Source of the DNA: Actinoalloteichus hymeniacidonis
GTDB lineage: Bacteria; Actinomycetota; Actinomycetes; Mycobacteriales; Pseudonocardiaceae
Length of the DNA: 64,000 nt
Direction: 5' to 3'
Assembly: GCF_014203365.1 (NCBI RefSeq)
Contig: NZ_JACHIS010000001.1
Span: 4,898,001 to 4,962,000, forward strand
The translations under genes were made by a program, and so were the position numbers. Under the pieces are notes generated by a model. The model had not been told where the DNA came from, did not search any database, and worked only from the letters and a program-made list of their open reading frames with translations. This document shows positions 1-64,000 of the stretch, in pieces. Every line of letters begins with the position of its first letter. Positions within the stretch are counted from its first letter, which is position 1.

Positions 1-1145
1 AAGGCGAGCAGCGAGACGACCAGTTCCACCGCGCCGGTGGCCTCCAGCAGATGCCCGGTGCTGCCCTTGGTGGAACTCACCGCCAGTCGGCGCGCATCGG
101 GGCCGAACACTCGATGCAGCGCGGCGGTCTCGGCGACGTCGTTGGACAGGGTCGCGGTGCCATGCGCATTGACGTAGTCGACGGCGGCAGGCTCCTCGCC
201 CGCACTGCGCAACGCGGCGGAGATGGCGTTGGCCACCCCGATACCGGCCGGGTCGGGGCGCACGAGATGGTGCGCGTCCGCGGACATCCCCCAGCCCAGG
301 ATCCGCCCCAACACCGGGACGCCCCGCCGCCGGGCCGAGCCTGCCGACTCCAGCACGAGCATGGCGGCGCCGTCGCCGAGTAACAGCCCGGAACGCCCCG
401 AGGAGAACGGGCGCATTCCGTTCTGCCTGGTCAGGGCGCGCGCGGCGTCGAAGTTCCTGAACGCGTGCGGGCCGACCAACGAGGCTCCGCCACAGAGCGC
501 GAGGCGGGCACGTCCGCTGCGGATCAGTGCGGCGCCGTGCACGATCGCGTTGGTCGATGCGACACAGGCGTTGACGAACGCCCTCGCGGGACCTCTCAGC
601 CGCAGCGTCTCGGCCAGGCTCTCGGCCAGATACGCCGGGACACAGTCGGCGAACGCGTCGGAGGCCTGCGCGTCGGGTCCGACCGACGCAGGCTGGGTCG
701 TAGCGGGCTGTGCGGTGGAGGGCTGGTCCGTGGTGGCGGGCTGGGCCTGCCGCCTGGCCTGCTCCCAGAACGCGACGTGCGCCGCGTCGTCGCCTGCGGT
801 GCCGATCGATAACGCAACGTCCTGGGCGCCGTCGAGTCCCGCCTCGCCCATGGCCTGCCGGGCGCAGTCGAGTAACACCGCGCGTTGAGCGGGCGTCCCG
901 GCCGACCATTGCGGGTCCACGTCCCGAATCCCCTCGGCCGGGTAGGTGGCGGCGTACCGCGATCGGAAGCCGGCGACGTCGAATCGTCGTACCGAGCTGA
1001 ACGCCTGCCTGCCCTCGAACACGTTGGCCAACAGCGCTTCGGTGCCGTAGCCGAAGGCGGTGAAGACACCCATCCCCGTCACCACGACATCGGAGTCGGC
1101 TGCCTCGTCGCCGGCTAATCCGGCGGCGGCTCTGTCAGCAGCCAC
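1..1145 (-). CDS. Beta-ketoacyl synthase (FabF/KS-alpha-like), cut by left window edge
   Basis: Condensing enzyme that joins an acyl primer to malonyl-ACP. About 381 residues are visible; a discrete KS is usually 400-420, so roughly 30 C-terminal residues lie outside the window. The full Cys-His-His set is present: C194 in NACVAST, H328 in NAHGTAT and H365 in STKGSTGH, with the usual K360. It should therefore be catalytically active rather than a chain-length factor. A Gln/Pro/Thr/Ala-rich stretch at about residues 134-160 is an unusual low-complexity insertion. The GTG start at 1145 overlaps the end of the upstream ACP gene by 11 bases, which suggests translational coupling. An internal GTG before VVTGMGVFT is an alternative start. 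Product and pathway are unknown because the cluster continues to the left. Confidence 0.88.
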   Translation of the reverse strand, partial: MAADRAAAGLAGDEAADSDVVVTGMGVFTAFGYGTEALLANVFEGRQAFSSVRRFDVAGFRSRYAATYPAEGIRDVDPQWSAGTPAQRAVLLDCARQAMGEAGLDGAQDVALSIGTAGDDAAHVAFWEQARRQAQPATTDQPSTAQPATTQPASVGPDAQASDAFADCVPAYLAESLAETLRLRGPARAFVNACVASTNAIVHGAALIRSGRARLALCGGASLVGPHAFRNFDAARALTRQNGMRPFSSGRSGLLLGDGAAMLVLESAGSARRRGVPVLGRILGWGMSADAHHLVRPDPAGIGVANAISAALRSAGEEPAAVDYVNAHGTATLSNDVAETAALHRVFGPDARRLAVSSTKGSTGHLLEATGAVELVVSLLA

Positions 1146-1413
1146 TCTGGACCCCCGACCCCGCCCTGATCTCCGAGGCCCGCCTGCCCGCCCGCAGGAG
1201 ATAGTCGTGCAGGCTGGCGATGGAGGTGAGCTCGGTCAGTTCCTCGTCACGCGGATCGACCCACACACCATGGCGTTCCTCCAGGACGTACAGGAACCAC
1301 ACCAGTGCGAAGGAGTCGATCACCAGTTCGTCGGCCTGTTCCTCGGTCTCCTCGCCGACGCCCGGCACCCCCGCCTCCGCGAGCAGGGACCGCAGCACGG
1401 TCATGCTGATCAC
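1135..1413 (-). CDS. Acyl carrier protein (second of two)
   Basis: A 92-residue acyl carrier protein. The phosphopantetheine site is the Ser in VIDSFALVW, a DSF variant of the usual DSL, followed by the normal amphipathic helix (LYVLEERHG). The GTG start at 1413 overlaps the stop codon of the first ACP in a GTGA quartet; the in-frame ATG at 1404 is an alternative. It lies between the first ACP and the ketosynthase in one tightly coupled minus-strand operon, so it probably carries the growing chain or primer for that ketosynthase. Recognition as an ACP is firm; its role relative to the other ACP is unknown. Confidence 0.85.
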   Translation of the reverse strand: MISMTVLRSLLAEAGVPGVGEETEEQADELVIDSFALVWFLYVLEERHGVWVDPRDEELTELTSIASLHDYLLRAGRRASEIRAGSGVQSGC

Positions 1414-1676
1414 GTGGCCACCCCGGATCCCAGTTCGACCGCCGTGCGCTTGTCCACCACGAGTCGAACGAGATCGCCCAAGCTGACCGTCGAGTCCTGA
1501 TAGACCTCCTCATCGGCCAGCTCGATACCGAACCGGCCCTCGGCCTGTACGACCAGCTCCACGAGGAACAGCGACTCCAGGTCCAGCGGTGTCTCGTCGG
1601 AGTGGTCGTCGTCGATCTCCAGGTGCAGCACATCGCGCAGCACTCCCACCAGGAAGTCGCGCACCTCTGTCTTCAC
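1410..1676 (-). CDS. Acyl carrier protein (first of two)
   Basis: An 88-residue acyl carrier protein. The carrier serine lies in LDLESLFLVELV, where Glu replaces the usual Asp of the DSL motif. The C-terminal half (GIELADEEVY...TVSLGDLVRLV) is typical of the ACP four-helix fold. The GTG start at 1676 is preceded by a strong AAGGAGA ribosome site on the minus strand, and its stop overlaps the next ACP start by 4 bases. It directly follows the acyl ligase gene with a 17-base gap, so it is a good candidate for the carrier loaded by that ligase (inference). Confidence 0.87.
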   Translation of the reverse strand: MKTEVRDFLVGVLRDVLHLEIDDDHSDETPLDLESLFLVELVVQAEGRFGIELADEEVYQDSTVSLGDLVRLVVDKRTAVELGSGVAT

Positions 1677-1693
1677 TCGGTTCTCCTTGTAGA

Positions 1694-3112
1694 TCAGTCG
1701 ATGGCTCGGGGGCGGGCGGCGTGCAGCAGATCGCGGTCTCGGATGAGCTTCCCGGCGGCGGTACGCGGCAACGACGGCCCGAGGTGCATGCGCTTGGGCA
1801 CCTTGACGTGGCTCAGCCGCTCCCGGCACCACGCCAGCAGGTCGGCGGCGCTGAGGACCCCGGAGATTCCGACATGGGCCTCGATGACCTCGTGGTAGGT
1901 GACCACGGCATCGATGACCTGCTCGTGTTCGTGGAGTACCGCCTCGATCTCGGCGAGATCCACCTTGAGCCCGCCGATGGCGATCACCGAGTCGGTCCGG
2001 CCCAGGATGCGCAAGGCGCCCGTCGCGGGATCCGGATCGGCGCGATCGAAGGTCCGCAGCCAGCCGTCGATGACCCGTTGGGTGCCGTCGGAGCGCAGAT
2101 ACGGCGTCTCGGCGATGGCGACGTACAGCTCCCCGTCGGTACAGCGGGTGGTGATCCCCGGCAGTGGCCTGCCGACCCGGTGCGGTCCGAACCGCCCGGT
2201 CAGATCCGCCGCCACCACACCGAGCTCGGTCATCCCGTAGATCTGGCCGAGGCGGATGCCCAGCCTGCGGTTCACCAACTCGAAGATGCCCTGGTCCAGC
2301 ACCTCGCCCGCGCAGACCGCACCGCGCAACGCGGGCAGCGGCGGCGGGTCGAACACGGAGGCCAACAACTCGAAGTGCGTCGGAACCCCGAGGATCACCG
2401 CGACCTCGTGCTCGGCGGCCAGATCCAACAGCTCCCGGGGCCGGACGCTGGAGGTCAGCACGACCGTCGCCTTGGCCCGCAGGGAATGCATCACGCCGAC
2501 GATCAGCCCGAAGGAATGCAGCATGGAACCGAGCAGCAGGATCCGCTCCCCCGCCTTCGGCGCTCCCTCCAGAGCAGCGATCCGCTCGAGTTCGATCTGC
2601 AGCGATCCAGCCGTCCGTCCGATGATCTTCGGGCGGCCGGTGGAACCGGAGCTGCTCTGCACCAGGCAATGGGCGGTCTCGGCCGTCGCGCCCACACCGG
2701 TCGGCCGCACCTGGACCTCGCGAACCGGCCGGAACACCGCCCGGATCTCGCCTGCGGTGTCGGAATGCAACTCGAACTGCGGCTCATAGCGGCGAAACAG
2801 CCGTTCGACCTCCGCGGGTTTGGCGCGCGAGTCGACCAGCAATACCTGGACCCCGCAGCGCCAGAGTCCGAAGAGGACATAGAACAGCGTCGCGCTCGGT
2901 CCGATCCGCAGCGCGACGGTGCAGCCGGGGCCGATCCCATCGCGCTGGAACAGGTCGGCGAATTCCTCGACCCTGGCGATCAATTCACCCCGGGTCACCA
3001 TTCCGGTGCTGTGCACCCAGATCACGTCGTCAGCGGAGCCGTCGATCAGTTCGGCGACCCAGGTGGACAATGCCTCCCAACCCGCCCGTCTGCCGTCTGT
3101 CGTCACTATCAT
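1694..3112 (-). CDS. AMP-dependent acyl/aryl ligase (ANL superfamily)
   Basis: Activates a carboxylic acid as acyl-AMP and transfers it to CoA or a carrier protein. The 472-residue protein has the family motifs in order: P-loop SSSGSTGRPK (153-162), the GQIYGMTE aromatic/Thr-Glu motif (289-296), the hinge GRTDSVIAIGGLKVDLAEIE (371-390) and the catalytic Lys in the C-terminal PRTAAGK (K455). It is the first gene of a minus-strand operon with two ACPs and a ketosynthase. That arrangement suggests it loads a starter acid onto an ACP. Substrate specificity cannot be read from the sequence. The ATG at 3112 was chosen because a GA-rich segment precedes it. Confidence 0.88.
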   Translation of the reverse strand: MIVTTDGRRAGWEALSTWVAELIDGSADDVIWVHSTGMVTRGELIARVEEFADLFQRDGIGPGCTVALRIGPSATLFYVLFGLWRCGVQVLLVDSRAKPAEVERLFRRYEPQFELHSDTAGEIRAVFRPVREVQVRPTGVGATAETAHCLVQSSSGSTGRPKIIGRTAGSLQIELERIAALEGAPKAGERILLLGSMLHSFGLIVGVMHSLRAKATVVLTSSVRPRELLDLAAEHEVAVILGVPTHFELLASVFDPPPLPALRGAVCAGEVLDQGIFELVNRRLGIRLGQIYGMTELGVVAADLTGRFGPHRVGRPLPGITTRCTDGELYVAIAETPYLRSDGTQRVIDGWLRTFDRADPDPATGALRILGRTDSVIAIGGLKVDLAEIEAVLHEHEQVIDAVVTYHEVIEAHVGISGVLSAADLLAWCRERLSHVKVPKRMHLGPSLPRTAAGKLIRDRDLLHAARPRAID

Positions 3113-3344
3113 CCGATCTCGCCACCACCGACCCCATCGGATCGAGTCGGTATCGTCTTATTTCTCGGGCCAGGACACCACTAACGCTGGTGACAGAATC
3201 ACCAGCCGAACAGGATGAGCCAACAACACCCGCCGCCGTCGCACCGGCAGTCGGAATTTATTCTCACAATTCTTGAAACACCGGGGACCGATTATGCGAT
3301 GGCGACGAAACCCGTCTACCCGGAACCAGCGAGCTTGACAGTAA

Positions 3345-4415
3345 TCAATTCCCGGCCGAAACCGAGAGTCGAACCGATTTCGCAGATCGCGCGGGCGAAG
3401 CTCGCACCACGAATTCCAGCAGACTGAACTCCCCGATAACCGCCTGCGACCCCAAGGCGAGCCCGGCGTCCTCGGCTAGGCGCGCGAATTGCGCCGCACT
3501 CCGCTCCAGACTCCCGATGAGCAGCAACATGCGCAGGTCCATCGCGGCCAACGCCTCGTCGACGGGCTGCCCGGGCCGACCCGTACATCGCACCCGTTCG
3601 ATCACCAGCACCCGGCCACCCTCGCCCGCCGCCTCGACACAGCGTCGGAGGATCGCGCTCGCCTCCGCATCCGGCCAATCGTGGAGCACCTGGGCGAGGA
3701 CGTACACCTCTCCACCGATGGGCAGCCGCTCGAAGAAGCTCCCCGCCACCACCTCACAGCGGTCGAGCACACCCGCCGCAGCCAGTCGCCGCCGGGCGGC
3801 CAGCGTCGTGGCGGGCAGGTCGACGAGCACCCCGCGCATCGCGGGATGCGCCGTCAACAACAGGCCGAGCAGGGTTCCATCGCCGCCACCGACATCGACG
3901 ACCTTGGACACCCTCGACCAGCCGTATCGTTCGACGAGCTCCGGTCCCCACCGGCCCGCCAGTTCGACGAGGTATGCGCCGAAGGACTCGGCCAGCCCGC
4001 TGCTCGATTCGAAATCACGCCAGACCGAGCACCCGAAGGTCTTCGGATAGGCCGCCTCACCGGTCCGGATGGATTCCAGCAATCCGGAATAGGACGCCTC
4101 CAGCCGGTTCCCGGCACCGTCGAGATCCAACCATTTACGAGCCGATTCGGACATCATCTCTCGCGAGATGTCGGTCAGCGCGTACTCCCCGGTGGTCGAT
4201 TCGACGAGAACACCCCGACACGCCAACAGGCGCAGCAGTCGACCCAACGCCACCGTGTCGGCGGAGACTCGGTCCGCCAGTTCATCGACGCGGGTAAGCC
4301 CCTCGTCGATGAGCTCGGGCAGCCGAAGCGTGACAGCCACCCGAATCGCCCATGGTGTGAGCAGATCGGCCAGATCCGACAGTGTGTGCGGCCGATCGTG
4401 TTCCAAATCGATCAC
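3345..4415 (-). CDS. SAM-dependent O-methyltransferase (plant-type/ActR family 2)
   Basis: Methylates a hydroxyl group of a small molecule. About 356 residues: an N-terminal winged-helix dimerisation domain (LTPWAIRVAVTLRLPELI, 'TRVDELADRV'), then a Rossmann core with the SAM motif VVDVGGGDGT near residue 175 and the catalytic-type histidine of VLHDWPD near residue 245. This is the architecture of antibiotic-pathway O-methyltransferases. Start uncertain: GTG at 4415 keeps the dimerisation domain, but no ribosome site is obvious and TTG 4421 or an ATG at 4502 are possible. It lies 232 bases upstream of the ligase gene on the same strand and probably belongs to the same cluster, acting as a tailoring enzyme. 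Confidence 0.85.
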   Translation of the reverse strand: MIDLEHDRPHTLSDLADLLTPWAIRVAVTLRLPELIDEGLTRVDELADRVSADTVALGRLLRLLACRGVLVESTTGEYALTDISREMMSESARKWLDLDGAGNRLEASYSGLLESIRTGEAAYPKTFGCSVWRDFESSSGLAESFGAYLVELAGRWGPELVERYGWSRVSKVVDVGGGDGTLLGLLLTAHPAMRGVLVDLPATTLAARRRLAAAGVLDRCEVVAGSFFERLPIGGEVYVLAQVLHDWPDAEASAILRRCVEAAGEGGRVLVIERVRCTGRPGQPVDEALAAMDLRMLLLIGSLERSAAQFARLAEDAGLALGSQAVIGEFSLLEFVVRASPARSAKSVRLSVSAGN

Positions 4416-4644
4416 ACGCAAGACTGTAACAGCGGCCACTAGGCCAAATGGCCGAATTACCTGAAGGTGTCGTAAATATCTGCCCCGCCGTGGCCATTGC
4501 ACGCTGGGTGAGGATTCAAGTTCCGAATTTGATTCAAAGAGACAGACGGCTTAGCCGGCAACACCCTTGGAAAAATTCACTCGGTGTGGGTAATTAACAA
4601 ATACGCACCGCGACGAGACGTCCGCGAGGCGACCCGCCGTTCCG

Positions 4645-4678
4645 CGATCGAACGGGCCCCGGTCGGCCCGCGCGATCG
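4645..4678 (-). terminator. Hairpin downstream of mnmA
   Basis: Composite inverted repeat: outer arms CGATCG (4645-4650 and 4673-4678), inner arms CGGGCC (4653-4658) and GGCCCG (4665-4670), with a 6-base loop and a 2x2 internal bulge. It follows the mnmA stop on the minus strand. There is no clear U-tract, as is common in actinobacteria. It would separate the housekeeping operon from the biosynthetic cluster to its left. Confidence 0.45.
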
Positions 4679-4762
4679 GGTTACCCGGCGGGGCTGGACG
4701 TCGCCTGCGCGGAACGGAGTACTCCGCCCCGCGCAGACCGTGCGTCGTGGGCCGTGGCTGGT

Positions 4763-5857
4763 TCAGCTGGTCGAGTTGATCCGCGCTGCGCCGAGCACGA
4801 GATCGCCTGCATCGGCATCCGGGCGGTAGAGCACGGCCACCTGCCCCGGTGCCACCCCTCTGACGCCCTCCCGCAGCCGCAGCCGCAGGACGTCGCCGTC
4901 CAGATCGACCGATGCGGGGGCGGTGCCCCCGTGCGCCCGGATCTGCACGACGCAGTCATCGGGTCCACTCGTCGGGCGGCCGCCGGGCCACACCGGCGCG
5001 TCGGTGGTGATCTCGTGGACCTCCAGCCGCTCGGCGGCGCCGACCCGTACCTCGCGGGTGACCGGCTCGACCGACAGCACGTACCTGGCGCGGCCGTCGG
5101 CCGCCGGGGTGCGCAGTCCGAGTCCCTTGCGCTGGCCCACGGTGAAACCGTGCACGCCACCGTGCGTGCCCAGCACCTCGCCGGTCTCGTCGTCGACCAA
5201 CGCACCGTCGGTGGTGCCGAGCCGGGAATCGAGGAACCGTCGGGTGTCGCCGTCCGGGATGAAGCAGATGTCGTGGCTGTCGGGCTTCTTCGCGACGGTC
5301 AGACCCCGGCGCTCGGCCTCCGCCCGGATCTCCGGCTTACCGGTGTCGCCGACCGGGAACATCGCGTGCCGTAGCTGATCGGCGGTCAAGGAGGCCAGCA
5401 CGTAGGACTGGTCCTTGTCCGCGTCCACCGCCCGCCGCAGCTCGACTCGACCGTCGTCCAAGACCTCGAGCCGGGCGTAGTGCCCGGTGCACACCGCGTC
5501 GAAGCCGAGCCCGAGTGCCTTCTCCAACAGCGCCTCGAACTTGATCCGCTCGTTGCAGCGCATACAGGGGTTCGGGGTACGGCCCGCCGCGTACTCGGCG
5601 ACGAAGTCCTCGATGACGTCCTCGGTGAACCGCTCGGCGAAGTCCCACACATAGAACGGGATGCCCAACAGGTCGGCCGCTCGGCGCGCGTCGTGGGCGT
5701 CCTCGACGGTGCAGCAGCCCCGCGAACCGGTCCGCAACGTGCCCGGCTTCGCCGACAGGGCCAGGTGCACGCCCACGACGTCATGGCCTGCCTCGACGGC
5801 CCGTGCCGCCGCCACCGCCGAATCGACGCCGCCGCTCATCGCCGCGAGAACCCGCAT
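4763..5857 (-). CDS. mnmA: tRNA-specific 2-thiouridylase MnmA
   Basis: Thiolates U34 of Lys, Glu and Gln tRNAs in the cytoplasm, using ATP and sulfur passed from a cysteine desulfurase. The 364-residue protein has the PP-loop SGGVDS (8-13), the catalytic cysteine in NPCMRCN (C98) and the second reactive cysteine in SHDICF (C198), all at the family's usual spacing. It starts 3 bases after the stop of the cysteine desulfurase gene, whose end carries a GAGGT ribosome site. The sulfur donor and acceptor are therefore co-transcribed. The same pair is adjacent in mycobacteria (recalled as Rv3024c-Rv3025c). Confidence 0.97.
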
Positions 5858-5860
5858 CGC

Positions 5861-7237
5861 TCATACCTCCGCCGACACGGTACGTGTCGAATCCGTCGTG
5901 TCCATCGAGTTTCGGGGGCCCGCCGTCGCCCCGGAGCTCTTTCGCGCCCCGGTCTCGGTCGGCCGCCCGGAGAGGTCAGCGTTCGCGGGGCCGCCGGTGT
6001 TCCCGCTCGGGTCCGATCTGCCGTCGTCTGTGGATGCGGTCCGACGCCGGGTGACGCCCGCCGCCCTGGCCCGTTCGACGACCGAGCCGATGACCGCACC
6101 GAGTTCTCGCACGTCCTCGGGGGTGGAGTCGTGCCCGAGCGAGAACCGCAGGGAGCCGCGCGCCGCCGACCGGTCGGCGCCCATCGCGATCAGCACGTGG
6201 CTGGCCTCGGCGACCCCCGCCGTACAGGCCGAACCGGTCGAGCATTCGATGCCCTTGGCGTCCAGCAGCATGAGCAGCGCATCGCCCTCGCAGCCGGGGA
6301 AGGTGAAGTGCGCGATGCCCGGCAGTGCGGGTTGCTCGGATCCGGTCCGAAGCCGCTCGCCCGCCGCGCCGTTGACCACGGCGTCGGGCACCTGCGCCAA
6401 GACCTGGGCGATCAGCTCGTCGCGGAGCCCTTCGACACGTCGGGCCGTCGGCGCCCGTTGCCCGACGGATTCCTCGACGGCGGCGCTGAGGGCGGCGACC
6501 GCGGGCGCGTCCAGCGTCCCGGAGCGCACGTCGCGTTCCTGACCACCGCCGTGCAACAGCGGGACACAGGCGACGTCTCTGCGCAGCAGCAGCGCGCCGA
6601 CCCCGATGGGCCCGCCGACCTTGTGACCGGCCAGGCTCAACGCGCTGATCCCGCTGGCGCCGAAGTCGACCGGCAGCATGCCGACGGCCTGCACCGCGTC
6701 CGAGTGCAGCGGGATGTCGTGTTCCGAGGCGACCGCGACCAGGGCGTCCATCGGGTTGATCGTGCCGACCTCGTTGTTCGCCCACATCACGGTGACGAGC
6801 GCGACGGTCTCCGGTGCGGCCTCGATCGCGGCCCGCAGCGTCTCGGGCGCCACGCGGCCCGTGCTGTCGACGGCCAGCCAATCGAGTTCGGCGCCCTCGT
6901 GATCCGCCAGCCATTGCACCGCGTCGAGCACCGCATGATGCTCGGTCGGCGCGACCAGGATTCGGCGTCGGCGCTGGTCGGCGTCTCGCCGCGCCCAGTA
7001 GATGCCCTTGATCGCCAGGTTGTCGCTCTCGGTGCCGCCTGCGGTGAAGATGATCTCGGACGGTCGCGCGCCCAGGGCGGTGGCGAGTCGTTCTCGACAC
7101 TCCTCGACACGGCGCCGGGCTCGGCGCCCGGAGGCGTGCAACGAGGAGGCGTTGCCTACGACGGTCAACGCCTCGGTCATCGCGAGGACGGCGGCTGGCC
7201 GCATGGGTGTGGTGGCCGCGTGGTCGAGGTAAGCCAT
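5861..7237 (-). CDS. Cysteine desulfurase (IscS/NifS-like)
   Basis: PLP enzyme that takes sulfur from cysteine, here most likely for MnmA encoded just downstream. About 458 residues from the ATG at 7237 (family-typical [11 protein letters not shown]). The PLP lysine is in SLAGHKVGG (about K206), and the persulfide cysteine in STGSACTAG (about C338). The core ends near residue 398 and is followed by about 60 residues of Gly/Ser/Thr/Arg-rich tail, not usual for the family and probably disordered. A GTG 6 bases upstream (7243) is an alternative start. A TAGGCT hexamer sits just upstream and no ribosome site is seen, so the message may be nearly leaderless. Confidence 0.95.
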
Positions 7238-7336
7238 GGTCACACCAGCCTAACCGCGTGCGGGTGGGGCATCGCAGGCACCGGCAGGCGGGGGCCGTCG
7301 CCGATCGACTCCCTCGCTCGATGCCGGAATACCAGA

Positions 7337-7373
7337 ACGCGGCGCCCGCCGATGTCGAAGGCGGGCGCCGCGT
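7337..7373 (-). terminator. Terminator of the etfBA operon
   Basis: Perfect 14-base inverted repeat (arms 7337-7350 and 7360-7373, GC-rich, starting ACGCGGCG) with a 9-base loop. It lies between the etfA stop and the cysteine desulfurase start and marks the end of the etf transcript. Confidence 0.75.
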
Positions 7374-7422
7374 GGTGTGGACCCGGAGTCGCCGGAGCCT
7401 TGCCGCACGAGTTCGTGCCGCG

Positions 7423-8382
7423 TCAGCTCTTGCGTCGGGTGATCTCCTCGGTCAGCTGCGGAGCCACCGAGAAGAGGTCGCCGACCACACCGAAGTCCGC
7501 GATCTCGAAGATCGGCGCCTCGGCGTCCTTGTTGATCGCCACGATCGTCTTCGAGGTCTGCATCCCGGCCCGGTGCTGGATGGCACCGGAGATGCCCAGC
7601 GCGATGTAGAGCTGCGGGGACACCGACTTACCGGTCTGACCGACCTGGAACTGACCCGGGTAGTAACCGGAGTCGACGGCCGCTCGGGAGGCGCCGACGG
7701 CGGCTCCCAGCACGTCGGCGAGCTGCTCGACCACGCTGAAGCTCTCGGCGCTGCCGACTCCTCGACCACCGGAGACCACGACCGACGCGTCGGTCAGCTC
7801 GGGACGGTCGCCGCCCACGATCGGCTCGCGACCGGTGATCCGGGTGACCGTGGCGCCCTGGGGTTCGGGAAGTTCGACCGTCTCCTCGGCGCCCGCACCC
7901 GCAGTGGCCTCGGCCTCCAGGGCACCCGGCCGGACGCTGTACACCGGGACGCCGGTGGTGACCTTGGACTTCACCACGTAGGCACCGCCGAACACGGCCT
8001 GCGTGGCGACACCCTCGGCGTCCACGTCGTCGACCTCGACCAGTACGCCGGAGCCGATGCGCGCCGCGACTCGACCGGCGATCTCCTTGCCGGTGATCGT
8101 CGCGCCGACCAGCACGCCCGCAGGTGCGACGCGCTCGACGAGCAGCCCCAACGCATCCACCTCGGGGGTGATGAGCAGTTCGGTGGCGGACGCCGACTCG
8201 GCGGCGTAGACCTTGGCCGCGCCGTAGCCAGCCAACGCCTCCTTCGCCTTGGCCGCGACGCCGGGGGCGCCGACAACCACTGCGACGGGCTCACCCAGCC
8301 TGCGAGCCAGGGTCAGCAGCTCGAAGGTGTTCTTCTTGACCTCGCCGTCGGCGTGGTCGACGAGGACCAGGACCTCGGACAT
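7423..8382 (-). CDS. etfA: Electron transfer flavoprotein alpha subunit
   Basis: FAD-carrying subunit of the ETF heterodimer, which accepts electrons from acyl-CoA dehydrogenases and passes them to the respiratory chain. The 319-residue protein has the C-terminal FAD domain with [39 protein letters not shown] and TIVAINKD, all in normal order. It follows etfB on the minus strand with a 28-base gap, and a strong terminator lies downstream. Start ATG at 8382. The family assignment is certain. Confidence 0.96.
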
Positions 8383-8410
8383 GACTTAGCCTTCCTCTCG
8401 TCGTCAGCCG

Positions 8411-9193
8411 TCAGATGAGCTTCTGGCCGACCAGGTACTCGGCGATCTGCGCGCCGCCCTGGCCTTGGTCGTCGACTCGCTCGCCCGCGCCGCGCGGCGG
8501 CTTGGGGGCGGATTCGACGACGGTGCTCCAGGAGCCACCCAGGCCGACCTCGGCCGCGTCGATGCCCAGATCGGCCAACGTCACCGTGTCCGTCTGCTTC
8601 TTCTTGGCGGCCATGATCCCCTTGAAGGAGGGGTACCGGGGGTCGTTGATCTTCTCGCCGACGCTGACCACTGCGGGCAGCTGGGCCTCGAGGTGCGTGA
8701 TGCCCTCGTCGGTCTCCCGCTCCACCCGGACGGTCTGGCCGTCGATCTCGACCTTGCGGGCGTGGGTGAGCTGGGGAAGGCCCAGCAGCTCGGCCAGGAC
8801 CGCGGGAATGGCGCCGCCACGACCGTCGGTGGCCTCGTTGCCCGTGACGACCAGGTCGACGCCCTCGACGGTGCCGATGGCCTTGGCCAGCACCTTCGCG
8901 GTCTGGATCAGGTCGGTTCCGTGCAGGGCCGGGTCGGAGACATGCACGGCTCTGTGCGCGCCCATCGCCAGTCCCTTGCGGAGTGCCTCGGTGGCGCGGT
9001 CGGGTCCCATGGACAGGACGACGACCTCACCCCCGTGCGCCTCCTGGATACGGAGCGCCTCCTCCACGGCACGCTCGTTGATCTCGTCGATCACCGCGTC
9101 CGCCGAGTCACGGTCCAGCGTGTGGTCGGCGTCGTTGAGCTTGCGCTCGGAGTAGGTGTCGGGCACCTGCTTTACCAGCACGACAATGTTCAT
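8411..9193 (-). CDS. etfB: Electron transfer flavoprotein beta subunit
   Basis: AMP-binding partner of EtfA. The 260-residue protein starts MNIVVLVKQVPDT and contains the ETF-beta signature region (VVTGNEATDGRGGAIPAVLAELLG). The ATG at 9193 is preceded by GAGGA and, further up, AGGAGG on the minus strand. It is first gene of a two-gene etfBA operon. A palindrome upstream (9307-9320) is a possible operator. The pair also lies beside the MGLP genes in mycobacteria (recalled as Rv3029c-Rv3028c). Confidence 0.96.
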   Translation of the reverse strand: MNIVVLVKQVPDTYSERKLNDADHTLDRDSADAVIDEINERAVEEALRIQEAHGGEVVVLSMGPDRATEALRKGLAMGAHRAVHVSDPALHGTDLIQTAKVLAKAIGTVEGVDLVVTGNEATDGRGGAIPAVLAELLGLPQLTHARKVEIDGQTVRVERETDEGITHLEAQLPAVVSVGEKINDPRYPSFKGIMAAKKKQTDTVTLADLGIDAAEVGLGGSWSTVVESAPKPPRGAGERVDDQGQGGAQIAEYLVGQKLI

Positions 9194-9616
9194 GGGTCCT
9201 CGTCGACCTCCTGCGGAATCGGGGTTCTCCCGGCGGATCATCGGCCATGACCCTGCCAGGTCCATGCCCCTGCGGCACGGTGGTGTCAGCCACAACCGAC
9301 ACTATGTTACTTGCGAGTAGTTTTACTGCGGCCCACTGTCTCACGGCCCACGGCGTGACTGTCGTCACCCAACCTCACGGGCCTCGCGACGACGTGGAGC
9401 GGGCTTATTCGACGAGTAGCAGGATCTCGCACGCCTCGGCGGGCACGGTCGTCGACCGGTTCGATACCTACCGACCGCTCACCCTCCGATCGACACCAAG
9501 CAACCGCTTGCCGACGCTGAGTAGCCAGCTTTCACGGGTGGTCATACTCTCGGTCGCGTCCAATCCCGCCACCTCGACACGCAACCTTCGCCGAGCAATG
9601 CGAGAGGAACGCCTCG
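9194..9616. other. Divergent intergenic region upstream of etfB
   Basis: About 420 bases without a convincing gene. It holds the etfB ribosome site, a likely etfB promoter and one near-palindrome (9307-9320). Open frames crossing it have no family signature and unnatural composition. Confidence 0.6.
9307..9320. promoter_or_regulatory. Candidate operator upstream of the etfBA operon
   Basis: Near-perfect palindrome TTACT-TGCG-AGTAG about 115 bases upstream of the etfB start, inside a locally AT-rich island. On the etf strand it abuts TAACAT, which could be a -10 element, so a bound repressor would block the promoter. TetR-type regulators of fatty-acid genes often use TTACT/AGTAA half-sites (inference). 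No regulator is identified. Confidence 0.4.
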
Positions 9617-9715
9617 ATGCACTGGTGTGCCACCTGCAATGGAACCGGAACCGTGATCGACAAGGACCGCAGGCCGGTCGAGTGCCCGTACTGCCAGGGC
9701 ACCGGCTCCAACTGA
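9617..9715 (+). CDS. Tiny CxxC (DnaJ-type) zinc-ribbon protein, 32 residues
   Basis: Short ORF with two CxxCxGxG units, CATCNGTG near the N-terminus and CPYCQGTG near the C-terminus. This is the repeat pattern of DnaJ zinc fingers, so four cysteines could bind one zinc. An AGAGGA ribosome site lies 8 bases upstream of the ATG. The cysteine spacing, ribosome site and composition argue for a real gene, too short for routine callers. Its TGA abuts the stop of the convergent downstream gene inside the palindrome TGATCA (9713-9718). Function unknown; small CxxC proteins of this type are common in actinobacteria. Confidence 0.65.
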   Translation: MHWCATCNGTGTVIDKDRRPVECPYCQGTGSN

Positions 9716-10060
9716 TCAGTAGAAGTCCTCGTCGGCCTCATCGCCGTTCCACGGCGCCTGCGCAGGCGATTCCCACACGTGATCCCTGGCCCATTGGGCA
9801 CAGCGCCCGCAACGCGCCACCAGAGGATCGAGGTCACTGGCGGCAGGCACCATCACCCGCCCGCAGACCGGGAGGTAACCGCCGGGATCAGCGGGCTGCC
9901 CGATCTGCGAGGCCTTGATCCCATGCCGCACCGGCTCATCGAGCGCCCGAACCCACCACAGCGGGTACTCGGTCGGCTGTGGCCGAGGGGGCCGATCCCA
10001 TTCCACCGTCTCGCCCGATCGGCCCAGCAGCCGTCGAAGCCCTTCGAACATCGCGACCAT
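9716..10060 (-). CDS. Hypothetical protein, about 114 residues
   Basis: Not recognised as a characterised family. It starts MVAMFEGLRRLLGR and has a central segment with WWVRALDEP, a C-terminal CGRCAQWARDHVW motif plus another cysteine (PVCGR), and an acidic tail. The two Cys pairs may form a metal site. Start is ATG 10060, or ATG 10051 after a short purine run. It is convergent with the 32-residue CxxC gene with no bases between the stops. Confidence 0.6.
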   Translation of the reverse strand: MVAMFEGLRRLLGRSGETVEWDRPPRPQPTEYPLWWVRALDEPVRHGIKASQIGQPADPGGYLPVCGRVMVPAASDLDPLVARCGRCAQWARDHVWESPAQAPWNGDEADEDFY

Positions 10061-10249
10061 CGCCCACCCCCGATCTTGTGAGCAGGCTAACAAGCAGCCG
10101 ACCGCCCAGGCCCGCGAACCCGCTGGTCCAAGGATCTCGATCAGGTTGCAGCGCCCGGAGCACCTCGGATGCCCGGCCGCATCCCACGGCGGCGATGGCC
10201 GGTCGATCGCCCCTTGACGCGGCGTCGAACGGCTGCGCGACCCCGGACG

Positions 10250-10906
10250 TCAGGCCGGTTCGGGCCCGTAGGCGTGCAGGAAGGTCCGAACGGCGGCCGC
10301 GACCAGGGCCCGTTTCTCCGGATCGGGAACCGAGCGGGTGCCGAACCTGGCCCGTGATTCCAGCGATCCGGTGAGCAGGGCGCTCAACTGCTCGGCCGCC
10401 TCCACCGGATCGCAGCGACGCAGCCTCCCCGCCAACGAGAGCCTGGCCAGCCGGTCGGCCAACGCCTCGGTCACCCGGTCGGCCGCCCGCCCCCGAACGA
10501 TATCGACCAGTTCGAGGTGCTGCGGCAACTCCGCGTACACCAGCCTGCGCACCGCCCACGAGCGTTCGTCGCAGTAACACTCGACCAGGTCGTAGCCGAC
10601 CTCCGCGAGCAGCGTCGAGAGATCTTGACCCCGGTCCATCAGCCGCTCGACCACCGCGAGATTCGTGGCCAACGCCCGGTCGGCCTCCGCCGTGATGGTG
10701 GCGCGGAACAGGTTCTCCTTATCGCCGAAGTGGCTGTAGACGGTGGGTTTGGCCACCCCGGCCTCGGCCGCGATCACGCTCACCCCCGCCTGCGCGTAGC
10801 CCTCCCGGGCGAAGACCGTGAAGGCGGCCGACAGGATCGCCTGCCGCTTGTCGATCCGGCCGCGCGAGACGTCTCGCGCCGGGGCCGAGCTGGTCGCTTC
10901 GCTCAC
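10250..10906 (-). CDS. TetR/AcrR-family transcriptional repressor
   Basis: A 218-residue one-component regulator. The N-terminal helix-turn-helix spans about residues 22-66 (AILSAAFTVFAREGY, then VSVIAAEAGVAKPTVYSHFGDKENLF), a textbook TetR DNA-binding domain. The C-terminal ligand domain is not assignable to a known inducer. It is transcribed divergently from a PPOX-type oxidoreductase gene. The 157-base gap holds two palindromes with GAACC/GGTTC half-sites, so it probably represses itself and the neighbour. Confidence 0.9.
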   Translation of the reverse strand: MSEATSSAPARDVSRGRIDKRQAILSAAFTVFAREGYAQAGVSVIAAEAGVAKPTVYSHFGDKENLFRATITAEADRALATNLAVVERLMDRGQDLSTLLAEVGYDLVECYCDERSWAVRRLVYAELPQHLELVDIVRGRAADRVTEALADRLARLSLAGRLRRCDPVEAAEQLSALLTGSLESRARFGTRSVPDPEKRALVAAAVRTFLHAYGPEPA

Positions 10907-10978
10907 CGCCGCAGCGTATCGGCGCCGTCCCGACCGGGACGCGCCAGTTCAGTCGAGGTACGGGCAGCCGCGCACACA

Positions 10979-11017
10979 AAATGAACCCGTCGGTTCATTT
11001 AAAAGAACCAATTGGTT
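10979..11017. promoter_or_regulatory. Two palindromic operators between TetR and PPOX genes
   Basis: First site: perfect arms AAATGAACC (10979-10987) and GGTTCATTT (10992-11000) around CGTC. Second site: perfect 12-base palindrome AACCAATTGGTT (11006-11017). Both share an AACC/GGTT half-site, and they sit side by side about 50 bases before the PPOX start. This is the usual architecture for autoregulated TetR control of a divergent target. Confidence 0.7.
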
Positions 11018-11063
11018 ACACTTTGCGGACTCGCCGTTTCGCCGAACGAAGGAGATCAGCCGA

Positions 11064-11474
11064 ATGTCCGTCACTCCGGAGAAACTCCGACAGCTGCTGG
11101 ATTCCCGTGTCTTCGGCATCGTGGCCACCGTCGCGCCGGACGGAAGCCCACAACAGTCGGTGGTCTGGTTGGCCGCCGACGGCGACGACCTGCGCTTCTT
11201 CATCGCGGTCGGTAGCCGCAAGGAACGCAATCTGCGCCGGGACCCGAGGATCGGCGTGCTGATCAGCCCCGCCGATGCGCCGTACAGCTATGCCGCCATC
11301 CGGGGCACGGCGCGGTTCGAACCGGACACGGCCCTGGCGCTGCGCGACGAACTCTCCCGGAAGTACGTGGGACTCTCCTACGCCGAGCACATCGCACAGA
11401 CTCCGGAAGCCGCCCACCTCGGCCCGATCACCTCGGTGCGGGTGAGCCCCGAACGCATCACCGGGCGGCTTTGA
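11064..11474 (+). CDS. PPOX-class flavin/F420-dependent oxidoreductase
   Basis: A 136-residue split-barrel flavoprotein related to pyridoxamine-phosphate oxidases; many actinobacterial members use coenzyme F420. Typical features are FGIVATVAPDGSPQQSVVW near the N-terminus, then DLRFFIAVGSRKERNLRRDPRIGVLI and YAAIRGTARF. The ATG at 11064 follows an AAGGAG ribosome site (11049-11054). It is probably repressed by the divergent TetR protein through the palindromes upstream. The substrate, and FMN versus F420, cannot be decided by eye. Confidence 0.85.
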   Translation: MSVTPEKLRQLLDSRVFGIVATVAPDGSPQQSVVWLAADGDDLRFFIAVGSRKERNLRRDPRIGVLISPADAPYSYAAIRGTARFEPDTALALRDELSRKYVGLSYAEHIAQTPEAAHLGPITSVRVSPERITGRL

Positions 11475-11549
11475 CCGCCGCTCGGCACGCGCGGCGGCAC
11501 CCGCTAAACCGGTGGCCGCCCGGCGCCGGGGCTTGATACGTTCGTGGAC

Positions 11550-11594
11550 ATGCATAACGGTCTCTGGTCGCAGAAGGTGCGCACCCGCCGCTGA
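11550..11594 (+). CDS. Leader peptide of the ABC-F gene, 14 codons
   Basis: Short [17 protein letters not shown] whose TGA falls exactly in the loop of the downstream hairpin. GATACG upstream (about 11535-11540) could be a -10 element, giving a leaderless or nearly leaderless message. Short ORFs overlapping a terminator upstream of ABC-F antibiotic-resistance genes are a known sign of ribosome-mediated attenuation. Translation of this ORF itself is inferred. Confidence 0.55.
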
Positions 11595-11608
11595 CGGCGG
11601 CGCCCTTC
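11573..11608 (+). terminator. Transcription attenuator hairpin before the ABC-F gene
   Basis: Inner arms CCGCCG (11585-11590) and CGGCGG (11595-11600) around CTGA, extended by GCG/CGC and GAAGG/CCTTC (11573-11577 and 11604-11608) with small bulges, about 14 base pairs in total. A pyrimidine tract (ttccttcctctc) follows. A ribosome held near the end of the leader peptide would cover the left arm and prevent termination. Confidence 0.6.
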
Positions 11609-11677
11609 TTCCTTCCTCTCAGCGCTCGCCGTCCCAGGCCCATCGCCGGACGGCTCGATCTGTGCTGCCCGGCTCCC

Positions 11678-13393
11678 ATGCGAGCTGCGGAGACCCTGTT
11701 GCATCCCTTCACCGAATCCACCAAACCCCACGCCACCGACACCGCCATCGAGCCGTCGATGCCCGCAGGCGACCGAGCCCACCTGCGGGCCGAGGGGATC
11801 AGCGTCGTGCGGGGCGCCCGCCGGATCCTGCACGAGGTGTCCGTCACGGTGTCCCCGACCTCCCGGCTCGCCGTGGTCGGCGAGAACGGCCGAGGCAAGA
11901 CGACCCTGTTGCACGTCCTGGCCGGGCTAGTGCAGCCCGATCACGGAACCGTGCATCGCGCGGGCACCGTCGGCCTGGCGCAACAGGCACTCGCCGCAGG
12001 CCCCGGCGAGACGGTGGGCCGCCTGATCTCCCAGGCGCTACGGGCCTCGCAGGATGCGCTGATCGAACTCGACGCGGCGGGTGCGGCCCTGGCCGAGGGC
12101 GCCACCAGCGCCGAGGACCGGTACGCCACGGCCTTGGAGGCCGCGACCCGGCTGGACGCCTGGGACGCCGACCGGCGCGTCGATGTCGCGCTCGATGCGT
12201 TGCGCGCCTGCTCGGATCGGGCACGCGAGTTGTCGACGCTGTCGGTCGGACAGCGCTATCGGGTCCGGCTGGCCTGTCTGTTGGGCGCCAAGCACGACAC
12301 GCTGTTGTTGGACGAACCCACCAACCATCTCGATGCCGATGGGCTGCTGTTCCTGACGCGTCGACTCGCCGAGCACCGGGGCGGCCTCGCACTGGTCAGC
12401 CACGATCGGGCGCTGCTACGGGATGTCACCGAGCAGTATCTGGACCTCGATCCGAGTCGGGACGGTCGCCCGCGTAGCTACGCGGGTGGCTACGACGCCT
12501 GGCAGGCCGAACGGGCTCGCGAGCGGGAGCGGTGGTCGCAGGAGTACGAGACGCAGCAGACGGAACATCGTCGGCTCACGACGGCGGCCCAACAGGCCAG
12601 GGATCGGCTGAACACCGGTTGGCGGCCGGACAAGGGCACCGGGAAACACCAGCGGCAGAGCCGAGCGCCGGGGGTCGTGCAGGCGTTCAACCGGCAGCAG
12701 GAAGCCCTCGAAGCCCACCGGGTCATCGTCCCCGAGCCGCCGCTGACGCTGCGTTGGCCGAGGATCGAGGTCCGCCCCGGCGCGGCGTTGCTGCGCGCTC
12801 ACGAGGTCACGGTGGCCCGGCAGTTGGACCAACCCGTCTCGTTGACCGTCGACGGCGGCGACCGGCTGTTGGTCACCGGCGAGAACGGCGCGGGCAAATC
12901 CACCCTGCTCGCGGTGCTCGCGCAGCGCCTCGAACCGACCGGCGGACGCCTGCATCGGCTGCGCGGCGGTTCGGTGGCGTTGGTGCAGCAGGAGGTTCCG
13001 GAGTGGAACGGTGAGCGCAGCGCCGCGCAGCTCTACGAGCAGCGGATCGGTGAACTGGTCGCCGATGGCGAGCTCCGCGACTCCGAGGCGGTGTCGCTGG
13101 CATCGACCGGTCTGCTGGATCGCCATGCGCTGCGCACTCCCGTCGGCCGGATGTCGCAGGGACAACAGCGCAGGCTCGATCTCGCGCTCGCGCTGGCGAC
13201 CCGGCCGAGCGTGCTCATCCTCGACGAACCGACCAACCACCTCTCCTCGGTGTTGGTCGACGAGCTGACGGCGGCGATCCGGGAGACGGCCGCCGCCGTC
13301 ATCGTGGCCACCCACGATCGTCAGCTGCTACGGGATCTCGCCGACTGGCCTCGGCTGGCGATCACGGCGTCAGCACCACCGACGGTCGGCTGA
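11678..13393 (+). CDS. ABC-F ATPase, probable antibiotic-resistance ribosome protection protein
   Basis: Soluble tandem ATPase of 571 residues without membrane segments. First cassette: Walker [10 protein letters not shown] (68-76), signature LSVGQ (188-192), Walker [12 protein letters not shown]. An arginine-rich charged linker (about 265-345) follows. Second cassette: Walker [10 protein letters not shown] (401-409), signature MSQGQ, Walker [12 protein letters not shown]. This is the ABC-F layout; members dislodge drugs from the ribosome or act as translation factors. The gene follows a leader peptide and terminator hairpin, typical of inducible resistance members. Start ATG 11678 lacks a clear ribosome site; ATG 11759 is a reasonable alternative. 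Which drug class it protects against is not readable. Confidence 0.88.
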
Positions 13394-13528
13394 GATCGCT
13401 CCGCTCGGTCCGCGTCGTGACCCGTACGGCCGCGACGCGGACCAGGCAGCCCGGAACCCGACCCGCCGCGGGAAGGGGCACACCTCGGCCACCACCGGGG
13501 TGGCTCCGACTGCCGATAGGGTTCGCCG

Positions 13529-14281
13529 ATGTCCGCCGATCACACCGTCGCCGCGCTGCCACTGACCGGGGAACGCACCCTGCCGGGCATCGCCGAGGAG
13601 AACTACTGGTTCCGCAGGCACGAGGCCGCCTATCGCGCGTTCCTGCCGTTGTGCCATGGCGCCCGGGTGGTGGACGCGGGCGCGGGTGAGGGCTACGGCG
13701 CCGCCATGCTGGCCCTGACCGCACGGCAGGTTCTCGCGGTCGACCTCGATGCTCAGGCCGTGCACCACGTCGCGCGGTGTTATCCCGAGGTCGCGGCGGT
13801 CCGCGCCGAGCTGACCACCCTGCCGATCGCCGCCGGAAGCGTCGACGTGGTGGCGAATCTGCAGGTGATCGAACATCTCTGGGATCAGCCCGCGTTCCTC
13901 GCCGAATGCCATCGCGTCCTGCGGCCCGGCGGTTCGCTGCTGCTGACCACTCCGAATCGGCTGACGTTCTCCCCCACCGGGACCAAGAATCCGTTCCATA
14001 CCCGTGAACTCGATCCCGACGAGCTGGCCGAGCTGCTCACCGACGCCGGATTCCACGTGCATCGGCTCGCCGGCCTGCGGCACAGCACCGCGCTGCAGGA
14101 ACGAGAGGCACGCCGAGGCGGCTCCCTGATCGAGGAGCAGATCCGGTTGGCGACCGAGGGGCTGCCTTGGCCCGCCGACCTGCTGCGGGAGGTCGCCGCC
14201 ATCGACGTCGAGGATTTCGTGCTGTCCGACGAGGAATTGGCGACCAGCCTCGACCTGATCGCGGTCGGGAGACGGCCGTGA
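13529..14281 (+). CDS. Class I SAM methyltransferase (Rv3030-like, MGLP locus)
   Basis: A 250-residue methyltransferase with the SAM loop VVDAGAGEGYGAAML (about 47-61), an acidic residue at the end of the second strand (AVDLD) and the VIEHLWD/VLRPGGSLLLTTPN core. Its stop overlaps the start of the GH57 gene by 4 bases (GTGA), so the two are translationally coupled. The mycobacterial counterpart (recalled as Rv3030) has been linked genetically to methylglucose lipopolysaccharide synthesis. By that analogy it would methylate glucose residues of a cytosolic alpha-glucan. Function by context; fold assignment is certain. Confidence 0.88.
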   Translation: MSADHTVAALPLTGERTLPGIAEENYWFRRHEAAYRAFLPLCHGARVVDAGAGEGYGAAMLALTARQVLAVDLDAQAVHHVARCYPEVAAVRAELTTLPIAAGSVDVVANLQVIEHLWDQPAFLAECHRVLRPGGSLLLTTPNRLTFSPTGTKNPFHTRELDPDELAELLTDAGFHVHRLAGLRHSTALQEREARRGGSLIEEQIRLATEGLPWPADLLREVAAIDVEDFVLSDEELATSLDLIAVGRRP

Positions 14282-15816
14282 CCGAATCCGACTCCGGGGA
14301 GCCGATCGGCGATTTCGCCCTCGTTCTGCACACTCACCTGCCCTGGTTGGCGCGGCACGGCGGCTGGCCGGTCGGCGAGGAATGGCTGTATCAGTCCTGG
14401 GCTGACTCCTATCTGCCGCTGGTCGAGGTGCTGTACCGGTTGGCCGAGCAGGACCAGCGCGAGGTGCTCGCCCTCGGGCTGACCCCCGTCCTCGCCGCGC
14501 AGCTCGACGACCCGTACTGCCTGCGCGGGATGCACGACTGGCTGGGTAACCGGGTCCTGCGCACGCAGCACGCCGCGACCCGGTGGCAGCACGATCGACC
14601 CGAGTTGCGCGAGCTGGCCGCCGCCGAGTACCGGCGGGCAACCCACGCCCTGCACCTGTTCGAGAGCCGCTGGCGCCACGGCGCGTCGCCGGTGCTGCGG
14701 CCCTTGGTCGACGCAGGGGTGATCGAGCTGTTGGGTGGTCCGGCCACCCACCCGTTCCAACCGCTGCTGCTGCCCCGGGTGCGAGCCGGGGCCCTACACG
14801 TCGGACTCGAGGACGGCGCGTTGCGACTCGGCAGGCGCAGCACCGGGATCTGGGCGCCGGAATGCGGCTTCGACCCCGGCATGGAGACCGGTTACGCGGC
14901 GGCCGGCCTGACGCACTTCCTGGTGGACTCGCCCGCGTTGGCGGGCCGCACCTCGGCCGCCCGACCGGTGTGGGACTCCGACGTCGTATGTTTCGGCCGG
15001 GACGGGGAGCTGGCCGAACGGGTCTGGTCGCCGAAGGTCGGTTATCCGGGACATCCGGACTACCGGGACTTCCACACCTACGACCATCCGACCGGGCTCA
15101 AGCCCGCCCGCGTCACCGGGCATTCGATCGCGCCTGCGGACAAACAGCCCTACCGCGCCGATCGGGCCTCGGCCGCCGTGGCCGAGCACGTCACCGACTT
15201 CGTCGATGCCGTCGTGGCGCGGTTGCGGGAGCATCGCGTCGTCGACGGGCGGCAGGGTCTGGTGGTGGCGGCCTTCGATACCGAGTTGTTCGGGCACTGG
15301 TGGCACGAGGGACCGGACTGGCTGACGGGTGTGCTGCGCGCGCTTCCCGAGGCCGGGGTCCGAGTCACCACACCTGCGCGGGTGTTGGCGCGCGGGCACG
15401 TCGGCACCCCGGTCGAGCTGCCCGCCTCGTCCTGGGGCGCAGGCAAGGACTGGCGGGTGTGGAACGGACCCGCGGTCTCGGATCTGGTCGCGACCAACGA
15501 GCGGTTGCAACACAGATTGCTCGAGGTCATCGACACCCACCGCTTCCCGGCGGGACGCGATGCGGTGGTCGATCAGCTCTGGCAGGAGGCGTTGTTGGCC
15601 TGTTCCAGCGATTGGGCGTTCATGGTCACCAGGGATTCGGCGGCCGACTATGCCCGAGCTCGGGCGGCCGAACACACCGAGGCGTTCCATCGGCTTGCCG
15701 ACCTGCTCGCCACGGGCGACCGAGCGGGGGCTGCCGCCGAGGCGGCGCGGCTGCGGGTGGTCGACAACCCCTTCGGCGGGCTGGACGCGCGCCGGTTGGC
15801 GGTGGGCACGCCGTGA
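14278..15816 (+). CDS. GH57-family 1,4-alpha-glucan branching-type enzyme (Rv3031-like)
   Basis: A 512-residue glycoside hydrolase family 57 protein. It shows the conserved regions HTHLPW (18-23), GIWAPECGF with the nucleophile glutamate E195, and AAFDTELFGHWWHEG with the acid/base aspartate D334. GH57 members of this subgroup are alpha-1,6-branching enzymes; the mycobacterial counterpart (recalled as Rv3031) sits in the MGLP locus. The GTG start at 14278 overlaps the methyltransferase stop. It is followed by a small gene on the other strand and then the GT4 gene. Confidence 0.9.
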   Translation: MTESDSGEPIGDFALVLHTHLPWLARHGGWPVGEEWLYQSWADSYLPLVEVLYRLAEQDQREVLALGLTPVLAAQLDDPYCLRGMHDWLGNRVLRTQHAATRWQHDRPELRELAAAEYRRATHALHLFESRWRHGASPVLRPLVDAGVIELLGGPATHPFQPLLLPRVRAGALHVGLEDGALRLGRRSTGIWAPECGFDPGMETGYAAAGLTHFLVDSPALAGRTSAARPVWDSDVVCFGRDGELAERVWSPKVGYPGHPDYRDFHTYDHPTGLKPARVTGHSIAPADKQPYRADRASAAVAEHVTDFVDAVVARLREHRVVDGRQGLVVAAFDTELFGHWWHEGPDWLTGVLRALPEAGVRVTTPARVLARGHVGTPVELPASSWGAGKDWRVWNGPAVSDLVATNERLQHRLLEVIDTHRFPAGRDAVVDQLWQEALLACSSDWAFMVTRDSAADYARARAAEHTEAFHRLADLLATGDRAGAAAEAARLRVVDNPFGGLDARRLAVGTP

Positions 15817-15835
15817 GTGACCGGGACTCCGCCGG

Positions 15836-16045
15836 TCAGGGTCCGCCGGTGAACGGCTGGTCGCGAACATGCATGGTGCCCTCGGCCTGGCTGCGGGACC
15901 GCAGGGCTCGCGCGTCGATGGGTCGGACTCCGGCGGGCCGCTCGGGCGTGGACCGTCCCCGCAGTCGATCCTTGATCACGATGCCGACGAGGCTGACCAC
16001 CAGGAAGACCGCCAGCGCGAGTAGCCCCCAACCGAATGGCTCCAT
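15836..16045 (-). CDS. Small single-pass membrane protein, 69 residues
   Basis: ORF on the opposite strand inside the plus-strand glucan cluster. One N-terminal membrane helix (about residues 6-25, GLLALAVFLVVSLVGIVI) is followed by a basic, Arg-rich cytoplasmic tail. The ATG at 16045 has a GGAGGGCGGAG ribosome region just upstream. It starts divergently from the GT4 gene across an 81-base gap. Not recognised as a named family. Its position between GH57 and GT4 suggests a link to the polysaccharide pathway, but that is only context. Confidence 0.65.
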   Translation of the reverse strand: MEPFGWGLLALAVFLVVSLVGIVIKDRLRGRSTPERPAGVRPIDARALRSRSQAEGTMHVRDQPFTGGP

Positions 16046-16126
16046 GACTCCGCCCTCCGACGACACCACGTTCTTCCAACTGTACCGACCGGGTGATCTC
16101 GAAAGGGTGTTTGCAAGGATCTGTCG

Positions 16127-17422
16127 ATGCGGGTGCTGATGTTGTCCTGGGAGTACCCACCGGTGGTGGTCGGCGGGCTCGGTCGTCATGTCCATGCCCT
16201 GGCCGAGCAACTCGCCGCACAAGGCCACGAGGTGGTGGTGCTGTGCAGGCAGCCGACCGGCACCGATGCGAGCACCCACCCGACGGAGTTCGCCGAGCGG
16301 GCCGGGGTGCGGGTGGTCCGGGTCGCCGAGGACCCGCCGCACCTGGCCTTCGAACGCGATCTGGTGGCCTGGACCCTTGCGATGGGGCACGCCATGATCC
16401 GCGCAGGTCACGCCCTGTTGCGCGAGTGGCGGGCCGATGTGGTGCACGCCCACGACTGGCTGGTGGCGCACCCGGCGATCGCCCTCGCCGAGGCGGCGGA
16501 TGTGCCGCTGGTGGCGACCCTGCACGCCACCGAGACCGGTAGACACAGCGGTTGGCTTCCCCAGCCGATGAATCAGCAGATCCATTCGGTCGAGTGGTGG
16601 CTGGCCAATCGGGCCGATCGGCTGATCACCTGTTCGGCCGCGATGCGCGGCGAGGTCGCACAGCTCTTCGACGTCGACCCCGACGGCATCGCCGTGCTGC
16701 ACAACGGGATCAGCCCCAGTCCGTGGCACGTACCGGACGAGTTGGTCGCCAAGGCCCGTTCCTCGGCGCGGGCCACCGAGGCGCCGCTGCTGCTGTTCTT
16801 CGGTCGAATCGAGTGGGAGAAGGGCGCCCAGGACCTGGTCGCGGCCCTGCCCGCGATTCGTCGCAGTCATCCGGGCACGGTGGTCGCCATCGCCGGGCAG
16901 GGCGGCTATCGAGAACGGCTGATCGAGGAGACCCGCAAGCATCGGGTTCGGCGTGCGGTGCGGTTCCTGGGGCAGCTGCCGGACCGCAAGCTGGCCACGA
17001 TGCTGGCCGCAGCCGATGCGGTCGTGCTGCCCAGCAGGTACGAGCCGTTCGGCATCGTGGCCCTGGAGGCCGCCGCTGCGGGTGCGCCGCTGGTCGCATC
17101 GACGGCAGGCGGTCTGGGCGAGGCGGTCCTCGACGAGCGCACCGGCCTGTCCTTCGCCCCCGGGGACATCGATGGCCTGGCCACGGCCGTGCGGCGGGTA
17201 TTGACCGATCCGGCAGGCGCCGCACGCCGTGCCGAAGCGGCCAGGGCCCGGCTGGCCACCGACTTCTCCTGGGACACCATCGCCGAGGGAACCGTCGAGG
17301 TGTACGCCGCCGCCAAGGCCGCCGTGCCGGCTCGCGGGTCGACAGGCGACGCCTGCGCGCCCCCCGGCCGGCCGGAGTTGGCTCGACCCAAGATTCCGTC
17401 CGGGAATCTCCTGTCTGGGTGA
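16127..17422 (+). CDS. GT4-family alpha-(1->4)-glucosyltransferase (Rv3032-like)
   Basis: A 431-residue retaining glycosyltransferase with a GT-B fold. The N-terminus MRVLMLSWEYPPVVVGGLGRHV is the glycogen-synthase-like acceptor loop, and HAHDWL follows. The C-terminal donor half has LLLFFGRIEWEKG and the EPFGIVALE E-x7-E motif. The mycobacterial counterpart (recalled as Rv3032) elongates the alpha-1,4-glucan of MGLP and contributes to glycogen. An AAGGA ribosome site lies 9 bases before the ATG. Together with the upstream methyltransferase and GH57 enzyme it forms a glucan elongation, branching and methylation set. Confidence 0.92.
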   Translation: MRVLMLSWEYPPVVVGGLGRHVHALAEQLAAQGHEVVVLCRQPTGTDASTHPTEFAERAGVRVVRVAEDPPHLAFERDLVAWTLAMGHAMIRAGHALLREWRADVVHAHDWLVAHPAIALAEAADVPLVATLHATETGRHSGWLPQPMNQQIHSVEWWLANRADRLITCSAAMRGEVAQLFDVDPDGIAVLHNGISPSPWHVPDELVAKARSSARATEAPLLLFFGRIEWEKGAQDLVAALPAIRRSHPGTVVAIAGQGGYRERLIEETRKHRVRRAVRFLGQLPDRKLATMLAAADAVVLPSRYEPFGIVALEAAAAGAPLVASTAGGLGEAVLDERTGLSFAPGDIDGLATAVRRVLTDPAGAARRAEAARARLATDFSWDTIAEGTVEVYAAAKAAVPARGSTGDACAPPGRPELARPKIPSGNLLSG

Positions 17423-17507
17423 ACCCGCCCGGGCGCCCGGCGACGCTGCGTCACCTGACGGACTTTCGACCGATGGTCGGCTGCTCGCGACGGTGCAAGG
17501 ATGAACC

Positions 17508-20500
17508 GTGCGCTTCCGACTACTCGGCCCACTGGAGATCCGTGCAGGCGCCGAGTGGGTCAGCCCCGAGTCGCCCCAACAGCGGCTGACCCTCGCCGTC
17601 CTGCTGTTGAACGCACCCCACCCGATCTCCGAAGAGAAGCTCCTCGACGAGTTGTGGTCGGAGGTGCCGCCCGCCGACGGGGCGGCGGCGGTACGCAAGG
17701 ACGTCGAGGATGCCCTGCGATTCCTGGCCGATCACGGCGGGCCGCCGATCCTGCGTACCGCCGAGGGCTACCGGATCGATGTCGATCCGAAGGAGCTCGA
17801 CCTCACCGCGTTCAACGACTTCGTCGAGCAAGGTGCCGCGGCGATGCAGGACGGCCGCTTCCGGGAGGCGACCCGGCTGTTCGAGGCGGCACGCGGCTTG
17901 TGGCGGGACACCCCCTTCTCCGACGTCCCCGCAGCGCCGATCATCGTCGCCGAACGTCCGCGCATCGTGCTGACGATGCGCCGCTGCCAGTTCGGGATCA
18001 TCGATGCCCGGCTGGCCCTCGACGACCTCGCCGATCTACCCGGCGAGATCGAGGCCGAACTCGCACGACACCCGTTGAGCGAGGAACTGTGGATCCGCAA
18101 GGCGCTGGTCAGCAACCAGCTCGGCCGTCGGACCGAGGCGCTGGACGCCTTCCATCAGGCGCACGTCACGCTGGCCACCGAGCTGGGCATCGAACCGGGC
18201 GAGGAGCTGCGTCGCGCCAGGGTCGGGGTGCTGGAGGGTGAATCCCCTGCCGCGCTGCTGCGCATGTTGGGCATCGCGGTCCCGACCTCTGCGGTCAGCA
18301 CGCTGCCCACCACACCGAGGAAACCGGATTCCTCGCCTTCGGAGATCCCGCCGGTCTCCCCGTTCTTCGAGGGGCGTTCCGAGGAACTGACCGTGCTCGG
18401 CGACCTACTCGCCGCCGGGGATCCGCGCGCCAGTACCGCGGTGGCGATCACCGGGATGGCGGGCAGTGGGAAGACGACCCTGGCGGTGCGCGGCGCCAGA
18501 GCGGCCGCCGAGCAGTACCCCGACGGCCAGGTCTTCGTGCATCTTCGCGGCCACAACGGCGACGAACCGCTGAGTCCGCTCGCGGCGGTCAGCAAGATCC
18601 TGTATGCGCTGGGCATCCCCGGCAACGCCATTCCCACCGATCTCGACGAGGCCACGGCGCACTATCACGCGGTGGTGGCGGAACGCAGGCTGTTGATCCT
18701 CGCCGACGATGCACGGGCCGCCGATCAGGTGAATCCGCTGGTTCCGCAGCATCCCGGTTCTCGGCTCATCGTGACCGCCCGGAGCAGGCTCGATGGGTTG
18801 ACCGCGACCGGCGGGGTGCGCTCGCTGCCGTTGGATCCGCTGTCGGACGCCGCATCGCGGGCGCTGTTGACCGAGATCATCGGCACCGACTCGGTGGACC
18901 GTCCCGATCTGCTGCCCACCCTCGTGCAGTTGGGCGCGGGATTGCCGTTGTCGCTGCGCATTCTCGGTGCGCAGCTGCGCGACGATCCGTCCCAGCGGTT
19001 CGAGGAACTGACCCGCAGGCTGGGTTCCGGTGGGTTGCTGACGGCGTTGGAGATCCACGGCGAGCCTGCGAGCTCGGTGCGTACGGCGCTGGACCAGTCC
19101 TACGCGACGCTGTCCGAGGACACCCGGCTCGCGTTCCGCAGACTGAGCTGGTTGCCCGATCCGGTGGTCGATGCCAGGGCCACCGCCGTGGTGTTGGACT
19201 GCGACGTCGAGGCCGCCGATCGGCTGTTGAGCCGGCTCGCCGACGGACAACTCGTGCAGCAGCACTCGACCGGCCGCTTCCGGCTGCACGACGCGGTCCG
19301 GGTCTACGCCGAGGAACGCAGTCAGCAGGAGGACTCCCCCGACGAGCGGGCCACGGCCGTCCACCGGGTGCTGCGCTGGCATCTCGGGCGGGCGTGGGCC
19401 GCGATCGGCCGCGACCGGGCGTTCTGCCCCACCGGCATCGGCGAGGAGTTGGCCGAGTTCGACGAGAGCGTGTTCACCCTGCCCGCCGGCTGGACGATGC
19501 TGCGGTGGTGGGACATCGGGCGACCGGTGATCGCGGCGGCCGCAAGGTCGGCGATGCAACACGGCCTGCATCGCCTCTGCTGGATGCTCAGTTACTGCCT
19601 CACCACCTATCTGCAGCAACGACTCCGGCTCGCCGAATGGCAGGAGGCCTCCGCGCTGGGGACCTCGGCCGCCATGGCCGCCGATGACAACGAGGGCCGG
19701 GCCTGGCTGAAGAACGCCGAGGGCAAGCTGTTCGTGGAGCTCGGCAGGCTGCCCGAGGCCATCGACGCCATCGGCGAGAGCATCGCGACCTTCTGCAGGC
19801 TCGGTAACGCCGAGGCGGAGCTGATGGTGATGACCAATCTCGGTATCGCACGGTGCATGCACGGGGATCGCGAGCGCGGCGTCGAGCTGTTGGAACGTTC
19901 CGTGGCGCAGAGCCAACGGCTGGGTCTCACCGCTCGGCTGCATGTCGGGTTGAACAACCTGACGATGGCCTATCTCCAGGTGGGCCGCATCGACGATGCG
20001 ATCGCCTCGGGCAGGCGAAGCCTGGAGGTGCTGACGGGCCTGGACTATCCGCTGCTCAACGACGATCGGGGCCGGGCCCTGGACTCGTTGGGGCAGGCGT
20101 ATCGGCGGGCGGACCTGCTGCACAAGGCGGTGCAGGCGCATTCGGCGGCGCTGCGCGACTTCGAGATCGCCGACAATTCGGTCGACCGCATCGTCTGCCT
20201 CAACAACCTGGCGGAATGCCATCGGCTACTGGGTAATCGGGACAGCGCGATCGCCATGTTCTCGCTCGCGCTGGATTACCAACGCATCGCCGAGGACTCC
20301 TGGAGCATCCTCGCCGGGCTGGGCAGGCTGGGTGTCGAGCTGATCGATGCGGGCCGGGCCTCGGAGGCCAGGAAGCCGTTGTCCGAGGCCGTCGCGCTGT
20401 TGCGTGATCTCGATGCCGCCCGTTCCGAGGAGCTCGCCGAGTTGCTGGACTCGTCCGAGCTCGCCGATCGGGCGGGCGCCCTCAGCGCGTTGTTCGCGGC

Positions 20501-20573
20501 GGCCCAGCGGACCGATCACCAGCAGAACGATCCCCAGCAGAACGATCGGCGGCCCGCTGCGCCTTCCGAGTGA
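17508..20573 (+). CDS. AfsR/SARP-type regulator with NB-ARC and TPR domains
   Basis: A 1021-residue transcription factor. Order: OmpR-like winged helix (1-90, starting MRFRLLGPLEIRAG), bacterial transcriptional activation domain (100-245), Ser/Pro-rich linker (260-285), NB-ARC ATPase with P-loop GMAGSGKTT (316-324) and LILADDA, then helical repeats of TPR type (about 700-990). The tail is low-complexity Asn/Gln/Asp. The GTG start is preceded by AAGGA. AfsR homologues control secondary metabolism and are usually ATP-gated. Here the gene sits inside an MGLP-like cluster, and its 3' end overlaps the convergent acyltransferase gene by 92 bases. Its target is unknown. Confidence 0.93.
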   Translation: MRFRLLGPLEIRAGAEWVSPESPQQRLTLAVLLLNAPHPISEEKLLDELWSEVPPADGAAAVRKDVEDALRFLADHGGPPILRTAEGYRIDVDPKELDLTAFNDFVEQGAAAMQDGRFREATRLFEAARGLWRDTPFSDVPAAPIIVAERPRIVLTMRRCQFGIIDARLALDDLADLPGEIEAELARHPLSEELWIRKALVSNQLGRRTEALDAFHQAHVTLATELGIEPGEELRRARVGVLEGESPAALLRMLGIAVPTSAVSTLPTTPRKPDSSPSEIPPVSPFFEGRSEELTVLGDLLAAGDPRASTAVAITGMAGSGKTTLAVRGARAAAEQYPDGQVFVHLRGHNGDEPLSPLAAVSKILYALGIPGNAIPTDLDEATAHYHAVVAERRLLILADDARAADQVNPLVPQHPGSRLIVTARSRLDGLTATGGVRSLPLDPLSDAASRALLTEIIGTDSVDRPDLLPTLVQLGAGLPLSLRILGAQLRDDPSQRFEELTRRLGSGGLLTALEIHGEPASSVRTALDQSYATLSEDTRLAFRRLSWLPDPVVDARATAVVLDCDVEAADRLLSRLADGQLVQQHSTGRFRLHDAVRVYAEERSQQEDSPDERATAVHRVLRWHLGRAWAAIGRDRAFCPTGIGEELAEFDESVFTLPAGWTMLRWWDIGRPVIAAAARSAMQHGLHRLCWMLSYCLTTYLQQRLRLAEWQEASALGTSAAMAADDNEGRAWLKNAEGKLFVELGRLPEAIDAIGESIATFCRLGNAEAELMVMTNLGIARCMHGDRERGVELLERSVAQSQRLGLTARLHVGLNNLTMAYLQVGRIDDAIASGRRSLEVLTGLDYPLLNDDRGRALDSLGQAYRRADLLHKAVQAHSAALRDFEIADNSVDRIVCLNNLAECHRLLGNRDSAIAMFSLALDYQRIAEDSWSILAGLGRLGVELIDAGRASEARKPLSEAVALLRDLDAARSEELAELLDSSELADRAGALSALFAAAQRTDHQQNDPQQNDRRPAAPSE

Positions 20574-21270
20574 TGTCGGCCAGGGCGGCGGCCCGAAGCT
20601 CGCGGGCCTCGGTGTTGGCGACGTAGTCGGCGTGTCGGTCCCGGACGACTCTGGCGGGTGCCCCGACCGCGATGGCGTAGTCGGGGATGTCGCCTCGTGC
20701 CACGGCGTGCGCCCCCAGCACCACGCCTCGGCCGATCCGGCTGCCGCGCAGAACGCTCACCTTGGTGCCCAGCCAGCAGTCCGGCCCGATGCGCACCGGC
20801 GTCTTGACGATGCCCTGGTCCTTGATCGGTCGATTCACGTCCTCGACGACATGGTCGAAGTCGCAGATGTAGACCCAGTCGGCGATGAGGGCGGCGCCGC
20901 CGATCTCGACGTCGAGATAGCAGTTCACCGTGTTCTGCCTGCCGAGGACGGCCTTGTCGCCGATTCGCAGCGAACCCTCATGGCAGCGGATGGCATTGCC
21001 GTCGCCGATGTGCACCCAGCGGCCGATCTCCAGCCTGCCCAGCCCCGGGTCGCAGTCGATCTCGACGTTGCGGCCGAGGAAGACCATGCCGCGCAGGATG
21101 ATGTGTGGTCGAGTCAGCCGCAGCTTCAGCAGCCGCCAGTACCGCAGCAGATACCACGGGGTGAAGGCGCGGTTCCGCCAGACCCAGCGCAGCGATTCCC
21201 TGGTCAGGAAACGGGCCTGTCGGGGGTCCGGGCGTAGCAGGGACCGCAGGCCGATCAACAGATCCGACAT
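20482..21270 (-). CDS. Hexapeptide-repeat (left-handed beta-helix) acyltransferase, Rv3034c-like
   Basis: About 262 residues from the ATG at 21270 (MSDLLIGLRSLL). The central part shows the imperfect [LIV]-G-x4 repeats of left-handed beta-helix acyltransferases: RLEIGRWVHIGDG, SLRIGDKAVLG, VEIGGAALIADWVYI, VRIGPDCWLGTKVSVL, SRIGRGVVLGAHAV, ending in IAVGAPARVVRDR. The helix is preceded by a basic segment and followed by a charged tail with a thrice-repeated DRSAG motif. The mycobacterial MGLP locus carries a similar transferase (recalled as Rv3034c), so acylation of the methylated glucan is a reasonable guess. Its last 92 bases are antisense to the end of the AfsR-type gene. Confidence 0.88.
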   Translation of the reverse strand: MSDLLIGLRSLLRPDPRQARFLTRESLRWVWRNRAFTPWYLLRYWRLLKLRLTRPHIILRGMVFLGRNVEIDCDPGLGRLEIGRWVHIGDGNAIRCHEGSLRIGDKAVLGRQNTVNCYLDVEIGGAALIADWVYICDFDHVVEDVNRPIKDQGIVKTPVRIGPDCWLGTKVSVLRGSRIGRGVVLGAHAVARGDIPDYAIAVGAPARVVRDRHADYVANTEARELRAAALADITRKAQRAADRSAGDRSAGDRSAGPPRTTR

Positions 21271-21402
21271 ACCGCTCACCGGTCCAGAAGCTAGCAGCCC
21301 CGCCGCCGTCCGCCGACGGCCTCCGCTGCCGAGTCGGTGGCAACCGGACACCGAGGGGGCGGCGGCCGCGCCGAACCGAGAGCACCGTGGGTGGATCCTC
21401 CT

Positions 21403-21445
21403 CACTTAGCCATAAGTGGAATGACCCGTCCGGTTAGCCGGTTAG
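21403..21445. promoter_or_regulatory. Inverted repeat plus tandem repeat upstream of the Ddn-like gene
   Basis: Arms CACTTA (21403-21408) and TAAGTG (21413-21418) around GCCA, followed by a direct tandem repeat CCGGTTAG-CCGGTTAG (21430-21445). It lies between the divergent acyltransferase and Ddn-like genes, within 85 bases of the latter's start, so it is a candidate control region. No regulator is assigned. Confidence 0.35.
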
Positions 21446-21485
21446 GCTTTCCGGCAGGGCATTTCGCCGTGACGCAGGAGGATTC

Positions 21486-21836
21486 GTGGGATACCGGGGA
21501 CCGTTGCCGAAGAAGTTCATCGGACGGTACAACGCATTCATGCTCTCGCTACGCGACTCGCCTCGGTGGGGTGATCACATCAGCGGGTGGCTCACGACCG
21601 TGACCTACACGGGACGACGCACGGGTCGCACGATCAGCCTTCCCGTTGCCTACCGCCGCAACGGCGACCGCGTCACCATCGACGTGAAACTTCCCGACGC
21701 CAAGAAATGGTGGCGCAACTTCACCGGGGAAGGCGCACCGCTCACGCTGAACCTGGACGGCGTCGACCGCACCGGCCATGCCATCGCCCGACGCGACGAC
21801 CGGCAACGGGTCTATCTGGCTGTCGAGCTGAGCTGA
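21486..21836 (+). CDS. Deazaflavin (F420)-dependent nitroreductase family protein (Ddn-like)
   Basis: A 116-residue split-barrel protein. The motif TVTYTGRRTGRTISLPVAYRRNGDRV and the following DAKKWWRNF match the DUF385/Ddn family, whose members use reduced F420 to reduce quinones or nitro compounds. The GTG start at 21486 follows a near-ideal AGGAGG ribosome site. It is shorter than Ddn itself at the N-terminus, so it may be soluble rather than membrane-anchored. The natural substrate is unknown. Confidence 0.82.
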   Translation: MGYRGPLPKKFIGRYNAFMLSLRDSPRWGDHISGWLTTVTYTGRRTGRTISLPVAYRRNGDRVTIDVKLPDAKKWWRNFTGEGAPLTLNLDGVDRTGHAIARRDDRQRVYLAVELS

Positions 21837-21900
21837 GGTCTCCGGCGCGGTCCGGGCCGTCGGTCACCGCAGTGCCCGACGGCCCGGCCGAGCAGTCCAC

Positions 21901-22923
21901 CTACTCGGGATCGCGCCGTGCGGCCTTCCGACCGGTCACCAGGACGTTGTAGAAGAGATCCCTCGGCAACCAGTTCCGCAGATGCGAGTCCAACCAGGAC
22001 AGTCGCAGCCAGCTGCGATAGGCGAACATCGCCCAGCCGAAGCCCAGCTTCTCGCGGGGTACCGCCGCCTCGAAGGTGCGTACCGGCCACCCCAGCAGGG
22101 CGGCGGTGAACTCCTCGGTCCTGGCGTGCACGCGCACCGCGCCCGCCGCCCGCGCGGTGCGTTCCAGCTCCGAGGGCACGAAGGTGTGCAGATCGACGAC
22201 GGCCTCCAGCGCCGCGGCCCGCGAGGACTCGTCGAGTTCCTGCTGCGGTCGCCGCCAGGAGGACAACGCGGGCAGGCGGGTGATCCTGGTGGTCAGCCAC
22301 CAGGTGGCCCGGCCGAGTCTGCGCGCGTAGAAGTCCCCGACCCGGGTCGGGTCGCCCGCGAAGACGAATCGGCCGCCGGGCTTGAGGACTCGCAGCACCT
22401 CGCGCATCGCGGCCTCGACATCCGGGATGTGGTGCAGCACGGCATGCCCGACGACGAGGTCGAAGGAGTCGTCCGGGTAGGGGATGCGCTCGGCATCGCC
22501 GACCCGGCCGTCCACGTCCAGCCCGAGGTTCTCGGCGTTGCGCAGGGCGACCTGCACCATCCCTGGCGACAGGTCGGTCACCGACCCTTTCTTCGCGATG
22601 CCGCCCTGCATCAGGTTGAGCAGGAAGAAACCCGTGCCGCAGCCCAGTTCCAGGGCTCGCTCGAACGGCTTCGCAGGCACGCCCGCCGCGTAGTGGAACC
22701 GGCCGACGGCGTAGTCGACGCAGCGATCGTCGTAGGAGATCGACCACTTCTCGTCGTAGGTGTCGGCCTCCCAGTCGTGGTAGAGGACGTTGGCCAGCTT
22801 CGGGTCATCGTAGGCGGCGCGCACCTCGGCCTCGGTGGCACGCGGGTTGGGTGCCGCATCCGGCGCCGGGTCGGTCACGCTGCCGCGTTCGTCGGTCCGC
22901 TGGTCGGTCGGGGTCTCGCTCAT
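21901..22923 (-). CDS. SAM-dependent methyltransferase (Rv3038c-like)
   Basis: A 340-residue class I methyltransferase. The SAM motif ALELGCGTGFF lies at 90-100, followed by DLSPGMVQVALRNA, VVGHAVLHHIPD and VLRVLKPGGRFVFAGDP. The C-terminal 130 residues are an extra helical domain. The start ATG at 22923 is one base after the enoyl-CoA hydratase stop, so the two are an operon. The same pair is recalled next to each other in M. tuberculosis (Rv3038c-Rv3039c). Substrate unknown. Confidence 0.88.
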   Translation of the reverse strand: MSETPTDQRTDERGSVTDPAPDAAPNPRATEAEVRAAYDDPKLANVLYHDWEADTYDEKWSISYDDRCVDYAVGRFHYAAGVPAKPFERALELGCGTGFFLLNLMQGGIAKKGSVTDLSPGMVQVALRNAENLGLDVDGRVGDAERIPYPDDSFDLVVGHAVLHHIPDVEAAMREVLRVLKPGGRFVFAGDPTRVGDFYARRLGRATWWLTTRITRLPALSSWRRPQQELDESSRAAALEAVVDLHTFVPSELERTARAAGAVRVHARTEEFTAALLGWPVRTFEAAVPREKLGFGWAMFAYRSWLRLSWLDSHLRNWLPRDLFYNVLVTGRKAARRDPE

Positions 22924-22924
22924 C

Positions 22925-23704
22925 TCACCGGCCCTCGAATTTCGCCTTGCCGGGACCGTTCTCGATGAACGATCGCATGCCGGTCTTCTGGTCCTCGGTG
23001 GCGAACATCGCCGCGAAGAGCCTGCTCTCCAGGGCCAAGCCGCTGACGAGGTCGACCTCGAGTCCGGTGTCGATCGCGGTCTTGGCCGCGGCGATGGCCT
23101 GTGCGGCGCCCTCGGTGAACCGGCCCGCCCAGCGCAGCGCGGCCGCGAGGACGTCGTCGGGGGCGACGACCTCGTCGACGATGCCCAGGCTCGCCGCCTC
23201 GTCGGCCTCGACGAACCGGCCGGTGAAGATGACGTCCTTGGCTTTGGCCGGCCCGATCAGTCTGGCCAGCCGCTGGGTTCCGCCCGCGCCGGGCAGCACT
23301 CCGAGCAGCACCTCGGGTTGGCCGACCTTGACGTTGTCCCCGGCGATGCGTCGGTCCGCGCACAACGCCAGTTCCAGACCGCCGCCGAGGGCGTATCCGG
23401 TGACGGCGGCGACGACGGGCTTGGGGATCTCGGCGACCGCCCGGAACGCGGTGGACAGCTGCGGGGCGCGCTGGGCCATCTGCGCGTAGGTCCGCTCGGC
23501 CATCTCCTTGATGTCGGCGCCCGCCGCGAAGACCTTCGGGCCGCCGTAGATCACCACGGACCGCACGTCGTCGCGGGTGCTCGCCTCGATGGCCGCGGCC
23601 CGGATCTCTTCCTGCATCTGGATGTTCAGAGCGTTCATCGGTGGGCGATCCAGCCGGATCGTGCCGATGCCCGCTTCCACTTCCAGTCTGACGAATTCGC
23701 CCAC
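22925..23704 (-). CDS. Enoyl-CoA hydratase/isomerase (EchA17-like)
   Basis: A 259-residue crotonase-fold enzyme of beta-oxidation. The oxyanion-hole region FAAGADIKEM (59-68) and both catalytic-type glutamates are present: E111 in GGGLELAL and E131 in GQPEVLLGVLPGAGG. It should thus hydrate enoyl-CoA. The GTG at 23704 is chosen because AGGAGG precedes it by about 10 bases; the longer frame to 23737 would add 11 non-family residues. It heads an operon with the methyltransferase. Confidence 0.92.
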   Translation of the reverse strand: MGEFVRLEVEAGIGTIRLDRPPMNALNIQMQEEIRAAAIEASTRDDVRSVVIYGGPKVFAAGADIKEMAERTYAQMAQRAPQLSTAFRAVAEIPKPVVAAVTGYALGGGLELALCADRRIAGDNVKVGQPEVLLGVLPGAGGTQRLARLIGPAKAKDVIFTGRFVEADEAASLGIVDEVVAPDDVLAAALRWAGRFTEGAAQAIAAAKTAIDTGLEVDLVSGLALESRLFAAMFATEDQKTGMRSFIENGPGKAKFEGR

Positions 23705-23818
23705 GCCCAGCGTCCTCCTCGACGTCCACCGCGACACCGCGACGGGTGTCGCCCGAGCAGCCGAAGATCGACCGCCCCGCCACGGCAGGTTACCGCGCGG
23801 TAGACCCGATCAACGCCC

Positions 23819-24622
23819 TCAGTCGGTCGGCCTGCGGCGAGCGAAGAATCGGTCGCCGGACTGTTCCAGCACGAGGTCCTGGGCGAAGGTCGCCGACAGG
23901 TTCTCCTCGGTGATCACGTCGGCCAACAGGCCCTGCGCGACCACACCGCCCTCCCGCAGCAGCAGCGCGTGCGTGAAGCCCGGCGGGATCTCCTCGACGT
24001 GGTGGGTCACCAGAACCAGCGCGGGCGCATCGGGATCCGAGGCCAGCTCGGTCAACCGCGCGACCAGGTCCTCGCGTCCACCGAGGTCGAGTCCGGCGGC
24101 GGGCTCGTCGAGCAGCAACAGCTCGGGGTCGGTCATCAGGGCCCTGGCGATCAGGGTCCGCTTGCGCTCGCCCTCGGACAGGGTGCCGAAGCGCCGCTCG
24201 GCCAACGCCGCCATGCCCAACGCGGCGAGCAGTTCGTTCGCGCGGTCCAGGTCCATCGGGTCGTAGTCCTCGCGCCACCGGCCCAGCACGGCGTAGCCCG
24301 CACTGACGACGACATCGCGGACCAGCTCGTCGGCCGGGATCCGGGCGGCCTGCGCCGCCGAGCACAGGCCGATCCTCGGCCGCAGCTCGAAGACGTCCAC
24401 CCCACCGATGCGGTCGCCGAGCAGGTGGACCGTGCCGTCGCTGGGGTGCAGCTCGGCACCGGCCAGGCGCAGCATCGTGGTCTTGCCTGCCCCGTTGGGC
24501 CCCAAGATCACCCAGCGTTCGTCGACTTCCACCCGCCAGTCGATGTCGTGGACGAGAGCGGTCGGTCCGCGCCGGACCCCGACCCCGTCCATGCGGATCA
24601 CCAGGTCAGTGGTGTCCGCCAT
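23819..24622 (-). CDS. ABC transporter-type ATP-binding protein (Rv3041c-like)
   Basis: About 267 residues with Walker A GPNGAGKTT (41-49), signature LSEGERKR, Walker B LLLLDEPAAGLD and the switch histidine in VTHHVEE. No membrane permease gene is adjacent, so it may act alone or with a distant permease. Start uncertain: ATG 24622 is used, but GTG 24682 upstream would give 287 residues. A homologue directly precedes serB2 in mycobacteria (recalled), whereas here serB is 32 kb away. Confidence 0.88.
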   Translation of the reverse strand: MADTTDLVIRMDGVGVRRGPTALVHDIDWRVEVDERWVILGPNGAGKTTMLRLAGAELHPSDGTVHLLGDRIGGVDVFELRPRIGLCSAAQAARIPADELVRDVVVSAGYAVLGRWREDYDPMDLDRANELLAALGMAALAERRFGTLSEGERKRTLIARALMTDPELLLLDEPAAGLDLGGREDLVARLTELASDPDAPALVLVTHHVEEIPPGFTHALLLREGGVVAQGLLADVITEENLSATFAQDLVLEQSGDRFFARRRPTD

Positions 24623-24839
24623 CTCGTGGCCGCCGCTGTGCGGCCGTCCGTCTGTCGTGCCCTGCAAGCCCCGGTCGGTCACCCGGCCATTCTGACCGTT
24701 GGAGCCCGCTCGCCCCGCACCGGGCGGCGTTTCGCGCGCCGCTTTCGGTGTTCTTTCGCAGAACAAGCATCCGTTGACACCGACGGTTGTCTAGTCTCCA
24801 GTTGATTCGAGGCCACACCAGCAGAAAGAAGGGGGCGGG

Positions 24840-25391
24840 ATGAGCGATCAAACCGACCGACGAGCCGCACTGGAAGCACGCAATGCGGCGATGCGTGAGC
24901 AGGTCGCCAACCTGACCACCCAGTTCCACCAGCAGATGGCCGACTTGAAGGACGCCCAGGCCAACGCGATGGCGGTGACCGGGCAGGCCACCTCCGCCGA
25001 CGGTCTGGTCACGGTGGTCGTCGATGCGGCGGGCACCATCATGCGTCTCGACTTCGCGCCGACCGCGTTCAATCGCAGCACCCCGGAGAAGCTGTCCCGC
25101 ACCGTCGTGGAGACCGTCGCCAAGGCGACCGCACAGGCGAAGACCCAGGTGAACACGGCACTGGCGCCCACGCAGCAGGGCATGGACATGGACCTCGGCG
25201 ACCTGGTCGCGGGCGCACCCGGACTGCGGGATCTGTTGCCCTCGCTGCCGAAGCCCCCGGTCGTTCCCGAGACGGGACCGCCGCACGCCGCCCCGCCGCC
25301 TGCCGCGCCGCCCGCCGCACCGCCGCGCAGGCCTCGGCCGTCGTCGGACGACGACGACGAGGACTTCGGCAACAACTCGTTCCTGCGTTGA
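24840..25391 (+). CDS. YbaB/EbfC-family protein
   Basis: A 183-residue protein. The N-terminal part is helical (AALEARNAAMREQVANLTTQFHQQM), followed by the YbaB-like beta region (TSADGLVTVVVDAAGTIMRLDFAP) and a helix. The C-terminal 50 residues are Pro/Ala-rich and end in an acidic DDDDED run. YbaB proteins bind DNA as dimers, but actinobacterial versions encoded beside WXG100 genes form a distinct group of unknown role. It is first gene of a plus-strand operon with the WXG100 and CpnT-N-like genes. Confidence 0.78.
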   Translation: MSDQTDRRAALEARNAAMREQVANLTTQFHQQMADLKDAQANAMAVTGQATSADGLVTVVVDAAGTIMRLDFAPTAFNRSTPEKLSRTVVETVAKATAQAKTQVNTALAPTQQGMDMDLGDLVAGAPGLRDLLPSLPKPPVVPETGPPHAAPPPAAPPAAPPRRPRPSSDDDDEDFGNNSFLR

Positions 25392-25445
25392 TTCCGTGAG
25401 AGTCACCGACCCCGTTGCGCACTACTTCCACGGAGGAGATTCGTC

Positions 25446-25760
25446 ATGAGCGACAACATGGAGGTCGACCCGCCTGCGCTGCGTGCGGCATCACCCCAGT
25501 TCGATGCGGCCGCCGACACCCTCGAGAGTGCGGGCACCGCCATCGACGGCGTGGTCTCGTCGGAGGGTGACTGCTGGGGCGCCGACGAGTCCGGCCAGAC
25601 CTTCGCCAACGACTACCTGCCCGCCGCGCAGTCCGCCCAGGACAACATCAGCGCGTTGGTCGAGGCGCTGCGCGGTGTCCGCGTGCAGCTCGATGCCTCC
25701 GCCGACACCTGGGAATCGATCGACCAGGACGCGGCCGACGGCTTCGGCCAGATGGTGTGA
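25446..25760 (+). CDS. WXG100-family protein (ESX/type VII substrate-like)
   Basis: A 104-residue all-helical protein. The turn WGADESGQTF provides the W-x-G motif between two amphipathic helices, the signature of EsxA/EsxB-like dimers exported by type VII secretion. Its ATG follows a GGAGGA ribosome site. It lies between the YbaB-like and CpnT-N-like genes, so the likely partner is the WXG-like N-terminus of the next protein. No ESX secretion gene is in the window, so export would depend on a distant system. Confidence 0.82.
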   Translation: MSDNMEVDPPALRAASPQFDAAADTLESAGTAIDGVVSSEGDCWGADESGQTFANDYLPAAQSAQDNISALVEALRGVRVQLDASADTWESIDQDAADGFGQMV

Positions 25761-25769
25761 GGAACTGAC

Positions 25770-26885
25770 ATGGGTATCGAGATTCCCGAATGGGTGCAGT
25801 GGCTGACGCCGATCGTGGTCGGCGCGAGCTGGCCGGAGGGTGACGAGACCGCGCTGCGCAGGCTCGGTGAGGGCTGGGAGGCCTGCGGCACCGAGGTCGG
25901 CGAGGTGGCGGATGTCGCCGAGGCCGCGGGTCAGGCCGCGCTGGCCACCATGGAGGGCGCGACCGCGGACGCCTTCCGCGAGTTCTGGGGCCAATACGTC
26001 GTCAACGACCCGCAGTTCCTGCCCAAGCTCCAGGAGTTGTGCACCGAACTCGGCGCTGCATGCGACAACGCGGCGCTGGAGGTCGAGTACACCAAGCTGA
26101 GCATCATCGCCGCCCTGGTGATGCTGGCCGCCTCCATCGCCAGCATGGTCGCGGCGGCCTTCGCGACCTTCGGCACGAGCACGGCCGGGATCCCCATCGC
26201 GCAGGCCGCGACCAGGGTCACCGTGCAGATGCTGTTCCGGCAGCTGATCCAGCAGATCGCTCTCAACCTCGCGGTCAACATCGGTGTCGACGTGGCCATC
26301 CAGAGCGGCCAGATGTTGGCGGGCAACCGCACCAGCTGGGACGGCGGCAAGACCCTCAGCGCGGGCATCACCGGCCTTGCCTCCGGTATCGCGGGCGGCC
26401 TCGGCGGGACGTTCCTGCCCAGCGGCGCCACCAACGGGTTCGCCGACGCGGCGGTCCAGGGCGCGACCAACGGCATGATCACCGGTGCGGGCGCGAACCT
26501 GCTGGACCGAGGGATGAACGACATCCGCAACGGCGAGCTGTCGTCGTTCGGGGACTACCTCCAGTCGGGCGCCCAGGGCGCCACCGTCGGCGGGACCAAC
26601 GGCGCGGTGACCGGGGCCAACGGGCACGCGCAGAACCTCTACGACGGCACCATCAACCCGAGCGGGAACCGGCCGCCGGACACGCTGCCGCCGAACTACC
26701 CGGTCTCGCCGGGCGACTACAACGATCAGCAGTTCTCAACGCAGCCGACGCCGGGTGCCATCCCGTCCTTCGGTCCGCCCGGCACGGGCAACCCCACCAT
26801 GCCGGAGATGCAGAACGACGGGAATCCGGTGCCCATGCCGGAGTACCAGCCGCCCTCCGAGCAGAGCGGCACCCAGCAGGTCTGA
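25770..26885 (+). CDS. CpnT-N/WXG100-like N-terminal domain protein lacking a toxin domain
   Basis: A 371-residue protein. The N-terminus (SWPEGDETALRRLGEGW, FWGQYV) resembles the helical module at the front of CpnT and other polymorphic toxins exported by type VII secretion. Next come a hydrophobic segment (about 110-140), a Gly/Ala-rich region (170-290) reminiscent of pre-toxin linkers, and a Pro/Asn/Gln-rich tail. There is no recognisable C-terminal toxin domain and no immunity-like gene follows. It starts 9 bases after the WXG100 stop. It may be a structural or scaffold partner rather than an effector. Confidence 0.7.
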   Translation: MGIEIPEWVQWLTPIVVGASWPEGDETALRRLGEGWEACGTEVGEVADVAEAAGQAALATMEGATADAFREFWGQYVVNDPQFLPKLQELCTELGAACDNAALEVEYTKLSIIAALVMLAASIASMVAAAFATFGTSTAGIPIAQAATRVTVQMLFRQLIQQIALNLAVNIGVDVAIQSGQMLAGNRTSWDGGKTLSAGITGLASGIAGGLGGTFLPSGATNGFADAAVQGATNGMITGAGANLLDRGMNDIRNGELSSFGDYLQSGAQGATVGGTNGAVTGANGHAQNLYDGTINPSGNRPPDTLPPNYPVSPGDYNDQQFSTQPTPGAIPSFGPPGTGNPTMPEMQNDGNPVPMPEYQPPSEQSGTQQV

Positions 26886-26899
26886 TCTGATCACCGTGG

Positions 26900-26956
26900 G
26901 GAGCCCGGTCGCACCACCGGCAGGACATCGCTGCTGCCGGGGCGGGGCCGGGCTCC
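26900..26956 (+). terminator. Compound hairpin after the WXG100 operon
   Basis: Outer arms GGAGCCCGG (26900-26908) and CCGGGCTCC (26948-26956) enclose a second perfect stem, CCGGCAG (26917-26923) and CTGCCGG (26934-26940). It lies 15 bases after the stop of the CpnT-N-like gene and before the next ribosome site, so it likely ends the three-gene transcript. Confidence 0.6.
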
Positions 26957-27044
26957 ACTCGTCGGTGCGCCGATGGTCGACCGGGTAGCGGTCGAGCCGT
27001 ACACCGATTTCCGTAGCTCGTGGTCTGGTGAAGGAGAGCAGCCG

Positions 27045-27890
27045 ATGGCCGCACTGATCCCCGCGACGGTGCCCGGTGCGGTGCCCGACTCGAACCGGGG
27101 CGCGCTGCAACGGCGGTGGGACCGCGTTCGGCCGTTGCTGATCTCGGGTCTGCTCGTTCTTCCGGCCCTGCAACTGGTGATCTTCGGGGCATTGATGGGC
27201 TTCGTCATGGGGGTTCCGGCAGTTCTCCTGGTGGCTATACCGGCTATCCCCACGGCCATCGTTCTACGACAGCTCACCAAGAAGCGACTGCTGATGACGC
27301 CATCCGAGTGGCACTACAGCACCGCAATCAGCGCCTTGCTCTCGATACCGTTCCTGCTGCTGCCGTTCTTCGGCGCTCGCAGCGCCGAGTACGGCCAGGG
27401 ATTCGTGCTCGCACTCGTCGTTACGGCGGTCGGACTTCCGCTCGTCAGCATGCTCGTGGTGATGCAGGCGCGACGCATCCTGCACGAATCCCCGCTGACT
27501 GTGCTCGCGGGCAGCGAGTTCATCCTGACCTACCGGCTTCGCTCCGGGCGTCGATCCGCGACGATTCTGTTGGAGAAGGATCGAATCCGCTGGGAGGCCT
27601 TCACCAACACGATCGGCAACTCCTATGGCGGGCGTCAGGCACACATCGACGTCAAGGGATCGTTTCCGCTGGTCAACGTCCGAGACACCAGCGTTCGCCT
27701 CGTCAAGGACACCAGCGACCCCCGCACCTGGATGCGCGGTCATCTCGCCAAGATCGGTCCGCCACCCGGCCCCGCCTTGGTCCTGCATACCAAGGATGGC
27801 GAATGGCAGCTGCCGATGAAGGAGCCGGACCGGCTCGCGCCGATCGCCGCCGCCCGAGCCCAGTACGTGCGCGCCCAGCGTCCCGGCTGA
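27045..27890 (+). CDS. Membrane protein of unknown function, about 281 residues
   Basis: The N-terminal half has four hydrophobic segments, two between about residues 30 and 70 and two between 90 and 140. The C-terminal half is soluble, rich in beta-strand-like stretches and ends in PALVLHTKDGEWQLPMKEPDRLAPIAAARA. The soluble part could be a PH-like fold, but I do not recognise it. The ATG at 27045 follows AAGGAGAG. It comes after the WXG100 operon terminator on the same strand, so a link to that module is possible but unproven. Confidence 0.75.
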   Translation: MAALIPATVPGAVPDSNRGALQRRWDRVRPLLISGLLVLPALQLVIFGALMGFVMGVPAVLLVAIPAIPTAIVLRQLTKKRLLMTPSEWHYSTAISALLSIPFLLLPFFGARSAEYGQGFVLALVVTAVGLPLVSMLVVMQARRILHESPLTVLAGSEFILTYRLRSGRRSATILLEKDRIRWEAFTNTIGNSYGGRQAHIDVKGSFPLVNVRDTSVRLVKDTSDPRTWMRGHLAKIGPPPGPALVLHTKDGEWQLPMKEPDRLAPIAAARAQYVRAQRPG

Positions 27891-28060
27891 CGAGCCGAGG
27901 CCGATCGAAGCCCACTCGTCTATCAGCACCCCACAACCCGGACGCCGTCTCGACGACGCAGGTCGCCCGCCCGGCGCGACCGGGTCGCCGTCGACTATCC
28001 CGGTTCGAGCGGCCCCCGTTACCCTCACCGACGACCACGGGCCGAGGCGAGGGAGTCGAC

Positions 28061-30379
28061 ATGCAGAGCAGGCACGTCGGCGTTGCCGACCCGGTGGGCG
28101 GCCCGTTCCCGTTGGGCGCGCATCCGGTCCCGGGCGGGGTGCGATTCGCGGTGGCCTCGTCGATCGCCGAGGCCGTCGAGGTGTGTCTGATCGACGTCGA
28201 GCCTGATGGAAGTCGGGTGGAGCGTCGGGTCGAGTTGACCGAGCAGACCTTCGGTGTCTGGCATGGTGTGGTGAGCGGGGTGTCTCCGGGCAGTCGGTAC
28301 GGCTTCCGGGTGCACGGCCCCTACGACCCGACCCGAGGGCTGCGCTGCAATCCGGCGAAGCTGCTGGTGGACCCGTATGCGCGTCGGATCACCGGCCGCC
28401 TGACCGATGTCGATGCCGCCCTGGGCTACCGGGACGATCCGATGGGCCGGCTACCGAGCACCGTCGACTCCGTGGCCGCCGTGCCGCTGTCGGTGGTGAC
28501 CTCGCCTGTCGAACCGTTGCGCGACCTGCGGCCCGAGGTGCCGTGGGAGGAGACGGTCGTCTACGAACTGCACGTCAAGGGCTTCACGCAGCGGCATCCC
28601 GATATCCCCGAGCACCTGCGCGGAACCTATCTGGGAGTGGCGCATCCGGCCGCGCTCGACCACCTGGGCAGGCTGGGGATCACCGCCGTCGAGCTGCTTC
28701 CGGTGCAGGCCGCGTCCTCCGAGGCCGGGCTGCTCCGGCGGGGCGCCGTCAACTACTGGGGCTATTCGACACTCGGATTCCATGCGCCGCATGCGGCCTA
28801 CGCCAGCGAGCCGGGGCGGGAGATCGAGGAGTTCCGCACGATGGTCTCGGCACTGCATGCCGCAGGCATCGAGGTGCTGCTCGACGTCGTCTACAACCAC
28901 ACCTGCGAGGGCGGCCTCGGCGGGCCGACCTTGAGTTTCCGGGGCATCGACGCGCCCGCCTACTACGCACATGACGAGCGGGGCGGCGCGGTGGACATCA
29001 CCGGCTGCGGGAACACGATGGACCCGGCCTCGCCCACGGTGGTCCGGCTGGTGACCGATTCGCTGCGGTACTGGGCGCAGGACCTCGGCGTCGACGGGTT
29101 CCGCTTCGACCTGGCAAGCGCCCTGGGCAGGCCACGCGGCGCGGCCTTCGATCCCCACGGCGCGCTGCTCACCGCGATCGCCACCGATCCGGTGTTGGCG
29201 CAGCGGAAGCTGATCGCCGAGCCGTGGGATGCCACCGGCGAGGGCTATCGGGTCGGCGGTTTCGGCGTGCAGTGGTCGGAATGGAACGGTCGCTACCGGG
29301 ATACCGTGCGGGATTTCTGGCGCGGCGCGACCGGCCCCGCGGAGTTGGCCTATCGACTGGCCGGTTCCTCGGACATCTACTACCACAGCGGCCGCAGGCC
29401 GTGGGCCTCGATCAACCTGATCACCGCGCACGACGGTTTCACACTGCGCGATCTGGTGTCCTACGAGGACAAGCACAACGCGGCCAACGGCGAGGACAAT
29501 CGGGACGGCACCGACGATCACCGCTCGTGGAACTGCGGCGTCGAGGGCGAGACGACGGACCCCTCGATCCTGGCGCTGCGGTCTCGACAGGCCCGAAACC
29601 TGCTGGCGACGCTGCTGCTGTCCACCGGCACCCCGATGCTCACCGCAGGCGACGAGATGTGGCGGACCCAGCGCGGGAACAACAACGCCTACTGCCTCGA
29701 CGACGAGACCTCGTGGCTGGCCTGGCCGGGCTCGGCCCCGCAGGCGACAGCGGGCGGCGGGGACGCCGCGCCCGGCGGGATACACGTGAGCAACAGCCGG
29801 GAGGCGGCGCACTCCGATGGAGACCCGGTAACGCCCGCCGGCCGGTCACCGGGCCTCGATGGCGCCTCGGCGCTCCGCTGCCCGACCGAGGCCGAGCATC
29901 GGATCTCGCGCGAGCTTCTGGAGTTCACCCGGAACCTGATCGCCGTGCGTCGGGAATGTCCCGCGCTGCGACAGGCCGAGTTCTTCGAGGGCCGCACCAC
30001 CCCCAGCGGGTCGCCCGATCTGGCGTGGCTGCGCCCGGATGGCGGCGAGATGACCGAGAGGGACTGGTTCGACGCGGACCGGCGCACCATCGGAATGTGG
30101 ATCGACGGGGCGGACTGCCGCGCGCACACCAGGACCGGTCTGCCCTTGGACGACCATTCCTGGCTGCTGGTGCTGCACGCGGGCAGCGCGGACATCGAGT
30201 TCACCCTGCCGCCCACGGCTTTCGGCAGTCGTTTCACCCCGGTGCTGAGCACGGCCGCGCCTGAGGGCCTGCCGTCCGACCGCACCCCACTGCCCTCCGG
30301 CACGAATCTGCCGTTGCCCGCGCACACCCTGATCCTGCTGCGCGCCGACATCGAGAGCGAGCAGCCGACGACGGGCTGA
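28061..30379 (+). CDS. glgX: Glycogen debranching enzyme GlgX
   Basis: GH13 isoamylase-type enzyme that removes alpha-1,6 branches left by glycogen phosphorylase. The 772-residue protein has the N-terminal CBM48 region (PLGAHPVPGGVRFAVAS), then DVVYNHT, DGFRFDLAS with the nucleophile Asp, LIAEPWD with the acid/base Glu and NLITAHD with the third catalytic Asp. Between ETSWLAWPG and the conserved RELLEFTRNLIAVRRECPAL there is a low-complexity Gly/Ala/Ser insert of about 45 residues, which explains the extra length. A GAGGGAG ribosome site precedes the ATG. glgP lies 4 kb downstream on the other strand. Confidence 0.95.
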   Translation: MQSRHVGVADPVGGPFPLGAHPVPGGVRFAVASSIAEAVEVCLIDVEPDGSRVERRVELTEQTFGVWHGVVSGVSPGSRYGFRVHGPYDPTRGLRCNPAKLLVDPYARRITGRLTDVDAALGYRDDPMGRLPSTVDSVAAVPLSVVTSPVEPLRDLRPEVPWEETVVYELHVKGFTQRHPDIPEHLRGTYLGVAHPAALDHLGRLGITAVELLPVQAASSEAGLLRRGAVNYWGYSTLGFHAPHAAYASEPGREIEEFRTMVSALHAAGIEVLLDVVYNHTCEGGLGGPTLSFRGIDAPAYYAHDERGGAVDITGCGNTMDPASPTVVRLVTDSLRYWAQDLGVDGFRFDLASALGRPRGAAFDPHGALLTAIATDPVLAQRKLIAEPWDATGEGYRVGGFGVQWSEWNGRYRDTVRDFWRGATGPAELAYRLAGSSDIYYHSGRRPWASINLITAHDGFTLRDLVSYEDKHNAANGEDNRDGTDDHRSWNCGVEGETTDPSILALRSRQARNLLATLLLSTGTPMLTAGDEMWRTQRGNNNAYCLDDETSWLAWPGSAPQATAGGGDAAPGGIHVSNSREAAHSDGDPVTPAGRSPGLDGASALRCPTEAEHRISRELLEFTRNLIAVRRECPALRQAEFFEGRTTPSGSPDLAWLRPDGGEMTERDWFDADRRTIGMWIDGADCRAHTRTGLPLDDHSWLLVLHAGSADIEFTLPPTAFGSRFTPVLSTAAPEGLPSDRTPLPSGTNLPLPAHTLILLRADIESEQPTTG

Positions 30380-30481
30380 ACACACCCGGTTTCACGACCC
30401 ATCGCGCTTGCCCCCGCAGTGGACCATCCCACCCTGTGAACAGTGCGTGACCGCCTGCGCTGGTCGTGTCACGATCGCTGC

Positions 30482-30580
30482 ATGCTCCGCTCGCTGATGA
30501 TGTGGTCCGACCGCCCGGTCGACCTCCAACGAGTCGCGTCGAGCACGTGTATGCGCGAAGCGGACGACATCTCCCGCTGA
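30482..30580 (+). CDS. Leader peptide upstream of cysteine dioxygenase, 32 codons
   Basis: Short ORF starting MLRSLMMWSDRP. It contains VDLQRVASSTC, matching the V-D-L-x-R-x-(A/S)-S-x-x-C pattern I recall for actinobacterial putative leader peptides placed before sulfur and cysteine metabolism genes. The lone cysteine codon is TGT at 30548-30550, near the end, followed by MREADDISR and TGA. A GC-rich hairpin follows at 30665-30694. A role in sensing cysteine or charged Cys-tRNA is inferred. Confidence 0.6.
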   Translation: MLRSLMMWSDRPVDLQRVASSTCMREADDISR

Positions 30581-30664
30581 CCGCGTTCTCCTGCGCGCCC
30601 ACCAGGCGCCGCCACGCCGGGAAGACCGGTCGAGATCCGTTCGCTTCTCCCGCCCCGCAGTGTC

Positions 30665-30694
30665 CCGCGCGCGTGGGCTGCGAGCCCCGCGCGG
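30665..30694 (+). terminator. Attenuator-like hairpin before cysteine dioxygenase
   Basis: Arms CCGCGCG (30665-30671) and CGCGCGG (30688-30694), continued by GGGC (30675-30678) and GCCC (30684-30687), with a TGCGA loop and a CGT bulge; TTCTTCCC follows. It lies between the leader ORF and the dioxygenase ribosome site (GAGGAGC, 30714-30720) and could act in transcription or translation control. Confidence 0.5.
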
Positions 30695-30726
30695 TTCTTC
30701 CCGCCGCCATGCCGAGGAGCTTTTCG

Positions 30727-31263
30727 ATGACCAGCACGCTGCCCGCCTTCGACGTGCATGCCGATTTCGATCACCCGGAACTGCGGTCCTGGATTCCGCA
30801 GGATCGGCTGCTCTGGACGCCCACCGAACTACGCGATCTCACCACCATCGTCGCCAAAGACCTCGCCGCTGAACTCCACGAACTCGCCGAATACGTGCCG
30901 GAGCAACGCTGGTGGGCGCGGCTGGCGCTGACCGAGGGCGTGGAGCTGTGGTTGCTCACCTGGCTGCCTGCGCAGGGCACCGCGCCACACGACCATGCGG
31001 GGGCGGCCGGTTCCTTCACGGTGCTCAGTGGTCGGGTCACCGAGCACTACCGGTACGCGCCCGGCCCGGTCCGGACTCGGACGCACCTCGCGGGCCCCGG
31101 CATCGGTTTCGGCCCGCGTCGCGCGCACCAGGTGCTCAATCTGAGCGACGCGCCCGCAGCCACCGTGCATGCCTACTCACCGCCGCTGTTGCCGACGCGC
31201 GAATACGCCGACCTCAGCGACATTCGCGAGGACCTGCCGAGGGTCGCCGGGGCGACGTCGTGA
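30727..31263 (+). CDS. Cysteine dioxygenase (type I, cupin)
   Basis: Oxidises cysteine to cysteine sulfinate with non-haem iron in the cytoplasm. The 178-residue cupin has the iron ligands H88 and H90 in APHDHAG and a third in RRAHQVLN (H134), plus the terminal SPPL segment. The ATG at 30727 follows GAGGAGC with 6 bases spacing; an ATG 18 bases earlier is possible. Its stop overlaps the rhodanese start (GTGA), so the pair is coupled. A putative cysteine-responsive leader lies upstream. Confidence 0.92.
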   Translation: MTSTLPAFDVHADFDHPELRSWIPQDRLLWTPTELRDLTTIVAKDLAAELHELAEYVPEQRWWARLALTEGVELWLLTWLPAQGTAPHDHAGAAGSFTVLSGRVTEHYRYAPGPVRTRTHLAGPGIGFGPRRAHQVLNLSDAPAATVHAYSPPLLPTREYADLSDIREDLPRVAGATS

Positions 31264-31652
31264 GCATCGACGAGCGGCTTGCCAAGGCACGGGCGGGATT
31301 ACGGCGGCACGAGCCGAAGGAGGCGGCCGAGCTGCATCGGCAGGGTGCGCTGTTGATCGACATCCGTCCCCGGGACGATCGGGCCGCCGATGGCGAGATC
31401 CCGGAGGCGATCCCGGTGGAGCGCATCGTGTTGGAGTGGCGGCTGGATCCGGCGGGGTCGCATCGGCTGCCGCAGGTCGATGCCGATCGGCCGGTGGTCG
31501 TGTTCTGCAACGAGGGTTACGCATCGAGCCTGGCGGCCCGTGATCTGGGCGAGCTGGGTTTGCGACGGGTCGGGGACCTGGTCGGCGGCTTCCGGGCGTG
31601 GCGGGCGGCCGGACTACCGGTGGTTCCCGGGGGTGGCCCGGCCATTCCCTGA
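31260..31652 (+). CDS. Rhodanese-like sulfurtransferase
   Basis: A 130-residue single-domain rhodanese. The active loop is FCNEGYASS with the sulfur-carrying Cys83, and the N-terminal ALLIDIRP is the usual CH2A-like strand. Coupled translation with cysteine dioxygenase through the 4-base overlap suggests a joint job in cysteine catabolism, for example handling persulfide or sulfite by-products. Cysteine dioxygenase-rhodanese pairs recur in actinobacteria (recalled). Confidence 0.9.
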   Translation: MSIDERLAKARAGLRRHEPKEAAELHRQGALLIDIRPRDDRAADGEIPEAIPVERIVLEWRLDPAGSHRLPQVDADRPVVVFCNEGYASSLAARDLGELGLRRVGDLVGGFRAWRAAGLPVVPGGGPAIP

Positions 31653-31756
31653 CCTTCGCGGCGGCCGCGTGCACCGCCGATCCTCGGCGGGCGCAGAGAA
31701 GCCGACGCCGATGCCGCCGGGAACCGGGCGGGTGCCGTCGGGCATCGTATGAGCCC

Positions 31757-32926
31757 GTGCGACTCCTGCGGTTAGTGCGAAGCCCGGCGGTCATCCTGCT
31801 CGTTCTGAGTGTGCTCGCGATCATCGCCTTCGAGCTGAGCAGTACGGCACTACCTGCCGCGCTGCTCGGAATCCTCGTCGGCTTGCTCGGCGCCGCCCTC
31901 GGGCTCATCGCCATGCAGTTGGTGTTGCAGCTGGGCATGCTCACCGGCGGGCTGTTGACCGGCGCCACGATCACCCGGGTGATCATCGGGTTCGGCCCGA
32001 AAATCCGAGCGTGGACCTCGGCCCGCCGCACGGTGGTGTTCCGCGCGATTCCGCTGGTGCTCGCGGTGAGCGTGGCGGGCGGCCGGGAACCGGTACGGCT
32101 GCGGATGTGGGGTACCGGGCTGTGGGCCGCCCTGCTGGGCGTGGCCGGGGCGGGCAGCTGTTGGCTGCTGCTCGCCGACGAGGCGCTGGGCCGGGGGCTG
32201 GCCGTCGGGGCGACCGCGACGCTGCTCACCGCCCTGGTTCCCCGCCGCAACAGCAAGCTGACGTCGATCGGCTGGTTGCTGGTCGGCCTGCCCCGGCTGG
32301 GGACGGCGGAGGTCGCCGAGCTGGCGGCCAGTGTGCTGGCGGGGCGGGTGACCGAGGCGCTGAACGCGGGTGACCTCGATGCCGCCGCAGCAGCCGTCGC
32401 CGAGATGAACGAGCGGCATGGCGCGAGTTGGGCGACCACCGCCTGCCAGATCAGCGTGTGGGAGGCGCAGGGCAGGTATCGCGAGGCGGTCGGCGCCGCG
32501 ATGCGAATCTCCTCCGACGAGACCACCGAGCACCGCAAGCTGGCGGCCGCCCTGGCGGGCCTGGCGGGTTTGGTCGCCGCCGCCGTCGAGGCCGGGCAGC
32601 TGCCCGCCGAAGCCGCGCTGCCTGCGGGCAGGCATGCCCTGGAACAGGCGGAGCGGCTGGGCTTCCCCGATTACAAACTGCACTCGACCAAGGCCGCCTA
32701 CTCGCTGCTGGCGGGCGAAACCGGGGAGGCCATCGCGCTGGCCCAGCTCGCCGACGACTTCAGCCACGGCCCGCTGGCCCGCGCCGATCTCTTCGCCACC
32801 CTCGCTGCGGCGCGGATGGCGGCGGGCGACAACCGGTCGGCCCGCGAGGAGCTGGCCAAGGCCGAGGAGTACGCCGCGTGGTGGCCGAGGGTCGTCGCCC
32901 TGCGGGCCCGTCTCGATATCGCCTGA
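31757..32926 (+). CDS. Site-2-protease-like membrane protein lacking zinc ligands, with helical-repeat C-terminus
   Basis: About 389 residues. The N-terminal 180 residues are membrane-embedded. IIGFGPKIRAW...RRTVVFRAIPL (about 77-100) closely matches the site-2-protease pattern IGFGPK...T.....RAIPLGG that normally follows HExGH. At the expected zinc site the sequence is VLQLGMLTGG, with no HExxH. The second metal motif, usually NLxP...DG, is ALVPRRNSKLTSIGW, again without the Asp. The soluble C-terminal half (185-389) is Ala-rich helical, TPR-like. It thus looks like a catalytically dead M50 relative. GTG 31757 is the likely start, with no strong ribosome site. Family placement is my inference from motifs. 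Confidence 0.6.
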   Translation: MRLLRLVRSPAVILLVLSVLAIIAFELSSTALPAALLGILVGLLGAALGLIAMQLVLQLGMLTGGLLTGATITRVIIGFGPKIRAWTSARRTVVFRAIPLVLAVSVAGGREPVRLRMWGTGLWAALLGVAGAGSCWLLLADEALGRGLAVGATATLLTALVPRRNSKLTSIGWLLVGLPRLGTAEVAELAASVLAGRVTEALNAGDLDAAAAAVAEMNERHGASWATTACQISVWEAQGRYREAVGAAMRISSDETTEHRKLAAALAGLAGLVAAAVEAGQLPAEAALPAGRHALEQAERLGFPDYKLHSTKAAYSLLAGETGEAIALAQLADDFSHGPLARADLFATLAAARMAAGDNRSAREELAKAEEYAAWWPRVVALRARLDIA

Positions 32927-33032
32927 GGTCGCCGGGCCGAGGGTTATCGGCTTGGGCTCATCCGCTCACCGGCGTTGTCGAAACATGCTGTCGAGTCCCA
33001 GGTGTAAGAGCATCAAGCGACTCCACAGCACA

Positions 33033-33065
33033 AGGCGCCCGCCAGGGAGTACCTGACGGGCGCCT
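33033..33065. terminator. Bidirectional terminator between the S2P-like and M23 genes
   Basis: Arms AGGCGCCCG (33033-33041) and CGGGCGCCT (33057-33065) with inner CAGG/CCTG and a 5-base loop. It sits between two convergent genes, 24 bases past the M23 peptidase stop, and would serve both. Confidence 0.7.
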
Positions 33066-33089
33066 CGGGTGTTGCTGGTGCTCGGTGTC

Positions 33090-33779
33090 TTACTGGACGG
33101 TGATGCCGCGCTCGGCCAGCCAGGGCTGGGGGTCGAGCTTCTGGCCGCCGACGTTGACCTCGAAGTGCAGGTGCGGCCCGGTGGACTGGCCACGGTTACC
33201 GATCGTGGCGATCTGATCGCCGGCCTTGACCTGCTCACCGACACTCGCGGTGAAGGTCTCGACGTGGCCGTAGGTGGTGATGGTGCCGTCGGGTGCCTGG
33301 ACGCGGACCCACTGGCCGAAGCCGGTGGCCGGCCCGGCGTTGATCACCGTGCCGTCGGTGGCCGAGACCACGGGGGTGCCGATGGGGCCGGCGATGTCGA
33401 TACCGAAGTGGTTGGTGCCCCACCGGGCGCCGTAGCCGGAGGTGAAGGTGCCCTCGGCGGGCTTGACGAACTCCGGACGGTTGGCCTCCGCCTCCGCAGC
33501 CGCCTGCTCGGCGACCCGGGCGGAATGGGCCTGGGCCTCACCCGCGAGGGTGTGGAACTGCAGCGTGGGGGCGACGTCGTTGTACAGCGGGGCCATCGCC
33601 GCACCGGCGTCCTGCTCGGCCGTGACCCCACCATCAGCAGACGCGGGTGCGGGGGTCTCGGTGGCACCGGCCAGCAGCGGCTGACCGCCCAGCAGGAACG
33701 CACCGGCCAACACCGCCGACACAGCCGACTTACCAACCCTGGAGGAACGAACGAACGGGTTACGGGTACGCAGCGTCAA
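33090..33779 (-). CDS. Secreted M23-family (LytM) peptidase
   Basis: Cell-wall endopeptidase or regulator, 229 residues. The N-terminus has basic residues and a hydrophobic core (SAVSAVLAGAFLLGG), a signal peptide or anchor. A helical Ala/Glu-rich segment (80-105) follows. The LytM domain has all zinc and catalytic residues: H124 and D128 in HFGIDIAG, H172 in TYGH, H203 and H205 in GPHLHFEV. The start is probably TTG 33779, since GGAG lies 6 bases upstream; TTG 33791 is an alternative. It is likely exported and active on peptidoglycan cross-links. Confidence 0.92.
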   Translation of the reverse strand: MTLRTRNPFVRSSRVGKSAVSAVLAGAFLLGGQPLLAGATETPAPASADGGVTAEQDAGAAMAPLYNDVAPTLQFHTLAGEAQAHSARVAEQAAAEAEANRPEFVKPAEGTFTSGYGARWGTNHFGIDIAGPIGTPVVSATDGTVINAGPATGFGQWVRVQAPDGTITTYGHVETFTASVGEQVKAGDQIATIGNRGQSTGPHLHFEVNVGGQKLDPQPWLAERGITVQ

Positions 33780-34417
33780 ACCAAGCTCCAATACAACTCA
33801 AGGAAACAGAACACGGGGCGCCCTAGATGAAGGCCATCGAAAGTCGGCGATCCGACCTGCCCCATGTCCCACACGAAGAAGATGAAGAGGACTTGAAAGG
33901 GGCTCCGACACCGGCCGCTCGTGGGGGCCGCGTCGTGATGACCGGGCGTGACGTACAAGGCCAACCTAAGCGCCGCTCACCCAACGCCACCACCGGATGT
34001 GACCCGCACCGCCACCAGGCACAAACCAAGCCCGAAAACCTCGACAGAGCGTCACCACTCCCCGCCAGACCGCCGCCCGTGACGAGCAGACCTCGGAGCG
34101 ATCGAGCGGAGATCGACAGAATTAGCGGGGCTGGGTATCAGGCCCAGGCACGAACCAGCTCGCGCCCAGCGCCCCGGCGGGTGCATCCAACCGCCCAGCG
34201 ATCCAAGGCGGAGGCCCGTCCCCACGGGTCAGGCACGGGCTCAGGCAGCAGGGGGCCCGGCCCACGGTCAGCAGCCACATGGCGGCAAGAGAGACGGCCG
34301 CAGGCGCCCAAGCGGGGCCACCGCGTCCATAGGCGTCCAGGCGCTCTGCGCGGCCCGCGCTAGGCGAGCGGGAGCACCCGGCCCAGCCCGGCCGCCGGCA
34401 GCAGCTCACGACCCGTC
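33780..34417. other. Intergenic region between M23 peptidase and glgP
   Basis: About 640 bases with no gene I can support. It must hold the M23 promoter and the end of the glgP transcript. Open frames on both strands are Arg/Pro-rich shadows without family features. I looked for a c-di-AMP (ydaO-type) riboswitch, which often precedes cell-wall peptidases in actinobacteria, and saw none. Confidence 0.55.
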
Positions 34418-36976
34418 TCAGGTCGCCAGCACCACTCGTCCCAGCTCAGCCGGAGTGGACAGCAACCCATGACGGGGCAGCACCCGGATCGTGTAGCCGG
34501 ATGGGCCCGCGTGCGGCAGCGGGATGTCGACGCGGTACTCCACGCCGCCGACGTGGTCCATCGACCTGGTGACGACGTCGGAGAGTTCGCCCGCCTCGTC
34601 GGCCCGGCCGACCACGGCCTGCACGTCGACGTCCTCGGGGTTCAGCCCGCCCAGCTCGACCCTGGCCCACACGGCGGCGGCGGTGCCCAGCGAGGGGGCG
34701 GGTTCGCCGTCGGCTATCAGCGTGCTGTCGACGATCCTGATGTGCGGCCACGCCGCGTGCAGCCGCGCCCGGTAGGCGGCCAGTTCCTTCGCGCCCTGCT
34801 GCCCGTCGGCTCGCATCGCGGCCACCGCCCGCGCGGCGGGCAGATAACAGGTGTCGACGTATTCGCGCACCATGCGGGAGGCCTGCACCTTCGAGCCGAG
34901 ATCGGCCAGGGTGTGCCGGACCATCGACATCCACCGTTGCGGCACGTCATCGGCGCCGCGCTCGTAGAACAGCGGCGCGACGGCGGTCTCCAGCAGGCCG
35001 TAGAGCGCCTGCGATTCGAGGTCGTCGCGGCGCACCGGGTCGCTCACGCCGTCGGCCGTCGGGATCGCCCAACCATTGCGGCCGTCGTAGAACTCGTCCC
35101 ACCAGCCGTCGCGGATGGACAGGTTCAGCCCGCCGTTGAGCGCCGATTTCATGCCGGAGGTGCCGCAGGCCTCCAGCGGCCGCAGCGGGTTGTTCAGCCA
35201 CACATCGCAGCCCCAGTAGAGGTAGCGGGCCATCGACATGTCGTAGTCGGGCAGGAAGACGATGCGGTGGCGGACGTCGGCCTCGTCGGCGAAGCGGACG
35301 ATCTGCTGGATGAGCGCCTTGCCCCCGTCGTCGGCGGGGTGTGACTTGCCCGCCACCACCAGCTGCACCGGTCGCTGCGGGTCGAGCAGCAGCTTGCGCA
35401 GTCGATCCTGGTCGCGCAGCATCAGCGTCAGGCGCTTGTAGGTCGGTACCCGGCGGGCGAAACCGATGGTGAGGATGTCGGGGTCGAAGACCGAGTCGGT
35501 CCAGTCGAGTTCCAGTTCGGCGGCGCCGCGTTCGAGCCAGGCGGCGCGCACCCGGCGTCGAATCTCGTCGACGAGCCTGCCCCGCAGCGTGGTGCGCAAC
35601 TCCCACAGCCGCGCGTCGCTGACGGGTTCGAAGCCGTGCGGGCCCGCACCGTGTTCCACGCCCTGTTCCGGGTCGCCCAGCAGGTCGATCATCTCGCGGG
35701 ACGACCAGGTGGGCCCGTGCACGCCGTTGGTGACCGAGGTGATCGGCACCTCGCCGGAGTCGAAGCCGGGCCACAGGCCTCGGAACATCTTCCTGCTGAC
35801 CTCGCCGTGCAGCGCGGAGACACCGTTGGCCCGCTGCGCCAGTCGTAGGCCCATGTTCGCCATGTTGAACATGTGGACGTTGTCCTCGGCACCCAGGCCC
35901 ATGACCCGGTGGGTGGGCACGCCGGGTAGCAGGTCGGCCTCGGCACCGTCGCCGAAGTAGTGCCGGACGAGGTCGACGGGGAACCGGTCGATTCCTGCGG
36001 GCACCGGGGTGTGGGTGGTGAAGACCGTGCCCGCCCGCACCGAGGCCAGGGCCTGGTCGAAGTCCAGCGCGTCCGTGGTGATCAGTTCGCGGATCCGTTC
36101 GAGGCCGAGGAACCCGGCGTGGCCCTCGTTGGTGTGGAAGACCTCGGGTTGCGGCCTGCCGACGAGATCGCAGAAGGCCCGCATCGCCCGCACGCCGCCG
36201 ATGCCCGCCAGGATCTCCTGTTTGATGCGGTGGTCCTGGTCGCCGCCGTAGAGGCGATCGGTGATGCCGCGCAGGTCCGGGTCGTTGCCGTCGACGTCGG
36301 AATCGAGCAGCAGCAACGGAATCCGGCCGACCTGGGCCCGCCAGATTCGGGCCCGCAGCACCCGGCCGCGCGGCATCCCGACGTGGACGAGGATCGGTGA
36401 GCCCGCCTGATCGGTGAGCAGGTCCAGTGGCAGGCCACGCGGGTCGATGACCGGGTAGTGCTCCAGCTGCCAGCCGTCTCGGGACAGGGACTGCCCGAAG
36501 TAGCCCGCTCGATAGAGCAGTCCGACGGCGACCAGGGGCAGGCCGAGGTCCGAGGCGGCCTTGAGGTGATCGCCCGCGAGGACGCCGAGGCCGCCCGAAT
36601 AGTTGGGCAGTGCCTCGGTGACGCCGAATTCCATGGAGAAGTAGCCGATGCCGGTGGGCAGGCCGTCGGTCTGTTCGCCGCGCCGTTGATACCAGCGGTC
36701 CTCCGCGCAGTAACGATCGAGGTCGTCGCGGGCGGCCGCGACCTGGGCGAGGAAGTCCTCGTCCTCGGCAAGCCGATTCCATCGTTCGACGGAGACCTCG
36801 CCGAGCAGCCGCAGCGGGTCGCCCTTGACTCGCGCCCACGCCGCCGGGTCCACCGCCGCGAAGAGGTCCTGGGTCGGCGGATGCCAGGTCCACCGCAGGT
36901 TGGTGGCGAGGGTGCTCAGGGCCGCGAGTGCCTGAGGGAGCTGCGGGCGAACGGTGAAGCGGCGTACTGCTCTCAC
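34418..36976 (-). CDS. glgP: Alpha-glucan (glycogen) phosphorylase, GT35
   Basis: Releases glucose-1-phosphate from alpha-1,4-glucan chains, with PLP as cofactor. The 852-residue protein has an N-terminal DUF3417-type segment (RRFTVRPQLPQALAAL...NLRWTWHP), GYFSMEFGVTEALPNYSGGLGVLAGD, the TTHTPVPAG motif, and the PLP lysine in EACGTSGMKSALNGG. This is the short, DUF3417-bearing actinobacterial type. GTG start at 36976. With GlgX 4 kb away it forms a glycogen-degrading set. The locus matches Rv1328 by recall. Confidence 0.96.
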   Translation of the reverse strand: MRAVRRFTVRPQLPQALAALSTLATNLRWTWHPPTQDLFAAVDPAAWARVKGDPLRLLGEVSVERWNRLAEDEDFLAQVAAARDDLDRYCAEDRWYQRRGEQTDGLPTGIGYFSMEFGVTEALPNYSGGLGVLAGDHLKAASDLGLPLVAVGLLYRAGYFGQSLSRDGWQLEHYPVIDPRGLPLDLLTDQAGSPILVHVGMPRGRVLRARIWRAQVGRIPLLLLDSDVDGNDPDLRGITDRLYGGDQDHRIKQEILAGIGGVRAMRAFCDLVGRPQPEVFHTNEGHAGFLGLERIRELITTDALDFDQALASVRAGTVFTTHTPVPAGIDRFPVDLVRHYFGDGAEADLLPGVPTHRVMGLGAEDNVHMFNMANMGLRLAQRANGVSALHGEVSRKMFRGLWPGFDSGEVPITSVTNGVHGPTWSSREMIDLLGDPEQGVEHGAGPHGFEPVSDARLWELRTTLRGRLVDEIRRRVRAAWLERGAAELELDWTDSVFDPDILTIGFARRVPTYKRLTLMLRDQDRLRKLLLDPQRPVQLVVAGKSHPADDGGKALIQQIVRFADEADVRHRIVFLPDYDMSMARYLYWGCDVWLNNPLRPLEACGTSGMKSALNGGLNLSIRDGWWDEFYDGRNGWAIPTADGVSDPVRRDDLESQALYGLLETAVAPLFYERGADDVPQRWMSMVRHTLADLGSKVQASRMVREYVDTCYLPAARAVAAMRADGQQGAKELAAYRARLHAAWPHIRIVDSTLIADGEPAPSLGTAAAVWARVELGGLNPEDVDVQAVVGRADEAGELSDVVTRSMDHVGGVEYRVDIPLPHAGPSGYTIRVLPRHGLLSTPAELGRVVLAT

Positions 36977-37268
36977 CGAGTGGACCTTACGGGACCTGCG
37001 TTAGCCAACCGGTGGCCGGACGCGGGGTGTCGCGTGGCGTCGATCCCGACCGCTCCCGAGGCGGAAACCGGTTTCCGAATCGGCTATATCAATCCGTTAC
37101 CAACGGTGGTGTCTGACCGACATGCTCGCCGAACGGGGAGCTTCGCTGGTCACCCATCGGGGTTAATCCATCGCGCTGCGCTCGCTGGGTCCGCCGAATG
37201 GGGGAACGATGAGGCTTCCGATGCGCCTTGAAGTGGGGGAAATCTCGCCGAGCTGAGGAAGTAGAGAG

Positions 37269-37466
37269 ATGGGACTTCGTTTCTTCGTGATCAGCGCGGT
37301 CGCCATGATCGCGTCCGCCATCGTGGGGATCCTCCTGGGGGCGGTGCTGTCCACGCTGCACGCGGACGTCCAGACCACCAATCGGTCACTCGACTCGATC
37401 CCCGGTTGGTCGGCCACGGAGTCCGTCGGACCCCCACACCACGAGGCCCCAGTCCGCGCAGGCTGA
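37269..37466 (+). CDS. Small membrane protein, 65 residues
   Basis: One N-terminal hydrophobic helix (about residues 4-27, FFVISAVAMIASAIVGILLGAVL) and a polar tail. GAGGAAGTAGAGAG upstream provides a ribosome site. It starts divergently from glgP across about 290 bases. No known family recognised. The sharp hydrophobic/polar division supports a real gene. Confidence 0.6.
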   Translation: MGLRFFVISAVAMIASAIVGILLGAVLSTLHADVQTTNRSLDSIPGWSATESVGPPHHEAPVRAG

Positions 37467-37548
37467 CTCTCGATCCCCACGTACCCCGTGCTCTCGACCG
37501 ACGGGCCGCACCGCCCGGCGACCATCCGACGGGCTACCGTCGGCGGCC

Positions 37549-38028
37549 ATGAGCGAACAGACACGGCTGGCCGAGGGCGACGCGGCACCGGATTTCACCC
37601 TCACCGATTCCGAGGGCAACGAGGTCTCGCTACGGGATCACCTCGGCTCGACGGTGATCGTCTACTTCTACCCGGCGGCCAACACCCCCGGTTGCACCAA
37701 GCAGGCCTGCGACTTCCGCGACAACCTCGCCGACCTGAACGACGCGGGCCTGACGGTCCTGGGCATCTCCCCCGACCCCGTCGCCAAGCTGACGTCGTTC
37801 CGCGAGGAACACGGCCTGACCTTCCCGCTGCTGGCCGACCCGGACAAGACCGTGCTCACCCGCTGGGGTGCCTTCGGTGAGAAGAAGCTGTACGGCAAGA
37901 CGGTCACCGGCGTGATCCGCTCCACCTTCGTCGTCGACAAGGAAGGCCGGATCGCCAAGGCGATGTACAACGTCAAGGCCACCGGTCACGTCGCCAAGCT
38001 GCGCCGCGACCTGAAGTTGGCCGACTGA
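37549..38028 (+). CDS. bcp: Thioredoxin-dependent peroxiredoxin (BCP/PrxQ)
   Basis: Reduces peroxides in the cytoplasm. The 159-residue protein has the peroxidatic Cys49 in NTPGCTKQAC and the resolving Cys54 five residues later, as in PrxQ-type enzymes. The N-terminal DFTLTDSEGNEVSLRD and LLADPDKTV are family-typical. Single-gene unit facing rdgB tail to tail, with a strong terminator between. Confidence 0.95.
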   Translation: MSEQTRLAEGDAAPDFTLTDSEGNEVSLRDHLGSTVIVYFYPAANTPGCTKQACDFRDNLADLNDAGLTVLGISPDPVAKLTSFREEHGLTFPLLADPDKTVLTRWGAFGEKKLYGKTVTGVIRSTFVVDKEGRIAKAMYNVKATGHVAKLRRDLKLAD

Positions 38029-38055
38029 CCGGAGGCCCGGTCGCCGTCGAGCCGC

Positions 38056-38091
38056 CCCGGTGTCGCGCCCGGATCGGGCCTCGACACCGGG
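38056..38091. terminator. Bidirectional terminator between bcp and rdgB
   Basis: Arms CCCGGTGTCG (38056-38065) and CGACACCGGG (38082-38091), with an inner stem GCCCG/CGGGC inside the loop. It lies between two convergent genes, so it can stop both transcripts. Confidence 0.75.
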
Positions 38092-38104
38092 AACGGTCCG
38101 GTAC

Positions 38105-38731
38105 TCAGCCGACCAGCGTCCGCAGCCGGGGCAGCAGCGCCCGCAGCGCCCGGCCCCGGTGCGAGGCGGCGTCCTTCTCCTGCGGGCTCAGCTCGGCGGA
38201 GGTCCGGGACTCGCCTGCAGGAAGGAAGATCGGGTCGTAGCCGAAGCCGTTCTCGCCCCGGGGCGCCCTGGCGATGCGACCCGGCCACTCGCCGCGCACG
38301 ACGTACTCCGAGTCGGGGCCGTCACCGGGCAGCGCCAGCGCCGCCACGGCGACGAAGGCGGCCCCTCGCCGTTCCGAGGGCAGGTCGGCGAGCTGGGCGA
38401 GGACGAGGTCGAGGTTGGCCTGATCGTCGCCGTGGCCGCCGCTCCACCGGGCGGAGAGCACACCCGGCATCCCGTTCAGAGCCTCCACCGCCAGCCCGGA
38501 GTCGTCGGCCACGGTGGGCAGACCGCTGGCCTGCGCGCCCGCCCGCGCTTTGATCAGCGCGTTCTCCTCGAAGGTCGCGCCGGTCTCGGGCACCTCGGGG
38601 TACTCGGGGACGTCGCCGAGGCCGACGACCTCGATGCCCGCCACGCCCTCGGCCGCCAGGATGCGCCGCAGCTCGGCCAGCTTCTTCTCGTTGCGAGAGG
38701 CGACGAGCAGCCGCACCGTCTGGGCCGCCAT
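38105..38731 (-). CDS. rdgB: XTP/dITP diphosphatase (RdgB/HAM1)
   Basis: Hydrolyses non-canonical purine triphosphates and so keeps them out of nucleic acids. The 208-residue protein has LLVASRNEKKLAEL at the N-terminus, TGATFEENALIKA, VADDSGLAVEALNG and GFGYDPIF, all HAM1-family motifs. Its ATG overlaps the rph stop by one base (TGATG), so it is translationally coupled to rph, as in many bacteria. Confidence 0.95.
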   Translation of the reverse strand: MAAQTVRLLVASRNEKKLAELRRILAAEGVAGIEVVGLGDVPEYPEVPETGATFEENALIKARAGAQASGLPTVADDSGLAVEALNGMPGVLSARWSGGHGDDQANLDLVLAQLADLPSERRGAAFVAVAALALPGDGPDSEYVVRGEWPGRIARAPRGENGFGYDPIFLPAGESRTSAELSPQEKDAASHRGRALRALLPRLRTLVG

Positions 38732-39486
38732 CACTTCACCTTCGGCGGGAGTTCGCCCGGGTAGGGCGCGGCGAGCGCCTCGGCCTGCAGCTTGTTCAGG
38801 GTGCTGCACCCTTCGAGGGCCACGTCGAGCATCGCGTCGAGCGTGCTGCGGGCGAAGGTGCCGCCCTCGCCGGTGCCCTGCACCTCGATCAGGGTGCCCG
38901 CGTCGGTGGCGACCACGTTCATGTCGACCTCGGCGCGGGAGTCCTCCTCGTAGGGCAGGTCGAGGCGCACCTGCCCGTCGACCACGCCGACGCTGATCGC
39001 GGCCACCGCGCAGGACAACGGCTTCGGGTCGGCGAGCAGTCCGCCCGCGCCCAGCCAGGTCACCGCGTCGGCCAGTGCGATGTAGGCGCCGCTGATCGCG
39101 GCGGTCCTGGTGCCGCCGTCGGCCTGGATGACGTCGCAGTCCAGGGCGATGGTGTTCTCGCCGAGCGCGGAGAGATCGACGCAGGCCCGCAGCGAACGGC
39201 CGATCAACCTGCTGATCTCGTGGGTCCGACCGCCGACCCGGCCCTTCACCGACTCGCGACCCGACCGGGTGTGGGTGGCCGACGGGAGCATGGCGTACTC
39301 GGCCGTCACCCAGCCGAGCCCGGAGCCCGCTCGCCACCTGGGCACACCGGCCTGGACGCTGGCCGCGCACAGGACCTTGGTGCGGCCGAACTCGACCAAC
39401 ACCGATCCGGCTGGCCACTCCTGGAAGCCTCGGGTGAATCGGACATCTCTGAGGGCGTTGTTCTCACGACCGTCTGCACGTACCAC
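38731..39486 (-). CDS. rph: Ribonuclease PH
   Basis: Phosphate-dependent 3'-5' exoribonuclease that trims tRNA 3' ends. The 251-residue protein has RADGR at the start, [52 protein letters not shown] and the acidic [11 protein letters not shown] segment. It starts at GTG 39486 and is coupled to rdgB downstream. The rph-rdgB pair matches Rv1340-Rv1341 by recall. Confidence 0.96.
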
Positions 39487-39634
39487 GCGGTCACCCTACC
39501 CATCGACGGCGCTCGGCCGGTGCGGCGCGTCGAAGCGGGAAAGCCCCGTTCCAGCGGCTCGGGCTGCTACCCGTCACCCGTTCGGCAACCGATGGACCGG
39601 CCGGGATGCGAGCGGGGAACTAGCCTCCGTGAGC

Positions 39635-40597
39635 ATGGCGGAGTTCACCCTGTTCCAGGACGGCGCGCGGGTGACCGAACAGCTCTCCGCGAGTGACCTC
39701 GTCGCCCGGCTCGCCGACTCGAACACCCGGAACTGGCTGGACCTGCCCGCCCCCGACGCCCAGCTGATCGACCGCATCGGCCAGGCACTGGGGCTGCACG
39801 AACTCGCGATCGAGGACGCCGGGCCGGAGCGACAGCGGCCGAAGCTGGACCGCTACGAGACGCATCTGTTCCTCACCGTGCATCGGGTGGTGCTCGACGA
39901 GCAGTTCGACCTGCTGCTCACCGAGCTGTCGATCTTCGTGACGCCGCATGCGGTGGTGACCGTGCACAAGGACCTCGGCCTGGACCCGACGACCGTGGCC
40001 AGACGTTGGCAGGCCGTGGACTCCGACCGAGGTCTGTCCTATCTGCTGTATGCGCTGCTGGACGCCATCGTGGACACCCATTTCGACGCCGCGCAGGACC
40101 TCGAGGACGAACTGGAGGAACTCGAGGACCTGCTGTTCGCCGAGCCCGCCCAACTACACGCCGTGCAACGCCGATCGCTGCGACTGCGCAAGAACCTGCT
40201 GCGGTTGAACCGGGTGGCCGCACCGATGCGCGAGGTGATGCTGGGGCTCATGCACCGCGACATCGGCGTGATCACCGAACGGGAGATGCCCTATTTCCAG
40301 GATGTCTACGACCACGTCCTGCGGGTGACCGAATGGGTCGAGGGCATGCGTGAACTGGCCTCTGGCGTGCGCGAGACGCAGCTGGCGCTACAGGGCAACC
40401 GGCTCAACGTGGTGATGAAGAAGGTCACGAGTTGGGCGGCGATCATCGCCGTCCCCACCGCGATCACCGGCTATTTCGGGCAGAACCTCCCCTACCCCGG
40501 CTACGACACCCAGGCCGGCCTGATCGCCTCCTACATCGCGCTGGTGGGCACGTCGGTCGGCCTGTTCCTGCTGTTCCGCCGTCGCGGCTGGCTCTGA
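39635..40597 (+). CDS. corA: CorA-family divalent cation transporter
   Basis: Inner-membrane magnesium/cobalt channel of 320 residues. A soluble N-terminal funnel is followed by a long acidic stalk (DLEDELEELEDLLF) and two C-terminal membrane helices. The pore signature is YFGQNLPYPGY (GQN at 282-284) where classical CorA has GMN. It also ends in a short basic tail as in the family. GTG 39629 is an alternative start two codons upstream. It is divergent from rph. Ion preference is open because of the GQN variant. Confidence 0.9.
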   Translation: MAEFTLFQDGARVTEQLSASDLVARLADSNTRNWLDLPAPDAQLIDRIGQALGLHELAIEDAGPERQRPKLDRYETHLFLTVHRVVLDEQFDLLLTELSIFVTPHAVVTVHKDLGLDPTTVARRWQAVDSDRGLSYLLYALLDAIVDTHFDAAQDLEDELEELEDLLFAEPAQLHAVQRRSLRLRKNLLRLNRVAAPMREVMLGLMHRDIGVITEREMPYFQDVYDHVLRVTEWVEGMRELASGVRETQLALQGNRLNVVMKKVTSWAAIIAVPTAITGYFGQNLPYPGYDTQAGLIASYIALVGTSVGLFLLFRRRGWL

Positions 40598-40603
40598 GCG
40601 ACC

Positions 40604-41374
40604 TCAGACCTCATGGCGGTGCCCCGCGACGGCCCGCAGCGTCGGACCGGCGAAGGCCTCGGCTGCCTCGCCCACCACCTCGTCGACGTCGAACCAGCTC
40701 GCGACATGGGTGACCAACAACCGCTGGGCACCGGCCGACTTGGCCAGCTCACCCGCCTGTTTCCCGGAGAGATGCAGGTCGGGGGTCGGGTTCGGGTGAT
40801 CCGGCCAGGTGGCCTCCGCGAGCAGCAGATCGGCCCCGGCCGCCAGCTCGTCGAGTTCCGGGCACGGGCCGGTGTCGCCGGTATAGGCCAGCACCCGGTC
40901 CTCGTATCGGATGCGGAAGCCGTAGGCCTCGCAGGGATGGGTCACCGGGAACACGGTGACCTCGAAGGGACCGATTCGACGCGGTCCCGGCCGCAGGGGC
41001 TGGAAATCCAGCACATCGGAGAGGTCGGTCTCCGCGCGTTCGGCGGCCGAGGGCGCATAGGCCGCCCCGAGCCGGTCGGCCGCCTCCTGCGGCGCGTGCA
41101 CCGGTAGCCGCCGCGCTCGCGTGTCGTAGGGCGGCCGGGGGTGGTAACGACGCAACACCGTCAACGCACTGACATCGGCGCAGTGATCGGGGTGCAGGTG
41201 CGAGAGCAGTAGGGCATCGAGCGTAAACGGATCCCGATGGCCCTGTAGCGCGGCGAGGGTTCCGTTGCCGAGATCGACGACGATGCTCGCCCCCGCCGCC
41301 TCGATCAGGTAGCCGGAGGCGGCGGCGCCTGGTCCGGGTGCGCTGCCGGAGCAGCCGAGAATGGTCAACAACAC
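40604..41374 (-). CDS. Metallo-beta-lactamase-fold phosphodiesterase (Rv1339-like)
   Basis: A 256-residue cytosolic hydrolase. The dinuclear zinc motif HLHPDH (59-64), VTHPCEAYGFRI, AYTGDTGPC and HLSGKQAG match the RNase Z/phosphodiesterase branch of the metallo-beta-lactamase fold. A mycobacterial homologue at the same locus (recalled as Rv1339) has been reported to hydrolyse cyclic AMP. The start is probably GTG 41374; the longer frame adds unrelated residues. It lies between murI and rph/corA. Confidence 0.88.
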   Translation of the reverse strand: MLLTILGCSGSAPGPGAAASGYLIEAAGASIVVDLGNGTLAALQGHRDPFTLDALLLSHLHPDHCADVSALTVLRRYHPRPPYDTRARRLPVHAPQEAADRLGAAYAPSAAERAETDLSDVLDFQPLRPGPRRIGPFEVTVFPVTHPCEAYGFRIRYEDRVLAYTGDTGPCPELDELAAGADLLLAEATWPDHPNPTPDLHLSGKQAGELAKSAGAQRLLVTHVASWFDVDEVVGEAAEAFAGPTLRAVAGHRHEV

Positions 41375-41610
41375 CGGTTCAGCCTGCCTGGCATGCCAGC
41401 GGGACGCCAGGGTGAAACGGGTGGTGAACCATGGCGTCCGGGTGGCTTCACCAGCCGAATCCCGGAAAACCGGAGCTGCGGGCGATGGCATCCGCAGGCA
41501 GCACGCTAGGCCGGCAGCAGGATTGTCAACGCAGGCCGACAACGATCTAGTCGGTAGGGAAGGACCGCTGCGCGAAGCACCGCGCACAGCCAGCCGACGG
41601 GGGTCGCGCC

Positions 41611-41778
41611 ATGTTTCGTCCGCATCATGTGCTCTCGGTACTGATCTCCGGTAGCGCCGGGCTCTTCCTGGGGTTGGCCCGGCCGCCGTGGTGGGGCTGG
41701 GTACTGGCGGCGGTCATCGTCATTCCCAGCGTCTACTTCGTCGAGAAGATCGGCAACCGCCGAGGCTGGGGCTCGTAG
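41611..41778 (+). CDS. Small two-helix membrane protein, 55 residues
   Basis: Starts MFRPHHVLSVLISGSAG. Two hydrophobic segments (about 7-22 and 27-44) are separated by a Pro/Trp turn (ARPPWWGW), with a basic tail VEKIGNRRGWGS. GGGGGT upstream is a weak ribosome site. It is too short for many gene callers but has the composition of an actual membrane protein. Function unknown. Confidence 0.5.
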   Translation: MFRPHHVLSVLISGSAGLFLGLARPPWWGWVLAAVIVIPSVYFVEKIGNRRGWGS

Positions 41779-41818
41779 GCCGCGTCCCGGGCGCACCTCG
41801 GATGGGCGGCCAAGGCGC

Positions 41819-42604
41819 TCACGCGAAATGCGAGCCGAGGAACCGCTGGGCCAACCGCTGAAACGAGGCCGGGTCGCCGGTCGCGGCGAACTCGCGGTCC
41901 GGGGGTTCGTCGGGAGCGGCCTCCCGGAAGAGGTCCTGCTCGGTGAGGACCCGCACCACGTCCTTGGCGGTCTCCTCCGCGCTGGAGACCAGTGTGACGT
42001 GCGGTCCCATCGCGATCTGGATGACGCCGGTCAGCAGCGGGTAGTGCGTGCAGCCGAGCACCACGGTGTCGACGTCGGCCGCCTGCAGCGGTTCGAGGTA
42101 GCCCTGGGCCAGTCCGAGCACCTGCCTGCCCGAGGTGATGCCGCGTTCGACGAAGTCGACGAATCGCGGGCAGGCCACCCCGTGCACCGTGACGTCGCGG
42201 GCGGCGGCGAAGGCATCGGGGTAGGCGCCGGATCGGATGGTGGCCGCCGTGCCGATCACGCCGATCCGTCCGGTCCTGGTGGTGGCGACCGCACGGCGCA
42301 CGGCGGGCAGCACCACCTCGACCACCGGGACGGGATACCGCTCCCTGGCATCGCGCAGGCAGGCCGCCGAGGCGGTGTTGCAGGCGATGACCAGGATCTT
42401 CACCCCGTCGTCGACCAGACGGTCCGCGACGGCCAGGGCGTGCTCGCGCACCTCGTCGATCCGCAACGGCCCGTACGGGCTGTTCGCGGTGTCCCCGACA
42501 TAACGCAGCCGCTCGCCGGGCAGCTGGTCGGCGATGGCGCGGGCGACGGTGAGGCCGCCCACGCCCGAGTCGAAGACGCCGATGGGTGCGTCGCGGTCCG
42601 GCAT
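41819..42604 (-). CDS. murI: Glutamate racemase
   Basis: Makes D-glutamate for peptidoglycan. The 261-residue protein has both catalytic cysteines, C75 in [10 protein letters not shown] and C185 in LGCTHYPLL, and the N-terminal [13 protein letters not shown] motif. The ATG at 42604 is two bases after the rhomboid stop, so the two form an operon. The rhomboid-murI order matches mycobacteria (recalled as Rv1337-Rv1338). Confidence 0.96.
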
Positions 42605-42606
42605 GG

Positions 42607-43269
42607 TCAGCTCAAACCGGGGGTCAACGACGGGCTGCTGGGCTGTGGTCGGGTGATGGACTTCGCCACCAGCCAGGCCGCCAACAGGCCACCGATCGCA
42701 CCGAAGAGGTGGCCCTGCCAGGAGATACCGGGCTGGCCGGGCAGCACGCCCCAGAGGATTCCGCCGTAGAAGAAGCCCAGGACCAGCGACACCCCGATCT
42801 GCGGCAGGCTGCGGCTGAACACCCCTCGGATCAACAGGAAGGCCAACCAACCGAACACCACGCTGGAGGCACCGATGTGCACGGACCCGGGCCCGCCGGT
42901 GACCCACACACCCAGCCCCGCCACCAGCCAGATGACCGAGGTCACGGCGAACCATTGGCCGAGGCCACCCGACATGGCCAGAAATCCGAACAACAGGAAC
43001 ACCAAGGAATTACCCATGATGTGGGACCAGCTGCCGTGGAGCAACGGCGCCCACAACACGCCCATCAGACCCGATGGGTCCCAAGGCCGGATGCCGTGGA
43101 CATTGAGTCCGGCGGGCGAGAGCGGGGTGGTCATCAGGATGTTGACCACATGCACTACCCACAGCAGCGCGGTGAAACTCGCCATGACGATCGCAGCCTG
43201 CTTCGGCTGCGGCGGCAGGACCCGCTTGGCAGGCGGGCGCGACGGCTTGACATGAGCAACGGGATCCAC
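42607..43269 (-). CDS. Rhomboid-family intramembrane serine protease
   Basis: A 220-residue polytopic membrane protein with about six helices. The rhomboid signature [10 protein letters not shown] (H-x3-H-x3-N) is in the second helix. The catalytic serine is S135 in GASS, where GxSG is usual, and the catalytic histidine is H187 in [11 protein letters not shown] 43269 is chosen as start. It is co-transcribed with murI. Its substrate is unknown. Confidence 0.9.
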
Positions 43270-43401
43270 CTGACCGAGCCTACGCACGATCGATGAACGC
43301 GCATCGGGGTCCGCCCGGATAACAACCCCGATCATGGGCCGTAGATCGCTATTGGCTCCCCCGTCGTCAACAGCGAGAGGCAGTGCTGGTATCGATTGAG
43401 A

Positions 43402-44295
43402 GTGCACACAGAGACGAACTGCGAGGTGGCCGTAGCCGAGGCCGCCGACGTGGGCGCCTGTCCGACCTGGGATATCACGGCCGAATCGCTGCTCTGGGTC
43501 GATACTCCGAATGCCCGCGTGCACCGGTATCAGCCGATCACCGGGGACGACGCCACGATGGATCTCCCACAGCGGGTCGGCGCGGCCCGCCCCCGGGTTC
43601 GCGGGGGGCTGGTGGCCAACCTGCGCGAGGGCATCGCGCTGATCGACTCCGATGACACCCGGCGGTGGCTGGTCTTCTGGGGTCGTCCCGATGCCGAGCC
43701 GGGCACCGCCGCGGTGGATCCGGCGGGCCGGTTGTGGGCAGGTAGTCATATGAACACCGACACCCCACCATCGGACGACGCGACCGGGGTGTCCGGTCGG
43801 GGTTGGCTGGCCTCGGTGGAACAGGACGGGGCGGTGACGACCCCGGTGCGCCAGGCGGCGGAGATCACCGGGATGGCATGGAGCCCCGATCAGCGCTCGA
43901 TGTATCTCATCGAGCGGGGCACCGGACGGATCGATGTCGTCGATGTCGAGCGGGACAGCGGTTCCTTCACCGGTCGCCGCACCCTGTGCGAGGTGACCGA
44001 CGTCGCAGGCGAGCCCAGCGGGCTGTGCACCGATGCGGACGGCTGTCTCTGGGTGGCGATCCGGGGCGGCGCGGCGATCCACCGCTACACCCCCGAGGGC
44101 GTGTTGGATCAGCGATTCGCGCTGCCCGCCGCCCAGCCCACCGGGGCGTGCTTCGGCGGCTTCGGCTTCACCGACCTCTACATCACCACCGCACGGACCG
44201 GCGGCGACGCCGGGTCGGCGTTAGCACAGGACGGCTCGCTGCTGGTGATCCCCGACGTGGGCACCGGACTGCCGGACACCCTGTTCCTCGGCTGA
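43402..44295 (+). CDS. SMP-30/gluconolactonase-like six-bladed propeller protein
   Basis: A 297-residue beta-propeller. Family-like segments are ACPTWDITAESLLWVDTPNARVHRY, DPAGRLWAGSHM, GMAWSPDQRSMYLI and PSGLCTDADGCLWVAI. In SMP-30 lactonases the first strand reads GEGPxWD with a metal-binding glutamate; here it is GACPTWD, so that ligand is an alanine. Asp in SPDQ and the Asn-equivalent region are partly kept. It may be altered or inactive. GTG 43402 is used; TTG 43396 is possible. Confidence 0.82.
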   Translation: MHTETNCEVAVAEAADVGACPTWDITAESLLWVDTPNARVHRYQPITGDDATMDLPQRVGAARPRVRGGLVANLREGIALIDSDDTRRWLVFWGRPDAEPGTAAVDPAGRLWAGSHMNTDTPPSDDATGVSGRGWLASVEQDGAVTTPVRQAAEITGMAWSPDQRSMYLIERGTGRIDVVDVERDSGSFTGRRTLCEVTDVAGEPSGLCTDADGCLWVAIRGGAAIHRYTPEGVLDQRFALPAAQPTGACFGGFGFTDLYITTARTGGDAGSALAQDGSLLVIPDVGTGLPDTLFLG

Positions 44296-44306
44296 CGACC
44301 GGTTTC

Positions 44307-44340
44307 CTCAGCCGAGCGACAATGGGGGTCCTCGGCTGAG
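44307..44340. terminator. Bidirectional terminator between SMP-30-like gene and cysM
   Basis: Arms CTCAGCCGAG (44307-44316) and CTCGGCTGAG (44331-44340), perfectly complementary, with a 14-base loop between two convergent genes. Confidence 0.7.
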
Positions 44341-44359
44341 CGAGACGGTGTCGGGCCCG

Positions 44360-45331
<972 letters not shown>

Positions 45332-45610
45332 TCAGCGCATTCCACCCGCGACCGCGGGCAGGATCGTGACGTTGTCGCCGTCCTTGAGGGCCGCACCGAG
45401 CCCACCGGAGAACCGGACGTCCTCGTCGTTGACGTAGACGTTGATGAAGCGGTGCAACACACCGTCCTTGACCAGGCGGCCCTTGAGGCCCGAGTAGCGA
45501 CCGTCCAGGTCGTCGATGACCTCCTGCAGGGTGCTGCCCGAGGCGGGGACCGACTTCTCGCCCGAGGTGTGGGTGCGCAGGATGGTCGGGATGGACACGG
45601 TTACTGCCAT
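45332..45610 (-). CDS. cysO: Ubiquitin-like sulfur carrier CysO with C-terminal GG-Met-Arg
   Basis: A 92-residue MoaD/ThiS-fold protein (TVSIPTILRTHTSGEKS, VYVNDEDVRFSGGL, ILPAVAGG) that carries sulfide as a thiocarboxylate for CysM. The M. tuberculosis protein, as I recall it, ends at the Gly-Gly. Here two residues, Met-Arg, follow the Gly-Gly before the stop. The carrier would thus need proteolytic trimming before activation. The JAMM protease gene mec is immediately upstream and is an obvious candidate. AGGAG lies 7 bases before the ATG. Confidence 0.93.
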   Translation of the reverse strand: MAVTVSIPTILRTHTSGEKSVPASGSTLQEVIDDLDGRYSGLKGRLVKDGVLHRFINVYVNDEDVRFSGGLGAALKDGDNVTILPAVAGGMR

Positions 45611-45705
45611 GGTGGGACTCCTGTCGTTGCTATCGATGCGGAAGAAGGGTTCCAGCTCGAGATCCGAGGGGCCTGCCTACCGGGAGAGGCGGCCGCGCAA
45701 GAAGA

Positions 45706-46161
45706 TCAGCGACAGTCGGGAACGTCGTCGGCGCCGGTGTGCGAGAACATGTAGGACTCGACTACCTCGACCGGTTCTTCGGTGATCTGACCATCGACGA
45801 TCCGGAAGGAGCGGAACTCGTGCTCCTCGGGATGCCGGGTCGACACCAGTACGTAATGGGCATTGGGCTCGCCCGCATAGGACACGTCGGTACGCGACGG
45901 ATACGCCTCGGTGGCCGTGTGGGAGTGATACACGACAACGGGAGCCTCGTCGGCCTCGTCCATCTCCCGCCAGACCCGCAGCTGTTCCTTGGAGTCGAAT
46001 CGGTAGAAGGTGGGCGACCGCTCGATGTTGGTCATCTCGATGAGACGTTCCGGCCGGTCCGAGTGCTCGGGGCCCGCGATGACGCCACATGCCTCGTCGG
46101 GGTGATCCCGTCGAGCATGTGCGACCACCGCGTCCACCAGGTCGCGTCGGATCACCAGCAC
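45706..46161 (-). CDS. mec: JAMM/MPN+ metalloprotease Mec
   Basis: Zinc peptidase that frees cysteine from CysO-cysteine in mycobacteria. The 151-residue protein has the complete JAMM motif: HSHTATEAYPSRTD gives H-x-H-x7-S-x2-D, with a glutamate near the N-terminus (PDEACGVIAG). GTG 46161 is chosen as start because a TAGGA ribosome site lies 8 bases upstream; a GTG at 46191 is possible. It is first gene of mec-cysO-cysM. Because CysO here carries Met-Arg after Gly-Gly, Mec may also do the maturation cut (inference). Confidence 0.92.
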   Translation of the reverse strand: MLVIRRDLVDAVVAHARRDHPDEACGVIAGPEHSDRPERLIEMTNIERSPTFYRFDSKEQLRVWREMDEADEAPVVVYHSHTATEAYPSRTDVSYAGEPNAHYVLVSTRHPEEHEFRSFRIVDGQITEEPVEVVESYMFSHTGADDVPDCR

Positions 46162-46258
46162 GCGGCCAATCCTACGTGTCACGTCCAGCACGTCCAGGGC
46201 TGCGCGTTGTGACGTCGACCGAAGAGCCGTGGCCGTCCCAACTGGTGGTCACGTCACG

Positions 46259-47284
46259 TCACCGCAGCGCGGACGGGTACCGGTCTCGGTAGCTGCGGAC
46301 ACCGGCGAGGCTCGTCGCGGCCAGCACTCCACGAACCACCGCCCTGGCGAACACCTCGGCGCCTGCCTGGACCAGGCCATCGAGCGCCACCATCCGCCGG
46401 GCGGGCTCGGCGAGGGACCGCCGCCCGGTGGCCAGGCCGAATATCGTGTCGCCGTCGAACATCGAGTGTGCGGGACGCACCGCCCTGGCGATGCCGTCGT
46501 GCGCCACGGCGGCCAGTCGATTGGCCTCCGTCTTGGTCAGATCCGCGTCGGTGGCGACCACCCCGATGACGGTGTTCAGCGGGCCGATGCCCCGCTCGGT
46601 CGCTTCCGGAGCCGACGCCACGTCCTGCGGGCTGGGCGACTGAAGGCCGAGAGCGGCCAGCTCGGCCGGGCCCGCCCAGGGCAGGCCGGTGGCGGGATCG
46701 ATGACCTCGCCCACCGGGTTGACGGCCACGAGAGCGCCGAGCGTCGTGCCGTCGGGCAACACCGTGCTGGCCGTGCCGACGCCGCCCTTGAGCCTGCCTG
46801 CCCGCGCGCCGGTCCCGGAACCCACCGATCCCTCCAGCGGGCGGTCGGCGGCGGCGAGTTCGCAGGCGCGATAACCGAATTCGGCGTCCGGCCGGGAATC
46901 CCAGTCGCCGATGTCGAGGTCGAAGAGCACCGCCGAGGGCACGATGGGCACCACCCGCCCCGGCTCTGCGGACACCGGGAAGCCGTGCCCGCGCTCGGCC
47001 AACCACCGCATCACGCCATCGGCGGCGGCCAGCCCGAAGGCGCTGCCACCGGACAGGCAGATGCCCTGCACCTGGGGGACCATCGCGCCCGGCGCGAGCA
47101 GGTCGGTCTCCCTGGTGCCGGGGCCGCCGCCTCGGACGTCGACGCCGCCGACTGCGCCGTCAACAGCCAGCACCACCGAGCAGCCGGTGGCCCAACCCTC
47201 GGTGTCCCGGCCGTACTGGCCGACCAGCAACCCCTCGACGTCGGTGATCGCGTCCTGCGCTCCGGTGGGCCGGTCGGCTGCCAT
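46259..47284 (-). CDS. P1-family (DmpA-type) N-terminal nucleophile peptidase
   Basis: A 341-residue self-cleaving aminopeptidase/amidase. The conserved autoprocessing region is GPLNTVIGVVATDADLTK; cleavage before Thr238 would expose the nucleophile, and the upstream GGVDVRGGGPGTRETD and SGGSAFGLAAADGVM motifs are characteristic of the family. It follows DUF2017 and clpS on the minus strand with an 8-base gap. A homologue lies next to mec in mycobacteria (recalled as Rv1333). Natural substrate unknown. Confidence 0.9.
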   Translation of the reverse strand: MAADRPTGAQDAITDVEGLLVGQYGRDTEGWATGCSVVLAVDGAVGGVDVRGGGPGTRETDLLAPGAMVPQVQGICLSGGSAFGLAAADGVMRWLAERGHGFPVSAEPGRVVPIVPSAVLFDLDIGDWDSRPDAEFGYRACELAAADRPLEGSVGSGTGARAGRLKGGVGTASTVLPDGTTLGALVAVNPVGEVIDPATGLPWAGPAELAALGLQSPSPQDVASAPEATERGIGPLNTVIGVVATDADLTKTEANRLAAVAHDGIARAVRPAHSMFDGDTIFGLATGRRSLAEPARRMVALDGLVQAGAEVFARAVVRGVLAATSLAGVRSYRDRYPSALR

Positions 47285-47292
47285 GGGCCTGC

Positions 47293-47853
47293 TCAGATGG
47301 TCAGGCCGTGGACGAGGGTGTCCTGCACGACCGTCAGCCAGTGGTACACGCTCAGGTGCGGCTGCCTCGGGTCGTCCTCCGGCAGTTCCTCCGGCATGTC
47401 GTCGGTGACCTCGAGCACCGTGCCCAGGGCGAGGCGCACGTCGTTCAACGCGGCCAGCCAGGCCGACGCCTGTTCGTCGTTCAGCCGGATCTTCCCGCCG
47501 TCGGGTGGGCAGGTCGCCAGGACCACGCCCGCCACCCCGGTCTTGAGGTCGACCACCTCGGGCTCGTGCAGCGAGCGCAGCGCGGCGGCGGAGTCCGCAT
47601 CGGCCGCCGAGAGCTCCTCACCCTCCGGCGGGCGGTGGAAGTCGGGCAGCAGTCTGCGCAGTACCCGCTCGTCGGGGGCGGTGGTGTGCCCGGTGCGGAT
47701 GCCGGTGAGTTCGGCCAGCTCGTCCTGCGGGGCCTCGTCCGCCCGCGCCGTCAGCATCTCGCGCAGCTGTCCGACCAAGCCGCGCAGGATGGCCGCCTCC
47801 TGCTGGGAGAACTCGGCGACGATCGCGTCTCCTCGACGCCACCAACCGTTCAC
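47293..47853 (-). CDS. DUF2017-family protein (Rv1332-like)
   Basis: A 186-residue, mainly helical cytosolic protein found immediately downstream of clpS throughout actinobacteria. No catalytic motif is visible. Recognisable features are the N-terminal [17 protein letters not shown] helix and the C-terminal [15 protein letters not shown] segment. GTG 47853 overlaps the clpS stop by 4 bases (GTGA), so the two are translationally coupled. The tight linkage suggests a role near Clp proteolysis, but nothing is shown here. Confidence 0.85.
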
Positions 47854-48149
47854 GAGTCGCGCTGCATCGTGGCCCAGAGGCCTGCGGCGTGCAGTTTCGC
47901 CACGTCACCCTCGACCTTCTCTTTAGACCCGGAGGAGACCACCGCTCGACCCTTCTGATGGACGTCGAGCATCAGCTTGGTGGCCTTGTCGCGGTTGTAA
48001 CCGAAAAGCTTCTGAAAGACGTAGGTCACATACGACATGAGATTGACCGGATCGTTCCAGACGATCGTCATCCAGGGCTTGTCCTCCGCGCCGAGCGACT
48101 CGGCGCTCGGGTCGACCTGGGTCTGTTCCAGTTCGACGGGCGTGCTCAT
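47850..48149 (-). CDS. clpS: ClpS adaptor of the ClpAP/ClpCP protease
   Basis: N-degron adaptor that delivers proteins with destabilising N-termini to the Clp ATPase. The 99-residue protein has the variable N-terminal arm, then [23 protein letters not shown], containing the hallmark NDP and substrate-pocket residues, and [10 protein letters not shown]. First gene of a clpS-DUF2017-P1 peptidase operon, divergent from pncB with about 100 bases between. Confidence 0.95.
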
Positions 48150-48252
48150 ACCCCTATGGTGACACGCCGGAGAATGGGATCGCGCGCATACCTATGCCCG
48201 CAGAGGCCAACACATCCATCGTGTAATGCGCAGGCAACGTAGGCTCTGGCCA

Positions 48253-49560
48253 ATGAACACTGGGGTGGGGAATCGGAGCACCGGCCTGCTCACGGACCGT
48301 TATGAACTGACCATGCTGGCGAGTGCGCTGCGTGATGGCACTGCTGCTCGCAGGTGTTCCTTCGAGGTTTTCGCGCGGAATCTGCCGGGCGGACGTCGCT
48401 ATGGCGTCGTCGCGGGTATCGGTCGGATGTTGGACGCACTGGCCGACTTCCGGTTCGGCAAAGCGGAACTCGACGCGCTGGAGGAGAACGGACTCGTCGA
48501 CTCCGACACCCTTTCTTTCCTCGCCGACTATCGCTTTCAGGGCGAGATCGACGGTTATCCCGAGGGCGAGTTGTACTTCCCCGGTTCACCGATACTCTCG
48601 GTCACCTCGACCTTCGCCGACGCGGTTCTCCTGGAGACGCTCGTCCTGTCGGTGCTCAACCACGACTGCGCGGTGGCCTCGGCCGCGGCCAGGATGGCCA
48701 GCGCGGCCAACGGGCGCAGGCTGATCGAGATGGGTTCCCGCCGGACCCACGAGGAGGCGGCGGTGGCCGCCGCCCGCGCCGCCTATCTGGCCGGCTTCTC
48801 GGCGACGTCGAACCTGGAGGCGGGCAGGCGTTACGGGATTCCCACCGCAGGCACCTCGGCACATGCCTTCACCCTGCTGCACGACACCGAGGAGACGGCG
48901 TTCCGCACCCAGGTGGAGGTGCTTGGCGTCGGCACCACCCTGCTGGTGGACACCTACGACATCACCGAGGGCATCGCGACGGCGGTCCGGGTGGCCGGGC
49001 CGCAGCTGGGCGCCATCCGCATCGACTCCGGCGACGTCGGCGTGCTGGCCAGGCAGGCCCGCGAACAGCTGGACTCCCTGGGCGCGACCGGCACCCGGAT
49101 CCTGGTCTCCGGCGACCTCGACGAATACGCCATCGCGACGCTGCGGGCCGACCCGGTGGACGGCTACGGCGTGGGCACCTCGGTGGTCACCGGTTCCGGC
49201 GCCCCGGCGGCGGGAATGGTCTACAAGCTCGTCGAGGTCGACGGGAAGCCGGTGGCCAAGCGCAGCCAGCACAAGACCTCGCGAGGTGGCCGCAAGGCCG
49301 CGTTGCGCAGGCATCGGGAGACCGGGACCGCCGTGGAGGAGGTCGTCTACCGGGTCGGCGAGGGCCATCCGGAGCCCGAACTCGGTCCGCACGATCAGAA
49401 GTTGCACATTCCGCTCTGGCGGGACGGCGCCAAGGCGCCGGGGGTGCCCGACCTCCAGCAGGGCCGGGAGCGGTTGCGGCAGGCACTGGTGAGCGTGCCG
49501 TGGGAGGGCCTGACGCTGTCGCGGGGCGAGCCCGCCCTGCCGACGACCTTCCTGCCCTAG
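48253..49560 (+). CDS. pncB: Nicotinate phosphoribosyltransferase
   Basis: Converts nicotinate and PRPP to NaMN in NAD salvage. The 435-residue protein has LLTDRYELTM at the N-terminus, the FEVFARNLPGGRRYGVVAG segment, the central SNLEAGRRYGIPTAGTSAHAF and IRIDSGDVG motifs. ATG 48253 gives a family-length protein; the earlier ATG 48226 adds 9 residues. The nicotinamidase gene pncA lies 3 kb downstream on the same strand, giving both steps of nicotinamide salvage. Confidence 0.94.
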   Translation: MNTGVGNRSTGLLTDRYELTMLASALRDGTAARRCSFEVFARNLPGGRRYGVVAGIGRMLDALADFRFGKAELDALEENGLVDSDTLSFLADYRFQGEIDGYPEGELYFPGSPILSVTSTFADAVLLETLVLSVLNHDCAVASAAARMASAANGRRLIEMGSRRTHEEAAVAAARAAYLAGFSATSNLEAGRRYGIPTAGTSAHAFTLLHDTEETAFRTQVEVLGVGTTLLVDTYDITEGIATAVRVAGPQLGAIRIDSGDVGVLARQAREQLDSLGATGTRILVSGDLDEYAIATLRADPVDGYGVGTSVVTGSGAPAAGMVYKLVEVDGKPVAKRSQHKTSRGGRKAALRRHRETGTAVEEVVYRVGEGHPEPELGPHDQKLHIPLWRDGAKAPGVPDLQQGRERLRQALVSVPWEGLTLSRGEPALPTTFLP

Positions 49561-49578
49561 TCGCTGAACCCTGGTGAA

Positions 49579-50175
49579 CTACTCGGCGCCTGCCGCCGAG
49601 GCCACCAGGGTCTCGGCCACCGAACGGGCCCGGCGCGTCGCATCGGGAACGCTGCCGGTGGTCCTGGTGACCACCGCACCCTCGTGCAGCAGTAGGAGTG
49701 TCTCGGCGAGCGCAGCGGGCTCGGTTAGCCCGGCCGCCGTCGCGAGATCGGTCAGAAACCCCAGCAGCCAGCGCTTCTGTTCGAGCACCGCGGCGTGGCC
49801 GGGGTGCTGTGGCGAGGGCAGTTCGGCGAGGGCGTTGACGAAGCCGCAGCCGCGCGGGTCCTCCCGGTCCATCCATTCCTGGAGCACGTCGAAGCTGGCA
49901 GCCAGGGCGGTGCGCGGCGAGTCGGCGTGCTCGGCGAGCCCCTCGGTGAGGAAGGCACGCCAGCGCTGGTCCCGTTCGCGCAGGTAGCTGGCCACCAGGG
50001 CGTCCTTGGAGCCGAAGCAGGCGTACAGCGTCTTCTTGGTGACTCCGGCGGCGGCGGCCAGCGCGTCGACGCCGACGGCATGGATGCCCTCTCGATAGAA
50101 GAGGTCCGAGGCCGCGTCGAGCACGCGCCGACCGGCCGGTGTCAGCCGTTGTCCCTTACTCGTTCCCTGCGCCAT
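49579..50175 (-). CDS. TetR-family repressor
   Basis: A 198-residue regulator with the helix-turn-helix VDALAAAAGVTKKTLYACFGSKDALV (about residues 36-61) and a TetR C-terminal ligand domain containing one conserved-looking Cys in DPRGCGFVNAL. That GCG-F segment is typical of a TetR subgroup controlling oxidoreductases. It is divergent from a quinone-oxidoreductase-like gene, and two related palindromes lie in the 99-base gap, so it probably represses both. Confidence 0.9.
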   Translation of the reverse strand: MAQGTSKGQRLTPAGRRVLDAASDLFYREGIHAVGVDALAAAAGVTKKTLYACFGSKDALVASYLRERDQRWRAFLTEGLAEHADSPRTALAASFDVLQEWMDREDPRGCGFVNALAELPSPQHPGHAAVLEQKRWLLGFLTDLATAAGLTEPAALAETLLLLHEGAVVTRTTGSVPDATRRARSVAETLVASAAGAE

Positions 50176-50184
50176 TCCCGAAGT

Positions 50185-50250
50185 ATACCGACCGGTGGGT
50201 TGACAGTCCGGTCCTCGCCATGCCGCCCTGGCATCCATACCGATCGGTAT
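50185..50250. promoter_or_regulatory. Paired TetR operators
   Basis: Perfect palindrome ATACCGATCGGTAT at 50237-50250 and an imperfect copy ATACCGACCGGTGG at 50185-50198, 52 bases apart centre to centre (about five helical turns). They flank the likely divergent promoters of the TetR and oxidoreductase genes. Confidence 0.65.
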
Positions 50251-50274
50251 ACCTAACTCAGGGAGGCTCTTTCC

Positions 50275-51333
50275 ATGCGTGCTGTGCAGCTCACCGGCTT
50301 CGGCGGACCGGACCGACTGGTCTACCGCGAGGACGTCCCCGACCCCATGCCGGGTCCCGGCGAGGTCCGGGTCCGGGTCGGCGCCGCCGCGATCAACAAC
50401 ACCGACATCTGGACCCGCGAGGGCGCCTACGGCACGGCAGGCGATCCCACCGCCACGACGGGCTGGCGCCGGGAGCCACTGGTCTTCCCCCGCATTCAGG
50501 GCGCCGACATCGCGGGCCGCATCGACCAGGTCGGCCCCGGAGTCGACACCGCCCGGGTCGGCGAACGGGTCCTGATCGACCCGATGCTCTACGAGGGCGA
50601 CGAGTCGGCCCTGGTGACCACCGACTATCTCGGTTCCGAGCGCGACGGCGGCTTCGCCGAGCTGGTCACCGTGCCCGCGAGCAACGCCCTTCCGGTGGAC
50701 AGCCCACTGAGCGATGTCGAGTTGGCCTCCTTCCCGACCTCGTCCGTCACCGCGCTGCGGATGATCGATCGGGCGGCGGTGACCGACGCCGACACCGTGC
50801 TGATCACCGGCGCATCCGGGGGCGTCGGTGCAGCGGCGATCCAGCTCGTCAAGGCCAGGGGCGGCCGGGTGGTCGCCGTGGTCGGCGCAGGCAAGAAGCA
50901 GCAGGCGCTCGACCTCGGCGCCGACGCGGTGATCGTCCGAGGCCGCGCCGATCTCGACGAGGAGCTGTCCGCCCTCGACGTGACCGGCGCGGGCGGACAG
51001 GTGGACGTGGTGGTCGACGTCGTCGGCGGCGCGGCGTTCTCCGCGCTGCTGCGCAGCCTGCGCCCACTGGGCCGCTACGTCGTCGCGGGCGCCATCGCAG
51101 GCCCACTGGTCGAGACCGACCTCCGCACCGTCTACCTGCGGCAGCTGCAGATCATCGGTTCCTCCTTCGGCACCCACGCCCAATTCCGCACCCTGCTCGA
51201 CCACATCGCCAGGGGCGAACTTCGGCCGCTGGTCGCCGGGACCTACCCGCTTCGGGAACTGCGCCGCGCCCAGGAGGACTTCGTCGCCAAGACGCATTTC
51301 GGCAAGCTCGTCGTGCTCCCGCAGGAGAACTGA
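50275..51333 (+). CDS. Quinone oxidoreductase-like (zinc-less MDR) NADPH enzyme
   Basis: A 352-residue medium-chain reductase. The N-terminal GroES-like domain (MRAVQLTGFGGPDRL, AAAINNTDIWTREG) lacks the usual zinc-binding Cys/His set. The Rossmann domain has ITGASGGVGAAAIQLVKARGGRVVAVV for NADPH. The family reduces quinones or enones, often as a response to electrophiles. GGGAGG lies 8 bases before the ATG. The divergent TetR gene and palindromes suggest induction by a small molecule. Confidence 0.9.
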   Translation: MRAVQLTGFGGPDRLVYREDVPDPMPGPGEVRVRVGAAAINNTDIWTREGAYGTAGDPTATTGWRREPLVFPRIQGADIAGRIDQVGPGVDTARVGERVLIDPMLYEGDESALVTTDYLGSERDGGFAELVTVPASNALPVDSPLSDVELASFPTSSVTALRMIDRAAVTDADTVLITGASGGVGAAAIQLVKARGGRVVAVVGAGKKQQALDLGADAVIVRGRADLDEELSALDVTGAGGQVDVVVDVVGGAAFSALLRSLRPLGRYVVAGAIAGPLVETDLRTVYLRQLQIIGSSFGTHAQFRTLLDHIARGELRPLVAGTYPLRELRRAQEDFVAKTHFGKLVVLPQEN

Positions 51334-51392
51334 CACGGACGCATGGGACGAAATCGCCGCAGGAGAGGAATTCGGCCGCTTACGATCACGAA

Positions 51393-52436
51393 ATGTCGTC
51401 GTTTCGCTACCCACCGAAGCCACGTCCGGGTGATCGAGTCGCCGTGGTGTCGCCCTCGGGCGGGCTGCCCGAAATCCTCCCGTTGCCGTACGAGACCGGG
51501 CTACGCAGGCTGCGTGAACAGTTCGGCCTGGTCCCGGTCGAGTACCGCACCACCCGCAGGTTGGCGGCGACGCCCGCCGAACGCGCGGCGGATCTCACCG
51601 CAGCCTTCGCGGACCCGAGCATCACGGCGATCATCGCCACGATCGGCGGCGACGACCAGATCACCGTGCTGCCACACCTGGACCCCGCGATCGTGCTGGC
51701 CAATCCGAAGCCCTTCTTCGGTTTCAGCGACTGCACGTGTCTGCTGGCCTGGCTGTGGAACCTCGGCATCGTCGGTTATCACGGCGGGGCGGTGATGACA
51801 CAGTTCGGCAGGCCTGGTTCCCTGCACCCGGTCACCGAGGAATCCCTACAGGCGGCCCTGTTCCGACCGGGCGATCACGCCCTCGCGCCCGCAACCTCCT
51901 ATGGGGACATCGACCTGCCGTGGGACGACCCGGCGAGCTTCACGACCGAACCGCCCTCGCAGCCCGCTTCCGGGTGGCAATGGCACAACGCCGACCGGGT
52001 CGTGACGGGGCCTGCCTGGGGCGGCAACCTGGAGATCCTCTCCTGGTTGCTGATGGCCGACCAATCGATTCCGGACCCGCAGCGCCTCGCGGGCGGGGTG
52101 CTGTTCCTGGAGACCTCCGAGGAGCTGCCCAGCGCCCAGGAAGTCTATTGGATCCTGCGCAACATGGGCGAACGCGGCTTGCTCGCGCTGTTCCCCGCCG
52201 TACTGGTCGGCCGGGCGAAGGCGTGGTCGTTGACCCGACGGACCAGTCCCGACGAGCGGGCGCAGTACCTCGCCGAACAGCAGGCCGCGTTCCGCCGGGC
52301 GCTGGGCGAGTACGCGCCCGACGCCATGGTGGTCTTCGATGTGGATCTCGGACATACCGATCCGCAGGTGGTCATCCCCTATGGCGGCACCGTGCGGGTG
52401 GACGGCCCGGCGCGCTCCATCGTCGTGACCTACTGA
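51393..52436 (+). CDS. LD-carboxypeptidase (S66 family)
   Basis: A 347-residue S66 serine peptidase that trims tetrapeptides in murein recycling or inactivates peptide-like antibiotics (MccF branch). Nucleophile Ser112 lies in GFSDCT, the glutamate in GGNLEILSWLL, and the histidine in DLGHTDPQ, completing the Ser-Glu-His triad. No signal peptide is seen, so it acts in the cytoplasm. It lacks membrane or export features. Murein recycling and MccF-type self-protection cannot be distinguished by eye. Confidence 0.88.
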   Translation: MSSFRYPPKPRPGDRVAVVSPSGGLPEILPLPYETGLRRLREQFGLVPVEYRTTRRLAATPAERAADLTAAFADPSITAIIATIGGDDQITVLPHLDPAIVLANPKPFFGFSDCTCLLAWLWNLGIVGYHGGAVMTQFGRPGSLHPVTEESLQAALFRPGDHALAPATSYGDIDLPWDDPASFTTEPPSQPASGWQWHNADRVVTGPAWGGNLEILSWLLMADQSIPDPQRLAGGVLFLETSEELPSAQEVYWILRNMGERGLLALFPAVLVGRAKAWSLTRRTSPDERAQYLAEQQAAFRRALGEYAPDAMVVFDVDLGHTDPQVVIPYGGTVRVDGPARSIVVTY

Positions 52437-52520
52437 ACTGCCGACGCCCCGCCGTCTTTCGACGAACATGATCCGGGTAGGCCGACTACGCTGGTCGGGA
52501 GCCGATTCGAGGGGTGGGGC

Positions 52521-53096
52521 ATGGCCAGAGCTCTGATCGTGGTTGATGTGCAGAACGACTTCTGCGAGGGCGGATCGCTCGGGGTGGCGGGCGGCAGCTC
52601 CGTCGCCGGGGCCATCTCCCGACACATCGCGGGTTCGCGGTACGACCACGTGGTCGCCACCCGCGATTACCACATCGACCCCGGCGGTCACTTCTCCGAC
52701 GAACCGGACTTCGTCGACTCCTGGCCGGTGCACTGCGTCGCGGGGACCGCCGGATCGTCCTTCCATTCAGAGCTCGACGTCGCCGCCATCGATGCGGTGT
52801 TCTCCAAGGGCGCTCACGCGGCGGCCTACTCGGGTTTCGAGGGCGTCGACCCCGATGGCCGCACGTTGATCGCCTGGCTGCGGGAACGCTCCGTCGACGC
52901 GGTCGAGGTGGTGGGACTGGCCACCGACCACTGTGTTCGGGCCACCGCGCTGGACGCGCACGACGAGGGGCTGCACACGACGGTCCTGCTCGATCTCACG
53001 GCGGGTGTCTCGCCGACGACCATCGGCTCCGCGATCGAGCAGCTTCGGGGCGCCGGAGTCGGCCTCGTCGGGGCACCGGTCGGCTACTCGGGCTGA
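52521..53096 (+). CDS. pncA: Nicotinamidase/pyrazinamidase
   Basis: Hydrolyses nicotinamide to nicotinate. The 191-residue protein has the catalytic triad D9 (VVDVQNDFC), K96 (FSKG) and C138 (TDHCV), and the metal ligands D49, H51, H57 and H71 at the same positions as in the mycobacterial enzyme. ATG at 52521 after a purine-rich GAGGGGTGGGG stretch. With pncB upstream it completes NAD salvage. Confidence 0.95.
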   Translation: MARALIVVDVQNDFCEGGSLGVAGGSSVAGAISRHIAGSRYDHVVATRDYHIDPGGHFSDEPDFVDSWPVHCVAGTAGSSFHSELDVAAIDAVFSKGAHAAAYSGFEGVDPDGRTLIAWLRERSVDAVEVVGLATDHCVRATALDAHDEGLHTTVLLDLTAGVSPTTIGSAIEQLRGAGVGLVGAPVGYSG

Positions 53097-53277
53097 GTCG
53101 GCCGCGTCCGGCAACCGCTGCGGGCCCCGATATCGGGCCGGCAGCCGGGTGAAACCCAGCTCAAAGCGCGATCGAACCGGACGTGTCCGTCGCCACAGGG
53201 GTATGGCCAGACCGGGGTGCCCTACTAGGGTCGGGAATCGATCTGTCCAATGCCTGGTCAGTCGCTGGGAGGTTCAC

Positions 53278-53871
53278 GTGTCCACTGCCGCCACGTCCGC
53301 ATCGATCGCTCGGCAGCGAGTACTCGCTGATCTGGTGCCGGGTGCACTGGTCCGAGACCTCGCTCTCGTCGCCGCAGGCGCGGCACTGATCGGGCTCAGC
53401 GCTCAGGTCGTGCTGCCGATCCCCGGCACCCCCGTTCCCTTCACCGGTCAGACCTTCGGCGTGCTGCTGGTGGGTTCCGTGCTCGGTTGGCAGCGCGGTG
53501 CGCTGACCATGCTGCTGTACCTGGCGGTCGGCGCCGCCGGTATGCCCTGGTTCCAGGGCGGCACGGCAGGCCTCAGCGGCGCGACCGTCGGCTACCTGCT
53601 CGGTATGGTGCTGGCCGCGACCGTGGTCGGCGCGCTCGCGAGCCGGGGCGGCGACCGGACGGTGCTGCGCACCACCGGAACGATGCTGGTGGGCAACCTG
53701 ATCATCTATGCCGTCGGCGTCCCCGGGATGATGATCTCCCTGGGGATGAGCCTGCCCACCGCCTTGGCGACGGGTGTGGTGCCGTTCCTGATCGGCGACG
53801 CCATCAAGATCGCGCTGGCCGCTGGGGTACTGCCCGCGAGCTGGTCGCTGGTCAACCGCTTCCAGCGCTGA
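53278..53871 (+). CDS. bioY: Biotin transporter S component BioY
   Basis: Membrane-bound substrate-binding protein of an ECF-type biotin transporter. The 197-residue protein has six hydrophobic segments and the BioY motif QVVLPIPGTPVPFTGQTFGVLLVG. The GTG start follows GGGAGG. No ECF ATPase genes are adjacent, so it uses shared energising subunits or works alone. No BioQ-type operator was evident upstream. A strong terminator follows. Confidence 0.93.
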   Translation: MSTAATSASIARQRVLADLVPGALVRDLALVAAGAALIGLSAQVVLPIPGTPVPFTGQTFGVLLVGSVLGWQRGALTMLLYLAVGAAGMPWFQGGTAGLSGATVGYLLGMVLAATVVGALASRGGDRTVLRTTGTMLVGNLIIYAVGVPGMMISLGMSLPTALATGVVPFLIGDAIKIALAAGVLPASWSLVNRFQR

Positions 53872-53894
53872 CGACGCCGGAACACCACGCAACG

Positions 53895-53939
53895 CCGAAG
53901 GGCGGGCCACCCGAAAGATTTGGGTCGCCCGCCCTTCGG
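53895..53939 (+). terminator. Terminator after bioY
   Basis: Perfect 13-base arms CCGAAGGGCGGGC (53895-53907) and GCCCGCCCTTCGG (53927-53939), followed by a G/T-rich stretch with three T pairs, just before the next gene's start. Confidence 0.75.
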
Positions 53940-53972
53940 GGTTGTTGATCACAGCGAGTACGGTCCGGGAAC

Positions 53973-54740
53973 ATGTCTACCGCGCGCTCCCTCGCAGCCG
54001 CCGCCCGTGAAGCCGCCCTCGCCCATCTCGCCCGCCTCGACGCGGCAACGGATCTGGTCGTTGCCTGCCATGTGACCGGCTCCGCCGTCCTCGACGACTA
54101 TCACCCCGGCCGCTCCGACCTGGATCTGCTCATCGAGATCTCCAGGCAGCCCACCGAATCCGACCTCGAAGTACTCAACGAGGCACACCAGGGACTCGGA
54201 GCCTCCGTCCAGGCGACCTACCTGCCCCAGGGCGGACTCGCGGGCACCCCGGACGAGGCGGGCACCGGGCCGTGGGCCGCCGAGGGCGAACTGCACGTCG
54301 ACGACCGGTCCTGGCAGCTGCACCCGGTGACCTGGCTGGAACTCGCCCGTTACGGGGTCACCGTGCTCGGTGACACTCCCCCGACGGTCGCCGACCCGGC
54401 GGCGGTCACCGAGTTCTGCCGGACGAACCTCCGGGAGTACTGGGCTCCGCTGCTCGACCAGGCCGAGGCCCTGATCGGCGGCCGCGAGCCGACCGAGCCC
54501 GCCGTGCCGGAAGCGGTCATCTGGTTGGCCTTCGGTCCGCCGAGGCTGCTGCACACCATCCGCACCGGCGACGTGATCAGCAAAACCGAGGCGGGCAGGC
54601 TCGCCGCCGCCGAATGGGCGGACCTCGCCGAACCCCTGCTCGAACTCGTCGCCGCCCGCTCGGGAACGCCGATCTCGGTGACCGTCGCCCATGGCCAGGC
54701 CGTCCTCGAATGCGGTAGGCGGGTCCTGGCCGCGCTCTGA
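53973..54740 (+). CDS. Aminoglycoside nucleotidyltransferase-like protein (ANT(3'')/ANT(9)-type)
   Basis: A 255-residue nucleotidyltransferase. The N-terminal motif GSAVLDDYHPGRSDLDLL supplies G36, S37 and the metal aspartates D49 and D51 of the Pol-beta fold. The C-terminal helical domain (WLELARYGVTVLG, EYWAPLLDQAEALI) matches streptomycin/spectinomycin adenylyltransferases in shape. Whether it modifies an aminoglycoside or something else is unknown. It starts 33 bases past the bioY terminator with its own short leader. Confidence 0.8.
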   Translation: MSTARSLAAAAREAALAHLARLDAATDLVVACHVTGSAVLDDYHPGRSDLDLLIEISRQPTESDLEVLNEAHQGLGASVQATYLPQGGLAGTPDEAGTGPWAAEGELHVDDRSWQLHPVTWLELARYGVTVLGDTPPTVADPAAVTEFCRTNLREYWAPLLDQAEALIGGREPTEPAVPEAVIWLAFGPPRLLHTIRTGDVISKTEAGRLAAAEWADLAEPLLELVAARSGTPISVTVAHGQAVLECGRRVLAAL

Positions 54741-54896
54741 CGCGGCAGGCCACGACGCGTTCCGTGCCGACGAGATCACGCCGCTCGGCTGTCGGCGACA
54801 CCGCAGCCATGGCAGCGAAGTCGGCGCGGAAACCGTGATCACCGAAGTCTCACCTGCACCCCACGGCGACGTGCGGTCCGGGTACCGTCCTCATCC

Positions 54897-56948
54897 GTGC
54901 CAGACGCCGCGACCGCCACCGCATTGCCCGATGTCGCCACCCTGCTCGCCGCAGCCGTCGGTTCGCTCGGCGGTGCCGAACGCCCAGGTCAGGTGCGGAT
55001 GGCCGAGGCGGTCGCCGAGAGCATCCAGGACGGCGCCCATCTCGCCGTCCAGGCAGGCACCGGCACCGGCAAGTCGCTGGCCTACCTCGTGCCGGCGATC
55101 CGCCACGCCATCGAGGCCGAATCCACCGTGGTGATCTCCACCGCGACCATCGCGCTGCAACGCCAGCTCGTGGACCGCGACCTACCGCGACTGGCAAAGG
55201 TGTTGACGCCGTTGCTGGATCGGGAACCGAGCTTCGCGATCCTCAAGGGCAGGCGCAACTATCTGTGTCTGCACCGCATCCACTCCGGTGCGCCCGACGA
55301 TCCGCAGGACACCGCCCTGTTCGACCCGTTCGAGGTCTCGGCGATGGGCAGGCAGGTCAAGCGGCTGCACGAGTGGTCGTCGGACACCGAGACGGGCGAC
55401 CGCGACGAACTCGTGCCCGGCGTCACCGATCAGGCGTGGCGGCAGGTCTCGGTCACCGCCAAGGAATGCCTCGGCATGTCCCGTTGCCCGGTGGGCGTGG
55501 ACTGTTTCGCGGAGAAGGCCCGCGCGCAGGCCGGCCGCGCCAATGTCGTGGTCACCAACCACGCGTTGCTGGCGATCGACGCGATGGGCGACGCCCCGGT
55601 GCTGCCCGAGCACGACGTCGTGATCGTCGACGAGGCGCACGACCTGGTGGACCGGGTCACCTCCGCCGCCACCGCCGAGATCACCGCGGCGACGGTGGCC
55701 GCCGCCGCCCGACGCTGCGGCAAGCAGGTGGACCAGCGGGTGGCCGACCGGCTCGTCGAGGCGGGCGAGGGTCTGGCGTTGATGTACGAGGATTCCCGCC
55801 ACGGCAGGCTCGAGGAGATGCCGCCCGCCCTTGGCGCGGCCCTGCGCACGGTGCGCGACAGCGCGCACGCCTGCATCACCGCGCTGGGCACCGAACGCCG
55901 CGAGGACGTCGACGGTGCCAGCGAACGCAAACTGGCCCTGGCGTTGCTCGACGACGTGCACGACACGGCGGAGCGCATCCTCGACGCCTTCGACGAACGC
56001 GAGGTCGACCGAGGCGACGTCGTCTGGCTCGCGGGCCAGCCCCGCGACCCGCACGAGGCCCCGCCCACCACCATTCGCGTGGCGCCGTTGGGCGTCGGCG
56101 GGCTGCTCCGCGAGAAGCTGTTCGGCCAGCGCACCGTGGTGCTGACCTCGGCGACCCTGGCGCTCGGCGGCTCCTTCGACACGCTGGCCCGGCAGTGGGG
56201 ACTGCCCCCGACCGGACGGCCGGTCGTCCCCTCGGCCGAGGGAATGGCCACCTCGAAGCTGCCGCCCGCCGACGACACCGACCCGCCGTGGCAGGGCATG
56301 GACGTCGGTTCACCGTTCCAGCACTCCAAGAGCGGCATCCTCTACATCGCCAAGCACCTGCCGCCGCCCGGCCGCTCCGGTCTGCACGAGGACTACCTGA
56401 CCGAGTTGGCGGAACTGGTCGAAGCCGCGGGCGGGCGGACGCTCGGGCTGTTCTCCTCGATGCGGGCCGCCAAGCAGGCCACCGAGGCCCTGCGGGAGCG
56501 ACTCGACATCCCGCTGCTGTGTCAGGGCGAGGACAGCACCTCGCTACTGGTGTCGAAGTTCGCCGAGGACCCGGCCACCTGTCTGTTCGGCACCCTGTCG
56601 CTCTGGCAGGGCGTGGACGTGCCGGGGCCCTCGCTGCAACTGGTGGTCATGGACCGCATCCCGTTCCCCCGGCCGGACGACCCGATGGCCTCGGCGCGGC
56701 AGCGGGCCGTGGCGGCCAGCGGCGGCAATGGCTTCATCACCGTCGCCGGTACCCACGCAGCTCTCCTGCTCGCCCAGGGTGCGGGCAGGCTGTTGCGTTC
56801 GGCGACGGACCGAGGCGTGATCGCGATCCTGGATCCCCGGGTGATGACCGCCCGTTACGGCAGCTTCCTGCGGGCCTCGCTGCCGCCGTACTGGACCACC
56901 ACCGACCCGGAGATCGTCCGCGCCGCGCTGCGCCGCATCGACGACTAA
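54897..56948 (+). CDS. dinG: DinG-family iron-sulfur DNA helicase
   Basis: XPD-like superfamily 2 helicase of 683 residues. Order: Walker A QAGTGTGKS (52-60), four FeS cysteines C124, C191, C197 and C203 (YLCLH, KECLGMSRC, GVDCF), DEAH box (VDEAHDL at 245-251), and the C-terminal motif SLWQGVDVPGPSL and QGAGRLLRS. All catalytic features are present, so it should be an active 5'-3' helicase in repair. GTG start at 54897. The mycobacterial gene lies beside pncB1 (recalled as Rv1329c). Confidence 0.95.
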   Translation: MPDAATATALPDVATLLAAAVGSLGGAERPGQVRMAEAVAESIQDGAHLAVQAGTGTGKSLAYLVPAIRHAIEAESTVVISTATIALQRQLVDRDLPRLAKVLTPLLDREPSFAILKGRRNYLCLHRIHSGAPDDPQDTALFDPFEVSAMGRQVKRLHEWSSDTETGDRDELVPGVTDQAWRQVSVTAKECLGMSRCPVGVDCFAEKARAQAGRANVVVTNHALLAIDAMGDAPVLPEHDVVIVDEAHDLVDRVTSAATAEITAATVAAAARRCGKQVDQRVADRLVEAGEGLALMYEDSRHGRLEEMPPALGAALRTVRDSAHACITALGTERREDVDGASERKLALALLDDVHDTAERILDAFDEREVDRGDVVWLAGQPRDPHEAPPTTIRVAPLGVGGLLREKLFGQRTVVLTSATLALGGSFDTLARQWGLPPTGRPVVPSAEGMATSKLPPADDTDPPWQGMDVGSPFQHSKSGILYIAKHLPPPGRSGLHEDYLTELAELVEAAGGRTLGLFSSMRAAKQATEALRERLDIPLLCQGEDSTSLLVSKFAEDPATCLFGTLSLWQGVDVPGPSLQLVVMDRIPFPRPDDPMASARQRAVAASGGNGFITVAGTHAALLLAQGAGRLLRSATDRGVIAILDPRVMTARYGSFLRASLPPYWTTTDPEIVRAALRRIDD

Positions 56949-56959
56949 CGACTCTCGCG

Positions 56960-56976
56960 GGCCGGTCCGTCCGGCC
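56960..56976. terminator. Small hairpin between dinG and serB
   Basis: Arms GGCCGG (56960-56965) and CCGGCC (56971-56976), 5-base loop, between two convergent genes. Short, so only weakly supported. Confidence 0.4.
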
Positions 56977-56986
56977 GAGGGGTGGC

Positions 56987-58345
<1,359 letters not shown>

Positions 58346-60130
58346 TCACCTGTCGCGAGGGTCGTCCGTCTTCTCCTCGTCGGGCTGTACCGCGTGGGTC
58401 AGCCGTTCGGAGGGCGCTGGCGGGCCGTCTAGCTCGCCGCTGGAACCGTGTTTTCCGCCGGTGTGCGCCTCGATGCGCATCCGCTCCACCATATGCGGAT
58501 AGTGCAGTTCGAAGGCAGGCCGCTCGGAACGAATCCTGGGCAGCTCGGTGAAGTTGTGCCGAGGCGGCGGGCAGCTCGTCGCCCACTCCAGCGAGTTTCC
58601 GTAGCCCCACGGGTCGTCGACGGTGACGATCTCGCCGTATCGGTAGCTCTTGAACACGTTCCACAGGAACGGCAGCGTCGACGCGCCGAGCACGAACGCC
58701 GCGATCGTGGAGACCATGTTCAGCGTGGTGAACCCGTCTTCCGGTAGGTAGTCGCCGTACCGGCGGATCATGCCCTCGTTGCCCAGCCAGTGCTGCACCA
58801 GGAACGTACCGTGGAAGCCGAGGAAGGTCAGCCAGAAGTGCAGCTTGCCCAGCGCCTCGTCCATCATCCGGCCGGTCATCTTCGGGAACCAGAAGTAGAT
58901 CCCGGCGAAGACCGCGAACACGATCGTGCCGTAGAGGACGTAGTGGAAGTGGGCCACCACGAAGTAGGTGTCGGTGACGTGGAAGTCGATCGGCGGGGAC
59001 GCCAGCAGCACGCCGGAGAGACCACCGAAGAGGAAGGTGACCAGGAATCCGATGCTGAACAGCATGGGAGTCTCGAAGGTCAGCTGGCCTCGCCACATCG
59101 TGCCGATCCAGTTGAAGAACTTCACACCGGTCGGCACCGCGATCAGGAAGGTGGTGATCGCGAAGAACGGCAGCAGCACGGCGCCGGTGGCGTACATGTG
59201 GTGCGCCCACACCGTCACCGACAGGGCGGCGATCGCCAGCGTGGCGAAGACCAGACCCTTGTAGCCGAACAGCGGCTTGCGACTGAAGACCGGGAAGATC
59301 TCGGAGACGATGCCGAAGAACGGCAGCGCGACGATGTAGACCTCGGGGTGTCCGAAGAACCAGAAGAGGTGCTGCCACAGGATGACCCCGCCGTTGGCCG
59401 GGTCGAACACGTGGGCACCGAGATGCCGATCGGCCATCAGCCCCAGCAGGGCAGCGGTCAGGATCGGGAAGGCCATCAGGATCAGCAGGCTGGTGACCAG
59501 GATGTTCCAGGTGAAGATCGGCATCCGGAACATCGTCATACCCGGTGCGCGCAGACAGACCACCGTGGTGATCATGTTGACCGCACCGAGGATGGTGCCC
59601 AGACCACTGACGACCAGACCGGCGATCCACAGGTCGGCACCGAGGCCGGGCGAGTGGATGGCGCTGGACAGCGGCGTGTAGGCGAACCAACCGAAGTCGG
59701 CGGCGCCACCGGGGGTCAGGAACCCGCCGATCACGATCAGACCGCCGAACAGGTACAGCCAGTACGAGAACGCGTTGAGTCGGGGGAACGCCACGTCGGG
59801 CGAACCGATCTGCAGCGGCAGGATGAAGTTCGCGAACCCGAAGAGGATCGGGGTGGCGAACAGCAGCAGCATGATCGTGCCGTGCATGGTGAACAGCTGG
59901 TTGTACTGCTCCAACGAGAGGAACTGCATACCCGGTACCGCAAGCTCGGCCCGCATCAGCATCGCCATCGCGCCGCCCACCATGAAGAAGGCGAAAGCGG
60001 TGACGAGATAGAAGATGCCGATCTGCTTGTGGTCGGTAGTACGCATCGCACTCAGCAGGAAGGAGCCCTTCGGCGCTTTACGCGCCGGATACGGGCGTGT
60101 CGCAATCGGCTGGGGAGCGACGGCCGTCAC
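58346..60130 (-). CDS. ctaD: Cytochrome c oxidase subunit I (aa3-type)
   Basis: Catalytic haem-copper subunit of the terminal oxidase, in the cytoplasmic membrane. The 594-residue protein has twelve hydrophobic segments. Haem and copper ligands are in [19 protein letters not shown] (with the His-Tyr crosslink region) and [10 protein letters not shown], and [10 protein letters not shown] is near the haem ligands. A charged C-terminal tail of about 60 residues follows. The GTG start at 60130 follows AGGAGG. No other oxidase subunit is adjacent. Confidence 0.97.
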
Positions 60131-60656
60131 GGTGCCTCCTGCACTGGCCTCTTAGACCTATCTTCACCTGCGTCAGCGGACCGGATGGACCGCACACGCT
60201 CGTGTCGGATCGTAAACTGCGGCTTCCGACCGGGCGCACTCGGGCCGTAGCCGGCCTAGTCATCAGCCGAGCATTCCTACCCCATGCGCACCGTCGGTGC
60301 GCCATACGCCTACCTCACGACCGGCCGAGGCGGTCGAACGGACGCCGATCATCGGCGCGCCGTCGGTGAGGATCGATGCAGGCGCGCGGCCGGATCGGCG
60401 GCCGCCACGCCCAGCCGGTCGCCTGCGATCGGTGGCGCGCACGGCGGCGGACAGGCAAGGTTGAGAACCGGAGACAATGTATTCGGCACCGACCCACATC
60501 AGACGACGCACTTCACCACATCCGCGCTAAACATGGTCTGAATGGCCGCGCAATACCGACGAACGGGTGATTTAGACCCACTGTCACAGAGTGTCGGCAG
60601 CTCCATCAAGATAGGTATGCTGATCAATCGATTTCGAGCGTGAATCGAGGAGCTCG
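60131..60656. other. Divergent intergenic region between ctaD and the DUF574 gene
   Basis: About 525 bases without a supportable gene. Open frames in it are short, Arg-rich and strand-ambiguous. It must carry the promoters of ctaD and the DUF574 gene. TAGGTATGCT at about 60612-60621 may be part of the latter; GAGGAGC at 60645-60651 is its ribosome site. Confidence 0.55.
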
Positions 60657-61478
60657 ATGGCCTCCTTACCCGGCGACCCGCCCGGCACTCTGCCGAAAGA
60701 CGTCGACGGCGACAAACCCGCCGCCGCCCGGGTGTACGACTACCTGCTGGGCGGCGACTGCAATTTCGCCGCCGACCGGGAGCTGGCCAGGAAGACGCTC
60801 AGTGTGCTGCCCGAGGCGGCGGCCATGGCCCGAATCAACCGGGCGTTTCTCGGCCGCGCGGTCCGCTTCTGCGCCAAGAACGGGATCACCCAGTTCCTCG
60901 ACCTCGGGTCCGGGGTGCCCACGGTGGGCAACGTGCACGAGGTGGCGCAACAGGTCGCCCCCGACTGCCGGGTGGTCTACGTGGACAACGACCCGGTGGC
61001 CGTGGCACACAGCGAGATGATCCTCGAGGACAACGACCTCGCAGGCGTCGTGCATGCCGACGTCCGCACCCCACAGGCCGTGCTCCGTTCTCCCGTCACG
61101 ACGGCCCTCATCGACTTCGATCGACCGGTGGCCGTCCTGATGGTCGCCCTATTGCACTTCGTGCCCGATTCGGCGCGACCGAAGGACATCGTCGCGAGCT
61201 TCCGGGAGCGGATGGCCCCGGGCAGCATGGTGGTGATCTCCCATGGGACCGATGATGCGCAAACCGACGAAATGCGTCGGGTTGCCGATTTTTACGCAAG
61301 TAGCACAAATCCGTTGACAGTTCGAAAGTATGATGAGGTGAAAGAGCTGTTCGCAGGCTTCGAACTCGCAGAACCCGGTCTAGTCTGGGCTCCCGAGTGG
61401 CGACCGCAAGACTGCGATCCCGGCACCGGGGCGCCATCGATCTCGGGCGTCCATGTGGGTGTCGGTTTGAAACCCTGA
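60657..61478 (+). CDS. DUF574-family SAM-dependent methyltransferase
   Basis: A 273-residue class I methyltransferase of the actinobacterial DUF574 (Methyltransf_19) group. Features: the KPAAARVYDYLLGGDCNF N-terminal motif peculiar to the family, FLDLGSGVPTVGNVH as SAM loop, VVYVDNDPVAVAHSE, and VALLHFVPD. Family members are numerous in actinomycetes and their substrates are largely unknown. It is followed within about 75 bases by the PAS-GGDEF-EAL gene on the same strand. Confidence 0.9.
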   Translation: MASLPGDPPGTLPKDVDGDKPAAARVYDYLLGGDCNFAADRELARKTLSVLPEAAAMARINRAFLGRAVRFCAKNGITQFLDLGSGVPTVGNVHEVAQQVAPDCRVVYVDNDPVAVAHSEMILEDNDLAGVVHADVRTPQAVLRSPVTTALIDFDRPVAVLMVALLHFVPDSARPKDIVASFRERMAPGSMVVISHGTDDAQTDEMRRVADFYASSTNPLTVRKYDEVKELFAGFELAEPGLVWAPEWRPQDCDPGTGAPSISGVHVGVGLKP

Positions 61479-61553
61479 TCGAACGACAACAACGCAACCC
61501 GAGTGCCGACGCGGGTCGGCTTCAACGCATGCTCACAGTGGAGACGCAAACAA

Positions 61554-63659
61554 GTGGATTCCCCACAAACACTTGAGTTTGTTCGGAGCTGGGCATCCGC
61601 CATGACCCGGACTACCTACATACCGTTGGAACGCTCGGACATCGAGCGGCAACTCGGTCGGTTCCTGGATCGACTCCGGGCGGCGCTACGGGTCGAGCCC
61701 TTCGCCACCACTGTCGGCACCGAGGTGGGCCACCAACTGGTCGACGGACATTTCACCGGTCCGGACAGTCTCGGCCGCACCACCGAGCTGCTCGGCCCGC
61801 ACCTGTTGGACGATCCGGAGCTGGCCACGGTGGACCAGCTGCCGCGCAAGGTGGTCGCACTGCTCGGGGAGCTGGCCGCAGGCTATGCCGTCGCGATGCG
61901 CGAGCAGGTGCTCGATCGGCAGGAACAGCTCAAACGGGCGCTGCTCAGTGCGACGAACCGAGCCGAGAACGATCTGCGGGAGCGGGAGACCCGCGACCGC
62001 GAGCTCTTCGCCGGTTCGGCGTTCGGCCTGGCGATCGGCAGTATGGAGAACGAGATCGAGGAGGTCAACGCGGCCTTCGCCGAGATGCTCGGCACCAGCC
62101 CGCACGACCTGGTTGGACTGAATCTGCTCGATCTGCTCCACCCGGAGGAGACCACGACATTCCGTGAGCTCTACATCCGGCTGGTCGCGGGCGAGATCCC
62201 CCGGATCTACGAGTACGCCCGCTTCAATCACCCGGCAGGCGAACCGGTCTGGGGCCGGATCTCCGCGACGCTGCTGCGCAACTTCCACGGCCAGGCGCGC
62301 GGACTGGTCGCCTGGGTCGAGGACGTCACCGACCACAATCTGCTTCAGGAGGAATTCAGCCGCCAGACCCTGCACGATGTGCTCACCGGGCTGCCCAACC
62401 GGCAATTCCTGTTGAGTCACCTGGAGCGGGTGCTGGGCCGCTGCGAGCACGACGATCTCATCACCCTGTGCCATGTCGGCCTCGACGGACTCACCGTGGT
62501 CAACCACGGGCTCGGCCATCAGGCGGGCGATCTGCTGTTGAGCGAGGTGGGTAATCGTTTGATCTCCGCGGTGGCGGGCGAACGGGCGATGGTCGCCAGA
62601 CTCGGCGGCGACGAGTTCGCCGTGCTGATCGAGAACACCGAACAGACGCCCGACGCGGGCACGCTGTGCGCGGTGATCGCCGCAGAGTTGACCGAACCGG
62701 CCTATTACCGCGAACACGGCTTAGCCGTGTCGGCGTGTATCGGCATCGTCCAGCGCATCGCCGGGCACACCGTGCCCACCGAGTTGCTGCGCGACGCCGA
62801 CATCACCCTGCACCGCACCAAATCGACCGGGAACGGGCAGTGGAATCTGTTCGACTCGCGCCAGGACGAGGTGCATCGCGAGCACTACCGGCTCGCGGCC
62901 TCGATGCCGGGAGCCCTGGAGATGGGCGAGATCCGCGTCGAGTACCAACCACTGGCGCGGGTGGCCGACGGCGAGGTCATGGCCGTCGAGGCACTGCTCA
63001 CCTGGGAACATCCCGAGGTCGGCCCGCTGGATCATGCTCAATGTCTCAGTCTCGCCAACGAGACCGGCCTGATCATGCAGCTCGGCGGGTGGTTGTTGGA
63101 CGAGGCATGTCGGCAGGGTCTCGGGTGGCAGCGGGAGTTCGAGGACGCGCCGCCGCTGCTGATCAACCTCACCGCGGACCAGGCCTGCGATCCCGACCTG
63201 CTGCGTCGGGTGCACCGGCTGCTGGACGAGACCGGCTTCGCGGCGGAGAAACTCTGGATCGGTTTCCCGGCCAACGCCGTCTCGCAACCCGACCGGGAGG
63301 GCACCGAGAACGCCCAGCTGCTCCGAGAACTCGGCATCGTGATCCTGCTCAGCGAGTTCGGGGTGTCCTATCTCGACCTACACAGCCTGAAGATGCTGCC
63401 GGACGCGCCGGTACGCGTCTCCAACCGGCTGCTGGCCGAGTTGGCCGCCGATCCGTGCGAGGACTCGGTGACCAGCTTCGCCATCACCGGCATCGTCCAG
63501 CTCCTCCAACAGGCGGGGCGGACGACGATGGTCGGCGAGATCCGCACTGCGGCACAGACAGCCTGGGCCACCGAGGTCAAGGCGGACATCGCTCAGGGCC
63601 CGTACCTCATGCCCTGCACCGACGCCGCGTCGATCACCCAGGCACTGCGGGACCGTTGA
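61554..63659 (+). CDS. PAS-GGDEF-EAL c-di-GMP-type signalling protein with altered catalytic motifs
   Basis: About 701 residues: N-terminal helical region (1-135), PAS domain (about 148-263), GGDEF domain (about 270-435) with GGDEF intact at 351-355, then EAL domain (about 455-690) with EAL at 479-481. The GGDEF domain has GLDGLT where DLDGFK is usual, so the first metal aspartate is glycine. The EAL domain has SEFG for DDFG, and the ITE and KID motifs are missing. Enzyme activity is therefore doubtful; a sensor or binding role is possible. GTG 61554 is chosen because GGAGA lies about 9 bases upstream. No membrane helix is seen. Confidence 0.88.
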   Translation: MDSPQTLEFVRSWASAMTRTTYIPLERSDIERQLGRFLDRLRAALRVEPFATTVGTEVGHQLVDGHFTGPDSLGRTTELLGPHLLDDPELATVDQLPRKVVALLGELAAGYAVAMREQVLDRQEQLKRALLSATNRAENDLRERETRDRELFAGSAFGLAIGSMENEIEEVNAAFAEMLGTSPHDLVGLNLLDLLHPEETTTFRELYIRLVAGEIPRIYEYARFNHPAGEPVWGRISATLLRNFHGQARGLVAWVEDVTDHNLLQEEFSRQTLHDVLTGLPNRQFLLSHLERVLGRCEHDDLITLCHVGLDGLTVVNHGLGHQAGDLLLSEVGNRLISAVAGERAMVARLGGDEFAVLIENTEQTPDAGTLCAVIAAELTEPAYYREHGLAVSACIGIVQRIAGHTVPTELLRDADITLHRTKSTGNGQWNLFDSRQDEVHREHYRLAASMPGALEMGEIRVEYQPLARVADGEVMAVEALLTWEHPEVGPLDHAQCLSLANETGLIMQLGGWLLDEACRQGLGWQREFEDAPPLLINLTADQACDPDLLRRVHRLLDETGFAAEKLWIGFPANAVSQPDREGTENAQLLRELGIVILLSEFGVSYLDLHSLKMLPDAPVRVSNRLLAELAADPCEDSVTSFAITGIVQLLQQAGRTTMVGEIRTAAQTAWATEVKADIAQGPYLMPCTDAASITQALRDR

Positions 63660-63663
63660 GACG

Positions 63664-63701
63664 GCCCCACCGAAGCACCACCTCGGCTGCCTCGGTGGGG
63701 C
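63664..63701 (+). terminator. Terminator after the PAS-GGDEF-EAL gene
   Basis: Perfect 10-base arms GCCCCACCGA (63664-63673) and TCGGTGGGGC (63692-63701), 5 bases after the stop codon. Confidence 0.7.
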
Positions 63702-63796
63702 TCGAACCTGGGCCACCACCGGGTTTCGGAGCACAGTTGAGCCTTGGCATAGCAGGTTACTGGCGCGGCTGCGGCTCAGCATGAAACGATCTTCGG

Positions 63797-64000
63797 GTGG
63801 ACATCACATCGACAGCCGATTGGCAACGGTCCTACGCCGACACGGCACTTCGCCTCGACCGGTTACTCCAAGAATCGGGCCTCGGCCCCGTCGTTCTCTA
63901 CTCCGGACCCGAGGAGTGGAGGACTGCGGTCGAGATCGAGAAGGTCGCTGGACCAGCCCGAGTCATCGACGACTGCCGTGCTCTGCGTGAGAGCCTGCCC
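63797..64000 (+). CDS. Partial hypothetical gene at right window edge
   Basis: GTG-started frame open to the window end (68 codons). It begins VDITSTADWQRSYADTAL and contains VVLYSGPEEWRTAVEIEKV and a DDCRALRESL stretch. Composition is coding-like with GC-rich third positions. No family recognised. A shorter overlapping frame (63781-63990) has a poorer composition and was set aside. Confidence 0.5.
   Translation, partial: MDITSTADWQRSYADTALRLDRLLQESGLGPVVLYSGPEEWRTAVEIEKVAGPARVIDDCRALRESLP

Follow-up and report, generated by a model that had tools for sequence, protein, structure and literature searches.

The window analysed here, a 64-kb stretch of the 6.3-Mb single-contig genome of Actinoalloteichus hymeniacidonis, contains on its forward strand a 14-codon open reading frame (ORF; 11550–11594), predicted to be leaderless, that reads ATG-CAT-AAC-GGT-CTC-TGG-TCG-CAG-AAG-GTG-CGC-ACC-CGC-CGC-TGA. 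Its stop codon, UGA, lies in or at the 4-nt loop of a GC-rich hairpin (hairpin 1), whose local fold comprises 15 pairs in three stacks (6+4+5) with two small bulges (−24.7 kcal/mol; z = −2.55). A sequence-only reading of this stretch had proposed such an ORF upstream of an ABC-F gene, ending in the 4-base loop of a hairpin of about 14 bp, and both features were recovered essentially as described. It had also pointed to a pyrimidine tract after the hairpin; the tract (CUUCUUCCUUCCUCU, 3′ of hairpin 1) does exist, but it holds no run of U and no terminator-like site was scored there. The regulatory element reaches 11701 and includes two further conserved hairpins. Among the 517 ORFs of 9–25 codons in the 64-kb window, 30 have a stop codon that falls within a GC-hairpin loop (hairpins of 6 bp or more) and one has TANNNT 6–7 nt upstream of its start; the ORF at 11550 alone combines the two. 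At gathering score, no Rfam family matched in the window or in seven related loci.

The gene downstream (11699–13393, forward strand) encodes an ABC-F ATPase of 564 aa, and its ORF is intact. Translation more probably starts at TTG 11699 than at ATG 11678, as judged from the Shine–Dalgarno sequence GGAG (11689–11692), 6 nt upstream of the TTG, and from the orthologues, which agree; the ATG was given up as the start on these grounds. PF00005 (ABC_tran) matches the protein twice, no membrane domain is among the Pfam matches, and the linker PF12848 (ABC_tran_Xtn) scores 22.4 bits against a cut-off of 25.9. The best NCBIfam model, the general ribosome-protection ABC-F model NF000355, reaches 314.9 bits (below its cut-off of 380), and the macrolide-producer family NF000171 (TlrC/CarA/OleB/SrmB) 293.7 bits (below its cut-off of 800); by the NCBIfam cut-offs, the protein passes no curated resistance-family model. 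In the two congeners searched, a close orthologue is absent, with the best ABC-F matches 41–42% identical, and the leader covariance model described below gives no match, so the gene is patchy in its distribution.

The locus is flanked on one side by an ETF-beta-like gene and on the other by genes for a methyltransferase, an alpha-glucan-type hydrolase and a glycosyltransferase (neighbouring genes at 8411–9295 and 10253–10906 on the reverse strand, and at 11064–11474, 13529–14281, 14167–15816 and 16127–17422 on the forward strand). The flanking gene order recalls that of Rv3029c–Rv3032 in M. tuberculosis. Genes for a TetR regulator, an F420-dependent PPOX oxidoreductase and the ABC-F protein sit between these flanks, as if inserted.

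Conservation of the leader and its predicted promoter

Orthologues were taken from 84,980 species genomes and from 100 family genomes. A protein tree built on 84 ABC-F sequences contains one clade (SH-aLRT support 99) of 56 members drawn from many actinomycete families, and the leader ORF and hairpins accompany 54 of these; of the two exceptions, one has masked upstream sequence and the other is a Brevibacterium. The short ORF and hairpin, which the sequence-only reading had proposed to compare across orthologues, are thus kept. The leader peptide MARGIWSQKVRSAR, in some cases with one residue altered, occurs in Streptomyces, Micromonospora, Nonomuraea, Streptosporangium and Pseudonocardia, while other relatives encode MYSGIGMMKPWSLR, MHSGIAFMRLRLRR, MMYSFAVFARLRSRR, MYRGIASMKLRSAR and more besides. 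A degenerate DNA pattern for WSQ-K-x-R..R-stop matched this locus alone in 395 class genomes; the exact peptide is therefore rare, and an RNA model is needed to see the family. A search confined to openly available literature did not turn up the exact leader peptide strings.

Two related genomes have the leader placed several hundred bases upstream of the ABC-F homology (L012, 728–1501; L013, 1022–1501); there the intervening frame extends the ABC-F protein at its N terminus by a stretch of low complexity, rich in Gly, Arg, Asn and Gln. Another type of leader, of 6–10 codons and also predicted to be leaderless, occurs in sister ABC-F groups and ends in [Y/F/L][Y/F]L-stop or LFL-stop (loci L018–L026, L028, L030–L037, L076, L081, L082, L087 and L161). 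Examples such as MHLYFL, MMQQLLFL, MSYQFYL and MGFGYGVFYL recall the MsrD leader MsrDL (MYLIFM), which is arrested at termination.

A promoter directly adjoins the leader ORF on the same strand. The −10 box TACGTT (11537–11542; TANNNT) follows a −35-like TGGCCG (11513–11518) after an 18-bp spacer, and a WblC/WhiB7-like box, CTAAAC (11504–11509; consensus GAAAWY), stands 3 nt upstream of the −35. WblC/WhiB7 promoters have the layout GAAAWY–3 bp–TKGMNN–16–19 bp–TANNNT, and transcription from the WblC promoters of S. coelicolor starts 7–8 bp after the −10 (PMC7157823). TANNNT stands 6–7 nt upstream of the start in 43 of 44 distinct leaders, compared with 1 of 298 ATG/GTG codons in the same upstream regions, and AAA at −31 to −29 becomes prominent once the leaders are aligned on the −10. 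The window promoter scores 8/10 for box and −35 together and 4/6 for the box itself; at least 8/10 is reached by 49% of 68 promoters versus 0.3% of shuffles, with a family mean of 7.0 versus 4.4. Because the TANNNT spacing fits the WblC/WhiB7 layout with its start 7–8 bp further on, the leader ORF is predicted to lie at the 5′ end of the transcript and to be leaderless, transcription starting at or adjoining its ATG. Box, −35 and −10 are laid out as in the WblC/WhiB7 regulon, although the window has an imperfect version of the box. In mycobacteria, too, there are leaderless attenuators with a short regulatory ORF that begins at the mRNA 5′ end, but those sense cysteine and not antibiotics.

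Leaders upstream of other gene types and on plasmids

A covariance model built from the ABC-F leaders matched in 30 of 150 family genomes, in 17 of the 199 genomes from another genus (taken to be Streptomyces) and in three others among 148 class genomes. Matches also precede genes for Erm 23S rRNA methyltransferases (nearest Erm46/Erm55/Erm38) and for LmrA-like MFS exporters. The arrangement TANNNT-N6-8-ATG recurs in the Erm and MFS leaders, and the Erm leaders carry +X+ motifs. Weak matches with E > ~1e-4 (L148–L150) do not resemble leaders and were set aside.

Plasmid-borne leaders, those of pathogens included, were matched upstream of a Micrococcus luteus ABC-F–MFS operon (E = 2e-25), a Prescottella equi ABC-F gene (E = 1.5e-16), erm(X) (peptide MLISGTAFLRLRTNR; E = 4e-7), erm(55) of Mycobacteroides chelonae (E = 1e-4) and, weakly, erm(46) of P. 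equi (E = 0.005). On the conjugative P. equi plasmid pVAPA2287, the ABC-F gene and erm(46) lie ~2.8 kb apart, each with a model-matched leader, that of erm(46) weakly (L155, 903–1043 and 3802–3936; peptides MYASTGFMKPWSLR and MGNTNIAVTEFRRF). An MFS transporter gene directly 3′ of the ABC-F gene, as in mef/msr(D), was seen on plasmids of Micrococcus luteus and Janibacter melonis (L159, 677–3008; L161, 677–3005). A leader peptide gene of erm(X) has already been described, with possible erythromycin-inducible translational attenuation (PMC3350403), and universal conservation was not seen in a survey of erm leaders (PMC11264731). A literature search with fragments of the erm(X) leader returned unrelated acronyms only.

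Alternative RNA pairings and a predicted arrest site

An alignment of 42 leaders holds six conserved segments. In the window, all on the forward strand, these are segment 1 (CCGCCG; 11585–11590), which forms the left arm of hairpin 1 and would be covered by a stalled ribosome, segment 2 (11593–11603), segment 3 (11624–11634), segment 4 (GCCGGACGGC; 11645–11654), segment 5 (11664–11675) and segment 6 (GAGCUGCGGAG; 11682–11692), which contains the ABC-F Shine–Dalgarno sequence. They pair as 1:2, 3:4 and 5:6 in an ‘off’ state, with the Shine–Dalgarno sequence inside segment 6, and as 2:3 and 4:5 in an ‘on’ state, where the GA of the stop codon takes part in the helix of segment 2 with segment 3.

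RNAalifold gave the ‘on’ state unprompted. In this pairing, 98.1% of cells are paired and four pairs are altered on both sides, a level of double-sided change that none of 500 shuffles reached (kinship ignored). Compensatory changes include A-U instead of G-C at columns 100/133 (L066) and A-U at columns 105/125 (L071, L075), and in L055 the stop is UAG instead of UGA, with a matching change in segment 3. The base opposite the last nucleotide of the stop is U in 43 of 52 UGA leaders versus 0 of 14 UAG leaders (kinship ignored), UGA being the stop of most ABC-F leaders and UAG that of L055 and of the Erm and MFS leaders. Since UGA or UAG is used according to the leader group, in agreement with segment 3, the stop codon seems to have a role in RNA pairing as well as in termination. 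The ‘off’ state is also conserved, and its covariation is weak.

Blocking segment 1 in the window fold lowered 3:4 from 0.95 to 0.06 and raised 2:3 from 0.00 to 0.94 and 4:5 from 0.02 to 0.68. The earlier suggestion that a drug-stalled ribosome on the leader ORF would cover the left arm of the hairpin is supported. At equilibrium, the accessibility of the Shine–Dalgarno sequence rose only from 0.34 to 0.39, and equilibrium folding was for this reason unconvincing as proof of its release. Many class-1 leaders favour the ‘on’ pairing at equilibrium even without a ribosome, so that the ‘off’ state must form kinetically. The 4:5 helix of the window contains an A·C mismatch. In class-2 leaders (L060, L062, L065, L071, L086 and L090), CUCUG immediately 5′ of segment 3 complements CAGA(G) next to the ABC-F start codon and may be an additional lock on the start site.

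The sequence-only reading had made an intrinsic terminator at 11608 the core of the switch, and here the comparison spoke against it. A terminator scan of the window returned no terminator-like site at hairpin 1, and at least 5 U in the 8-nt window just after this hairpin were found in 0 of the 42 aligned leaders; class-2 leaders have CAGGGUUGACC there. An intrinsic terminator at hairpin 1 was ruled out as a conserved feature on these two results. After segment 4, at least 5 U in 8 nt occur in 10 of the 42.

Stalling of macrolide-bound ribosomes has been reported at +X(+) motifs (PMC6238534), and in inverse toeprinting +X+, XPX, +XW and XPW became enriched when erythromycin was present (PMC13410324). 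The motif [KR]X[KRW] is present in 38 of 49 distinct leader peptides, which supports the weight given earlier to the basic C-terminus, and its second residue lies four codons before the stop in TGA leaders and three codons before it in a set that mostly ends in TAG. The window leader carries K-V-R (K9-V10-R11); this and the motifs R-L-R, K-P-W, K-L-W and R-P-R of other leaders all fit the reported erythromycin arrest motifs. A strict +X+ motif is absent from the MFS leaders (VTRTLR) and from one Pseudonocardiaceae group (MPP). By analogy with the known +X(+) motif, arrest is predicted with Val10 (11577–11579) in the P site and Arg11 (11580–11582) in the A site. The front edge of a ribosome lies about 15–16 nt ahead, and with Val10 in the P site it would therefore stand at the first base of the stop codon.

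Proposed mechanism, alternatives and relation to known attenuators

We consider it probable that the leader is a ribosome-mediated attenuator that responds to macrolide-type drugs and acts mainly on translation, possibly with a transcriptional component besides. Transcription from the WhiB7/WblC-type promoter would begin at the leader ATG or beside it, and ribosomes would translate the 14-codon ORF, leaderless as predicted, from the 5′ end of the RNA. With no drug present, ribosomes would leave and the RNA would fold in order into 1:2, 3:4 and 5:6, the last of which would conceal the ABC-F Shine–Dalgarno sequence. With a drug bound in the exit tunnel, the ribosome would arrest at K9-V10-R11 (Val10 in P, Arg11 in A), and its front edge would reach the first base of the stop codon, masking segment 1 and leaving segment 2 free. 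Segment 2 would then pair with 3 and free 4, segment 4 would pair with 5 and free 6, and the ABC-F protein would be translated and protect the ribosome. Inducible resistance to a drug acting on the 50S subunit, as put forward in the sequence-only reading, is supported as an interpretation in which arrest, inducer and resistance are deduced from the features of the leader.

Control might instead lie mainly in transcription, with hairpin 1 or 3:4 terminating unless a ribosome stalls and with release of the Shine–Dalgarno sequence secondary. Other ABC-F attenuators, among them those of msrD and lmrC, do terminate transcription, cplR is controlled at both levels, actinobacterial terminators often have no U-run, and the U-rich stretch after segment 4 in ten leaders points the same way. 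Against this stand the unconserved U-tract after hairpin 1 (0/42), the empty terminator scan of the window and the place of 4:5 among the best conserved helices, a pairing that would have no purpose were 1:2 or 3:4 simple terminators; we regard transcriptional attenuation as not very probable. It is also unlikely that the same device has a lincosamide, a streptogramin A, a pleuromutilin or tetracenomycin X as its inducer. Actinobacterial ARE5 leaders do respond to the first three classes, LmrA-like exporters are named for lincomycin, and tetracenomycin X stalls at Gln-Lys (PMC13410324), which class-1 leaders contain within SQK (SQKVR in the window). However, stalling by LSAP drugs occurs on the start codon or close to it, where the conserved C-terminal motif would be needless; most leaders share [KR]X[RW], but those of class 2 and of the Erm and MFS genes lack QK; and the device also precedes Erm (A2058) genes.

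A drug sensor also explains the leader better than an attenuator for general translation stress or amino-acid starvation working through Arg and Trp codons, which we hold to be very unlikely. The leader peptides do contain Arg and often Trp, and WblC/whiB7 attenuation reportedly responds to starvation as well, as relayed in a citing paper; yet the genes downstream serve ribosome protection, 23S methylation and efflux and not biosynthesis, the leader codons form no runs of one amino acid, and the position of the motif is fixed relative to the stop. Nor do we give any real weight to a decayed, non-functional leader copy in this genome. The A·C mismatch in 4:5 would suit decay, as would the two congeners without a close orthologue, on account of which the ABC-F gene may be a recent arrival; but the leader matches the covariance model over its full length with 105 bits (the window being one of the 42 training sequences), and the ORF, −10 spacing, motif, both main pairings and the ABC-F ORF are all intact.

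The kind of control proposed is already known, as Erm-type attenuation. The window leader resembles the RLR-class attenuators of ermD and erm(X) in its short peptide with an R-X-R arrest motif and in alternative hairpins that conceal or free the Shine–Dalgarno sequence of the resistance gene; it differs from them in preceding an ABC-F gene, in an ORF predicted to be leaderless, in a stop codon placed inside hairpin 1 and in the alternative helix, and in the six segments and the motif widened to [KR]X[RW] within its family. MsrDL is likewise a macrolide-induced leader before an ABC-F gene (PMC10314930), but it arrests at termination and prevents an intrinsic terminator, and its peptide is unrelated. 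The LmrC, Are5sc and TiaA leaders of Streptomyces share ribosome-mediated attenuation of actinobacterial ABC-F genes (PMC8546547, PMC12421871), whereas their leader ORFs differ (MLV, MVGDDDISG), toeprinting shows LSAP drugs stalling them at the start codon and erythromycin failing to do so, and lmrC is controlled through a terminator. The variant described here appears to be new in its leaderless arrest ORF, the stop inside the switch, the WhiB7-like promoter and the three types of gene that it precedes.

Most likely, then, the window leader is a member of a conserved, portable family that senses macrolide-type drugs and releases translation. More speculatively, a cassette of WhiB7-type promoter, leaderless arrest ORF and six-segment RNA switch may have been shuffled before three types of macrolide-resistance gene in Actinomycetota that differ in mechanism, with the leaderless start a part of sensing: a drug-bound 70S ribosome would bind the 5′ start codon directly, and a single stalled ribosome on each transcript would then be enough to set the switch. 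The family would add to macrolide resistance in Actinomycetota an uncatalogued regulatory RNA with testable logic, in which one short leader joins the WhiB7 stress response, leaderless translation and drug-specific nascent-chain arrest, and its natural set of arrest peptides would be a resource for the rules of drug-dependent stalling. Given the leaders on Prescottella (Rhodococcus) equi plasmids and before erm(55) of Mycobacteroides chelonae, inducible resistance in these bacteria may share one control mechanism.
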